DNA of 36,242 bases from Patescibacteria group bacterium (lineage in GTDB: Bacteria > Patescibacteriota > Minisyncoccia > Minisyncoccales > Staskawiczbacteraceae). The position numbers and the translations under genes were made by a program. The stretch's first letter is position 1. Each line of letters opens with the position of its first letter. The notes under the pieces were generated by a model. The model had not been told where the DNA came from. It did no database searches and saw nothing but the letters and a program-made list of their open reading frames with translations. Below, piece after piece: positions 1-36,242 of this stretch. The stretch covers positions 1-36,242 of the forward strand of contig JAKLDQ010000001.1 of the NCBI GenBank assembly GCA_022703425.1. Direction: 5' to 3'.

Positions 1-1
1 A

Positions 2-187
2 AAAAGGTCGCTGTGCTTTGTAAACCTGATTTCGTACAATCCCACTGGAATTTTTGAAGCTTCATCAAACTCTAAAATAAAAGAATTTAAGCAGATACTC
101 GAAAAAGCCGGAGTTTCCGTGACGCAACGATACAAGTTCGGGGAGAATGTTAAGGGGGCGTGCGGACAGCTCGCCGGAAAAGAGTAA
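2..187 (+). CDS. rlmN: RlmN, dual-specificity 23S rRNA/tRNA adenine-C2 methyltransferase (3' end only)
   Basis: Only the last 61 codons are inside the window; the gene runs in from the left edge. The visible part reads VNLISYNPTG, then a helix, VSVTQRYKFGENVKGACGQLAG and the stop. This matches the end of RlmN, where the VNLIPxNP strand and the ACGQLA tail containing the conserved methyl-carrying cysteine are diagnostic. RlmN is a radical-SAM enzyme that methylates A2503 of 23S rRNA and A37 of some tRNAs. The radical-SAM CxxxCxxC motif would lie upstream and cannot be seen. The stop is followed by about 120 bp of structured sequence before a terminator. Confidence 0.9.
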   Translation, partial: KRSLCFVNLISYNPTGIFEASSNSKIKEFKQILEKAGVSVTQRYKFGENVKGACGQLAGKE

Positions 188-208
188 ATAAAATTATTTT
201 TTGGTGCG

Positions 209-345
209 TATAATGTTCATAGGCGCCAAAAGCGGAACGCGGGTAGGCAAAGGACTCTGCTTATCCGCGAATGTAACCAATTTTAGGGTCGCTTGCAACC
301 GATATGCAAGAAACAAGACACCCTTTTGCCGGGGGTGTTTTGTTT
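209..345 (+). ncRNA. Candidate structured small RNA or long 3' UTR between rlmN and atpB
   Basis: This stretch has no convincing reading frame but folds well. A TATAAT box lies at 209-214, although no good -35 precedes it. A 12-bp stem (238-249 with 258-269, two or three G-U pairs, 8-nt loop AAGGACTC) is followed by a 6-bp stem (292-297 with 305-310) and the strong terminator at 311-345. I do not recognise a known RNA family. It could be an independent RNA of about 125 nt, the 3' UTR of rlmN, or a decayed element. The fold is read directly from the sequence; the RNA gene is inference. Confidence 0.4.
311..345 (+). terminator. Intrinsic terminator upstream of the atp operon
   Basis: A 13-bp stem (AAACAAGACACCC at 311-323 with 333-345, one G-U pair) encloses a 9-nt loop. 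The 3' arm is T-rich (TGTTTTGTTT). The A-rich 5' arm lets it work on either strand. It separates rlmN and the structured region from the atp promoter. Confidence 0.8.
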
Positions 346-365
346 CAAGTTAAAATTTTACCCTA

Positions 366-394
366 TTGTAAAAAACAGAATATCGTCTTATAAT
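366..394 (+). promoter_or_regulatory. Promoter of the ATP synthase operon
   Basis: TTGTAA (366-371) and TATAAT (389-394) are separated by 17 bp, close to the housekeeping sigma consensus. The predicted transcript starts near 401, giving a leader of about 50 nt to atpB, with an AAGGAG ribosome binding site at 439-444. Confidence 0.75.
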
Positions 395-451
395 AAAACC
401 TCTCAAAGCAATTTCGGGAAACCGAAACAGCTTTTTTTAAGGAGACCGGAT

Positions 452-1183
452 ATGGAGGAAATTTCACTAAAAGCGCAGGAATTATTTCAAATTGGAGGGT
501 TCAGTGTAACAAACAGTCTTTTTTTGACTCTTTTGGCCTCTATAGTTTTAGTGTCTTTTGCAGTTCTCATAAGGCGGAAGATAACAATCGTACCCGGAAA
601 ACTCCAGTCTTTTGCTGAAATGGGAATTGAAGGGTTGTTGGATCTGATGGACTCGACACTCGGATCAAGGGAAAAAGCCGAGAGATACTTCCCGCTGATT
701 GCCACAATCTTTATTTTTATAATGACCTCAAATCTGCTCGGAATATTTCCGGGAGTGGGTTCTTTAATGGCAGAAAGAGGGCATCACGAGATTCCTTTGT
801 TGCGCTCGCCCGCAGCCGACCTCAATTTTACGCTGGCATTTGCAGTGGTGTCTGTCATTGTCACAAACATACTGGGAATGGCTGCTGTCGGGGTGTTTGC
901 CCACATCGGCAAATTTATAAATTTTAAAGATCCCATCAGTTTTTTTATCGGAATATTAGAGCTGATCTCCGAGGTTGCCAAGATTATTTCGCTGTCATTC
1001 AGGCTTTTTGGAAATGTTTTCGCCGGAGAAGTTTTACTGACGATAATTTTTTCGCTCGTTCCGTATATTGTGCCCCTGCCGTTTTTGTTTTTGGAAGTAT
1101 TCGTGGGAATGATACAGGCGTTTATTTTCGCAATGATTACACTGGTATCGATTTCACTTCACACGGCAACCCACGGGCATTAA
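452..1183 (+). CDS. atpB: ATP synthase F0 subunit a
   Basis: This is the membrane stator subunit that forms the two half-channels for ions and contacts the c-ring. At 243 residues it is near the usual length. Several hydrophobic segments are visible. The family signature SLSFRLFGNVFAGE carries the essential arginine at about residue 184 (E. coli R210 equivalent). The start at 452 is chosen because AAGGAG lies 7 bp upstream and the product begins MEEISLKAQELF; a longer in-frame opening from 293 would run through the terminator and promoter and is unlikely. It is the first gene of atpB-E-F-H-A-G-D-C. Confidence 0.95.
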   Translation: MEEISLKAQELFQIGGFSVTNSLFLTLLASIVLVSFAVLIRRKITIVPGKLQSFAEMGIEGLLDLMDSTLGSREKAERYFPLIATIFIFIMTSNLLGIFPGVGSLMAERGHHEIPLLRSPAADLNFTLAFAVVSVIVTNILGMAAVGVFAHIGKFINFKDPISFFIGILELISEVAKIISLSFRLFGNVFAGEVLLTIIFSLVPYIVPLPFLFLEVFVGMIQAFIFAMITLVSISLHTATHGH

Positions 1184-1231
1184 TTTAAAAATATTTTTAA
1201 AACATATTAAATTCCATTTTTCATGTAAAAT

Positions 1232-1262
1232 TGCAAACGGGCAGAAGCAACAACAGTTTGCA
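1232..1262 (+). other. Hairpin upstream of atpE
   Basis: TGCAAAC (1232-1238) pairs with GTTTGCA (1256-1262) around a 17-nt loop in the 105-bp atpB-atpE gap. There is no T-tract after it, so it is more likely an mRNA structure than a terminator. The rest of the gap is AT-rich with no recognisable gene. Confidence 0.45.
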
Positions 1263-1288
1263 GTTATAAATGAAATGGACAATAAATC

Positions 1289-1519
1289 ATGGACGCAGAG
1301 TCAATTCGAATATTGGCAGTGGCCGGAACAATCGTTCTCGGAGCGATATTCCCGGCAATTTCAATCGGCTGGATCGGTTCAACCGCATTGAGATCAATCG
1401 GCAGAAACCCTGAATCAGCTTCAAAGGTTCAGACAATGGCGATTTTGGCCATTGCTTTCGCCGAAGCTATCGCAATTTATGCGCTTGTTGTCGCTTTGAT
1501 ATTAAAGTTCGTTGCCTAA
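1289..1519 (+). CDS. atpE: ATP synthase F0 subunit c
   Basis: A 76-residue proteolipid with two membrane helices joined by the polar RNPE loop (residues 39-42). The ion-binding carboxylate is E59 in FAEAIAIYALV. Positions that bind sodium in Na+-type c subunits (Gln in helix 1, Ser/Thr after the Glu) are I26 and A60 here, so the ring is probably proton-coupled; this is inference from alignment to the Ilyobacter c subunit. No clear Shine-Dalgarno precedes the ATG. Hairpins lie on both sides of the gene (1232-1262 and 1537-1565). Confidence 0.95.
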   Translation: MDAESIRILAVAGTIVLGAIFPAISIGWIGSTALRSIGRNPESASKVQTMAILAIAFAEAIAIYALVVALILKFVA

Positions 1520-1536
1520 CTGGAATCCGGAATCTG

Positions 1537-1565
1537 TGCGAACGTGCACGCAACGCACGCTCGCA
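1537..1565 (+). other. Hairpin between atpE and atpF
   Basis: TGCGAACGTGC (1537-1547) pairs with GCACGCTCGCA (1555-1565) with one A-C mismatch and a 7-nt loop. It begins 17 nt after the atpE stop and has no following T-tract. It may stabilise the atpE part of the transcript or mark a processing site. Confidence 0.55.
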
Positions 1566-1606
1566 TCCTTTCGTATTTCACAATCCTATTAATTTTTTTC
1601 AATCGT

Positions 1607-2110
1607 ATGGAAAATGCTTTAATTGAACAATTAGGTATAAACTGGAAGCTTTTCGTAAGCCAGATGGTAAACTTTTTCATACTTTTGGGCGTTTTGACTT
1701 TCTTTGTTTACAAGCCTCTGATAAAAGTCATTAAAAACAGGAACGAAAAAATAAAGGAAGGGCTGGAAAAAGCAAAAGAAGCCGAGATCAGGCTTTCTGA
1801 AGTGGACAATATTTCAAAAGAGAAGATTAAAAAAGCCGAGCAGGAATCCATTCAAATCATAAAAGCCACCGAAACAAAGGCAAAAGAGCTTGAAGCGGTT
1901 CTTCAGAAAAAAGCCGAAGACAGACAGAAAGATTTGATGGCGCAAGTTGAGCAAAATTACAAAAAACAGCAGGAGGAGGCAAAACAGATGGTTTTAAAGG
2001 ACGCTGGAGAACTGGTGAAGAAAGCCATCATAAAAACAGTTGAACTTAATCCGGATCAGATTGACGAGGCGCTGGTCAAAAAAGCGATTTCCGAGCTGAA
2101 AAATTCTTAA
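1607..2110 (+). CDS. atpF: ATP synthase F0 subunit b
   Basis: A 167-residue peripheral-stalk subunit. One N-terminal membrane helix (FVSQMVNFFILLGVLTFFVY) is followed by a long, highly charged helix rich in Lys, Glu and Gln, the dimeric coiled coil that links F0 to F1. The start at 1607 (MENALIEQLGINWKLF) is preferred over an upstream in-frame ATG at 1544, which lies inside the hairpin after atpE and would add 21 atypical residues. The segment before the start lacks a Shine-Dalgarno sequence. It is followed by atpH after 17 bp. Confidence 0.93.
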   Translation: MENALIEQLGINWKLFVSQMVNFFILLGVLTFFVYKPLIKVIKNRNEKIKEGLEKAKEAEIRLSEVDNISKEKIKKAEQESIQIIKATETKAKELEAVLQKKAEDRQKDLMAQVEQNYKKQQEEAKQMVLKDAGELVKKAIIKTVELNPDQIDEALVKKAISELKNS

Positions 2111-2127
2111 AAGCCGGCCAAAAATTT

Positions 2128-2499
2128 ATGAAATATAAAACAAAAGAATACGCAAAAGCGCTGGCTGATATAATCTCGAAAGAACCAAGCCAGTCAGAGC
2201 AGACAAAAATTGTTAAGAATTTTTTGGATTTTCTGAAAAAGAACAATGACGAGAAAAAAGCAAAGGAAATTATTGCAATGGCTCAAAGCATGCATTTGAA
2301 AAAGTCCGGTAAAAGGAAAGTTACGATAGAAACTGCAAGAAAGATAAACGCAAAGGAGCTTATAAAACCGTTTTTGAAAGACGGCGACGTTGTTGAAGAG
2401 AAGATAAACAAAGAGCTGATTGCCGGAATAAAAATTATTGTTAACAGCGAAGCTCAGCTTGATTTTTCGATGCTGAGAAAAATTAATAATCTTTTTTAA
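2128..2499 (+). CDS. atpH: ATP synthase F1 subunit delta (short form)
   Basis: Delta joins the peripheral stalk to the top of F1. The protein has 123 residues, against about 175-180 in most bacteria. The start [10 protein letters not shown] matches the usual opening helix, and the C-terminal [19 protein letters not shown] matches the conserved end domain. The missing length comes from the middle, so the N-terminal helical bundle is presumably reduced. The weak overall similarity is normal for delta; position between atpF and atpA makes the assignment secure. Confidence 0.88.
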
Positions 2500-2510
2500 T
2501 TTTTAAGGTC

Positions 2511-4058
2511 ATGAGCAACGAAATAATAGATAAAATCAAACAAGCCATCGAGGGCTACAAAGAAAGCCCCGAGTGGGAGGAAATCGGCAAGGTTGTGGAG
2601 GTCGGAGACGGAATTGTTCGGATTTCCGGATTGAAAAATGTGCAATCTCAGGAAGTATTAACAATCGAAACCGAGAAAGAGAAAGTCCGCGCCGTTGCCT
2701 TAAACCTTGAAGAAGATTCTGTAGGAGCTTTGGTTTTGGGCGAACAAGGAGCCGTAAAATCAGGACAGACAGTAAAAAGAACAAAACAGCTTTTATCTAT
2801 TGCTGTGGGCGAACAGCTTCTCGGAAGAGTTGTTGACCCCTTTGGAAATGCTTTGGACGGCAAGGGCCCGATATTTTCAGAAAAGGACAAAAAAGATATA
2901 TATAATCTCGAAAATGATGCCCCGAACGTTCTTGCGAGAGAATCTGTAAACTATCCTCTGCACACCGGGATTAAAGCAATCGACTCGATGATTCCTATCG
3001 GCAGGGGACAGAGAGAATTGATTATCGGCGACAGGCAGACAGGAAAAACCGCGATTGCTCTGGACATGATTATCAATTCTGCATCGGCGAACACTTCGGG
3101 AGACAAATCAGCAGACAAACCTGTTGTATGCATTTACGTTGCAATCGGGCAAAAAGAATCCAAAATTGCAAAAATTGTTGAGACATTAAAAAAGAACAAT
3201 GCGTTTTCTTACACAATTGTTGTTTCTGCATCAGCATCTTCTCCGGCATCATTCTGGTATCTCGCTCCGTTTGCAGGATGCGCAATCGGCGAATATTTCC
3301 GTGACAAAGGAAAAGACGCTCTTGTAATTTACGACGACCTTTCAAAGCACGCCTGGTCATACAGGCAGATTTCTCTGCTTTTGAGAAGACCGCCGGGACG
3401 TGAGGCATATCCGGGAGATGTATTTTATCTGCACTCAAGACTGCTTGAAAGAGCGGCAAAACTGAACAAAGAAAAAGGCGGAGGCTCGCTTACGGCAATT
3501 CCGATAATTGAAACACAGCTCGGCGACGTTACAGCATATATTCCGACAAACGTGATTTCAATCACCGACGGCCAGATTTACCTTGAATCAGATTTGTTTT
3601 ATCAGGGAGTGCGTCCGGCTGTAAACGTTGGACTTTCTGTTTCCCGCGTGGGATCTTCTGCGCAGACAAAGGCAATGAAAAAAGTTGCCGGAAAGTTGAG
3701 GCTGGAATTGGCGCAGTTCCGCGAATTGCAAACATTCGTTCAGTTTGCGTCTGATGTTGACGAAACAACAAAACAAAGAATCAACAAGGGAAGGATTATC
3801 ACCGAAATTTTAAAACAGCCCGACCTGGCTCCCGCATCTTTTGAAAAGCAGGTTTTGGTTTTGTATGCGGCATTGAACGGATATTTTGATAGATTCTCTC
3901 CGGAGCAAATGCACGATGTTGAGAAAAAATTTATTGAATACATTGAAAATTTAAATAAAGATTTATTGAATAAAATAAGGGAGAAGAGAGAAATTTCAGA
4001 AGACATTGAAAAACAGATAAAAGAGGCAATTGGAAAGTTCATTGAGAGCGTTAAATAG
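2511..4058 (+). CDS. atpA: ATP synthase F1 subunit alpha
   Basis: The 515-residue non-catalytic nucleotide-binding subunit is full length. The Walker A motif GDRQTGKT lies at about residues 172-179, followed by the [31 protein letters not shown] core, and the arginine finger is in [11 protein letters not shown] at about residue 379. It starts 11 bp after atpH. Directly after its stop codon lie a 40-bp perfect palindrome and a minus-strand cassette that separates it from atpG, which is unusual because atpA and atpG are nearly always adjacent. Confidence 0.97.
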
Positions 4059-4061
4059 TTG

Positions 4062-4101
4062 TTTTTATTTGCTACTGAATTAATTCAGTAGCAAATAAAA
4101 A
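4062..4101. repeat. 40-bp perfect palindrome after atpA
   Basis: Two 20-bp arms meet with no spacer (4062-4081 with 4082-4101, centre GAATT/AATTC). It begins 3 bp after the atpA stop. In the atp direction it gives a hairpin with U at the 5' side and A at the 3' side, which is not a terminator. In the minus direction its first five T residues form the U-tract of the terminator hairpin next to it, so a minus-strand transcript could end in two stacked hairpins. Confidence 0.9.
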
Positions 4102-4125
4102 ACCCGTGATGCCGAGCATCACGGG
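4096..4125 (-). terminator. Terminator of the minus-strand cassette between atpA and atpG
   Basis: CCCGTGATGC pairs with GCATCACGGG (4103-4112 with 4116-4125), 10 bp with a 3-nt loop. Read on the minus strand it is followed by TTTTTTATTT, a good intrinsic terminator. On the plus strand it is followed by TATGAGATTGG, without a T-tract, so atp transcription should pass through it. Confidence 0.85.
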
Positions 4126-4138
4126 TATGAGATTGGAA

Positions 4139-4291
4139 TTATTTGGACAGTTGGGATTGTGAAGCCCAGAATTTCATCCAAGTTCTCATGCAGAGCACGC
4201 AAGAATTAGCTCTAGCGAGCATTTCTTTCATTTTCTGTTTGTCGCCCTTTACATTTGCAAGTTCTTGCTGAGTCAGACAATGGTGATCCAC
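4139..4291 (-). CDS. Possible 50-residue protein, second gene of the atpA-atpG cassette
   Basis: An open frame from GTG at 4291 to TAA at 4139 ends 14 bp before the minus-strand terminator and follows the membrane-protein gene by 49 bp. The product is mostly helical and polar (LTQQELANVKGDKQKMKEML), then NSCVLCMRTWMKFWASQ with a CxxC-like CVLC motif. No ATG is available before residue 21, and the ribosome binding site is weak (AGAG about 5 bp upstream). I recognise no family. The frame fills the space between its neighbour and the terminator, which favours a real gene, but it may also be a 3' UTR. Confidence 0.4.
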   Translation of the reverse strand: MDHHCLTQQELANVKGDKQKMKEMLARANSCVLCMRTWMKFWASQSQLSK

Positions 4292-4340
4292 TTTGTTCTC
4301 TTTCTAACAGAAAATTGTTGTCAATTTTATATGCACTTTC

Positions 4341-4559
4341 TTATCTATTCTGGGCGAGAATTGCCGAGATGGCGACGGCGAAACCGGTGCCGGTTCCCAG
4401 AAATCCCGCAATGCTAATCAGGATGTGCGAGTGCATGCATCCAATTGAGAAAATGATACCGCCAAAGCAGATCAAAAAGATGGCAACGGCAGGCACTACG
4501 ATCAAGAGCAGAATCCAGCGAAGGATTCCCAAAACCGTTTCAAGTATACAGGAGTACAT
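4341..4559 (-). CDS. Small membrane protein encoded head-on inside the atp operon
   Basis: A 72-residue protein with two strongly hydrophobic helices (about residues 10-36 and 46-68) around SIGCMHSHI. A near-ideal ribosome binding site, GGAGGTG (complement of 4564-4570), sits 4 bp before the ATG, and a TTGACA/TATTGT promoter lies 50-75 bp upstream on the same strand. No homologous family is recognised. It sits antisense between atpA and atpG. A role connected to the ATP synthase (assembly factor, atpI-like or regulator) is a guess from position. An overlapping plus-strand frame lacks such signals. Confidence 0.7.
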   Translation of the reverse strand: MYSCILETVLGILRWILLLIVVPAVAIFLICFGGIIFSIGCMHSHILISIAGFLGTGTGFAVAISAILAQNR

Positions 4560-4606
4560 GTTTCACCTCCAAAGAAGGGGGCTAGTTTACAAGGAACAAC
4601 ATAATT

Positions 4607-4635
4607 ACAATATCATATAGATTTTATAGTGTCAA
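4607..4635 (-). promoter_or_regulatory. Minus-strand promoter of the atpA-atpG cassette
   Basis: Read on the minus strand, TTGACA (4635-4630), a 17-bp spacer and TATTGT (4612-4607). The predicted start is near 4600, 40 nt before the ATG of the small membrane protein. The -35 box ends six bases before the atpG ATG, so polymerase bound here would compete with the start of atpG. Confidence 0.65.
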
Positions 4636-4640
4636 GTATA

Positions 4641-7030
<2,390 letters not shown>

Positions 7031-7046
7031 AAGATTGTTTTTGAAT

Positions 7047-7262
7047 TTACTGGACGGGAAATTCGAAGTGTATGAGAGAGTGCCAGAGGTCTGAGTCGTC
7101 GCCTTCTATATGAATGCGAAGGTTGTGTGAATCAACGCCATCGACTTTGACATTATTCGCCGTTCCTCTGATTTTCAGAGCAACTGGCGGATTCAGAAGT
7201 ACGTTTCCGTCCGTTTGCCGAAAACTTTGCGTCATTCCGATAATTTGTCTTGGCTTGAGCAT
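7047..7262 (-). CDS. Small protein encoded head-on between atpD and atpC
   Basis: A 71-residue protein without membrane helices, with alternating hydrophobic residues that suggest beta strands (NVLLNPPVALKIRG, NVKVDGVDSHNLRIHIEGDD). GGAG lies 6 bp before the ATG, a TTGACT/TATATT promoter 48-75 bp upstream and a terminator 17 bp after the stop, so it is a complete transcription unit. No family is recognised. The layout repeats that of the atpA-atpG cassette but the two proteins are unrelated by eye. Confidence 0.6.
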   Translation of the reverse strand: MLKPRQIIGMTQSFRQTDGNVLLNPPVALKIRGTANNVKVDGVDSHNLRIHIEGDDSDLWHSLIHFEFPVQ

Positions 7263-7309
7263 AGCAATCTCCGGGCAGGTTGGAAAAGAGCAGTTTATTC
7301 ATATCTCGC

Positions 7310-7337
7310 AATATATCATATTTAAATAAAAAGTCAA
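7310..7337 (-). promoter_or_regulatory. Minus-strand promoter of the atpD-atpC cassette
   Basis: Read on the minus strand, TTGACT (7337-7332), a 16-bp spacer and TATATT (7315-7310). The -35 box ends directly against the atpC ATG at 7338. The spacer end and -10 (AATATGATATATTG) resemble those of the other cassette (TATATGATATTG). Confidence 0.65.
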
Positions 7338-7580
7338 ATGAAGTTATCTGTTTATTCATTAAAAAATGTTTTGTTCCAGGGCGAGGCGGTCAGTTTGAAC
7401 TGCAAAACGGTGACTGGAGAAATCACTGTTCTTGATAACCACGAAACATATATTACTGTATTGAGCACGGGAATAATCAAAATTATTGATAAAGATAATA
7501 AAGAGCACGCTTTTCCGGTAAAATCAGGGTTTTTGGAAGTAAAAGACGGCAATGAAGTAAGGTGCATAGTTGAGCAGTAA
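7338..7580 (+). CDS. atpC: ATP synthase F1 subunit epsilon (beta-sandwich domain only)
   Basis: The 80-residue product matches the N-terminal beta-sandwich of epsilon (KLSVYSLKNVLFQGEAVSLNC, GEITVLDNHETYITVLSTGIIKI, FPVKSGFLEVKDGNEVRCIVEQ). Usual epsilon subunits have about 130-140 residues with a C-terminal pair of helices that inhibits ATP hydrolysis; that part is absent and the stop is followed at once by the operon terminator. No Shine-Dalgarno sequence is present. It is the last gene of the atp group. Confidence 0.9.
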   Translation: MKLSVYSLKNVLFQGEAVSLNCKTVTGEITVLDNHETYITVLSTGIIKIIDKDNKEHAFPVKSGFLEVKDGNEVRCIVEQ

Positions 7581-7597
7581 AACACTGCTCTTTTAAA
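7572..7597 (+). terminator. Terminator of the atp operon, overlapping the atpC stop
   Basis: GAGCAGT (7572-7578) pairs with ACTGCTC (7584-7590) and is followed by TTTTAAAATTT. The 5' arm contains the last codons and the first base of the stop codon of atpC. Confidence 0.75.
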
Positions 7598-7622
7598 ATT
7601 TGTCAGACTGGGCATAAAGGTC

Positions 7623-7650
7623 TTGCCATATGAACTTGGGGTGCTATCAT
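7623..7650 (+). promoter_or_regulatory. Promoter region of the ECF sigma gene
   Basis: TTGCCA (7623-7628) and TATCAT (7645-7650) are 16 bp apart, with TGC directly before the -10 (extended -10). Overlapping it is GAACTT (7632-7638 region), 16 bp from GTCTCT, which resembles an ECF-type promoter (GAAC at -35, GTCT at -10) and could be the site of autoregulation. Three ATATGAAC boxes occur here (7628-7635 plus, 7671-7678 minus, 7700-7707 plus). Confidence 0.5.
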
Positions 7651-7658
7651 ACAGTCTC

Positions 7659-7733
7659 TCCTATGTATTTGTTCATATATTCTTAATTGGATAAAGCTAA
7701 TATGAACATAGGATAGTATTAGCTTTTTATTGT
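7659..7733 (+). promoter_or_regulatory. Attenuator-like leader with alternative hairpins before the sigma gene
   Basis: Two exclusive folds can form. Fold 1 pairs TCCTATG and TGTTCATAT (7659-7665, 7670-7678) with ATATGAACATAGGA (7700-7713). Fold 2 is a terminator: AAAGCTAATA (7693-7702) with TATTAGCTTT (7717-7726), then TTATTGTT, ending only 8 nt before the ATG. Both use bases 7700-7702 and enclose 7703-7713, so one excludes the other. No ligand or family is recognised. Confidence 0.5.
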
Positions 7734-7740
7734 TACCTTT

Positions 7741-8325
7741 ATGCTTTCTGAACAAGAAATTTTAGAGAAAACAGACCAGGAGCTTGTAAAACTTACATTA
7801 AAACACAAAGAGTATTATACATTCTTAATGCAAAGATATGAACATAAGCTTAGAAGATATATTCTCCGGATTTCGGGCGGGAGAGCAGAAGACACAGAAG
7901 ATGTCATGCAGGAGGTTTTTATAAAAGTTTACAAAAATTTAAATGATTTCGACACAAATTTAAAGTTTTCTTCCTGGATATATCGTATTGCGCACAACGA
8001 AACAATCACTTTTTTGCGCAAAATAAACAGAAGGCCAACCACCTATAATTTTGAGATAGATGCTGTGAGGGTGCGGTCGATGAAAGAAGATCTTGATCTG
8101 GACAAGGATTTTGACCAAAAACAGCTTGCAGGGGACATTTCAAAGATAATTGGCGGAATGGACGTAAAATACAAACAGGTGCTCTTGTTAAGATACATGG
8201 AAGACAAGGACTACAAGGAAATTTCCGATATCTTAAAAAGGCCGCCCGGAACTGTTGCAACTCTTCTGCGCCAGGCAAAAGAGAGATTCAAAAAAGAAAT
8301 TTTGAAAAACAGCCGTCTCCGATAG
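7741..8325 (+). CDS. RNA polymerase sigma factor, ECF/sigma-70 family
   Basis: A 194-residue sigma factor with the two domains needed for an ECF factor. Region 2 spans about residues 20-95 (EDTEDVMQEVFIKVYKNL, then FSSWIYRIAHNETITFLRK) and region 4 about 135-190 (KQVLLLRYMEDKDYKEIS and GTVATLLRQAKERFKKEI). No sigma-1.1 or region 3 is seen. The ATG has no Shine-Dalgarno sequence and follows the terminator-like hairpin closely. The next gene, 13 bp on, encodes a membrane protein that may hold the sigma factor at the membrane. Confidence 0.9.
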   Translation: MLSEQEILEKTDQELVKLTLKHKEYYTFLMQRYEHKLRRYILRISGGRAEDTEDVMQEVFIKVYKNLNDFDTNLKFSSWIYRIAHNETITFLRKINRRPTTYNFEIDAVRVRSMKEDLDLDKDFDQKQLAGDISKIIGGMDVKYKQVLLLRYMEDKDYKEISDILKRPPGTVATLLRQAKERFKKEILKNSRLR

Positions 8326-8338
8326 GGAGATCTATTTT

Positions 8339-8761
8339 ATGCAAGAGGAAAAAAGCGTCATCGAGAAAACGATGCGGAGAATTGAGCTTGAGAGAATCAG
8401 GCCAAGATCCAAATTTTATTTCTTATTCATAAATTATTTTTTTTGGTCAGCATTTTTTATGTGCTGTTTTTTTGCGGCTCTGTCTGCGGGCGTTGCATAT
8501 CATATTGTTCTCGAAGATAGATTATATGGCGTAGACAAAGATATCATCAAAAATATTTCTCCATTTCTGCCGTATTTCTGGGTAGGGCTGACATCGCTTT
8601 TTTTGCTGGCCCTGCACCTTGTTTTTAGAAAAACAAAAGGGGGATACAGAATGGAAATATGGCTTGCTATGGCGCTGGGCGTTTTTTTTGTTGGTTTGAT
8701 GATGTTTGCTTTTGTCAGGGCAGGTATGGCCTATATTGTCCATAATTTTTTTTCAAGATAA
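8339..8761 (+). CDS. Three-helix membrane protein, possible anti-sigma partner
   Basis: A 140-residue protein with a charged N-terminal tail of about 25 residues (IEKTMRRIELERIRPRSKF) and three membrane helices (about 27-54, 76-95, 105-130). GGGAG, 9 bp before the ATG, overlaps the sigma gene stop. A cytosolic tail plus membrane anchor directly after an ECF sigma gene is the usual layout of an anti-sigma factor, but no zinc anti-sigma motif (HxxxCxxC) is present, so the role is inferred from context only. Confidence 0.55.
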   Translation: MQEEKSVIEKTMRRIELERIRPRSKFYFLFINYFFWSAFFMCCFFAALSAGVAYHIVLEDRLYGVDKDIIKNISPFLPYFWVGLTSLFLLALHLVFRKTKGGYRMEIWLAMALGVFFVGLMMFAFVRAGMAYIVHNFFSR

Positions 8762-8861
8762 AATAAGCAACTATTTTTTTCGTAGTACTTATGTACCGAT
8801 CGGGAAAAAAATAAATTAAAAAATTTGCTGTATGCTGGATGCTCGACATCCGCCGTAGACT

Positions 8862-8898
8862 CCGGGGATAGAACTGAAAGTTCTATCCCCGGTTTTTT
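8862..8898 (+). terminator. Strong intrinsic terminator after the sigma operon
   Basis: A perfect 14-bp stem (8862-8875 with 8879-8892), GAA loop, then TTTTTT. The 100 bp before it (8762-8861) hold a T-run/A-run inverted pair and a small GGATG/CATCC hairpin (8837-8851) but no gene I can support. Confidence 0.93.
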
Positions 8899-8900
8899 GT

Positions 8901-8928
8901 TTGAAAACCAGAAGATTTGGCGTATCAT
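8901..8928 (+). promoter_or_regulatory. Promoter giving a probably leaderless message for the 8937 gene
   Basis: TTGAAA (8901-8906), 16 bp, TATCAT (8923-8928). The ATG begins 9 bp after the -10 box, about where transcription should start, so the message would have almost no leader. There is also no Shine-Dalgarno sequence. Confidence 0.6.
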
Positions 8929-8936
8929 AAAGAAAT

Positions 8937-9515
8937 ATGAATTTCAAATCTTTTTTAATAATGGTGCTGACTGCGGTTGTAGTTGCCGGAGTAGGCCTGG
9001 TATTAAATTATTACTTAATCTTTAGGGGAAGCATTCCTGTTCTGACCGTGGAAGCGCCAGACCAGACTTTGGGCTGGAAAACATTTGAGAATAAAGGTTT
9101 TAGTTTCAAATATCCGGAAAGGTTTGGGGCAAATGTCTGGAGAGCGTATTTCTGGCCGCCAAAGACAGCTGTTTCTTCGTCAAATAATCTTGTTGTTCTT
9201 TGCCCGAGCCTATCGCAAGTGTCGGAAACAAAAAAGCGGGAGGAAATTTCTCTTAAAGGAAAAAAGTTTGTTTACCTAAAGGGATCTGGCGTGGGAGCCG
9301 GTTCTTTGTATTCAAATTACTGCTACATAACCGAGAAAGATTCAAAATATTATTCAATAGAAGTGCAGATACAATCTCATACCGGATGCTATGAAGGAGG
9401 GTGCGGTGCCTACTGCGGAACGCAGTATGAGCAGGAGTGCAGAGAATTCGATCTCGAAAGAGATGTGGAGCCGCTAATACAAAAAATCGCTTCTACTATC
9501 AGCTGGAGTCAATGA
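8937..9515 (+). CDS. Membrane-anchored extracytoplasmic protein with a Cys-rich loop
   Basis: A 192-residue protein. One N-terminal membrane helix (about residues 8-30) is followed by an exported domain starting LGWKTFENKGFSFKYPERF, the opening of a PsbP/'FKYPE'-like beta fold common in CPR proteins. A Cys-rich segment (CYEGGCGAYCGTQYEQEC, about residues 150-167) probably forms disulfides. The last helix reads EPLIQKIASTISW. No enzyme motif is visible. It leads an operon with the next four genes, which start within a few bases of each other. Confidence 0.6.
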   Translation: MNFKSFLIMVLTAVVVAGVGLVLNYYLIFRGSIPVLTVEAPDQTLGWKTFENKGFSFKYPERFGANVWRAYFWPPKTAVSSSNNLVVLCPSLSQVSETKKREEISLKGKKFVYLKGSGVGAGSLYSNYCYITEKDSKYYSIEVQIQSHTGCYEGGCGAYCGTQYEQECREFDLERDVEPLIQKIASTISWSQ

Positions 9516-10003
9516 ATTTTGTTTTCAAAAGCATAAAAATACACAGGATTTTTGAAGCGGGAATAATGATAAAAGCGTTTGTTGGGATTTTTGAAACTCT
9601 TGGAGGAATTTTGATGGCAGTCTCGGGCCAAAAACTCATCGACAATATTGTTGTGTTTCTGATCAGGCAGGAAATTCTTGATGATCCCAACGATATTATT
9701 GCCGGCTATTTTTCCGGCTTGTCGGAAAATTTTTCTTTAAGCACACAGATTTTTGCGGTAGCATATCTCCTTTTCCACGGAATCATTAACGTTTTCCTTG
9801 CTGCTGCACTATTGAGGGGAAAAATGTGGGCATATCCTTTGGCAATATGGCTCTTCAGCTCATTTATGGTTTATCAGGCATACAGATATTTTCATACTTT
9901 TTCGGGAATTCTGCTGATTCTCATAATTTTTGATGTATTCGTCGTATCAGTTATATGGCTCGAGTTTAGGCGGAAAAAGAGGCGCCTCATAGAAGCCGCA
10001 TAA
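9512..10003 (+). CDS. DUF2127-like membrane protein
   Basis: A 163-residue protein with about four membrane helices. RIFEAGIMIKAFVGIFETLGGILM near the start (first helix, about 13-36) and the pattern of short polar turns match the DUF2127 family of predicted membrane proteins; function unknown. The start at 9512 overlaps the upstream stop as ATGA, which supports translational coupling; an upstream in-frame start at 9437 lies inside the previous gene. The C-terminus is basic (RRKKRRLIEAA). Confidence 0.7.
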   Translation: MNFVFKSIKIHRIFEAGIMIKAFVGIFETLGGILMAVSGQKLIDNIVVFLIRQEILDDPNDIIAGYFSGLSENFSLSTQIFAVAYLLFHGIINVFLAAALLRGKMWAYPLAIWLFSSFMVYQAYRYFHTFSGILLILIIFDVFVVSVIWLEFRRKKRRLIEAA

Positions 10004-10008
10004 CTTTT

Positions 10009-10278
10009 ATGGCAGAGGAAAAAAAATTATTGGAGTTTTACGGCAGAGAATGCCAGCCGTGCGTCAGGTTAAGGCCACTTATAGAAAAACTGGAGAGGGA
10101 GGAGGGCGTACGCGTTGAAAAAATTGAGGTTTGGCATAACGATGATAACGCAAAGTTGATGGAAGAATACTCTCAGGAAAGATGTCTCGGAGTTCCTTTT
10201 TTGTATAATACAAAAACGGGAAAATATATTTGCGGATTGACAGATTATGATACCATAAAAGAATGGGCGCTAGAGTGA
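10009..10278 (+). CDS. Thioredoxin-fold protein with a CxxC active site
   Basis: An 89-residue single-domain protein. The CQPC motif at residues 16-19 follows LLEFYGRE, as in thioredoxins and glutaredoxins, and GVPFLYN (about residues 65-71) supplies the conserved cis-proline. No signal peptide is present, so it acts in the cytoplasm. It lies 5 bp after the DUF2127 gene and 1 bp before the cupredoxin gene, suggesting a shared redox or metal role; the partner is unknown. Confidence 0.8.
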   Translation: MAEEKKLLEFYGRECQPCVRLRPLIEKLEREEGVRVEKIEVWHNDDNAKLMEEYSQERCLGVPFLYNTKTGKYICGLTDYDTIKEWALE

Positions 10279-10279
10279 T

Positions 10280-10708
10280 ATGGGAGAGTTTGGAAGAACA
10301 ATAATAATCGGAATAATATTAACTGCCGGAGTCGTCCTGCTTGCCCGTTTTTTGTCGGGTTATTGGGGAGGTCCGACCACGATGACGGAAAATCCATTGG
10401 AGAAGAACAATGAGCAAGAAGAAAACGGAACGGAAACAGGGAAGGAGATGCAGGTGCCAGCAAATGCCTTGCTTGTTTCAATTAAAAATATCGCTTTTAA
10501 TCCTCAGTCTATAACGGTTAAAAAGGGGACAACAATAATTTGGAAGAACGATGATGATGTGGCGCATGACGTTAACTCTGATTTTTTTAAATCAGAAGAG
10601 ATTTCTCCGGGGGAAACATTCCAGACAGTTTTTAACGATTCCGGAATTTACGAATACATGTGCAGCAAGCATCCCGAAATGAGGGGGCAGATAATTGTGC
10701 AAGAATAA
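10280..10708 (+). CDS. Membrane-anchored cupredoxin (plastocyanin-like)
   Basis: A 142-residue protein with one N-terminal membrane helix (about 7-27), an acidic linker, and a blue-copper domain. The ligands are visible: His in DVAHDVNS and Cys, His and Met in YMCSKHPEM, the type-1 copper set. The strand NPQSITVKKGTTIIWKN is typical of this fold. It probably carries electrons or stores copper outside the membrane. It follows the thioredoxin-like gene with a 1-bp gap. Confidence 0.87.
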   Translation: MGEFGRTIIIGIILTAGVVLLARFLSGYWGGPTTMTENPLEKNNEQEENGTETGKEMQVPANALLVSIKNIAFNPQSITVKKGTTIIWKNDDDVAHDVNSDFFKSEEISPGETFQTVFNDSGIYEYMCSKHPEMRGQIIVQE

Positions 10709-10709
10709 A

Positions 10710-11186
10710 ATGATTTCTGCGAAGAAAATTATGCCGATTTTGTTTTTTATAATTTTTATTTGCGTTGTTTTCTTCTCAACGGCGGTTTTTACCGTTCTCA
10801 GCAGGGGAAAAAGCGGAGAAAGATCGGCGAGCGTATGCATCAAAGGACAGTGCTTCCATGCGGAGATAGCTGATAATTTTTTTAAACAAAGCAGGGGGAT
10901 GATGTTTCGCGATAACCTGGATCAAAACAAAGGAATGCTTTTCGTTTTTAAAAATGAAGGGCTGCACAGCTTTTGGATGAAAAATACGCTAATTCCACTG
11001 GATATTATATGGATTAACGAAGAAAATAAAATCGTTTATGTAAAAGAGAAGGCTCCGCCATGCAAGCAAAGCATTTGTCCGGAATTTGTTTCAGTTGCTC
11101 CGGCAAAATACGTTTTGGAGGTGAATGCCGGCATTGCAGAAAAAGCCGGCATAGAAGCGGGCGATACCGCAGAAATTTCTTTTTAA
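10710..11186 (+). CDS. DUF192 family exported protein
   Basis: A 158-residue protein with an N-terminal membrane helix (IMPILFFIIFICVVFF) and one DUF192 domain: SRGMMFRDNL, KGMLFVFKNEG, FWMKNTLIPLDIIWIN and KYVLEVNAG are family hallmarks. The fold is a beta barrel of unknown function, usually outside the cytoplasm. Two Cys (CKQSIC) sit in the middle. ATG 10710, 1 bp after the previous stop, is chosen over a GTG five codons earlier inside the previous gene. Confidence 0.88.
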   Translation: MISAKKIMPILFFIIFICVVFFSTAVFTVLSRGKSGERSASVCIKGQCFHAEIADNFFKQSRGMMFRDNLDQNKGMLFVFKNEGLHSFWMKNTLIPLDIIWINEENKIVYVKEKAPPCKQSICPEFVSVAPAKYVLEVNAGIAEKAGIEAGDTAEISF

Positions 11187-11268
11187 TAAAATATAAATAG
11201 GCAATTTTTCATACTTAGGCCAGAGAGGTCTTTAAAGGTCGGTTTAGTTTTTATTAAATCGTCTAGCC

Positions 11269-11286
11269 AGCGGTGTTTCAACCGCA
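11269..11286 (+). other. Hairpin just before the DUF378 gene
   Basis: GCGGT (11270-11274) pairs with ACCGC (11281-11285), 6 bp before the ATG at 11292. The 105-bp gap also contains a GGTC-TTTAAA-GGTC repeat. No clear promoter or ribosome binding site is seen. Confidence 0.4.
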
Positions 11287-11291
11287 TAAAA

Positions 11292-11489
11292 ATGAATAAA
11301 TTAAATACCATAGACATTGTCGCCTTGATTTTAATTATCGTAGGAGGCATAAACTGGGGATTAATCGGACTGGCCGATATGAATGTAGTCGCATTTCTTG
11401 GAGAAGCGCTTGCCAGAATAGTTTATATCCTGGTCGGGCTTGCTGCAATTTATGTTGCGGTCATTTTCCCGAAGCTTGAAAGGAAATAA
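11292..11489 (+). CDS. DUF378 small membrane protein
   Basis: A 65-residue protein of two membrane helices. DIVALILIIVGGINWGLIGL followed by ARIVYILVGLAAIYV is the DUF378 pattern. Function unknown. It is followed 1 bp after the stop by its own terminator. Confidence 0.9.
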   Translation: MNKLNTIDIVALILIIVGGINWGLIGLADMNVVAFLGEALARIVYILVGLAAIYVAVIFPKLERK

Positions 11490-11517
11490 AAAAAAGCGCC
11501 GTAAAGGGCGCTTTTTT
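11490..11517 (+). terminator. Terminator after the DUF378 gene
   Basis: AAAAAAGCGCC (11490-11500) pairs with GGCGCTTTTTT (11507-11517). The A-rich arm makes it usable on either strand. Confidence 0.92.
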
Positions 11518-11522
11518 ATTGC

Positions 11523-11551
11523 TTGGATTTTTGCGGATTTTTGTGTATAAT
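11523..11551 (+). promoter_or_regulatory. Promoter of the SdpI-like gene, leaderless
   Basis: TTGGAT (11523-11528), 17 bp, TATAAT (11546-11551). The ATG at 11560 begins 9 bp after the -10 box, where transcription should start, so the mRNA probably has no leader. Confidence 0.75.
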
Positions 11552-11559
11552 GCAGACAA

Positions 11560-12192
11560 ATGAAAACAGTAAAAATTTTTAGCATTTTATTAATAGTAAT
11601 TTCTCTTGCCGTCAGTTTTTGGGCGCTTCCAAAAATGCCTGACAGAATTGCTTCACACTGGGGCATTGACGGGCTGGCGAACGGATACAGTTCAAAGAAT
11701 TTTGGCTTATTTCTGATGCCGGTTGTTTCTGTGTTTATGCTTCTGTTGTTCTGGTTTCTCCCTGCAATAGATCCGCTGAAGGAGAATATTAAAAAGTTTC
11801 AGAAAGAATACAACGGTTTCATATTTTTTATGATGCTGTTTCTTTCGGTTCTGCACGTTTCAACGATAGTGTGGAATCTTGGCTATAGGTTTAATATGTC
11901 CCTGGTTGTTCCACCCCTGATCGGAGTACTTATGATTTATTGCGGATATCTGCTGGTCAAATCAAAAAGGAACTGGTTTATCGGGATAAGAACTCCCTGG
12001 ACGCTTTCAAACGATGCTGTTTGGGAAAAAACAAACACGCTCGGAGGAAAATTGTTTATTGCTTCGGGCCTGATTTCTTTTTTGTCATTTTTCTGTCCCA
12101 GTTTCGCATTTCTGTTTCTCCTTGTGCCGATTATTTTCTCATCGGTCTTCAGCCTCGTCTATTCGTATGTTATCTGGAAGAAAATAAAATAA
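11560..12192 (+). CDS. SdpI/YhfL-like membrane protein with a DUF1648 domain
   Basis: A 210-residue protein with about six membrane helices. The N-terminal PDRIASHWGIDGLANGY is the DUF1648 signature and the later NWFIGIRTPWTLSNDAVWEKTN is the SdpI signature. SdpI in Bacillus subtilis is the immunity protein and signal receiver for the SdpC toxin; most homologues in other bacteria have no known toxin partner, and none is seen here. Convergent with the PurD-like gene, sharing a terminator. Confidence 0.88.
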   Translation: MKTVKIFSILLIVISLAVSFWALPKMPDRIASHWGIDGLANGYSSKNFGLFLMPVVSVFMLLLFWFLPAIDPLKENIKKFQKEYNGFIFFMMLFLSVLHVSTIVWNLGYRFNMSLVVPPLIGVLMIYCGYLLVKSKRNWFIGIRTPWTLSNDAVWEKTNTLGGKLFIASGLISFLSFFCPSFAFLFLLVPIIFSSVFSLVYSYVIWKKIK

Positions 12193-12218
12193 AAAAGCGC
12201 CCCGGAAAGGGCGCTTTT
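12193..12218. terminator. Shared bidirectional terminator
   Basis: AAAAGCGCCC (12193-12202) pairs with GGGCGCTTTT (12209-12218) between two convergent genes. The T-tract is longer on the minus strand (TTTTTTATTTTATTTT). Confidence 0.88.
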
Positions 12219-12242
12219 AAATTACATAAAAGAACCAGGCAA

Positions 12243-13550
12243 CTAGTATGAGTATCCCCAGGTTTGCAACTTGTCTGAATCTTCATACCAGCCGAGGCCT
12301 ATGTCTGTGCGGAAAAACATATTCTGCAAAAGTATGTTATCGAGCCGTCCGTATACCTGTTTTCTTGCGTCCTCAACTGTTGTTCCGCATCCCGTTACAA
12401 CAAGGGCATAACCGGTGTATCCTGCAATTCTCCAGGTGTCTTCGACAAGTTTTACGTCGCCAAGATGAACGCCCTCTAGATTTGGTTTTTTAAAAATTAT
12501 TGAAAGGTCGTGATAAATTGCCATTTCGTTTTTGTCGCTGTAGGGAAACGGCGGGGTAGAACATACAACTCCTATCTGAAATCCTTTTTTTGTTTTCAGT
12601 TCGTAATTTTCGCCCTTAGCAATCGAATACAGAAAGTCTCCCCATTCTGAGGTTATTCCTTCGATCTGCACAGAAATTGTGGGATATCCGAACCTGGCAG
12701 TAAACTCCAGCGGATAAATTCCTCTTGCATTGGCGATGCAATTTATATCGATGTATCCGACATATTTTGACTTTGCCAGCTCGTCTTTCATCTTTTCCAG
12801 CGTTGTCCTAAATATCGTATTTGATGGCGCCCAATACATCAATGTTCCCATTTCTCCGGTATAAGGACCGATGTCTCCAGGGAATAGTTTCTTATGTTCA
12901 AAATTTACATTTATCGGGTAAATAAAATCATTCCCGTTGAAAAATGCGCCTACAGCAATCTCAACCCCCTGCGCAAATTTCTGAAGCTGGAACTGTTCAA
13001 CTCTTTTTTGAAGAACTTTTTTGTTTGACCTCAGAATTTCGTGCAAATCTTTTCCGTCATCATCTTTTCCCAAAAATAATAACCCTTTTGAATCTGACTG
13101 CACAGATCCTGACGGCTTATAAACATATCTTCCGGGATTTTCTTCAATAAATTTTATTGCAGAATCGTAATCGGAAAAATCCCAGTGGGGGAGCGTCAGC
13201 ATTCCCATTTTTTTCATTTCAGACTGTCCGAATTCCCTGTCTTCTTCAAGTTTATCTGTATACGAGCTTCCACCCACAACAAGTTTCCCCTGGCTTCTAA
13301 GTTCGTCTGCAATTGAGCCGAAACCGACATCGTCGAAAACAATAACATCCGCCCAGTCTGTAAACTGCTTCCAGTCTGTCACTTTGTCGAGAAATCCGTC
13401 ATAAACGTCGGCATCTTTGTCGCTTCTTACGTAAATGCGCACCTGGTGGCCTTCTTTTTTAATTTGCCAGGCGAGGTCGCCCGAAAGACTCTCCAGGCTG
13501 ACGAATAAAAATTTTCTTTTTTCCGTGTTTCCGTTTGCTGAAGCTGCCAT
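12243..13550 (-). CDS. PurD-like ATP-grasp ligase
   Basis: A 435-residue protein with the order of phosphoribosylamine-glycine ligase: an N-terminal Rossmann-like domain, an ATP-grasp core (YVYKPSGSVQSDSKG, about residues 141-155) and the C-terminal IYPLEFTARFGYPTISVQ, which matches the catalytic ExxxRFGxPE strand of PurD, though the PE step is PT here. PurD normally makes glycinamide ribonucleotide in purine synthesis. No other purine gene is nearby and CPR genomes usually lack the pathway, so the substrate may differ. It lies 11 bp after the SET-domain gene and ends at a shared terminator. Confidence 0.75.
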   Translation of the reverse strand: MAASANGNTEKRKFLFVSLESLSGDLAWQIKKEGHQVRIYVRSDKDADVYDGFLDKVTDWKQFTDWADVIVFDDVGFGSIADELRSQGKLVVGGSSYTDKLEEDREFGQSEMKKMGMLTLPHWDFSDYDSAIKFIEENPGRYVYKPSGSVQSDSKGLLFLGKDDDGKDLHEILRSNKKVLQKRVEQFQLQKFAQGVEIAVGAFFNGNDFIYPINVNFEHKKLFPGDIGPYTGEMGTLMYWAPSNTIFRTTLEKMKDELAKSKYVGYIDINCIANARGIYPLEFTARFGYPTISVQIEGITSEWGDFLYSIAKGENYELKTKKGFQIGVVCSTPPFPYSDKNEMAIYHDLSIIFKKPNLEGVHLGDVKLVEDTWRIAGYTGYALVVTGCGTTVEDARKQVYGRLDNILLQNMFFRTDIGLGWYEDSDKLQTWGYSY

Positions 13551-13561
13551 AAGTTTAAATA

Positions 13562-13975
13562 TTATTTGTAACGTTCGTCGTACTCGGCATAAGAGACAGT
13601 AAGTTCTTCGCCCTTTTTAATTTTCTTCAATGTTTTAAAATTTGTTCCGTCGTCAACTGTTTTCACATTTGGATTATCCGACATATTCAAAAAAAATGAA
13701 ATATCTATTCCGTTTAATCCGTATTCAGGAATTTCAAATTCGCCCTTTTTATTCATTGCAAAAAAGTCGCCGATCATTTTTTTAACTTCGGGGTCAAGCT
13801 TTTTATACTCATCCGGTCTTATGTTCTGCCATTTTCTTTTCGGAACTCCGAAAAAAGGATTTTTATTTTTTGGAATGTCCCTTATTGCAAAAATTCCGAT
13901 GCCCTCAATCTTTGACGGGCGGAGCCGGCAGTAAGTATTTTTCAGAATTTCCAGAATTTTATTTTTCTGATTCAT
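13562..13975 (-). CDS. SET-domain protein, putative lysine methyltransferase
   Basis: A 137-residue single-domain protein. SKIEGIGIFAIRDIPKN is the first SET motif, FFLNMSDNPNV corresponds to the NHS/C motif (here N-M-S-D-N-P-N), and KKGEELTVSYAEY is the closing GEExxxxY motif with the catalytic tyrosine. It binds S-adenosylmethionine and methylates lysines in eukaryotic proteins; bacterial targets are mostly unknown. It is the first gene of a two-gene unit with the ATP-grasp gene. Confidence 0.85.
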   Translation of the reverse strand: MNQKNKILEILKNTYCRLRPSKIEGIGIFAIRDIPKNKNPFFGVPKRKWQNIRPDEYKKLDPEVKKMIGDFFAMNKKGEFEIPEYGLNGIDISFFLNMSDNPNVKTVDDGTNFKTLKKIKKGEELTVSYAEYDERYK

Positions 13976-13985
13976 AATTTTTTTC

Positions 13986-14013
13986 AGTATATCACAAAAA
14001 AATTTAATGTAAA
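13986..14013 (-). promoter_or_regulatory. Promoter of the SET/ATP-grasp operon
   Basis: On the minus strand, TTTACA (14013-14008), 16 bp, TATACT (13991-13986) with TGA before the -10 (extended -10). The ATG follows 11 bp after the -10 box, so the leader is only a few bases. Confidence 0.6.
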
Positions 14014-14053
14014 AAATTTTTTAAATATTTTGCCAAAAAAATCAACAGCAAAA

Positions 14054-14081
14054 AAAACAACCCCGCGAACGGGGCTGTTTT
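14054..14081 (-). terminator. Terminator of the zinc-ribbon gene
   Basis: AAAACAGCCCC pairs with GGGGTTGTTTT on the minus strand (14081-14071 with 14064-14054, one G-U pair), followed by TTTTTGC. It ends 17 bp after the stop codon. Confidence 0.85.
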
Positions 14082-14097
14082 TGATTCGTGATCAGAA

Positions 14098-14286
14098 TTA
14101 TCTGCTGAATCTTGGAGGTCTTTTCTTTGACCAGCATTCTCTGCAATAGATTGGTCTGTCAGGGGCTGGTTCGAATGGGAGTTCTGTTATTTCAACTCCG
14201 CATTCTGAACACTTCCAGTTTCCCTTTACCATTTCTCTTGGTGCAAAGCCTCCTCCTCTCTGGTTGTCGAATTTGTTAAAAGCCAT
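14098..14286 (-). CDS. Small zinc-ribbon protein
   Basis: A 62-residue protein with CSEC and CREC separated by 18 residues, like the CxxC-x17-CxxC family of small zinc proteins. The N-terminus has RGGGFAPRE and the C-terminus RPPRFSR, basic Arg/Gly tails often found in nucleic-acid-binding proteins. Function unknown; RNA binding is a guess. No Shine-Dalgarno is visible. A leader of about 138 nt with alternative hairpins lies in front of it, suggesting post-transcriptional control. Confidence 0.8.
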   Translation of the reverse strand: MAFNKFDNQRGGGFAPREMVKGNWKCSECGVEITELPFEPAPDRPIYCRECWSKKRPPRFSR

Positions 14287-14424
14287 TTGCTTTGAGATGA
14301 TTTTGAAGCCATCTCATATTTAATTAAAAGCGACCTTGTTCCTTGGGCGTTTTTTACGCCTTCAGATGACTTTTAAGTCGCCGAACTTTAATTAAGAATA
14401 ATTAAGATAGCTCCTTATACGTCT
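14287..14424 (-). promoter_or_regulatory. Long structured 5' leader of the zinc-ribbon gene
   Basis: The segment has no gene but much pairing. A 9-bp outer stem (14320-14328 with 14387-14395) continues into GCGAC/GTCGC (14330-14334 with 14377-14381) and encloses a GGCGT/ACGCC hairpin (14346-14350 with 14356-14360). GACTT/AAGTC (14368-14372 with 14375-14379) competes with the GCGAC pairing. GAGATG/CATCTC (14294-14299 with 14310-14315) lies just before the ATG. I recognise no known riboswitch. Confidence 0.55.
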
Positions 14425-14430
14425 AAATTG

Positions 14431-14459
14431 ACTATACTTCTTTTAGGAGGCAATGTCAA
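14431..14459 (-). promoter_or_regulatory. Promoter of the zinc-ribbon gene
   Basis: On the minus strand, TTGACA (14459-14454), a 17-bp spacer and TATAGT (14436-14431), one of the best consensus matches in the window. The predicted start is near 14424. Bases 14460-14629 beyond it hold only a small hairpin (14529-14545) and no supported gene. Confidence 0.8.
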
Positions 14460-14629
14460 TGGGAGAGGGATTTTTCCACAGTTTCTTTAATTTAAGGCGT
14501 ATAAAATGTATTATTAATATGAAGACATAAAAACGAAACGTTTTTGGAAAAACCCCGTCATACTATTATTAAGCCAATTTGCAGAACCGCCAAAATCTCT
14601 GATTTTTGCGGGAAGCTTTGGTATTTTTA

Positions 14630-15460
14630 ATGAAAAAAAGCATTTTAATTGTTATCAGTCTGGCTGTCATAATTATCGCCCTTGGCGCTGTTTTGGCGTT
14701 TTTGCCGTCTAAACAGCCCGAAAACAATCAGCCGGAAGTGAAAGGAATAAAAATTGATTCTCTCTCAGAAAACCAGAAAATTTCATCTCCTTTGAAAATT
14801 ACAGGCACAACAAACGGAGACGGTTGGAACGGTTTTGAGGGACAGGTTGGAACTGTTAAATTATTAGATTACAAAGGTAATCAGCTTGCGCTCGGAATTT
14901 TGACAGCAACAACAGATTGGATGAATCCTCCGGTCAAATTTGAAACAGTATTGAATTTTTCATCTGACATCGAACAGCCGGGAACTTTGGTTTTTATGAA
15001 CGAAAACGCAAGCGGTATGCCGGAAAAAAACAAAACATACACTCTGCCTGTAACAATCCAGAAAACAGGTGAAACAGTTGCCGTGAAAGCGTTCTTTAAT
15101 AACAGCAAACTTGATCCGGAATATTCGTGCAACAAAGTATTTCCGGTTGAAAGGAGAATTCCGAAAACAACAGCAGTCGCAAGGGCGGCAATCCAGGAGC
15201 TCTTAAATGGAGTGACACTTTCAGAACAGGATCAGGGATTTTCAACAAGCATAAACACCGGTGTGAAAATACAAAATCTTACGATTGAAAACGGAACAGC
15301 AAGAATTGATTTTGACGACCAGCTCGAATTTCAAGTGGGCGGATCATGCAGGGTTTCAGCGATACGAGCGCAGATAACAGAAACATTAAAACAATTTTCA
15401 ACAGTCCAGAATGTAATTATTTCAATAAACGGAAGGACAGAAGATATATTGCAGCCATAA
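14630..15460 (+). CDS. Anchored protein with Gmad2 and GerMN domains
   Basis: A 276-residue exported protein. An N-terminal membrane helix (about residues 5-27) is followed by a Gmad2 immunoglobulin-like domain (about 40-150; IDSLSENQKISSPLKITGT) and a GerMN domain (about 155-272; TTAVARAAIQELLNGVT, then ARIDFDDQLEF and VQNVIISINGRTED). In spore formers GerMN occurs in germination proteins; in non-sporulating CPR bacteria the pair is probably an envelope or peptidoglycan-linked module. The ATG at 14630 is chosen because MKKSILIVIS begins a normal signal anchor. It overlaps tgt by one base (TAATG). Confidence 0.85.
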   Translation: MKKSILIVISLAVIIIALGAVLAFLPSKQPENNQPEVKGIKIDSLSENQKISSPLKITGTTNGDGWNGFEGQVGTVKLLDYKGNQLALGILTATTDWMNPPVKFETVLNFSSDIEQPGTLVFMNENASGMPEKNKTYTLPVTIQKTGETVAVKAFFNNSKLDPEYSCNKVFPVERRIPKTTAVARAAIQELLNGVTLSEQDQGFSTSINTGVKIQNLTIENGTARIDFDDQLEFQVGGSCRVSAIRAQITETLKQFSTVQNVIISINGRTEDILQP

Positions 15461-16614
15461 TGCAGTTTAAAATTTTAAAAAAATCTAAAAGTTCCAGGGC
15501 AAGATTGGGATTAATCGAAACAAGCCACGGGGTAATCGAAACCCCGTGTTTAGTTCCTGTTGCAACACAGGGCGTTGTCAAAACACTGGACAGCAAGGAA
15601 GTCGAAGAAACAAAATCTCAGATTTTAATTTCCAATACCTTTCATTTGCATTTAAAGCCTGGAGAAAAAATAGTTGAAAAAGCAGGAGGTCTCCATAAAT
15701 TTATGAACTGGCGCAAACCATTAATGACAGACTCCGGAGGATTTCAGGTTTTTTCTCTGGGTTTTGGCAAGGATTACGGCGTGGGAAAAGTGCTGAAATT
15801 TTTTCCCGGAAAAGAAGGCGAGCAGATTCGCGAGGACAGCCAGCCTCAGAATATAAAAATTGACGGAAACGGCGTTACTTTCCGCTCTCCGATAAACGGC
15901 GATGAACTTTTTATCGGTCCGAAAGAATCAATGAAAATACAGGAAAAACTGGAAGCCGATATTATTTTTGCTTTTGATGAATGCACGGCCCCTCTTTCTG
16001 ATTTAAATTATGTAAAAAGGGCGCTTGAAAGAACTCATAGATGGGCAGGAATGTGTTTGAAGGCGCACTCTGTTTCAGGAAAAACAAGGCAGGCGCTTTT
16101 TGGAATTGTGCAAGGGTCGCATTTTAAGGATTTGCGCGAGCAAAGTTCAAAGTTCATAGATTCTTTAGATTTTGAAGGTTATGGTATAGGAGGAGATCTG
16201 GGAAGTAATAAAAAAATGATGCAGAACATTCTAGATTGGACCATCCCAAATCTTAATGAAAGAAAACCAAGGCACCTCCTTGGTATTGGTTATTTAGAGG
16301 ACATGGAGATGGTGATTAAGTCAGGGATAGACACGTTTGACTGCACAGTTCCGACGCATTATGCAAGAAGGGGGATTGCTTTTACGTCGGAGGGAAAAAT
16401 TAATTTAAAGCAGAAGAAATTTTTAAAAAAAGACGAATCGCTTGATAAAGATTGCACGTGCTATGTTTGCATGAACTATAAAAAGAATTATATTTCCCAT
16501 TTGCTCAAAGCGGGGGAGATTACGGCTTTTAAACTGCTGACTTTCCATAATTTGTGTTTTTTTAACGATTTTGTAGAAAAAATCAGGCAAAAAATAAAAA
16601 GAGGAGAAATTTAA
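15460..16614 (+). CDS. tgt: tRNA-guanine transglycosylase
   Basis: A 384-residue enzyme that swaps guanine 34 of Asp/Asn/His/Tyr tRNAs for preQ1 in the queuosine pathway. LMTDSGGFQVFSL carries the general acid Asp; GIDTFDCTVPTHYARRG carries the nucleophilic Asp; the zinc site CTCYVC plus a later Cys/His (FHN) is complete. The substrate-pocket segment reads GYGIGGDLGSNKKM rather than the usual bacterial GGLxVGE, so base preference may differ slightly. No other queuosine gene is in view. The start overlaps the GerMN gene stop. Confidence 0.94.
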   Translation: MQFKILKKSKSSRARLGLIETSHGVIETPCLVPVATQGVVKTLDSKEVEETKSQILISNTFHLHLKPGEKIVEKAGGLHKFMNWRKPLMTDSGGFQVFSLGFGKDYGVGKVLKFFPGKEGEQIREDSQPQNIKIDGNGVTFRSPINGDELFIGPKESMKIQEKLEADIIFAFDECTAPLSDLNYVKRALERTHRWAGMCLKAHSVSGKTRQALFGIVQGSHFKDLREQSSKFIDSLDFEGYGIGGDLGSNKKMMQNILDWTIPNLNERKPRHLLGIGYLEDMEMVIKSGIDTFDCTVPTHYARRGIAFTSEGKINLKQKKFLKKDESLDKDCTCYVCMNYKKNYISHLLKAGEITAFKLLTFHNLCFFNDFVEKIRQKIKRGEI

Positions 16615-16892
16615 TGATTGAAGTAGTTAAAAACGGTTTCAAAAAAATAAGGGAGGAGCAGGTAAGACTCAGAAGAGAGCTGAGAGACAGGACAGTTTCA
16701 TATGTTGTTGCCGCCTTGGGGCTGGTTGCTGCCTTGGCGTGGAATGACGCCATTAAAACAACGATAGAATATCTCCTGCCATTAAAATCAAATGCGCTGG
16801 CAGTGAAGCTTCTCTATGCTTTTATAATTACGCTTATTGTTGTTACAGTTTCGGTTTATCTTCTGCGCCTGACGGAGGATAAAAAGGAATAA
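16614..16892 (+). CDS. DUF5654 small membrane protein
   Basis: A 92-residue protein: a charged N-terminal helix (IREEQVRLRRELRDRTVS), then two membrane helices (about 29-45 and 64-84) with LGLVAALAWNDAIK between, the DUF5654 pattern. Function unknown; the family is common in CPR bacteria and archaea. Its ATG overlaps the tgt stop (TAATG). Confidence 0.8.
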   Translation: MIEVVKNGFKKIREEQVRLRRELRDRTVSYVVAALGLVAALAWNDAIKTTIEYLLPLKSNALAVKLLYAFIITLIVVTVSVYLLRLTEDKKE

Positions 16893-16910
16893 CGATTACA
16901 AAACACAAAA

Positions 16911-16980
16911 TTCCAACGGCATTGGACGTTCAGCCGCTGGAACAAACGGCTCAACCCGCGCTGAGCCGTTTGTTTATTTG
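16911..16980 (+). terminator. Tandem hairpins, the second a terminator
   Basis: TTCCAACGGC (16911-16920) pairs with GCCGCTGGAA (16933-16942), one mismatch. A perfect 12-bp stem follows (16942-16953 with 16962-16973) with TTTATTTG after it. It closes the GerMN-tgt-DUF5654 operon. Confidence 0.8.
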
Positions 16981-17022
16981 CGCAAATTTGAAGTTATCCA
17001 CAGAAACGGGCGGTTTTTATAA

Positions 17023-17076
17023 TTGACGCGTTTTCTTATTAATAATAGTATTTAATTAGTAATCATTATTATTAAT
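17023..17076 (+). promoter_or_regulatory. Promoter and likely operator of the Fur-family gene
   Basis: TTGACG (17023-17028), 17 bp, TAGTAT (17046-17051). A perfect 10-bp inverted repeat ATTAATAATA/TATTATTAAT (17038-17047, 17067-17076; 19-bp spacer) brackets the -10 box and predicted start and resembles AT-rich Fur/PerR/Zur-type boxes, suggesting autoregulation. A perfect DnaA box TTATCCACA lies just upstream at 16994-17002. Confidence 0.55.
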
Positions 17077-17079
17077 ATT

Positions 17080-17481
17080 ATGAAAGAGGAAAATTATTTA
17101 ACAACAGAAAGGATTACTTCTCAAAAGGAGGTGATTCTAAACTATCTAAGGAACACAAAATCCCATCCGTCTGCGCAAAAAGTATATGCGGAAGTAAAAA
17201 AAGTGCTCCCGCGAATAAGCCAGGGGACAGTTTACCGGGTATTAAGCTTATTAAATAAAAAAGGCGAGGTGCAGGAAATTTCCACAAGGGACATTACTTT
17301 TTACGACGGAGACATGTCTGACCACAGCCACTTTATATGCCAGGGCTGTGGAACTGTTTTTGATATTTTTGATGAATGTTCGAGGTGTAAAATTATAAAA
17401 GAAAAAAAGACAAAGGTCGGCAAAATTAACAGTTTTAGAATATATTTTTATGGAATATGCAAAAAATGCAAAAAAGGATAA
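17080..17481 (+). CDS. Fur-family metal- or peroxide-responsive repressor
   Basis: A 133-residue regulator with the winged helix of the family (ITSQKEVILNYLRNTKSHPSAQ, then RISQGTVYRVLSLLNKKGEV) and the metal-binding dimerisation domain (HSHFICQGCGTVFDI, with CQGC and a C-terminal CKKCKK). The two CxxC pairs would hold the structural zinc. Whether it senses iron, zinc, or peroxide (PerR) cannot be told from the sequence. The next gene overlaps its 3' end by 32 bp. Confidence 0.9.
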   Translation: MKEENYLTTERITSQKEVILNYLRNTKSHPSAQKVYAEVKKVLPRISQGTVYRVLSLLNKKGEVQEISTRDITFYDGDMSDHSHFICQGCGTVFDIFDECSRCKIIKEKKTKVGKINSFRIYFYGICKKCKKG

Positions 17482-17743
17482 TTTCTGCCATGACTGCCAT
17501 AAGGAAATATTAATTGAAGGAGATGATATACAAAACGGCGTTTTCCTTGCTTATGAGGATTCCGGTGAAATGATAAACATATTTAAATGCAACGATTGCT
17601 ATAAAAAAAATCCTGCTCTGACAAACTTCAGGCGATGCGAGGTTTATTCGCGAGTGGTTGGCTACATTCGCCCGGTGCAGCAATGGCATACGGGAAAAAA
17701 ACAGGAGTACTACGAGCGAAAAGAATTCAAAGCGCAAATATAA
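17450..17743 (+). CDS. Free-standing NrdD-type glycyl-radical C-terminal domain
   Basis: A 97-residue protein ending CEVYSRVVGYIRPVQQW, then GKKQEYYERKEF. This is the C-terminal end of anaerobic ribonucleotide reductase NrdD, where the Gly of RVxGY carries the radical. Two CxxC pairs (CHDC, CNDC) in front match the NrdD zinc site. The other 600 or so residues of NrdD are absent. It could be a separate radical-bearing subunit, a spare part like GrcA/YfiD for PFL, or a redox sensor using the zinc site. Overlap with the Fur gene suggests joint control. Confidence 0.7.
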   Translation: MEYAKNAKKDNFCHDCHKEILIEGDDIQNGVFLAYEDSGEMINIFKCNDCYKKNPALTNFRRCEVYSRVVGYIRPVQQWHTGKKQEYYERKEFKAQI

Positions 17744-17757
17744 GTAAAAAAAATCGC

Positions 17758-17943
17758 ATGAATAAAATTAACGAGAAACAATTTTCAGGATTTTTAAAAC
17801 CGGCGCGATCAGAAAAAAACTGCCGTTTGTGTCTCGCCGAATTCGAAGTCTGGCTCTCAACGCTAAACTTTGCTCCGGAAAGGGAAGAAAAATTACGGAA
17901 CAAATCTTTTATTTATTGTCCTGCCTGCAAGATGGAAAGCTAA
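17758..17943 (+). CDS. Small Cys-rich protein, probable zinc binding
   Basis: A 61-residue protein with CRLC (about residues 21-24) and CPAC (about 55-58), a spacing that would suit one zinc ion. The middle is helical and acidic. No family is recognised. It starts 14 bp after the glycyl-radical-domain gene and probably shares its message. The ATG at 17758 is the first after the upstream gene; a longer in-frame opening would overlap that gene. Confidence 0.6.
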   Translation: MNKINEKQFSGFLKPARSEKNCRLCLAEFEVWLSTLNFAPEREEKLRNKSFIYCPACKMES

Positions 17944-17974
17944 GCTAAAATTAATTGAGTCGGGCGCAGATTAT

Positions 17975-18004
17975 AAAACCCTGTTTTTAAAACAGCGGTT
18001 TTTT
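17975..18004 (+). terminator. Terminator before the glycan locus
   Basis: AAAACCCTGTT (17975-17985) pairs with AACAG-C-GGTTTT (17991-18002, one bulged C), followed by more T. A TATAAC box at 18007-18012, 8 bp before the next ATG, may serve a leaderless message for the glycan operon. Confidence 0.7.
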
Positions 18005-18020
18005 GTTATAACTACTTAAT

Positions 18021-19796
18021 ATGATAAAGTTTTTAGTCGGGACAATTTTATTATTGCTGCCCTTTTTGCTGTGCAGTTTTTTTAAAGATAAAAAAACAGG
18101 TTTTATCCTGGTTCTCTTTTTCTCTTTGATCTTTCATTCGCTCTTGGCCGTATTTACCCAATTTTTTGGCGTGTTCTGCTATCAGACAATCTTTTGGCCG
18201 ACGCTGATTTTTGATTTGGCAATATTGGCATTAATTGTTTCAAAAAAACCGGAAATCCGCTTTGGACTTGATGTGTTTGTTTTTTTGGTTGTGATTGCTT
18301 CTTTTCTTGCCCTTTTTCAGGTCCATTATAACTACACAGGAAAATTCAGCATGGCAAATGATCGCGTTCTTGAGTATCACCAGGCCAAAAGCATGAGATA
18401 TGTTTATCCTTATTTTTCTGACGAATGGTATGCGGTGTCATTTATTAAAGAATCGATATCCAGCCGCTCGTTGCCATTTACAAATCCGTTTAACGGAGAA
18501 TTCTTTATGAATCCGGAATTCTTTTTCCACTCGTTCATAGCAGAAATTTGCATTCTATTCGGCCTGAATCCGCTTACCCAATACACACTGCTTTCTATTT
18601 TTATCAATACGTTGATAATCGTCCTGGCATATCTTTTTTTAATAAAAAATAATATCACTAGGCCTTCGGCTGCCATAGCCGCGCTTTCTCTGCTTTATAT
18701 AACATCGAGTTCCATTCTTCCGGGCATATGGAATTTGATTCCGGTAACAATGGGGGTGCTTTCTATGCTCTTAGGTTTTAATTTTCTTGCCGCGAATAAT
18801 TTAAAGATGGCATCCTTGTCCGGCCTCCTGGTCTTGTTTTTCTATCCTCCGCTGATTATTTTTTATATTCTTGCCCTGTTTTCGAATTTGTTTTTAATTC
18901 CGGAATTCAGAAAGCGACTTCTAACGTTCAGATTACACATAATAATCTTTTTGTTTGCGATAACAGCACTTTTGGCTCTCTTAATGCTTACACAGGCCAG
19001 GCATTTTTTGGCGTTTGTTTCTTCGCATGTGATTTATGCGTCTTATACAAACAACTATTTGCCAAAATTTGATTTCTACCACATAATTCCATGGTGGACC
19101 GTATTATTTGCAATTTTAGGCGTTTTCTTTGTTTGGAAAAAAAAGAGATGGCTGATTTTTCTATTTATTCTGGGAGCCGGTTTTTGGCTATTATATTTAT
19201 TTTCCACATACAGAATTATTATTGGTTTTGAAAGAATCGTACTTGTCTCTTCTGTTATTGTTACTCTTATTTCAGGATTCGGGCTGGACGGGGCAAAGAA
19301 TTTTTTGTCGTCAAAATTTAAAAAAGCTGCACCGTTTATAAACTATGCTTCTGTTGCTGTTGTGATAATTTTTATAATGAGCTTTCCGAATTATACAAGT
19401 TCAAAAAATTGGGAAAAGCTGCACTTGGTTCATCCCGAAACAGATGCCAAGCTGATTCCCATGGCAACGGCTAATAATTACCTTACTTATGATGATCTTG
19501 TGATATTCAATTATATCAAGCGGAAAAGGTTTTTAAGCACTCCATGGAAAGGCACGGTCATCGGAGTTGCGACGGAAAATTATCCTGCTTCAACTAAAGG
19601 CGGGACAATTACAATGGAATTGGATCTCTATGACAAATTCATGAGAGCTGATTGTCTCAGAAAAAAAGAAATCGTAAAAGAGAAAAAATTGGATTATGTT
19701 TATTCTCATCCATTTTTTTGCGAGGGTTTTGAGGAGATTAATAAAAGCTTTGAGGGATTCGTGCTTTATAAGCTAAAAACTGATGATGAAAATTAA
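18021..19796 (+). CDS. Large polytopic membrane protein, probable GT-C-type glycosyltransferase
   Basis: A 591-residue protein with about 11-12 membrane helices, a loop with YFSDEWYAVSFIKE and acidic residues after the third or fourth helix, and a soluble C-terminal part ending FEGFVLYKLK. This layout is usual for lipid-linked-sugar glycosyltransferases of the GT-C fold (GT39-like) or polysaccharide polymerases; no signature is decisive. It leads the glycan operon and overlaps the exporter permease gene by 14 bp. Confidence 0.6.
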   Translation: MIKFLVGTILLLLPFLLCSFFKDKKTGFILVLFFSLIFHSLLAVFTQFFGVFCYQTIFWPTLIFDLAILALIVSKKPEIRFGLDVFVFLVVIASFLALFQVHYNYTGKFSMANDRVLEYHQAKSMRYVYPYFSDEWYAVSFIKESISSRSLPFTNPFNGEFFMNPEFFFHSFIAEICILFGLNPLTQYTLLSIFINTLIIVLAYLFLIKNNITRPSAAIAALSLLYITSSSILPGIWNLIPVTMGVLSMLLGFNFLAANNLKMASLSGLLVLFFYPPLIIFYILALFSNLFLIPEFRKRLLTFRLHIIIFLFAITALLALLMLTQARHFLAFVSSHVIYASYTNNYLPKFDFYHIIPWWTVLFAILGVFFVWKKKRWLIFLFILGAGFWLLYLFSTYRIIIGFERIVLVSSVIVTLISGFGLDGAKNFLSSKFKKAAPFINYASVAVVIIFIMSFPNYTSSKNWEKLHLVHPETDAKLIPMATANNYLTYDDLVIFNYIKRKRFLSTPWKGTVIGVATENYPASTKGGTITMELDLYDKFMRADCLRKKEIVKEKKLDYVYSHPFFCEGFEEINKSFEGFVLYKLKTDDEN

Positions 19797-20562
19797 TAAA
19801 GCGGTAAAAAATTTCAGAAGAACGCTTCATCTGAGTTTTTCACTGGCGGCAGCGCAATTTAAGCTCAGAAATGAGGGCAGTTATTTGGGGGTTTTTTGGT
19901 ATCTGCTTGAACCGCTGTCTTTCTTTGTGATTTTGCTTTTTTTGGGCGGAGTCATTTCCAACACCGCAATTAATAAATATCCGCTATACCTTTTTCTTGG
20001 TCTTATCATGTTCAACTTTTTTTTGTCTGTAACAAGTTTTTCCACATCGGCAATGGGCAGTAATTCAGGATTTATAAAATCAATTAAAATCAATCCCGAG
20101 TCATTTGTAATTGCTGGAGCGCTGCAATATGCGTTTTCCCACATATTTGAAATAATAATATTTGTGGTTTTTATGCTGATATACGGAGCAAATGCAGTTT
20201 TTGTTCTTGCTTATCCTTTGATTTTCTTTTTCTTCTTTCTGCTTGTTTTGGGGATTTCTTTTTTTCTGGCGACATTAGGCGTCTATCTGGTTGATTTAAA
20301 CAATATATGGCAGGTTGTCGGAAGATTCTTGTTTTTTGCAACGCCGATTTTCTATTTGATTCCGCAGGGCACGCTTCTTTTCCGCCTAAGCACGTTTAAT
20401 CCGCTTTACCATTATACATCGATTGCGAGGGATATTATTGTGTACGGGGCTCTTCCGCCGCTGCACGGGATGACTGCTGTTGCTGTTGCAAGCATTTTGT
20501 TTTTTTTGTGCGGACTTTTCATATTCAGGAAAAATAAAAACAAATTTGCAGAAAGGCTATGA
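19783..20562 (+). CDS. wzm: ABC-2 type polysaccharide exporter, permease
   Basis: A 259-residue permease with six membrane helices. LRNEGSYLGVFWYLLEPL near the start is the ABC-2 family signature (usual form ...LGxxWxxxxP). It pairs with the ATPase gene that overlaps its stop (ATGA) and would export a lipid-linked glycan or teichoic-acid-like polymer. Confidence 0.9.
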   Translation: MMKINKAVKNFRRTLHLSFSLAAAQFKLRNEGSYLGVFWYLLEPLSFFVILLFLGGVISNTAINKYPLYLFLGLIMFNFFLSVTSFSTSAMGSNSGFIKSIKINPESFVIAGALQYAFSHIFEIIIFVVFMLIYGANAVFVLAYPLIFFFFFLLVLGISFFLATLGVYLVDLNNIWQVVGRFLFFATPIFYLIPQGTLLFRLSTFNPLYHYTSIARDIIVYGALPPLHGMTAVAVASILFFLCGLFIFRKNKNKFAERL

Positions 20563-21317
20563 TTGATAAAATTGAAAGGATCAGGATTGAAAGCGTTTTC
20601 AAAAAATTCAATATTGACTACAGAAAAAACGAAAGCACCCTTTCGAGGTTTTTGGAATTTTTGGGAGGAAAGAAAGAAAAACAGGAAAGGATTGCGCTGG
20701 AGAAAATATCTCTTACGGTAAAATCAGGCGAGATTGTCGGAATAATCGGCAGAAACGGGGCGGGCAAAAGCACGCTGTTGAAAATAATAGCAGGAATTTA
20801 CGAACCGACGAGCGGGATAGTACGAAAAAATGGGTCCTCAATATATTTGATCGCTACCGGCTTGGGTTTGATGCCAAAACTGACAATGCGAGAAAACATT
20901 TTTCTTGCGGGGGCAATCATGGGCCTTGACCAGAAGGAAATAAAACAAAGATTTGACCAGATCGTTGAATTTTCCGGACTCGGGGAATTTGTCGATTCAA
21001 AAATTTATCAGTTTTCGGCAGGGATGATTGCAAGGCTGGGATTTTCGGTTACGCTGTTCTGCGTTCAGCATCGGAATCCGGAAATACTGCTGATTGACGA
21101 AGTCTTTGGCGATGTCGGCGATGAAAATTTTAAACTGAAAAGCATAAAGAAAATGGAGGAGCTGATAAGGGGAGGAGCCTCGGTTCTTATGTCTTCGCAC
21201 GATATAGATATTCTGAGAAGATACTCGCAGAGAATGATACTTTTGGACAAGGGGAAGATTATAAGGGAGGGCGATCCGGAAGGCGTCATAGACTTTTATC
21301 TCAAAAATATTGTATAG
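20559..21317 (+). CDS. wzt: ABC polysaccharide exporter, ATP-binding subunit
   Basis: A 252-residue ATPase. Walker A is GRNGAGKSTLLK (about residues 62-73), the signature region is YQFSAGMIARLGFSV and Walker B ILLIDEVFGDVGD, as in TagH/Wzt/RfbE. There is no C-terminal carbohydrate-binding domain, so chain-end recognition as in E. coli O9a Wzt is not expected. The start codon overlaps the permease stop. Confidence 0.93.
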   Translation: MIDKIERIRIESVFKKFNIDYRKNESTLSRFLEFLGGKKEKQERIALEKISLTVKSGEIVGIIGRNGAGKSTLLKIIAGIYEPTSGIVRKNGSSIYLIATGLGLMPKLTMRENIFLAGAIMGLDQKEIKQRFDQIVEFSGLGEFVDSKIYQFSAGMIARLGFSVTLFCVQHRNPEILLIDEVFGDVGDENFKLKSIKKMEELIRGGASVLMSSHDIDILRRYSQRMILLDKGKIIREGDPEGVIDFYLKNIV

Positions 21318-21324
21318 TTCCGGT

Positions 21325-22239
21325 ATGGCGGATCTGCTGGAAAAATTCAGCTATACATTGCTGGGGCCGGTTAACGTCCGGGAGGCGTGGAACACCCATA
21401 TTAAGGTGCGGAAAAATGCCGATGACAGCCTCTGGGAAGGAAAAATTCTGCGGCCGCTTTCTTGTTGTATAGAAAACTTTCAAAATACGGGAAAACCGAG
21501 GATTCGTTTTGAATTTTACGATCTGCATCAGCGCGCTATCCTTGGATTCCGTCTGGCAGAACTATGCGGACTGAAAAGTCTGCGCTCAAAAATCATTTCT
21601 GCCGGCAGTATATGCGGGTTCGAAAAAATAAATTTCGGATATGACAGAATGGACGACAATGTATTTCTCACCGAATTCGGCGGAGTCCCTCTTTCTGAAT
21701 ATCTGGCGGAATTTTCCGGAATGGAATCAAGCGATATCGCAAACAAGGAGGACGCCATCTTGAGTTTTGTTTTTAATATCTGGATAGGAAACTATGACAA
21801 CAAGGAGAGCGATTATCTGGTTGATGAAGAAAAAAACCTGATTTCCATAGATTATAATCTTCTCGGACCTGCGTTCCGTTATGACCAGAGGCTTTCTTTG
21901 GGATCGTGGATTGATGCATTTGACATTGAGAGTCCTGCTGACACGGGCTGGTGCGTCGGAAACGGAAAAATTTTTGAATATGTGAAGGACAGCGCGCAAA
22001 AAAGAAGGCAGCTTTTTGAAAGTGCTGTTAAAAAAATAAATTTCGTCAGCATCAAGGAAATAAAAAAGGCCATGGCCGGCCTTTCTTTCTATTATTACGG
22101 GTCGCTTGAAACTATAAACGATATTTTTTTTGATTTTTTGATTGAAAGGCGGTCTTTGCTGAACAAGACAATTGACAGCTGGATTTCCGCCGGATTTCCG
22201 CGGGCGGAACTGCCAAAAAACAACATAGTCAGACAATGA
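21325..22239 (+). CDS. Kinase-like protein (HipA/PI3K-like fold) in the glycan locus
   Basis: A 304-residue soluble protein. FVFNIWIGNYDNKESDYLV followed by NLISIDYNLLG resembles the catalytic and metal-binding loops of HipA/PI3-kinase-like enzymes (D-x-H-x-x-N, then ID[YF]). The catalytic Asp is present, but the usual metal Asn is an Asp (DNKESD) and the His is a Lys. WEGKILRP near residue 38 could hold the ATP lysine. It might phosphorylate a sugar, lipid or protein; it may also be inactive. ATG 21325 follows the ATPase stop by 7 bp; its own stop overlaps the next ATG. Confidence 0.5.
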   Translation: MADLLEKFSYTLLGPVNVREAWNTHIKVRKNADDSLWEGKILRPLSCCIENFQNTGKPRIRFEFYDLHQRAILGFRLAELCGLKSLRSKIISAGSICGFEKINFGYDRMDDNVFLTEFGGVPLSEYLAEFSGMESSDIANKEDAILSFVFNIWIGNYDNKESDYLVDEEKNLISIDYNLLGPAFRYDQRLSLGSWIDAFDIESPADTGWCVGNGKIFEYVKDSAQKRRQLFESAVKKINFVSIKEIKKAMAGLSFYYYGSLETINDIFFDFLIERRSLLNKTIDSWISAGFPRAELPKNNIVRQ

Positions 22240-22412
22240 ACAAAGAACATCTGCTTAGAGCCATAATTATTCTATTGTCTGTCCTGCTTATTGCAGGCTC
22301 CTTTAAGTTCTCATCTGGCGCCGGCCTCATGCTTCCGGTGACAGTGTCCTTCTTCTGTTTTTTGATATTTATTGTTTTTGAGGCATACCTGCGGATACAG
22401 CATAATATCGAC
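22231..22412 (+). repeat. 182-bp direct repeat, copy 1
   Basis: Identical to 23789-23970 at every base compared. It begins 5 bp before the start codon of the phosphotransferase gene and covers its first 59 codons, a two-helix membrane module. The sequences diverge right after the codon for D59. Confidence 0.97.
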
Positions 22413-23816
22413 CAGGTTCAATCCGTCAAAAAGCCGTACGAATCCACCGTCAAAAATACAGAGGATGTGGTTTTGGAAAGAGGCCGTTCCACCCGCGTTT
22501 CCTTTAAAGAGCCGGAAAGCAGATGGCCGGCGCTTTTGTTGCTTTTAGATATTTTTGCCCTGTACGTAGTTTTTCTGATTATGGGTGTCTCCGGAATAAT
22601 AATAACAAACGGGTTTTTCCATTACTTGCAGGTTTTTTATTTATTTTGGATTTTTTTGATATTCGGCCTTGGCCTGTATCGCGACAATTTTTTTGAAAAC
22701 GCATCCGAGATTATTTTTTCGGCGGGCATTTTTACTTTTTTTGCTTTCACCGAATGGGGTATACTATCTTATTTATTTCCCGGATCAGGAGCTCTGCCTC
22801 TCCTTCAGTTCTGCATAAATATTTTTTTGTTTGAGGCGGTATTTTTAATATTAAGGTCGGCTTTTATTCTTGCCCGTGAGAAATGGTTCAGAGAAAAAGC
22901 CGTCATAATCGGATCGGGCGTGAGGCTGAAAGAAATACTTCCGGCTCTGAATGCGCGCTACAATATATATTGTATTTTTCCGTTCAGCCGGCAGGCCGTG
23001 TTCATGGCCGAAGAAATTAAAAAAACGGTGGCAGAAAACAAAATCACAGCTGTAATTGTCGTGCCGGCTCCGGAATTGGAAAAGGAGCTGGTGCAGAATT
23101 TTTTGTTCGCTCTGCCTTCGGATGTCAATCTTATTAGTTTTGCAAGCCTGTACGAAACTATAAAAAGAAAAATTCCTTTGGAACATCTTGATGAAGAATG
23201 GTTTCTGGAAAATATATCAAGGCGGGAAAAAACAGCCGTCCGCATCATAAGGAGGGCGTCTGATCTCGTCTTTGCATTTTTTCTCTTTTTGATATTTCTT
23301 ATTTTTCTGCTTCCCTTTATTATAATCATCAGAATGAATTCTTCCGGGCCGATTTTTTACTCTGACTGGAGAATTACGAAGGATGGCAGAAAATTTAAAA
23401 TGCACAAATTCAAGACAATCGATCCTAATTCCCTAAAAATCATGAAATTCTGCCGGTTTCTGCGCGAGTCCCACGTTGATGAACTGCCCCAGTTTTTAAA
23501 TATTTTAAAGGGCGATATGAGTTTTATCGGCCCGAGACCTGACCCGTTTGACCACGGGAAAGTTTACGAAAAATGCACTCCGTTTTATTTTAAGAGGCAC
23601 GCTGTAAAATCGGGAGTCTTCGGCTGGGCGCAGATTAATTTTCCGGCATCAAGAAATGTTGAAGAAATGAAACAAAAACTTGAATACGACCTGTATTATG
23701 CAAAAAACCGTTCACTTTTTCTGGATTTGGAAATAATATTAAAAGCGGTAAAAGGCCTTTTTTGGAATTCTCCCGGATTTACGCATTTAGACAATGAACA
23801 AAGAACATCTGCTTAG
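22236..23816 (+). CDS. Polyprenyl-phosphate sugar-1-phosphate transferase (WcaJ/PglC superfamily)
   Basis: A 526-residue membrane enzyme that would start a glycan by moving a sugar phosphate from a nucleotide sugar to undecaprenyl phosphate. An extra two-helix module (1-59) precedes a WcaJ-like N-terminal half (helices about 95-215 and a Rossmann-like KAVIIGSG region) and the catalytic domain (from about 340): the membrane re-entrant helix, FKMHKFKTI, RESHVDELPQFLNILKGDMS with the Asp-Glu dyad, then FIGPRPDPFD. The last eight or so residues (DNEQRTSA) are read from copy 2 of the 182-bp repeat in another frame, so the original end was replaced. Confidence 0.92.
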   Translation: MNKEHLLRAIIILLSVLLIAGSFKFSSGAGLMLPVTVSFFCFLIFIVFEAYLRIQHNIDQVQSVKKPYESTVKNTEDVVLERGRSTRVSFKEPESRWPALLLLLDIFALYVVFLIMGVSGIIITNGFFHYLQVFYLFWIFLIFGLGLYRDNFFENASEIIFSAGIFTFFAFTEWGILSYLFPGSGALPLLQFCINIFLFEAVFLILRSAFILAREKWFREKAVIIGSGVRLKEILPALNARYNIYCIFPFSRQAVFMAEEIKKTVAENKITAVIVVPAPELEKELVQNFLFALPSDVNLISFASLYETIKRKIPLEHLDEEWFLENISRREKTAVRIIRRASDLVFAFFLFLIFLIFLLPFIIIIRMNSSGPIFYSDWRITKDGRKFKMHKFKTIDPNSLKIMKFCRFLRESHVDELPQFLNILKGDMSFIGPRPDPFDHGKVYEKCTPFYFKRHAVKSGVFGWAQINFPASRNVEEMKQKLEYDLYYAKNRSLFLDLEIILKAVKGLFWNSPGFTHLDNEQRTSA

Positions 23817-23970
23817 AGCCATAATTATTCTATTGTCTGTCCTGCTTATTGCAGGCTCCTTTAAGTTCTCATCTGGCGCCGGCCTCATGCTTCCGGTGAC
23901 AGTGTCCTTCTTCTGTTTTTTGATATTTATTGTTTTTGAGGCATACCTGCGGATACAGCATAATATCGAC
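23789..23970 (+). repeat. 182-bp direct repeat, copy 2
   Basis: Same sequence as 22231-22412, 1,558 bp downstream. It supplies the start and first 59 codons of the sulfotransferase gene and, in another frame, the last codons and stop of the phosphotransferase gene. Confidence 0.97.
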
Positions 23971-24903
23971 AGGCTTAAAATTCAGCTGGGAGGAAGCACC
24001 GTTGAGAATGTGAAATCTGCATCCGGAAAAAATACTATAAACGGTATTTTAAAAAAAACATATTATTTTCTGATGCCTCCGGAAACATTACCGATGGAAA
24101 TATTTCTTTCATTAAAAAGAAAGCTTACGAAAGGCAGGCTTCCGGATTTTATTATCATTGGGGCAGTAAAAGCGGGGACTAGCTCGCTTTGGAAGAACCT
24201 AAAGCAGCATCCCGATATCCAGATGGCGTCAAAATTTTTGAATCGTCCGGGGAAAAATGAAATTGAACGGAGAAAAGAAGTGAACTTTTTTACTTTTGAT
24301 TACAGATGGTATAGGGGGAAAACTTGGTATGCTTCAATGTTTGATGACAATGAAAAACTTCAGGGGGAAGCAAGTCCCAAATACTTCCATTCGCAAATCT
24401 GCCATCAACGGATGCATGAAACCGTCCCGGGCGCGAAACTGATTCTCCTATTAAGAGATCCCGTAAAAAGGGCATTTTCGGAGTTCAATCATATGGTGGA
24501 AAGGAAAAAGCTTTACGGCGGAGAAAAAATCCCGACAGAAAATTTTTCGGAGTTTCTTGATATGGCGTTCTGCAGAGGGGATGAAAAAGCATTTGCGTTG
24601 ATAAAAAGAGGATTTTATATCGATCAGATCGAAAGTCTTCTGAAATATTATCCCCGAAACCAGCTTCTCGTGCTTATTTCCGAACAAATGAATCAGAACC
24701 CGCAGGAAGCTTATGACAGAGTTTTTGATTTTCTGCAGGTGAAGAAAATTACAATCAGACACATAAAGGGGGTTAATTCAAGGAGCTATAGGGAGCCACT
24801 TTCAATAGATGACGGGAAACGCCTTAAGGAAATATACGCCACCTATAACGAAAGATTATTCGCTTATTTAGGCTATAAAATCAAAGAATGGGAAAAAATA
24901 TGA
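23794..24903 (+). CDS. Membrane-anchored sulfotransferase
   Basis: A 369-residue protein. Residues 1-59 are the duplicated two-helix module; a linker follows; the sulfotransferase domain runs from about residue 115. DFIIIGAVKAGTSSLWKNL is the 5'-phosphosulfate loop and KLILLLRDPVKRAFSEFNHM the 3'-phosphate site of PAPS-dependent enzymes of the heparan-sulfate type; GEASPKYFHS lies between. It probably sulfates the exported glycan, at the membrane, using PAPS. No PAPS synthesis gene is in the window. Its stop overlaps the next ATG (ATGA). Confidence 0.92.
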   Translation: MNKEHLLRAIIILLSVLLIAGSFKFSSGAGLMLPVTVSFFCFLIFIVFEAYLRIQHNIDRLKIQLGGSTVENVKSASGKNTINGILKKTYYFLMPPETLPMEIFLSLKRKLTKGRLPDFIIIGAVKAGTSSLWKNLKQHPDIQMASKFLNRPGKNEIERRKEVNFFTFDYRWYRGKTWYASMFDDNEKLQGEASPKYFHSQICHQRMHETVPGAKLILLLRDPVKRAFSEFNHMVERKKLYGGEKIPTENFSEFLDMAFCRGDEKAFALIKRGFYIDQIESLLKYYPRNQLLVLISEQMNQNPQEAYDRVFDFLQVKKITIRHIKGVNSRSYREPLSIDDGKRLKEIYATYNERLFAYLGYKIKEWEKI

Positions 24904-26843
24904 AAACAGCAGTAATCACATATATTGATGATTCTTTGCTGGAAAATTTTTTGTGCGACTTTCTGCCTACGCTAAGGAACAGTGCAAATTATTCAGGAAA
25001 AATATTTGTGCTTTATTATGGAAAGCAAAAGGAAACGGCAGAGATTGCCGGAAAGAAATTTGATGCAGAATTTATTCTGAAAGAAAAGAAAATGAAAGTT
25101 TCTAACCAAAGGAATCAGGATATTGTAGATTTGCTGGGCGAAATGCCTGTGGAAATTACAAATGTGATGTGTGTCGACGGAGGGGATATTTGGTTTCAGG
25201 ATCCGATCGAAAAAATTTTTAAACATACAAAAACCGGATTTGGATTTGTGGAAGAAGACGAAAAAGCCGATCAGGGGTTTAATCAGGAATGCATTAAAAA
25301 AATAAAGGACAGGCACATCAGAAAAAACTTTTTGAACGTTGCACGGAGCTTCAAAACTGCAAACAGCGGGATGATTGCCGGAGAAAAAAACAAGGTTAAG
25401 GAAGTTTTGCAAAAAGTTGCGGATCTGACCGAGGCTGTATCGCAGGATTTTTTTGCCTTGGATCAGGCCGTTTTTAATTATGTGATAAGAACGTCCGGCG
25501 GTTCATGCGTTTTACCCCAAAGATTTAATTTTACGCTTGCGACCAAACAAAATCAGTTTGAGGTGCAGGAGGGAATTTTTTACGATCAAAAAGGTCAGAA
25601 AATCTGCGTTGTTCATAACTGCGGAGGGTACTTCGGCAGATTCTTCAGAAACGGAAGGAGAGATCTGACTTCCACTCCGGTTTTACAAGCGAGGCTTCCC
25701 GGCACTTTTTGGGCAGTCACGACTTTTTTTAATTCTGCGAAATACAAAAATAAGCTGGAAAATTACAGAAAATTCAGAGAAGCGCTCAAGTTACAAGGGA
25801 TAAAGCTTTTGACTGTCGAGTGTGCTTTCAAAGCTAGGGGGTTTGAGCTTTCAAGGGATGACGCGGACATTCTTGTGCAGGTCAGAACAGAAAATGCAAT
25901 GTGGCAGAAGGAGCGCCTAATAAACATCGGCATGGAAAATCTTCCGGACGATTGCGATAAATTTGCTTGGCTTGATAATGACATTATTTTTCTGAACGAA
26001 AACTGGGCGAGGGAGACTTCGGCACTTCTGGAAAATTATGCCATTGTTCAGCCGTTTTCTTCTGTTGTAAGAATGCCCAAAGGCAAATTTCATGTTGAGG
26101 AGCCGGAAAAAATCCCATTCGGCAGAAAAAGCGATGTCGAAGGGCTCAGGTCTTATGGGTTTGCCTGCAGGGTCGCTCAGCTTGGCAGGCCGATGATACA
26201 AAGGAGAGTGGAGGATTGCGGTCTTTCGGGGTTTGCCTGGGCAGCCAGGCGCGAAATTTTTTCTGAATGCGGGCTGTTTGACAAGTGCGTTTATTCTCCC
26301 GCCGGCGATCTTTTTATGGCCTGCTTCTTTTATAACGGGGCAAACTATAACGGCTGGATTGATTACAACGCAAATAAAAGCGTAAAAAAGGCGCTTGAAT
26401 TGTGGGCGAAAAAAGTCAGAAAAAAAATAAACAACAGCGTTTATTTTGCCGGCGGGACAATCCTTCATCTTTGGCATGGAAATTTGAAAAACAGAAACTA
26501 TTCAGAATGCAGAAAAATTCTGCTCGAACACGGCTTTGATCCTGAAAAAGACATAAAAAAAGACGCCAGCGGGTGCTGGACGTGGAACTCTTTAAAGCCA
26601 AAAATGCACGAAGCTGTCGAAGATTATTATTATTCAAGGAATGAGGAAGGTTCCGTGAAAATAAAGATCCGGCTGATGTATAAAAAAATGTTAAAGCTGA
26701 AAAAAGTCAAACAGCATGTTTATTTTGTTTTTGACAGGATGCTTGGCCTAGCAGGAATCGCAATCAGAAAAATTTCTCCGGAATTTTATACGAAAATCAA
26801 AAAAACTAAATCGTTTGCGAAAGAGTTTCTTTCATTTTTTTAA
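24900..26843 (+). CDS. Two-domain glycosyltransferase (tandem GT-A)
   Basis: A 647-residue soluble protein with two catalytic-looking halves. The first (about 1-260) resembles GT8/nucleotide-diphospho-sugar transferases: VMCVDGGDIWFQDP has the DxD-like motif and ALDQAVFNYV the conserved LDQ. The second (about 265-560) has FAWLDNDIIFLNENW (DND) and LSGFAWAARREIF. It may add two sugars in turn. ATG 24900 overlaps the sulfotransferase stop; an ATG four codons earlier is possible. The gene runs 38 bp into the convergent GT4 gene. Confidence 0.8.
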   Translation: MKTAVITYIDDSLLENFLCDFLPTLRNSANYSGKIFVLYYGKQKETAEIAGKKFDAEFILKEKKMKVSNQRNQDIVDLLGEMPVEITNVMCVDGGDIWFQDPIEKIFKHTKTGFGFVEEDEKADQGFNQECIKKIKDRHIRKNFLNVARSFKTANSGMIAGEKNKVKEVLQKVADLTEAVSQDFFALDQAVFNYVIRTSGGSCVLPQRFNFTLATKQNQFEVQEGIFYDQKGQKICVVHNCGGYFGRFFRNGRRDLTSTPVLQARLPGTFWAVTTFFNSAKYKNKLENYRKFREALKLQGIKLLTVECAFKARGFELSRDDADILVQVRTENAMWQKERLINIGMENLPDDCDKFAWLDNDIIFLNENWARETSALLENYAIVQPFSSVVRMPKGKFHVEEPEKIPFGRKSDVEGLRSYGFACRVAQLGRPMIQRRVEDCGLSGFAWAARREIFSECGLFDKCVYSPAGDLFMACFFYNGANYNGWIDYNANKSVKKALELWAKKVRKKINNSVYFAGGTILHLWHGNLKNRNYSECRKILLEHGFDPEKDIKKDASGCWTWNSLKPKMHEAVEDYYYSRNEEGSVKIKIRLMYKKMLKLKKVKQHVYFVFDRMLGLAGIAIRKISPEFYTKIKKTKSFAKEFLSFF

Positions 26844-27921
26844 TGAAGGAATCCGTATCGAATTTTTTTGCCTGCTCCTGGCAGGCATTTTTATATGCAA
26901 ATGGATCTCTGTCAATTTCTGAGGAAAGATTCTTTATCGCCTTTGCCAGATTTTCTTCATTGATGCCGTTTATCAAAATACCTGTTTTGCCGTCAATGAC
27001 TGTTTCTTTGTACCCGCCTTCATCTGGGGCAATTACAGGTTTCCCTGACGCCATTGCCTCCACGGGGGTCATTCCGTAATCTTCGTCGATTGCGGTCGTA
27101 ATAAATCCTTTGCAGCCGGCATATAATCCGATAAGTTCGCGGTCTTCCACCCAGCTTCTGATTTCGACATTGCGGGGGCATATATTTTTGCAGTATTCGG
27201 CGTATTTCTGAAAATGTTCTGATTTTTCATAGCTTCCGACAACTATAAGCCGTTCCTCCGGTATTTTCGAAAACGCTTTTAACTGAAGGTCGACTCTTTT
27301 ATGGTCGATAAGGCGATTGACCGAAAGCCAATATCCTTCGTTTTTTTCGAAAAAGTATTTTTTTGTTTCTGTCGGCGGATAAATAACTTCGGCACTTCTG
27401 TTTAAAAATTTTTTTGCTCTTGCCTGCACATTCTTCGAAATACAGACAAGTTTCTGCACGTGCTTTAAATCTTTTTTGTTTAAAAATTTTCTGTATAAGA
27501 CCCAGATGTCAAAAATATATTTGTTTATGTCTCCCAAATAGGCTCCCGGAACAATATTCTCCCGTATGTATTTATTGAGATCATAAAGTTCGCGGATGGG
27601 GGAATAGACATACCAGATGTTAGGCTTGTTGTGCACGGCGCCCGACATAGCCCAGTCCCCGGCGATTATATAAAAATCATATTTTTTTCCGAGATTAAGA
27701 TTTCTGAATCTCCAGTATGCAAACTCCTGCTTTTGGGGGGCGTTTATCGGAATTGTTCCTATGGAAAAAATATTATCGGTTTCAAACCCCATTTTTTTTA
27801 TCTTTTCTCGGTCGATGTTTGTGGTGTAAATATCGGCTTTAAGCTCTTTTGCCAGAATCAGATCGACTATCTCTGCTCCGCCGATGTTATCCAAATAATT
27901 GTGGAAAATCGCAATTTTCAT
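26806..27921 (-). CDS. GT4-family glycosyltransferase
   Basis: A 371-residue GT-B enzyme. KIAIFHNYLDNIGGAEIV begins the acceptor domain; the donor domain has YWLSVNRLIDHKRVDLQL, EDYGMTPVEAMASGKPVIA with the EX7E motif (E-D-Y-G...E), and GGYKETVIDGKTGIL. It transfers a sugar from a nucleotide donor, probably to the glycan of this locus. Its 3' end overlaps the convergent neighbour by 38 bp with no terminator visible. Its start overlaps the GT2 stop (TAATG). Confidence 0.92.
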   Translation of the reverse strand: MKIAIFHNYLDNIGGAEIVDLILAKELKADIYTTNIDREKIKKMGFETDNIFSIGTIPINAPQKQEFAYWRFRNLNLGKKYDFYIIAGDWAMSGAVHNKPNIWYVYSPIRELYDLNKYIRENIVPGAYLGDINKYIFDIWVLYRKFLNKKDLKHVQKLVCISKNVQARAKKFLNRSAEVIYPPTETKKYFFEKNEGYWLSVNRLIDHKRVDLQLKAFSKIPEERLIVVGSYEKSEHFQKYAEYCKNICPRNVEIRSWVEDRELIGLYAGCKGFITTAIDEDYGMTPVEAMASGKPVIAPDEGGYKETVIDGKTGILINGINEENLAKAIKNLSSEIDRDPFAYKNACQEQAKKFDTDSFIKKMKETLSQTI

Positions 27922-28994
27922 TATTTTTCCTTAATGCTCAAAATAGAAAGCATAAACGATGAGAAGATGGTCTGCACCCCCAGAGTCGCCAATGTAAGCG
28001 CGACTATTGAGTTTCTGATTCCGGCGAAGCCAAAAGACGCTCCCAGCCCTGCCAGTATTATAATCAGGCCTAAAATACTCGCCCTTTCTATGCTCAGATA
28101 TTTATATACCTTGTCCATAAAAGCCGAGCTTTCTTTTAAATGGGTTATCGAATATGTTTTTGCGAATGCAGAAAAAATTATGAGTTGATAGCCGGCAATG
28201 GTCAAAAGGGAGGGGAAAAACATGAGATTGTAAAGATTTTTAAAATAGAACCAGAAAATCAGAAAAGCCCCCGGTAAAAACATCAAAAAGCCGGGAATAA
28301 AAAACAAAAAAAGCGGTGAATATAAAAGCATAAAACGCATATGCCTGTAAGAGTCGGCTACGGGTTTTAGTTTTGATTTGCCTTTTCTCCTGTAATAATT
28401 AATCGGGAGCTCTTTTATCTTCAGGTTTTTTCTCAGTGCTTTGATGATCATCTCTGAAGCAAATTCCATTCCGGTTGTTTGCAGATTCAGGTCTGCAAAT
28501 GATTTTTTTGAAATGGCCCTCATTCCGCAGTGGCTGTCATTAATAAAAGTTCCGAAAAACAGCCGCAATGTTCCCGACAGAAGAGGATTGCCAAGCTTAT
28601 GGGTGAAAGGCATTGCCCCTTTTTCCATTTTTCCGGAAAATCTGTCTCCGATAACAAAATCATATCCTTCTCTTAAATATTTCAGGAAACGCGGCAATTC
28701 AGAAAAATCATAAGTTCCGTCGGCATCTGCCATAAAAATATATTTTCCTTTGGCAACTTTTAATGCTTCCAAATATGCGGTCCCATATCCGCTTTTGTCG
28801 TGCTTAACTAAAATAACTCCGGCTTTCCGTGCAATTTCCGGGCTGCCGTCAGTTGACGAATCTGAAACAATAATTTCAGTGTCAATGTAATTTTCTTTTA
28901 CAGTTTTGCTGATTTGAGAGAGACAAAATCCCAGCGCCTTTTCCTCATTCTGACAGGGCAGGATTATGCTGATCTCCGGGGTGTTATTATTCAT
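27921..28994 (-). CDS. GT2-family polyprenyl-phosphate sugar transferase (DPM1/GtrB-like)
   Basis: A 357-residue enzyme. The GT-A domain (1 to about 225) has ISIILPCQNEEKALGF, IIVSDSSTDGS, FMADADGTYD (DxD) and DSHCGMRAISKK, as in dolichol-phosphate mannosyltransferases; RRKGKSKLK follows, then four membrane helices. It likely loads a sugar onto polyprenyl phosphate for a GT-C enzyme such as the 18021 product. The start at 28994 (MNNNTPEIS) is chosen over an ATG 15 codons upstream, which would add a Cys/Trp-rich stretch. Confidence 0.9.
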   Translation of the reverse strand: MNNNTPEISIILPCQNEEKALGFCLSQISKTVKENYIDTEIIVSDSSTDGSPEIARKAGVILVKHDKSGYGTAYLEALKVAKGKYIFMADADGTYDFSELPRFLKYLREGYDFVIGDRFSGKMEKGAMPFTHKLGNPLLSGTLRLFFGTFINDSHCGMRAISKKSFADLNLQTTGMEFASEMIIKALRKNLKIKELPINYYRRKGKSKLKPVADSYRHMRFMLLYSPLFLFFIPGFLMFLPGAFLIFWFYFKNLYNLMFFPSLLTIAGYQLIIFSAFAKTYSITHLKESSAFMDKVYKYLSIERASILGLIIILAGLGASFGFAGIRNSIVALTLATLGVQTIFSSFMLSILSIKEK

Positions 28995-29082
28995 TAGGTA
29001 ATTTAACCACAAAAAACTGCAAAACTGAACAACGCGCATCCAAAATTGTGCTATAATATGACCTAATCCCCGTATTACTTAT

Positions 29083-29271
29083 ATGAAGAGAGCGATTTTG
29101 CTTCTTTTTGCAGAAGCCTTTCCGCGTTTTGCGCATGCACAGGAATTTGGCGGGGAAACCGGCGGTAACCTTTTCTTGGCGATTGTTTTCGGCTTAATAT
29201 ATTTTATCGTTTTATCCGCGATATTCTCCATAATTTTCTGGCTTGTATATCGCTGGATAAACAAAAAATAA
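29083..29271 (+). CDS. Small exported or membrane protein
   Basis: A 62-residue protein with a possible signal sequence ending AHAQEF (about residue 20) and one strong membrane helix (about 30-57). A TATAAT at 29051-29056 lies about 27 bp upstream. It ends 1 bp before the superoxide dismutase ATG, suggesting one message. Family not recognised. Confidence 0.6.
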   Translation: MKRAILLLFAEAFPRFAHAQEFGGETGGNLFLAIVFGLIYFIVLSAIFSIIFWLVYRWINKK

Positions 29272-29272
29272 T

Positions 29273-29875
29273 ATGAATAAAGAATTGTACAAGTTGCCTG
29301 ACCTCCCTTACGCATATGATGCATTGGAGCCTTACATATCAAAGGAAACTATGGTTTTGCACCACGACAAGCATCATCTTGCATATATTAACGGCGCCAA
29401 TTCTGCCCTTGAAAAGATATGGAAGTCGCGCGAAGAAAACACCGAAATAGATTATAAATCTGTTTTGAGAACATTAGCATTTAATGCCGGCGGCCATCTG
29501 CTTCATGAAATTTTTTGGAAAATACTGGCTCCGAAGGATTCTGGAAAAAACCAGCCGATGGGGGAAATTCTAAAACAGATTGAAAAAGATTTTAAAAGCT
29601 TTGAAAGATTTAAAACAGAATTTTCAGAAACTGCAAAATCTGTTGAGGGATCAGGCTGGGCAGCTCTGGCCTTTCATAAGGATCACGGAAATCTCGCAAT
29701 AATACAAATTGAAAAGCACAACGTAAATTTGTATCCTGAACAAAAAATCTTATTGTGCCTGGATGTGTGGGAGCACGCCTATTATGTTGATTACAAAAAC
29801 GACAGGCCAAAATTCATTGAGAATTGGTGGAACTTAGTAAATTGGGACGAGGCAGGGAGAAGGATGTCTCTATAA
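29273..29875 (+). CDS. sod: Iron/manganese superoxide dismutase
   Basis: A 200-residue Fe/Mn-type enzyme converting superoxide to oxygen and peroxide. Metal ligands are visible: His in TMVLHHDKHH, His in GGHLLHEIFW, and Asp and His in DVWEHAYYVDYKNDRP. GGHLLH replaces the usual GGHxNH, so the Asn next to the metal region is a Leu, a variation that can change metal preference; which metal is used cannot be told. No signal peptide, so cytoplasmic. Confidence 0.95.
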   Translation: MNKELYKLPDLPYAYDALEPYISKETMVLHHDKHHLAYINGANSALEKIWKSREENTEIDYKSVLRTLAFNAGGHLLHEIFWKILAPKDSGKNQPMGEILKQIEKDFKSFERFKTEFSETAKSVEGSGWAALAFHKDHGNLAIIQIEKHNVNLYPEQKILLCLDVWEHAYYVDYKNDRPKFIENWWNLVNWDEAGRRMSL

Positions 29876-29890
29876 CGTCGTGGTTCTTAT

Positions 29891-29913
29891 GCCGGCGCGC
29901 CGCCGGCTTTTTG
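29891..29913 (+). terminator. Terminator after sod
   Basis: GCCGGC (29891-29896) pairs with GCCGGC (29902-29907), loop GCGCC, then TTTTTG. Confidence 0.85.
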
Positions 29914-29960
29914 TTTGATTTTTGCGATGTAAAGATTTAAAATAGACTAAATTAAATCAT

Positions 29961-30629
29961 ATGATCACCTTAGAAGACATAAAAAAAAATTCGCAAATAC
30001 TCCAATATATAAAGCAAACTGAAAAAACGCTTTCAGAACTTTCTTTTACCGATCATGGTTTAAGACACCTCGAACTTGTTGCTGAAAGAGGCAGACAGAT
30101 TGCAAAAGCCGTGGGTCTTTCTGAACGGGAGGGGGAGCTTTCGGCCGTTGCCGGATTTTGCCACGATATAGGCAACTTTTTAAGCAGGAGCCATCATAAT
30201 TATTTTGCTGCTCTTTTGTTTCATCAGATTTTTCAGAACGATTTTTCTCCCGAAGATATGGGAATTCTGATGCAGGCAATTTCCAACCACGACAAACAGC
30301 AGGAAGATATGGCATTTATGAACGCTGTTTCAGCCGTTGTTGTTTTGGCCGACAAGTCCGATGTTCACAGGTCGCGCGTTACAGTGACAGATATCGAGCA
30401 TATAAAAAAAGATATTCATGATAAGGTGAACTACGCAACTACAGAGAGCAGTCTGAAAATTGAGAAATTTAAAAAGAGAATCACCCTTCAACTCAAAATT
30501 GATACAAATTTTTGTCCAATTATGGAATACTTCGAAATTTTTACCGAGAGGATGATGTTTTGCCGGAAGGCCGCTGAGTTTTTGGGATATGAATTCGGGC
30601 TTGTCATAAATAAATTCCGCCTGCTTTAA
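29961..30629 (+). CDS. HD-domain phosphohydrolase
   Basis: A 222-residue protein with a metal-dependent HD domain: His in HGLRHLELV, the HD pair in GFCHDIGNF (about residues 73-74), and Asp in VLADKSDVHRSRV. The substrate of such proteins is usually a nucleotide or RNA phosphodiester and cannot be predicted here. Upstream, TTGATT and TAAAAT 17 bp apart may be its promoter. Its stop overlaps the next ATG (TAATG). Confidence 0.88.
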   Translation: MITLEDIKKNSQILQYIKQTEKTLSELSFTDHGLRHLELVAERGRQIAKAVGLSEREGELSAVAGFCHDIGNFLSRSHHNYFAALLFHQIFQNDFSPEDMGILMQAISNHDKQQEDMAFMNAVSAVVVLADKSDVHRSRVTVTDIEHIKKDIHDKVNYATTESSLKIEKFKKRITLQLKIDTNFCPIMEYFEIFTERMMFCRKAAEFLGYEFGLVINKFRLL

Positions 30630-31099
30630 TGGACAGAAAATTTTATGTGGTCTGCGAGAATATCAGGAGTCTTGAAAACGTCGGTTCAATTTTCAGGACA
30701 GCCGATGCAATAGGCGTAGATAAAATTTTTTTGTGCGGAATTACCGGAAAACCGCCCCATCACAAAATTTCAAAAACGGCATTGGGGGCTGAAAAAAATA
30801 TTCCATTTGAATATTGTAAACAGACCTGGCGCGTGGTTGATAAGCTTAAAAAAGGGGGAGTTAGAATAATTTCGTTAGAGCAGGACAACAGGGCAGATGA
30901 TTATATAAACTTTAAACCGGAATTTCCGCTGGCGCTTGTAATAGGCCATGAAGTGGATGGCATTAAAAAAAAGACGCTTGATAAATCGGATAAAATAATT
31001 TTTTTGCCTATGCGCGGCAAAAAAGAGTCATTAAATGTTTCGGTAGCTTTTGGGGTCGCAGGCTACCACATAAGCAAATATAAATATAAATACAAATAA
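30629..31099 (+). CDS. SpoU/TrmH-family RNA 2'-O-ribose methyltransferase
   Basis: A 156-residue single-domain SPOUT enzyme. ENVGSIFRTADAIGVDKIFLC is motif 1, LALVIGHEVDGIKK motif 2 and IFLPMRGKKESLNVSVAFGVAGYHI motif 3, forming the S-adenosylmethionine knot. Without an RNA-binding extension it resembles TrmL/TrmH-like minimal forms; the target nucleotide is not known. It ends in a short Lys/Tyr repeat (KYKYKYK). Confidence 0.9.
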   Translation: MDRKFYVVCENIRSLENVGSIFRTADAIGVDKIFLCGITGKPPHHKISKTALGAEKNIPFEYCKQTWRVVDKLKKGGVRIISLEQDNRADDYINFKPEFPLALVIGHEVDGIKKKTLDKSDKIIFLPMRGKKESLNVSVAFGVAGYHISKYKYKYK

Positions 31100-31108
31100 A
31101 ACTAAAAT

Positions 31109-31345
31109 ATGAATTTTCAACAATTATCAGATGCTCAGCTTATAGGCATCATGAACAACCCCACCGCAGTAACTCTGCTGGCGATTTTAGCAGTTTGGGC
31201 GCTTATCTGGAAGGGAATAGCTCTCTGGAAAGCGGCAAGAAACAGTCACAAGGCATGGTATATTGCATTGCTCGTGGTTAATACCGTTGGCTTGCTGGAA
31301 ATAGTTTACATATTTTTCTTCAGCAAAAAAGGCAAGCAGAATTAA
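31109..31345 (+). CDS. DUF5652 small membrane protein
   Basis: A 78-residue protein with two membrane helices. WALIWKGIALWKAARNSHKAWYIAL and LEIVYIFFFSKK fit DUF5652, a family found mostly in CPR bacteria, function unknown. It sits 9 bp after the methyltransferase gene and 2 bp before the NUDIX gene. Confidence 0.85.
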   Translation: MNFQQLSDAQLIGIMNNPTAVTLLAILAVWALIWKGIALWKAARNSHKAWYIALLVVNTVGLLEIVYIFFFSKKGKQN

Positions 31346-31347
31346 AT

Positions 31348-31812
31348 ATGAAAGATACAACCTTATGTCTGCTTTTGGATGATAGAAATATTCTTCTTGC
31401 AATGAAAAAAAGAGGTTTTGGAATTGGAAAATGGAATGGGGTTGGCGGTAAAATTGATCCTGAAAAAGGAGACAAAACCGAAGTTGATGCAATAATAAGG
31501 GAAACAAAGGAAGAGATAGGGGTGGATTTATTAAATCCAGAAAAAGTGGGCATTATGAGATTTAGGTTCCCGTATAAGCCCGAATGGGACCAGGATGTAC
31601 ATTTGTTTTTGGCAAAAAATTGGGAGGGCGATCCGAAAGAATCCGAGGAAATGAAACCCGAATGGTTTGCCTTCAATAAAATCCCATTCAGCCAAATGTG
31701 GGATGATGATAAATATTGGCTTCCTTATGTTTTGGCGGGCAAAAAGATATATGCCGAATTTACATTCAGTCAAGGAGAGAAAATTGACAAGCATAAAATA
31801 GAAATTATTTAA
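31348..31812 (+). CDS. NUDIX hydrolase, MTH1-like
   Basis: A 154-residue enzyme. MKKRGFGIGKWNGVGGKI is very close to the start of human MTH1, which removes oxidised purine triphosphates (8-oxo-dGTP, 2-OH-dATP), and the Nudix box with REtKEEIGV follows. A role in cleaning the nucleotide pool is likely and suits the nearby superoxide dismutase. Confidence 0.93.
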   Translation: MKDTTLCLLLDDRNILLAMKKRGFGIGKWNGVGGKIDPEKGDKTEVDAIIRETKEEIGVDLLNPEKVGIMRFRFPYKPEWDQDVHLFLAKNWEGDPKESEEMKPEWFAFNKIPFSQMWDDDKYWLPYVLAGKKIYAEFTFSQGEKIDKHKIEII

Positions 31813-31819
31813 AAGCAAG

Positions 31820-31845
31820 GCCCGGGTTCTCCGGGCTTTTGTTTT
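31820..31845 (+). terminator. Terminator after the NUDIX gene
   Basis: GCCCGG (31820-31825) pairs with CCGGGC (31831-31836), then TTTTGTTTT. Confidence 0.88.
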
Positions 31846-31886
31846 AAAGTCAGGCAGGGGGTATGTCGTATTACTTTTGATGAATT

Positions 31887-32399
31887 ATGAGCATTAAAAA
31901 AATTGTATTTCTATCATTTTTAGGAGCATTGTTCGTGCCGTTGTTAGCAGGGGCGCAGATCGGCGGAGCGGTAAATTATAATTGTCGCACGGCTATGTAC
32001 TGGGCAAACGGAAATCCGGGGTACTGTAATACGCAATATTACAACGGTCAGTATCAAGCGGGATACCCATACCAGTATCAATATCCGCAATACCAGTATC
32101 AAATGACATATCCTCAGCAAAATCAGGCAGTGGTTTATCCGCAGTACAATCAACAATATACTTATCCTCAATACCAGGCAGCCGTTGTATATCCGCAATA
32201 TACAGGAACTCAGAATATAATATATCCATCTAATAGAAACATAGTTTATCCGCAAAGAATTTATGAAAGATATCAGGATCCTGATTACGCTTATACAGGC
32301 GGGAAAGACAAGAATTATTACAATTACATGAATATTCCGCATTATGTGACCCGGCCGGATGGATCAGCTGTTTATTTCCCCGGAGCGACAAGGCCTTAA
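31887..32399 (+). CDS. Secreted Tyr/Gln/Pro-rich repeat protein
   Basis: A 170-residue protein. A classic signal peptide (residues 1-23, cleavage likely after LLAGA) is followed by a short segment with two Cys (NYNCRTAM, GYCNTQ) and then about 80 residues of irregular YPQY-type repeats (YPYQYQYPQYQYQ, VVYPQYNQQ, YTYPQYQ, VVYPQYTG), ending in a non-repetitive tail. Such low-complexity Tyr/Gln sequence could form fibres or an adhesive surface coat; it is not an enzyme. No anchor is visible. It is flanked by a terminator and the rrf2 promoter, so it is probably a single-gene unit. Confidence 0.8.
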   Translation: MSIKKIVFLSFLGALFVPLLAGAQIGGAVNYNCRTAMYWANGNPGYCNTQYYNGQYQAGYPYQYQYPQYQYQMTYPQQNQAVVYPQYNQQYTYPQYQAAVVYPQYTGTQNIIYPSNRNIVYPQRIYERYQDPDYAYTGGKDKNYYNYMNIPHYVTRPDGSAVYFPGATRP

Positions 32400-32402
32400 C
32401 TG

Positions 32403-32430
32403 TTGACACAATATTATTATCTGATATACT
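32403..32430 (+). promoter_or_regulatory. Promoter of the iron-sulfur operon
   Basis: TTGACA (32403-32408), 16 bp, TATACT (32425-32430) with TGA before the -10 (extended -10). Predicted start near 32437, inside the operator palindrome. Confidence 0.8.
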
Positions 32431-32431
32431 G

Positions 32432-32456
32432 AAAACCGACTAATATAGTCGGTTTT
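32432..32456 (+). promoter_or_regulatory. IscR type-I-like operator, or attenuator hairpin
   Basis: AAAACCGACT and AGTCGGTTTT are perfect 10-bp arms around AATAT. The core (32436-32452) fits the published type-I IscR site core YYGACTRWWWYAGTCRR at every position. It overlaps the predicted start of transcription of the rrf2-iscS-iscU operon. The same sequence with the following T-run is also a terminator-shaped hairpin, so it could act in DNA or in RNA. Confidence 0.7.
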
Positions 32457-32461
32457 TATTT

Positions 32462-32854
32462 ATGATGAAGATTTCGAAGAAAACGCAATATGGTTTGAGA
32501 GCGATGATCTGCATTGCCAGAGAATATGGGGCAAAAACTCCGATTACTGTAAAATCGATATCTGAAAAAGAAGCGATTCCTTTTGATTTCCTGGAAAAAA
32601 TTGTTTCCCGCCTGGAAAAGGCAAGTCTAGTTAAGGGAAGAAAAGGGGTGCAAGGAGGATATATGCTCTCAAGGCCGCCGGCGAAAATAAGTGCGAAAAA
32701 CATTGTTTCTGCGCTTGAGGAAAATGATGCTCCGGTCAACTGCAGGTTATGCGGAAGAAAAAGCGTTTGTTCTTCCAAAAATGTGTGGAAAAAAATTGAA
32801 AACTCGCTGAACTCGACTTTAAATTCAATTACACTTCAAAGCTTGCTGAAATGA
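32462..32854 (+). CDS. Rrf2-family regulator, IscR-like
   Basis: A 130-residue winged-helix repressor. ISKKTQYGLRAMICIA and FLEKIVSRLEKASLVKGRKGVQGGYML are the Rrf2 DNA-binding signature. Three Cys (VNCRLCGRKSVC) sit where IscR binds its [2Fe-2S] cluster, although spacing is C-x2-C-x5-C rather than C-x5-C-x5-C. With cysteine desulfurase and scaffold genes behind it, it most likely senses the cell's iron-sulfur status. The stop overlaps the iscS ATG (ATGA). Confidence 0.9.
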   Translation: MMKISKKTQYGLRAMICIAREYGAKTPITVKSISEKEAIPFDFLEKIVSRLEKASLVKGRKGVQGGYMLSRPPAKISAKNIVSALEENDAPVNCRLCGRKSVCSSKNVWKKIENSLNSTLNSITLQSLLK

Positions 32855-34017
32855 AAAAAATTTATTTAGATTATGCATCCACTGCTCCAGTTGACAGGCG
32901 CGTGATTAAGGCGATGTCGTCTTTTTTGGGTGAAAACTTCGGCAACACAATGTCGTTGCATTATTTTGGACAGGAATCAAAAATCGCTTTGGAACAGAGC
33001 AGAAATACAGTTTCCGCTTTTATTAATGCTCAGCCGAATGAGATTATTTTCACTGGATCTGCAACAGAAAGCAATAATACTGTTTTAAAAGGAATTGCTT
33101 TTGCCAACAAAGAAAAAGGAAATCATATTATAATTTCGTCCATCGAACATCCTTGTATAAATGAATCTGCCAAATGGCTGGAAAAACAAGGCTTTAAAAT
33201 TACTCAAATCGGAGTGGACAGATACGGAATGGTCAATGCAACTGATATTAGAAATGCGATAACAGACAAAACCGTTTTGGTTTCAGTGATGCATGTATCA
33301 AACGAAATTGGAACTATCCAGCCAATCGGGGAAATCGGCGCAATTTGCAGAGAAAGAGGAATATATTTTCACACTGATGCCTCGCAGTCCTTCGGGAAAA
33401 TTCCGATAGATGTCAAAAAAATGAAAATTGATTTATTAACTGCAAGTTCGCACAAAGTCTATGGTCCCAAAGGAGCCGGTCTGCTTTTTGTTCGGGAGGG
33501 CATTAAGATGGATCCCTTATTACATGGGGGAGGACAGGAAAATGGAAAAAGATCTTCGACCGTGAATATTCCTGCCATTGTTGGTTTTGCCAAAGCAGTT
33601 GAAATTTGCAAAAAGGAAATGAGAAGTGAAAATGCAAGGCTCGCAAAACTGCAAAAAAAACTGATAAAAAATCTTCTCAAAGTAAAAAACTCCGGCCTTA
33701 ACGGCCATCCCGGAGAAAGGATTGCCAACAATGTTAATCTGTGGTTTGCATTTACAGAAGGCGAATCTCTGGTAATGCAATTGGATATGTATGGAATTGC
33801 GTGCTCAACCGGGTCTGCCTGTTCGTCAATGACGCTGGAACCGAGCCACGTTCTTATTGCAACCGGGCTGAGGCCGGAACAGGCGCACGGCTCGTTGCGA
33901 ATATCAATGGGAAGATGGACAAAAGAAAAGGAAATAGATTATTTATTAAAAATATTGCCCAAAATAATTAAAAGAATCCGGGAAATTTCGCCTTTTAAGG
34001 AAGAGGCGTTTGTATAA
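32851..34017 (+). CDS. iscS: Cysteine desulfurase IscS/NifS
   Basis: A 388-residue PLP enzyme that removes sulfur from cysteine as a persulfide. IYLDYASTAPVD begins the fold; the PLP lysine is in TASSHKVYGPKGAGLLF; the mobile loop with the persulfide cysteine is GIACSTGSACSS. It would feed the scaffold gene that follows (iscU) and MnmA further downstream. Confidence 0.95.
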   Translation: MKKIYLDYASTAPVDRRVIKAMSSFLGENFGNTMSLHYFGQESKIALEQSRNTVSAFINAQPNEIIFTGSATESNNTVLKGIAFANKEKGNHIIISSIEHPCINESAKWLEKQGFKITQIGVDRYGMVNATDIRNAITDKTVLVSVMHVSNEIGTIQPIGEIGAICRERGIYFHTDASQSFGKIPIDVKKMKIDLLTASSHKVYGPKGAGLLFVREGIKMDPLLHGGGQENGKRSSTVNIPAIVGFAKAVEICKKEMRSENARLAKLQKKLIKNLLKVKNSGLNGHPGERIANNVNLWFAFTEGESLVMQLDMYGIACSTGSACSSMTLEPSHVLIATGLRPEQAHGSLRISMGRWTKEKEIDYLLKILPKIIKRIREISPFKEEAFV

Positions 34018-34018
34018 T

Positions 34019-34513
34019 ATGGAAAAAAAAATTTGCGCAGGGCTGTATACGCAAAAAGTCCTCGAAACTTTCAAAAATCCGCATAACTACGGAAAAATCA
34101 AAAATGCCGACGGGATTGGCAAGGTGGGAAATATCGTATGCGGAGACGTAATGTGGCTTTATATAAAGGTTTCGAAAAAGAATGGAAAGGAAATTATAAA
34201 GGATATAAAATTTGAAACCTTCGGATGTGTAGCAGCGATTTCTACAAGCTCAATCATTACAGATCTCGTAAAAGGAAAAACAATTGAAGACGCGCTGAAA
34301 ACCACAAAAGACAACGTAATTGAATCCCTTGGGGGCTTGCCGAAAATAAAATACCATTGTTCTGTTTTGGCTGTGGACGCTCTCGTTGAAGCTATACATG
34401 ATTATTTCTTTAAAAACGGAAAGAGCATTCCTGAAAATTTGGCAAAAAGGCACAAGTTAATACAGAAAGCAAAAGATATAATTGAGGAAAAATACAAAAA
34501 ATGGGCAAAGTAA
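34019..34513 (+). CDS. iscU: Iron-sulfur scaffold protein IscU
   Basis: A 164-residue scaffold. All three cluster cysteines are present (IVCGDVMWLY with the Asp after the Gly, TFGCVAAIS, KYHCSVLAVDAL). The C-terminal 35 or so residues extend beyond usual IscU. IscU assembles [2Fe-2S] clusters from IscS sulfur. The ATG at 34019, 1 bp after the iscS stop, is chosen over a TTG three codons earlier. No IscA, HscA or ferredoxin gene follows. Confidence 0.94.
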   Translation: MEKKICAGLYTQKVLETFKNPHNYGKIKNADGIGKVGNIVCGDVMWLYIKVSKKNGKEIIKDIKFETFGCVAAISTSSIITDLVKGKTIEDALKTTKDNVIESLGGLPKIKYHCSVLAVDALVEAIHDYFFKNGKSIPENLAKRHKLIQKAKDIIEEKYKKWAK

Positions 34514-34518
34514 AAGGG

Positions 34519-34547
34519 TTGACGGATTCAAATTTTTTTGATAAAAT
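34519..34547 (+). promoter_or_regulatory. Promoter after iscU
   Basis: TTGACG (34519-34524), 17 bp, TAAAAT (34542-34547). Predicted start near 34554, just before the terminator hairpin at 34559. Confidence 0.6.
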
Positions 34548-34558
34548 ATTCGTATAAC

Positions 34559-34584
34559 AAAATGCGGCGGGGAGCCGCATTTTT
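34559..34584 (+). terminator. Terminator of the isc operon, or attenuator for the next gene
   Basis: AAAATGCGGC (34559-34568) pairs with GCCGCATTTT (34574-34583), loop GGGGA, then T. It lies after iscU but also inside the leader that the promoter at 34519-34547 would produce. Confidence 0.85.
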
Positions 34585-34618
34585 CAAATTGGCTTAGCTT
34601 TCAGGAGAATGAGTTGTG

Positions 34619-35242
34619 ATGAAAGAAGGCTTTAAAATTGCCGATGAAGAGCACCTTGAGAAAGTAATTTTGTCGTTAAAAAAAGCAATTTCGGGAATTC
34701 AGGACGAATACCTTGTTGCCAGGTCATTGCTTGTGGTCGTGTGCATGACACGGGAGGAAGAAGACGTAAGAAAAGCACATGAAGCAGTTTGCGGAAAAAA
34801 TATTGTAATCGACAAGGCCAGGTACTTAGATGTACTCGTAAAAATCCTTTCAGAAAAAGGCCTTTTCGGCGAGGCTCGCGGAATCGCGAGAGAAATGGAA
34901 GGGATGGATAAGTTCTGGCATCACGATGCCAGACTGTGGATACTAAGATTTTCCGGCCTGGAGGAAGACAGGGAATCCTGTGAAAAAGCGTTTGATGAAA
35001 TCATATCAAGCCATGCAAGAGCTGAGGCCTATGCAAATCGTAATTTGCTTTTGACCCGCCATCTTGTCAGAGGAAAAAACAGATCAAAATATTTTGCGGA
35101 AATCACCGCTCTTATCCGTCTCCTTAATGAATTTAAAGGAATTGAAGATGCGCATCGGATCGGCATAAAATATGCAAGTGCCGCCCTAAGGTGGAAAATT
35201 GACGAAATAGTCTCGCGGCTTGCGGGAAGTACGACAGAATAG
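34619..35242 (+). CDS. Alpha-helical protein of unknown function (TPR-like)
   Basis: A 207-residue soluble protein made of helix pairs, e.g. LEKVILSLKKAISGIQDEYLV (split here), ARYLDVLVKILSEKGLFGEARGI and ARLWILRFSGLEEDRESCEKAFDEI, suggesting tetratricopeptide-like repeats and a scaffold role. No exact family is recognised. AGGAG at 34603-34607 serves either this ATG (11 bp) or a GTG one codon earlier (8 bp). Its place between iscU and mnmA hints at sulfur transfer but this is context only. Confidence 0.6.
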   Translation: MKEGFKIADEEHLEKVILSLKKAISGIQDEYLVARSLLVVVCMTREEEDVRKAHEAVCGKNIVIDKARYLDVLVKILSEKGLFGEARGIAREMEGMDKFWHHDARLWILRFSGLEEDRESCEKAFDEIISSHARAEAYANRNLLLTRHLVRGKNRSKYFAEITALIRLLNEFKGIEDAHRIGIKYASAALRWKIDEIVSRLAGSTTE

Positions 35243-35257
35243 TCCGAAAGGACAGCG

Positions 35258-35285
35258 CCGGAGAGGAATCCTTTCCGGTTTTTAT
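35258..35285 (+). terminator. Terminator before mnmA
   Basis: CCGGAGAGG (35258-35266) pairs with CCTTTCCGG (35270-35278, one G-U pair), then TTTTTATTTATTTT. Confidence 0.87.
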
Positions 35286-35306
35286 TTATTTTGCTAGGAT
35301 AATAAA

Positions 35307-36242
35307 ATGAAAAATGTAAATAAAAAAGTAATTGTGGCGATGTCGGGCGGTGTGGACAGTTCTGTTGCAGCAGCTTTGCTTAAGAAACAGGGCTATTTTG
35401 TGATTGGAATTTTTATGAAATTCTGGAAGGATCCTTCGGCGGACTCAGGTCAATCCGGCGAAAACAGATGCTGTTCTGTTGAATCGGAAAAAATTGCCCG
35501 GCTTTCTGCAAAAAAAATCGATATTCCCTTTTATGTTGTAAATGCGGAGAAGGAATTTAAAAAAGCGGTGGTAAATTATTTTTTGGATGAATACAAAAAG
35601 GGCAACACTCCGAACCCGTGCGTTCTCTGTAACCGGGAAATAAAATTTGGACTGCTTATGCAAACGGCCCTTAAATTGGGGGCGGATTTTCTTGCCACAG
35701 GCCATTATGTGCAGATAAAAGACGGTAAGATGTTTGCAGGTTCGGATAAAGAAAAAGACCAGTCATACTTTCTGTGGATGCTCAAGCCCCCCCATGTTCT
35801 GCGCCTTAAGTTTCCGGTCGGAGCGCTTAATAAGACGAAGGTCAGGGCATTGGCAAGGGAGTTCGGGCTTCCCGCGGCAGAATCGCCCGAATCACAGGAA
35901 GTCTGTTTTATTTCGGGAAAAACAAATGATTTTTTAAAAAAATATCTGAAGAAACTGCCGGGAAGAATTGTTGACATGCGGGGCAGGACAATTGGAGAGC
36001 ATGAAGGATTATGGTTTTATACGATAGGGCAGAGGAGAGGGCTTTCCCTGGACCAGAAGTCCGCATTTAAAAATTCTCATGGCAGTACAAAGCCGTATTT
36101 TGTCGCAGGAAAGGATTTTAAAAAAAATCTGCTCGTGGTTTCAAACGACCAGTCAGATCTTCTTAAAAAAGAGGTTGCTCTTAAAAATGTAAATCTGCTT
36201 TCAGGGCAGAAGTATCCGTTCAGGGCAAAAGTTAAAATCCGC
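35307..36242 (+). CDS. mnmA: tRNA-uridine 2-sulfurtransferase MnmA (5' part)
   Basis: The first 312 codons; the gene runs off the right edge (usual length about 360). VIVAMSGGVDSSVAA is the PP-loop that activates the uridine; NPCVLCNREIKF holds the first catalytic cysteine and SQEVCFIS the second; DQSYFLW and FYTIGQRRGL are further MnmA hallmarks. MnmA thiolates U34 of Lys, Glu and Gln tRNAs using sulfur from a cysteine desulfurase, so its place near iscS is meaningful. No Shine-Dalgarno is seen; GATAAT lies 3 bp before the ATG. Confidence 0.95.
   Translation, partial: MKNVNKKVIVAMSGGVDSSVAAALLKKQGYFVIGIFMKFWKDPSADSGQSGENRCCSVESEKIARLSAKKIDIPFYVVNAEKEFKKAVVNYFLDEYKKGNTPNPCVLCNREIKFGLLMQTALKLGADFLATGHYVQIKDGKMFAGSDKEKDQSYFLWMLKPPHVLRLKFPVGALNKTKVRALAREFGLPAAESPESQEVCFISGKTNDFLKKYLKKLPGRIVDMRGRTIGEHEGLWFYTIGQRRGLSLDQKSAFKNSHGSTKPYFVAGKDFKKNLLVVSNDQSDLLKKEVALKNVNLLSGQKYPFRAKVKIR

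Follow-up and report, generated by a model that had tools for sequence, protein, structure and literature searches.

The junction between atpA and atpG in the genome analysed here is best explained as carrying an autonomous single-gene cassette, placed head-on in the atp operon, at a site that stays occupied while the carried gene is replaced. We put the probability of this reading at about two in three. Judged by its sequence, this junction seems to serve as a slot that acquired genes fill in turn, and not as the seat of an ATP synthase regulator. The evidence comprises how the unit is built, its return in related genomes, the constant head-on placement of the small cassettes and the lack of kinship among their contents. 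To this come a shifted composition, the exchange of one cassette for another between sister species, and a homologous ORF pair under purifying selection.

The window, i.e. the whole stretch of 36,242 nt that was analysed, belongs to a 720 kb genome in 32 contigs; among named taxa, Candidatus Staskawiczbacteria (Paceibacterota) are closest to it. The atp genes are encoded on the plus strand in the order atpB-E-F-H-A-G-D-C, and a gap of 582 bp separates atpA from atpG. As listed in Table 1, this gap harbors on the minus strand all parts named in the original prediction (promoter, GGAGGTG, 72-aa ORF and terminator), and the complete unit was reproduced in none of 3000 dinucleotide shuffles of the gap. 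An ORF of at least 72 aa with an ATG and a Shine-Dalgarno sequence (SD) alone was obtained in 5 of 3000 such shuffles. Promoter-like matches taken alone were at chance level in the region, so that the argument leans on how the parts combine and on the return of this combination in related genomes. The position of the transcription start was placed by inference. As had been stated before, the T-tract of the terminator is confined to the minus strand, and a search for a plus-strand terminator across the gap found none. Greedy ORF calling skipped the cassette, having probably settled on a spurious 121-aa ORF of the plus strand, and a composition-based gene finder recovered it. Between the atpA stop codon and the terminator lies a perfect palindrome, TTGCTACTGAATTAATTCAGTAGCAA, which was found twice in the genome, after atpA (4062-4101) and, as a further copy of its 26-bp core, after a tRNA gene (G000:C1:109176-109201).

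Table 1. Features at the atpA-atpG junction and at a second cassette site of the window.
Feature	Position	Strand	Remarks
atpA	2511..4058	+	flank upstream of the cassette
Perfect 40-bp palindrome	4062..4101	none	between atpA stop and cassette terminator
Intrinsic terminator	4096..4126	-	11-bp stem at 4126-4102, then T6 on minus strand only; dG -18.6 kcal/mol
Possible second ORF, 50 aa	4139..4291	-	GTG start, weak SD, three Cys; stops 12 bp ahead of terminator
72-aa ORFan	4341..4559	-	ATG at 4559; hydrophobic segments at residues 18-36 and 46-64
Short 5' leader	4560..4601	-	possible pairing of one part with the SD; fold predicted at -8.9 kcal/mol
Shine-Dalgarno GGAGGTG	4564..4570	-	
Sigma70-type promoter	4607..4635	-	TTGACA 4635-4630, 17-nt spacer, TATTGT 4612-4607; TG precedes -10; -35 lies 5 bp from atpG start codon
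atpG	4641..5600	+	flank downstream of the cassette; no SD directly 5' of its ATG
Second head-on cassette, same design (atpD-atpC)	7003..7337	-	promoter 7337-7310; 71-aa ORFan at 7262-7047 with SD CGGAG; terminator ~7030-7003

The 72-aa product had been described as a two-helix membrane protein. Its two hydrophobic segments agree with this description, which rests on hydropathy; the single-sequence AlphaFold model (one long helix, pLDDT 78.6, pTM 0.45) is uninformative and decides nothing. The Cys-containing 50-residue peptide of the original prediction stays no more than possible: its ORF is present with three Cys, and its start codon and poor SD make it a weak candidate. Neither ORF could be assigned to a family. 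The 72-aa protein matched no Pfam family above the cut-off and gave only weak low-complexity matches in 36 family genomes and 247 order genomes, and for the 50-aa ORF no homologue was found in Pfam or PHROG. Several identities of the cassette genes were tried and rejected: an AtpI-like accessory subunit of the ATP synthase on the missing Pfam match of the 72-aa protein, a viral origin since neither this protein nor the ORF of L115/L116 had relatives in IMG/VR viral contigs and the window ORFs had no PHROG match, and defence genes since the window ORFs had no PADLOC match. Rfam gave no match at the window cassette. The GC content at third codon positions (GC3) of the 72-aa ORF was 0.60, compared with 0.42 for atpA and 0.35 for atpG, and the ORF scored low for codon usage under the host model. 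This low score, like the chance level of promoter matches, is what would be expected of a chance ORF in a spacer or of an assembly artefact. However, no shuffle reproduced the unit and its architecture recurs in 17 other, independently assembled genomes, so that such an origin is scarcely credible.

The junction was then compared across the Staskawiczbacteria clade (n = 25: the window, L109-L117, L119-L130, L136, L157 and L163). Strict automatic detection caught a minority of the cassettes, and the others were read from ORF lists and sequences. At 18 of the 25 junctions we found a small ORF in a head-on unit, the gaps there measuring 326-1475 bp. Near-empty gaps of 3, 15, 46, 80 and 105 bp were also found, and two junctions held plus-strand genes only (an NYN-like gene in L123 and a 231-aa gene in L125). 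Outside the clade the spacing of atpA and atpG is mostly 0-50 bp, and two Yanofskybacteria also show head-on ORFs at this site (L138, seen by eye, and L153). Both the tight outside spacing and the empty clade sites bear out the earlier claim that the cassette splits a normally close gene pair. Its location is also not random, as atpA-atpG is by far the most occupied junction within the atp operon, the other atp junctions being mostly shorter than 180 bp.

Promoters and terminators were scored in 17 units; the L130 ORF, outside this scoring and the GC3 values given below, can be seen in its sequence. Fifteen of the 17 gave a promoter match, and a scan offered weaker candidates for the remaining two. 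Terminator-like hairpins with a T run behind them were likewise scored in 15 units, the one in L136 being weak. In L109 and L117 imperfect terminator-like hairpins are visible. A good SD stands ahead of most cassette ORFs, and in many species just a few bp separate the cassette -35 element from the atpG start.

All 18 small cassettes at the site are head-on. This constancy might indicate that head-on transcription itself is selected, with collision or antisense RNA lowering or timing the expression of atpGDC and the ORF being a replaceable passenger. The closeness of the -35 element to an atpG without an obvious SD would fit such a role. On the other hand, close relatives do with empty sites of 3, 15 and 46 bp, a passenger would need neither strong SDs nor the purifying selection seen on a homologous pair, and the orientation could have been passed on from one founding insertion. 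We consider selection for interference unlikely.

The contents of the slot differ strongly between species. In an all-against-all comparison of 20 cassette ORFs only L115/L116 (E ~1e-21) and L128/L157 (E ~1e-7) were related, one of these two pairs being 36% identical. The L130 ORF, translated by eye, entered this comparison and the PHROG search three residues too long. The ORFs encode membrane peptides, Cys-rich Zn-ribbon-like proteins and soluble proteins of 49 to 131 aa with differing compositions; a hydrophobic segment is present in about half of them and absent in about half, and several are Cys-rich. The 72-residue frame is not conserved in relatives, an outcome that had been named beforehand as counting against the prediction; the plus-strand frame is equally unconserved, and what has been kept is position, orientation and architecture.

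Such a pattern could in principle arise from a single ancestral cassette gene that diverged beyond recognition, with no swapping. The constant site, orientation and architecture, the partly similar promoter sequences and the two homologous pairs would be in line with this. The strongest evidence for a replacement of contents over mere divergence comes from L109 and L136, the closest species pair and sisters on the tree. Although their atpA flanks are 85% and their atpG flanks 89% identical, the slot encodes a 55-aa membrane peptide in one species and a soluble, Cys-rich protein of 84 aa in the other, and between the flanks the promoter region alone is still recognisably similar. The spread in ORF length and composition, as well as the occurrence of one leader ahead of unlike ORFs at several loci (see below), also speak against divergence from one gene, which appears rather unlikely. 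An exact donor, an empty site or a recombination breakpoint within one species was not found, the closest pair being two species.

Under the preferred reading of a refilled slot, the composition of the cassette ORFs supports an outside source. Their GC3 ranged from 0.39 to 0.82, mostly far above the host, compared with 0.15-0.51 in the neighbouring atpA; in L109 the values were 0.68 for the ORF and 0.16 for atpA. The shift was not clear in L157 and weak in L111. For the L115/L116 pair a dN of 0.14 and a dS of 0.76 were obtained (omega ~0.19), indicating purifying selection. Given this excess of dS over dN and the good SDs, the cassette ORFs are probably real genes, with transcription and translation predicted from sequence.

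Cassettes were also found at other sites. Further head-on cassettes of the atp operon lie at atpF-atpH (L109) and at atpD-atpC (window and L116). At the tsaD-valS junction of Staskawiczbacteria (L219-L248) head-on cassettes with varied ORFs were present, many species having the -35 element some 40 bp away from the start of valS; other species are empty there. A strict scan of ~552 kb of the 720-kb window genome yielded 5 head-on, 3 co-directional and 3 other cassettes, and a relaxed scan found none in shuffled gaps. The orientation bias genome-wide was weak, with 8 head-on versus 5 co-directional cassettes under strict detection in three genomes. Cassettes are thus dispersed, and by these sequence scans a fixed head-on orientation belongs to certain sites and is no genome-wide rule; given this weak bias, the fixed orientation at atpA-atpG may be merely inherited.

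The recurrence at other operon junctions also bears on the proposal that the 72-aa protein acts on the ATP synthase, for which no support was obtained, the slot ORF being unrelated between species. As a dedicated regulator or assembly factor, the protein would have been placed in the operon for co-regulation. Its position and its pair of hydrophobic segments would suit such a factor, as would the marked bias of cassettes towards atpA-atpG. Against it, head-on orientation gives no co-expression, the family and order genomes returned only the weak low-complexity matches mentioned above, relatives fill the slot with ORFs of other kinds, soluble and Cys-rich ones among them, and similar cassettes occupy tsaD-valS and other places. 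This role is highly improbable, and a direct link to the ATP synthase was rejected on the lack of both homology and conservation of the protein.

Some of the cassettes have a leader in common. The sequence GGCAGCUAUGCC-linker-AUAGC lies directly 5' of the SD in ten cassettes from atp, valS and one further locus (L112, L113, L115, L116, L130, L217, L219, L224, L234 and L240), and unlike small ORFs carry this leader at several loci. This shared leader can fold as an H-type pseudoknot and is a candidate RNA element: 98.8% of pairs were kept, three pairs were changed on both sides, and 2 of 500 shuffles did as well. Rfam gave no match at the leaders of L017, L018, L019, L115, L130 and L015. The pseudoknot leader is absent from the window cassette and from the loci scanned in its own genome, and no second copy of the window cassette's own leader was found in the loci examined. 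It is possible, although doubtful, that Staskawiczbacteria more generally keep expression sites in core operons, where the positions of promoter, leader and terminator persist and the small ORF is swapped from a shared higher-GC pool. This would be an unrecognised arrangement by which Patescibacteria acquire and express genes, in some cases with a pseudoknot leader beside the ribosome-binding site. In the literature searched, which covered few subscription papers, no account of such sites in Patescibacteria was found.

A cassette consists of a promoter, a leader, an SD, one or two small ORFan ORFs and a one-way terminator; in the proposed mechanism it would be expressed from its own promoter. 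Since the terminator is predicted to act on the minus strand only, atp transcription would be expected to run through it, which would make the insertion tolerable; with its terminator facing the opposite way, a foreign gene could be expressed without halting the operon. New cassettes may enter when DNA is taken up and recombines homologously with the operon genes on either side. We infer this route because ComEC and DprA are both encoded in the window genome, ComEC is frequent in CPR (86% of genomes; PMC6744442) and competence has been put forward as one gene-acquisition route in Patescibacteria (PMC12455944). The cassette proteins would then provide conditional accessory functions unrelated to the ATP synthase.

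The cassette resembles phage morons in its anatomy and minimal mobile elements in its behaviour, with membership in neither being claimed. A moron is a single gene, acquired horizontally, that has a promoter and a terminator to itself (PMC2147016). Like morons, the cassette has, by sequence, a sigma70-type promoter and an intrinsic terminator around a single small gene, its composition is often foreign, and relatives lack it in the same gap (3, 15 and 46 bp in the clade, mostly 0-50 bp outside). Unlike a moron, it is located in the chromosomal atp operon and not in a phage or prophage, no viral homologue was found, its site is reused with different genes, and it is head-on at atpA-atpG. In the minimal mobile elements of Neisseria (Saunders and Snyder, 2002; defined in PMC3082526), as here, two conserved genes enclose whole-gene cassettes that differ by lineage, and no integrase or transposase was found among the ORFs of the head-on cassettes examined. 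In contrast to Neisseria, where strains differ, the variation here is across species of one phylum, and each cassette is a tiny, self-sufficient transcription unit lying within an operon in a fixed, head-on direction. Minimal mobile elements are incorporated through DNA uptake and homologous recombination in the flanks; for the cassettes such an entry is a proposal, made in view of ComEC and DprA and of the replaced block between the conserved flanks of the sister species. Integron cassettes are similar in that small ORFan cassettes turn over at a fixed site, but here single cassettes occupy many sites, each with its own promoter. An integron was rejected, as the window genome has no IntI integrase above the cut-off and only below-cut-off matches to tyrosine recombinases.

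Patescibacteria have small genomes with many genes of unknown function. If the reading is true, refilled slots in core operons would be a testable route by which these cells gain and express new proteins while essential operons stay intact, and a catalogue of the slots would tell where to look for acquired small genes. It would also call for caution, as an operon neighbour in these genomes may have no functional tie to the operon.

Other genes were observed in some of the gaps. In L112 (L018) and L113 (L019) minus-strand tRNA-like genes adjoin atpG, one scoring 41 bits as tRNA-Sec (cut-off 47) and one 34.6 bits as tRNA (cut-off 29); ARAGORN calls neither. Plus-strand NYN-domain-like genes lie at the atpG start in L113 (L019), L115, L116 (L017), L123 (L024) and L126, the Pfam match being shown on the L116 copy. 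In L115, L116, L123 and L126 they are preceded by partial copies of the atpG 5' end, which suggests that these genes entered by insertion with duplication.
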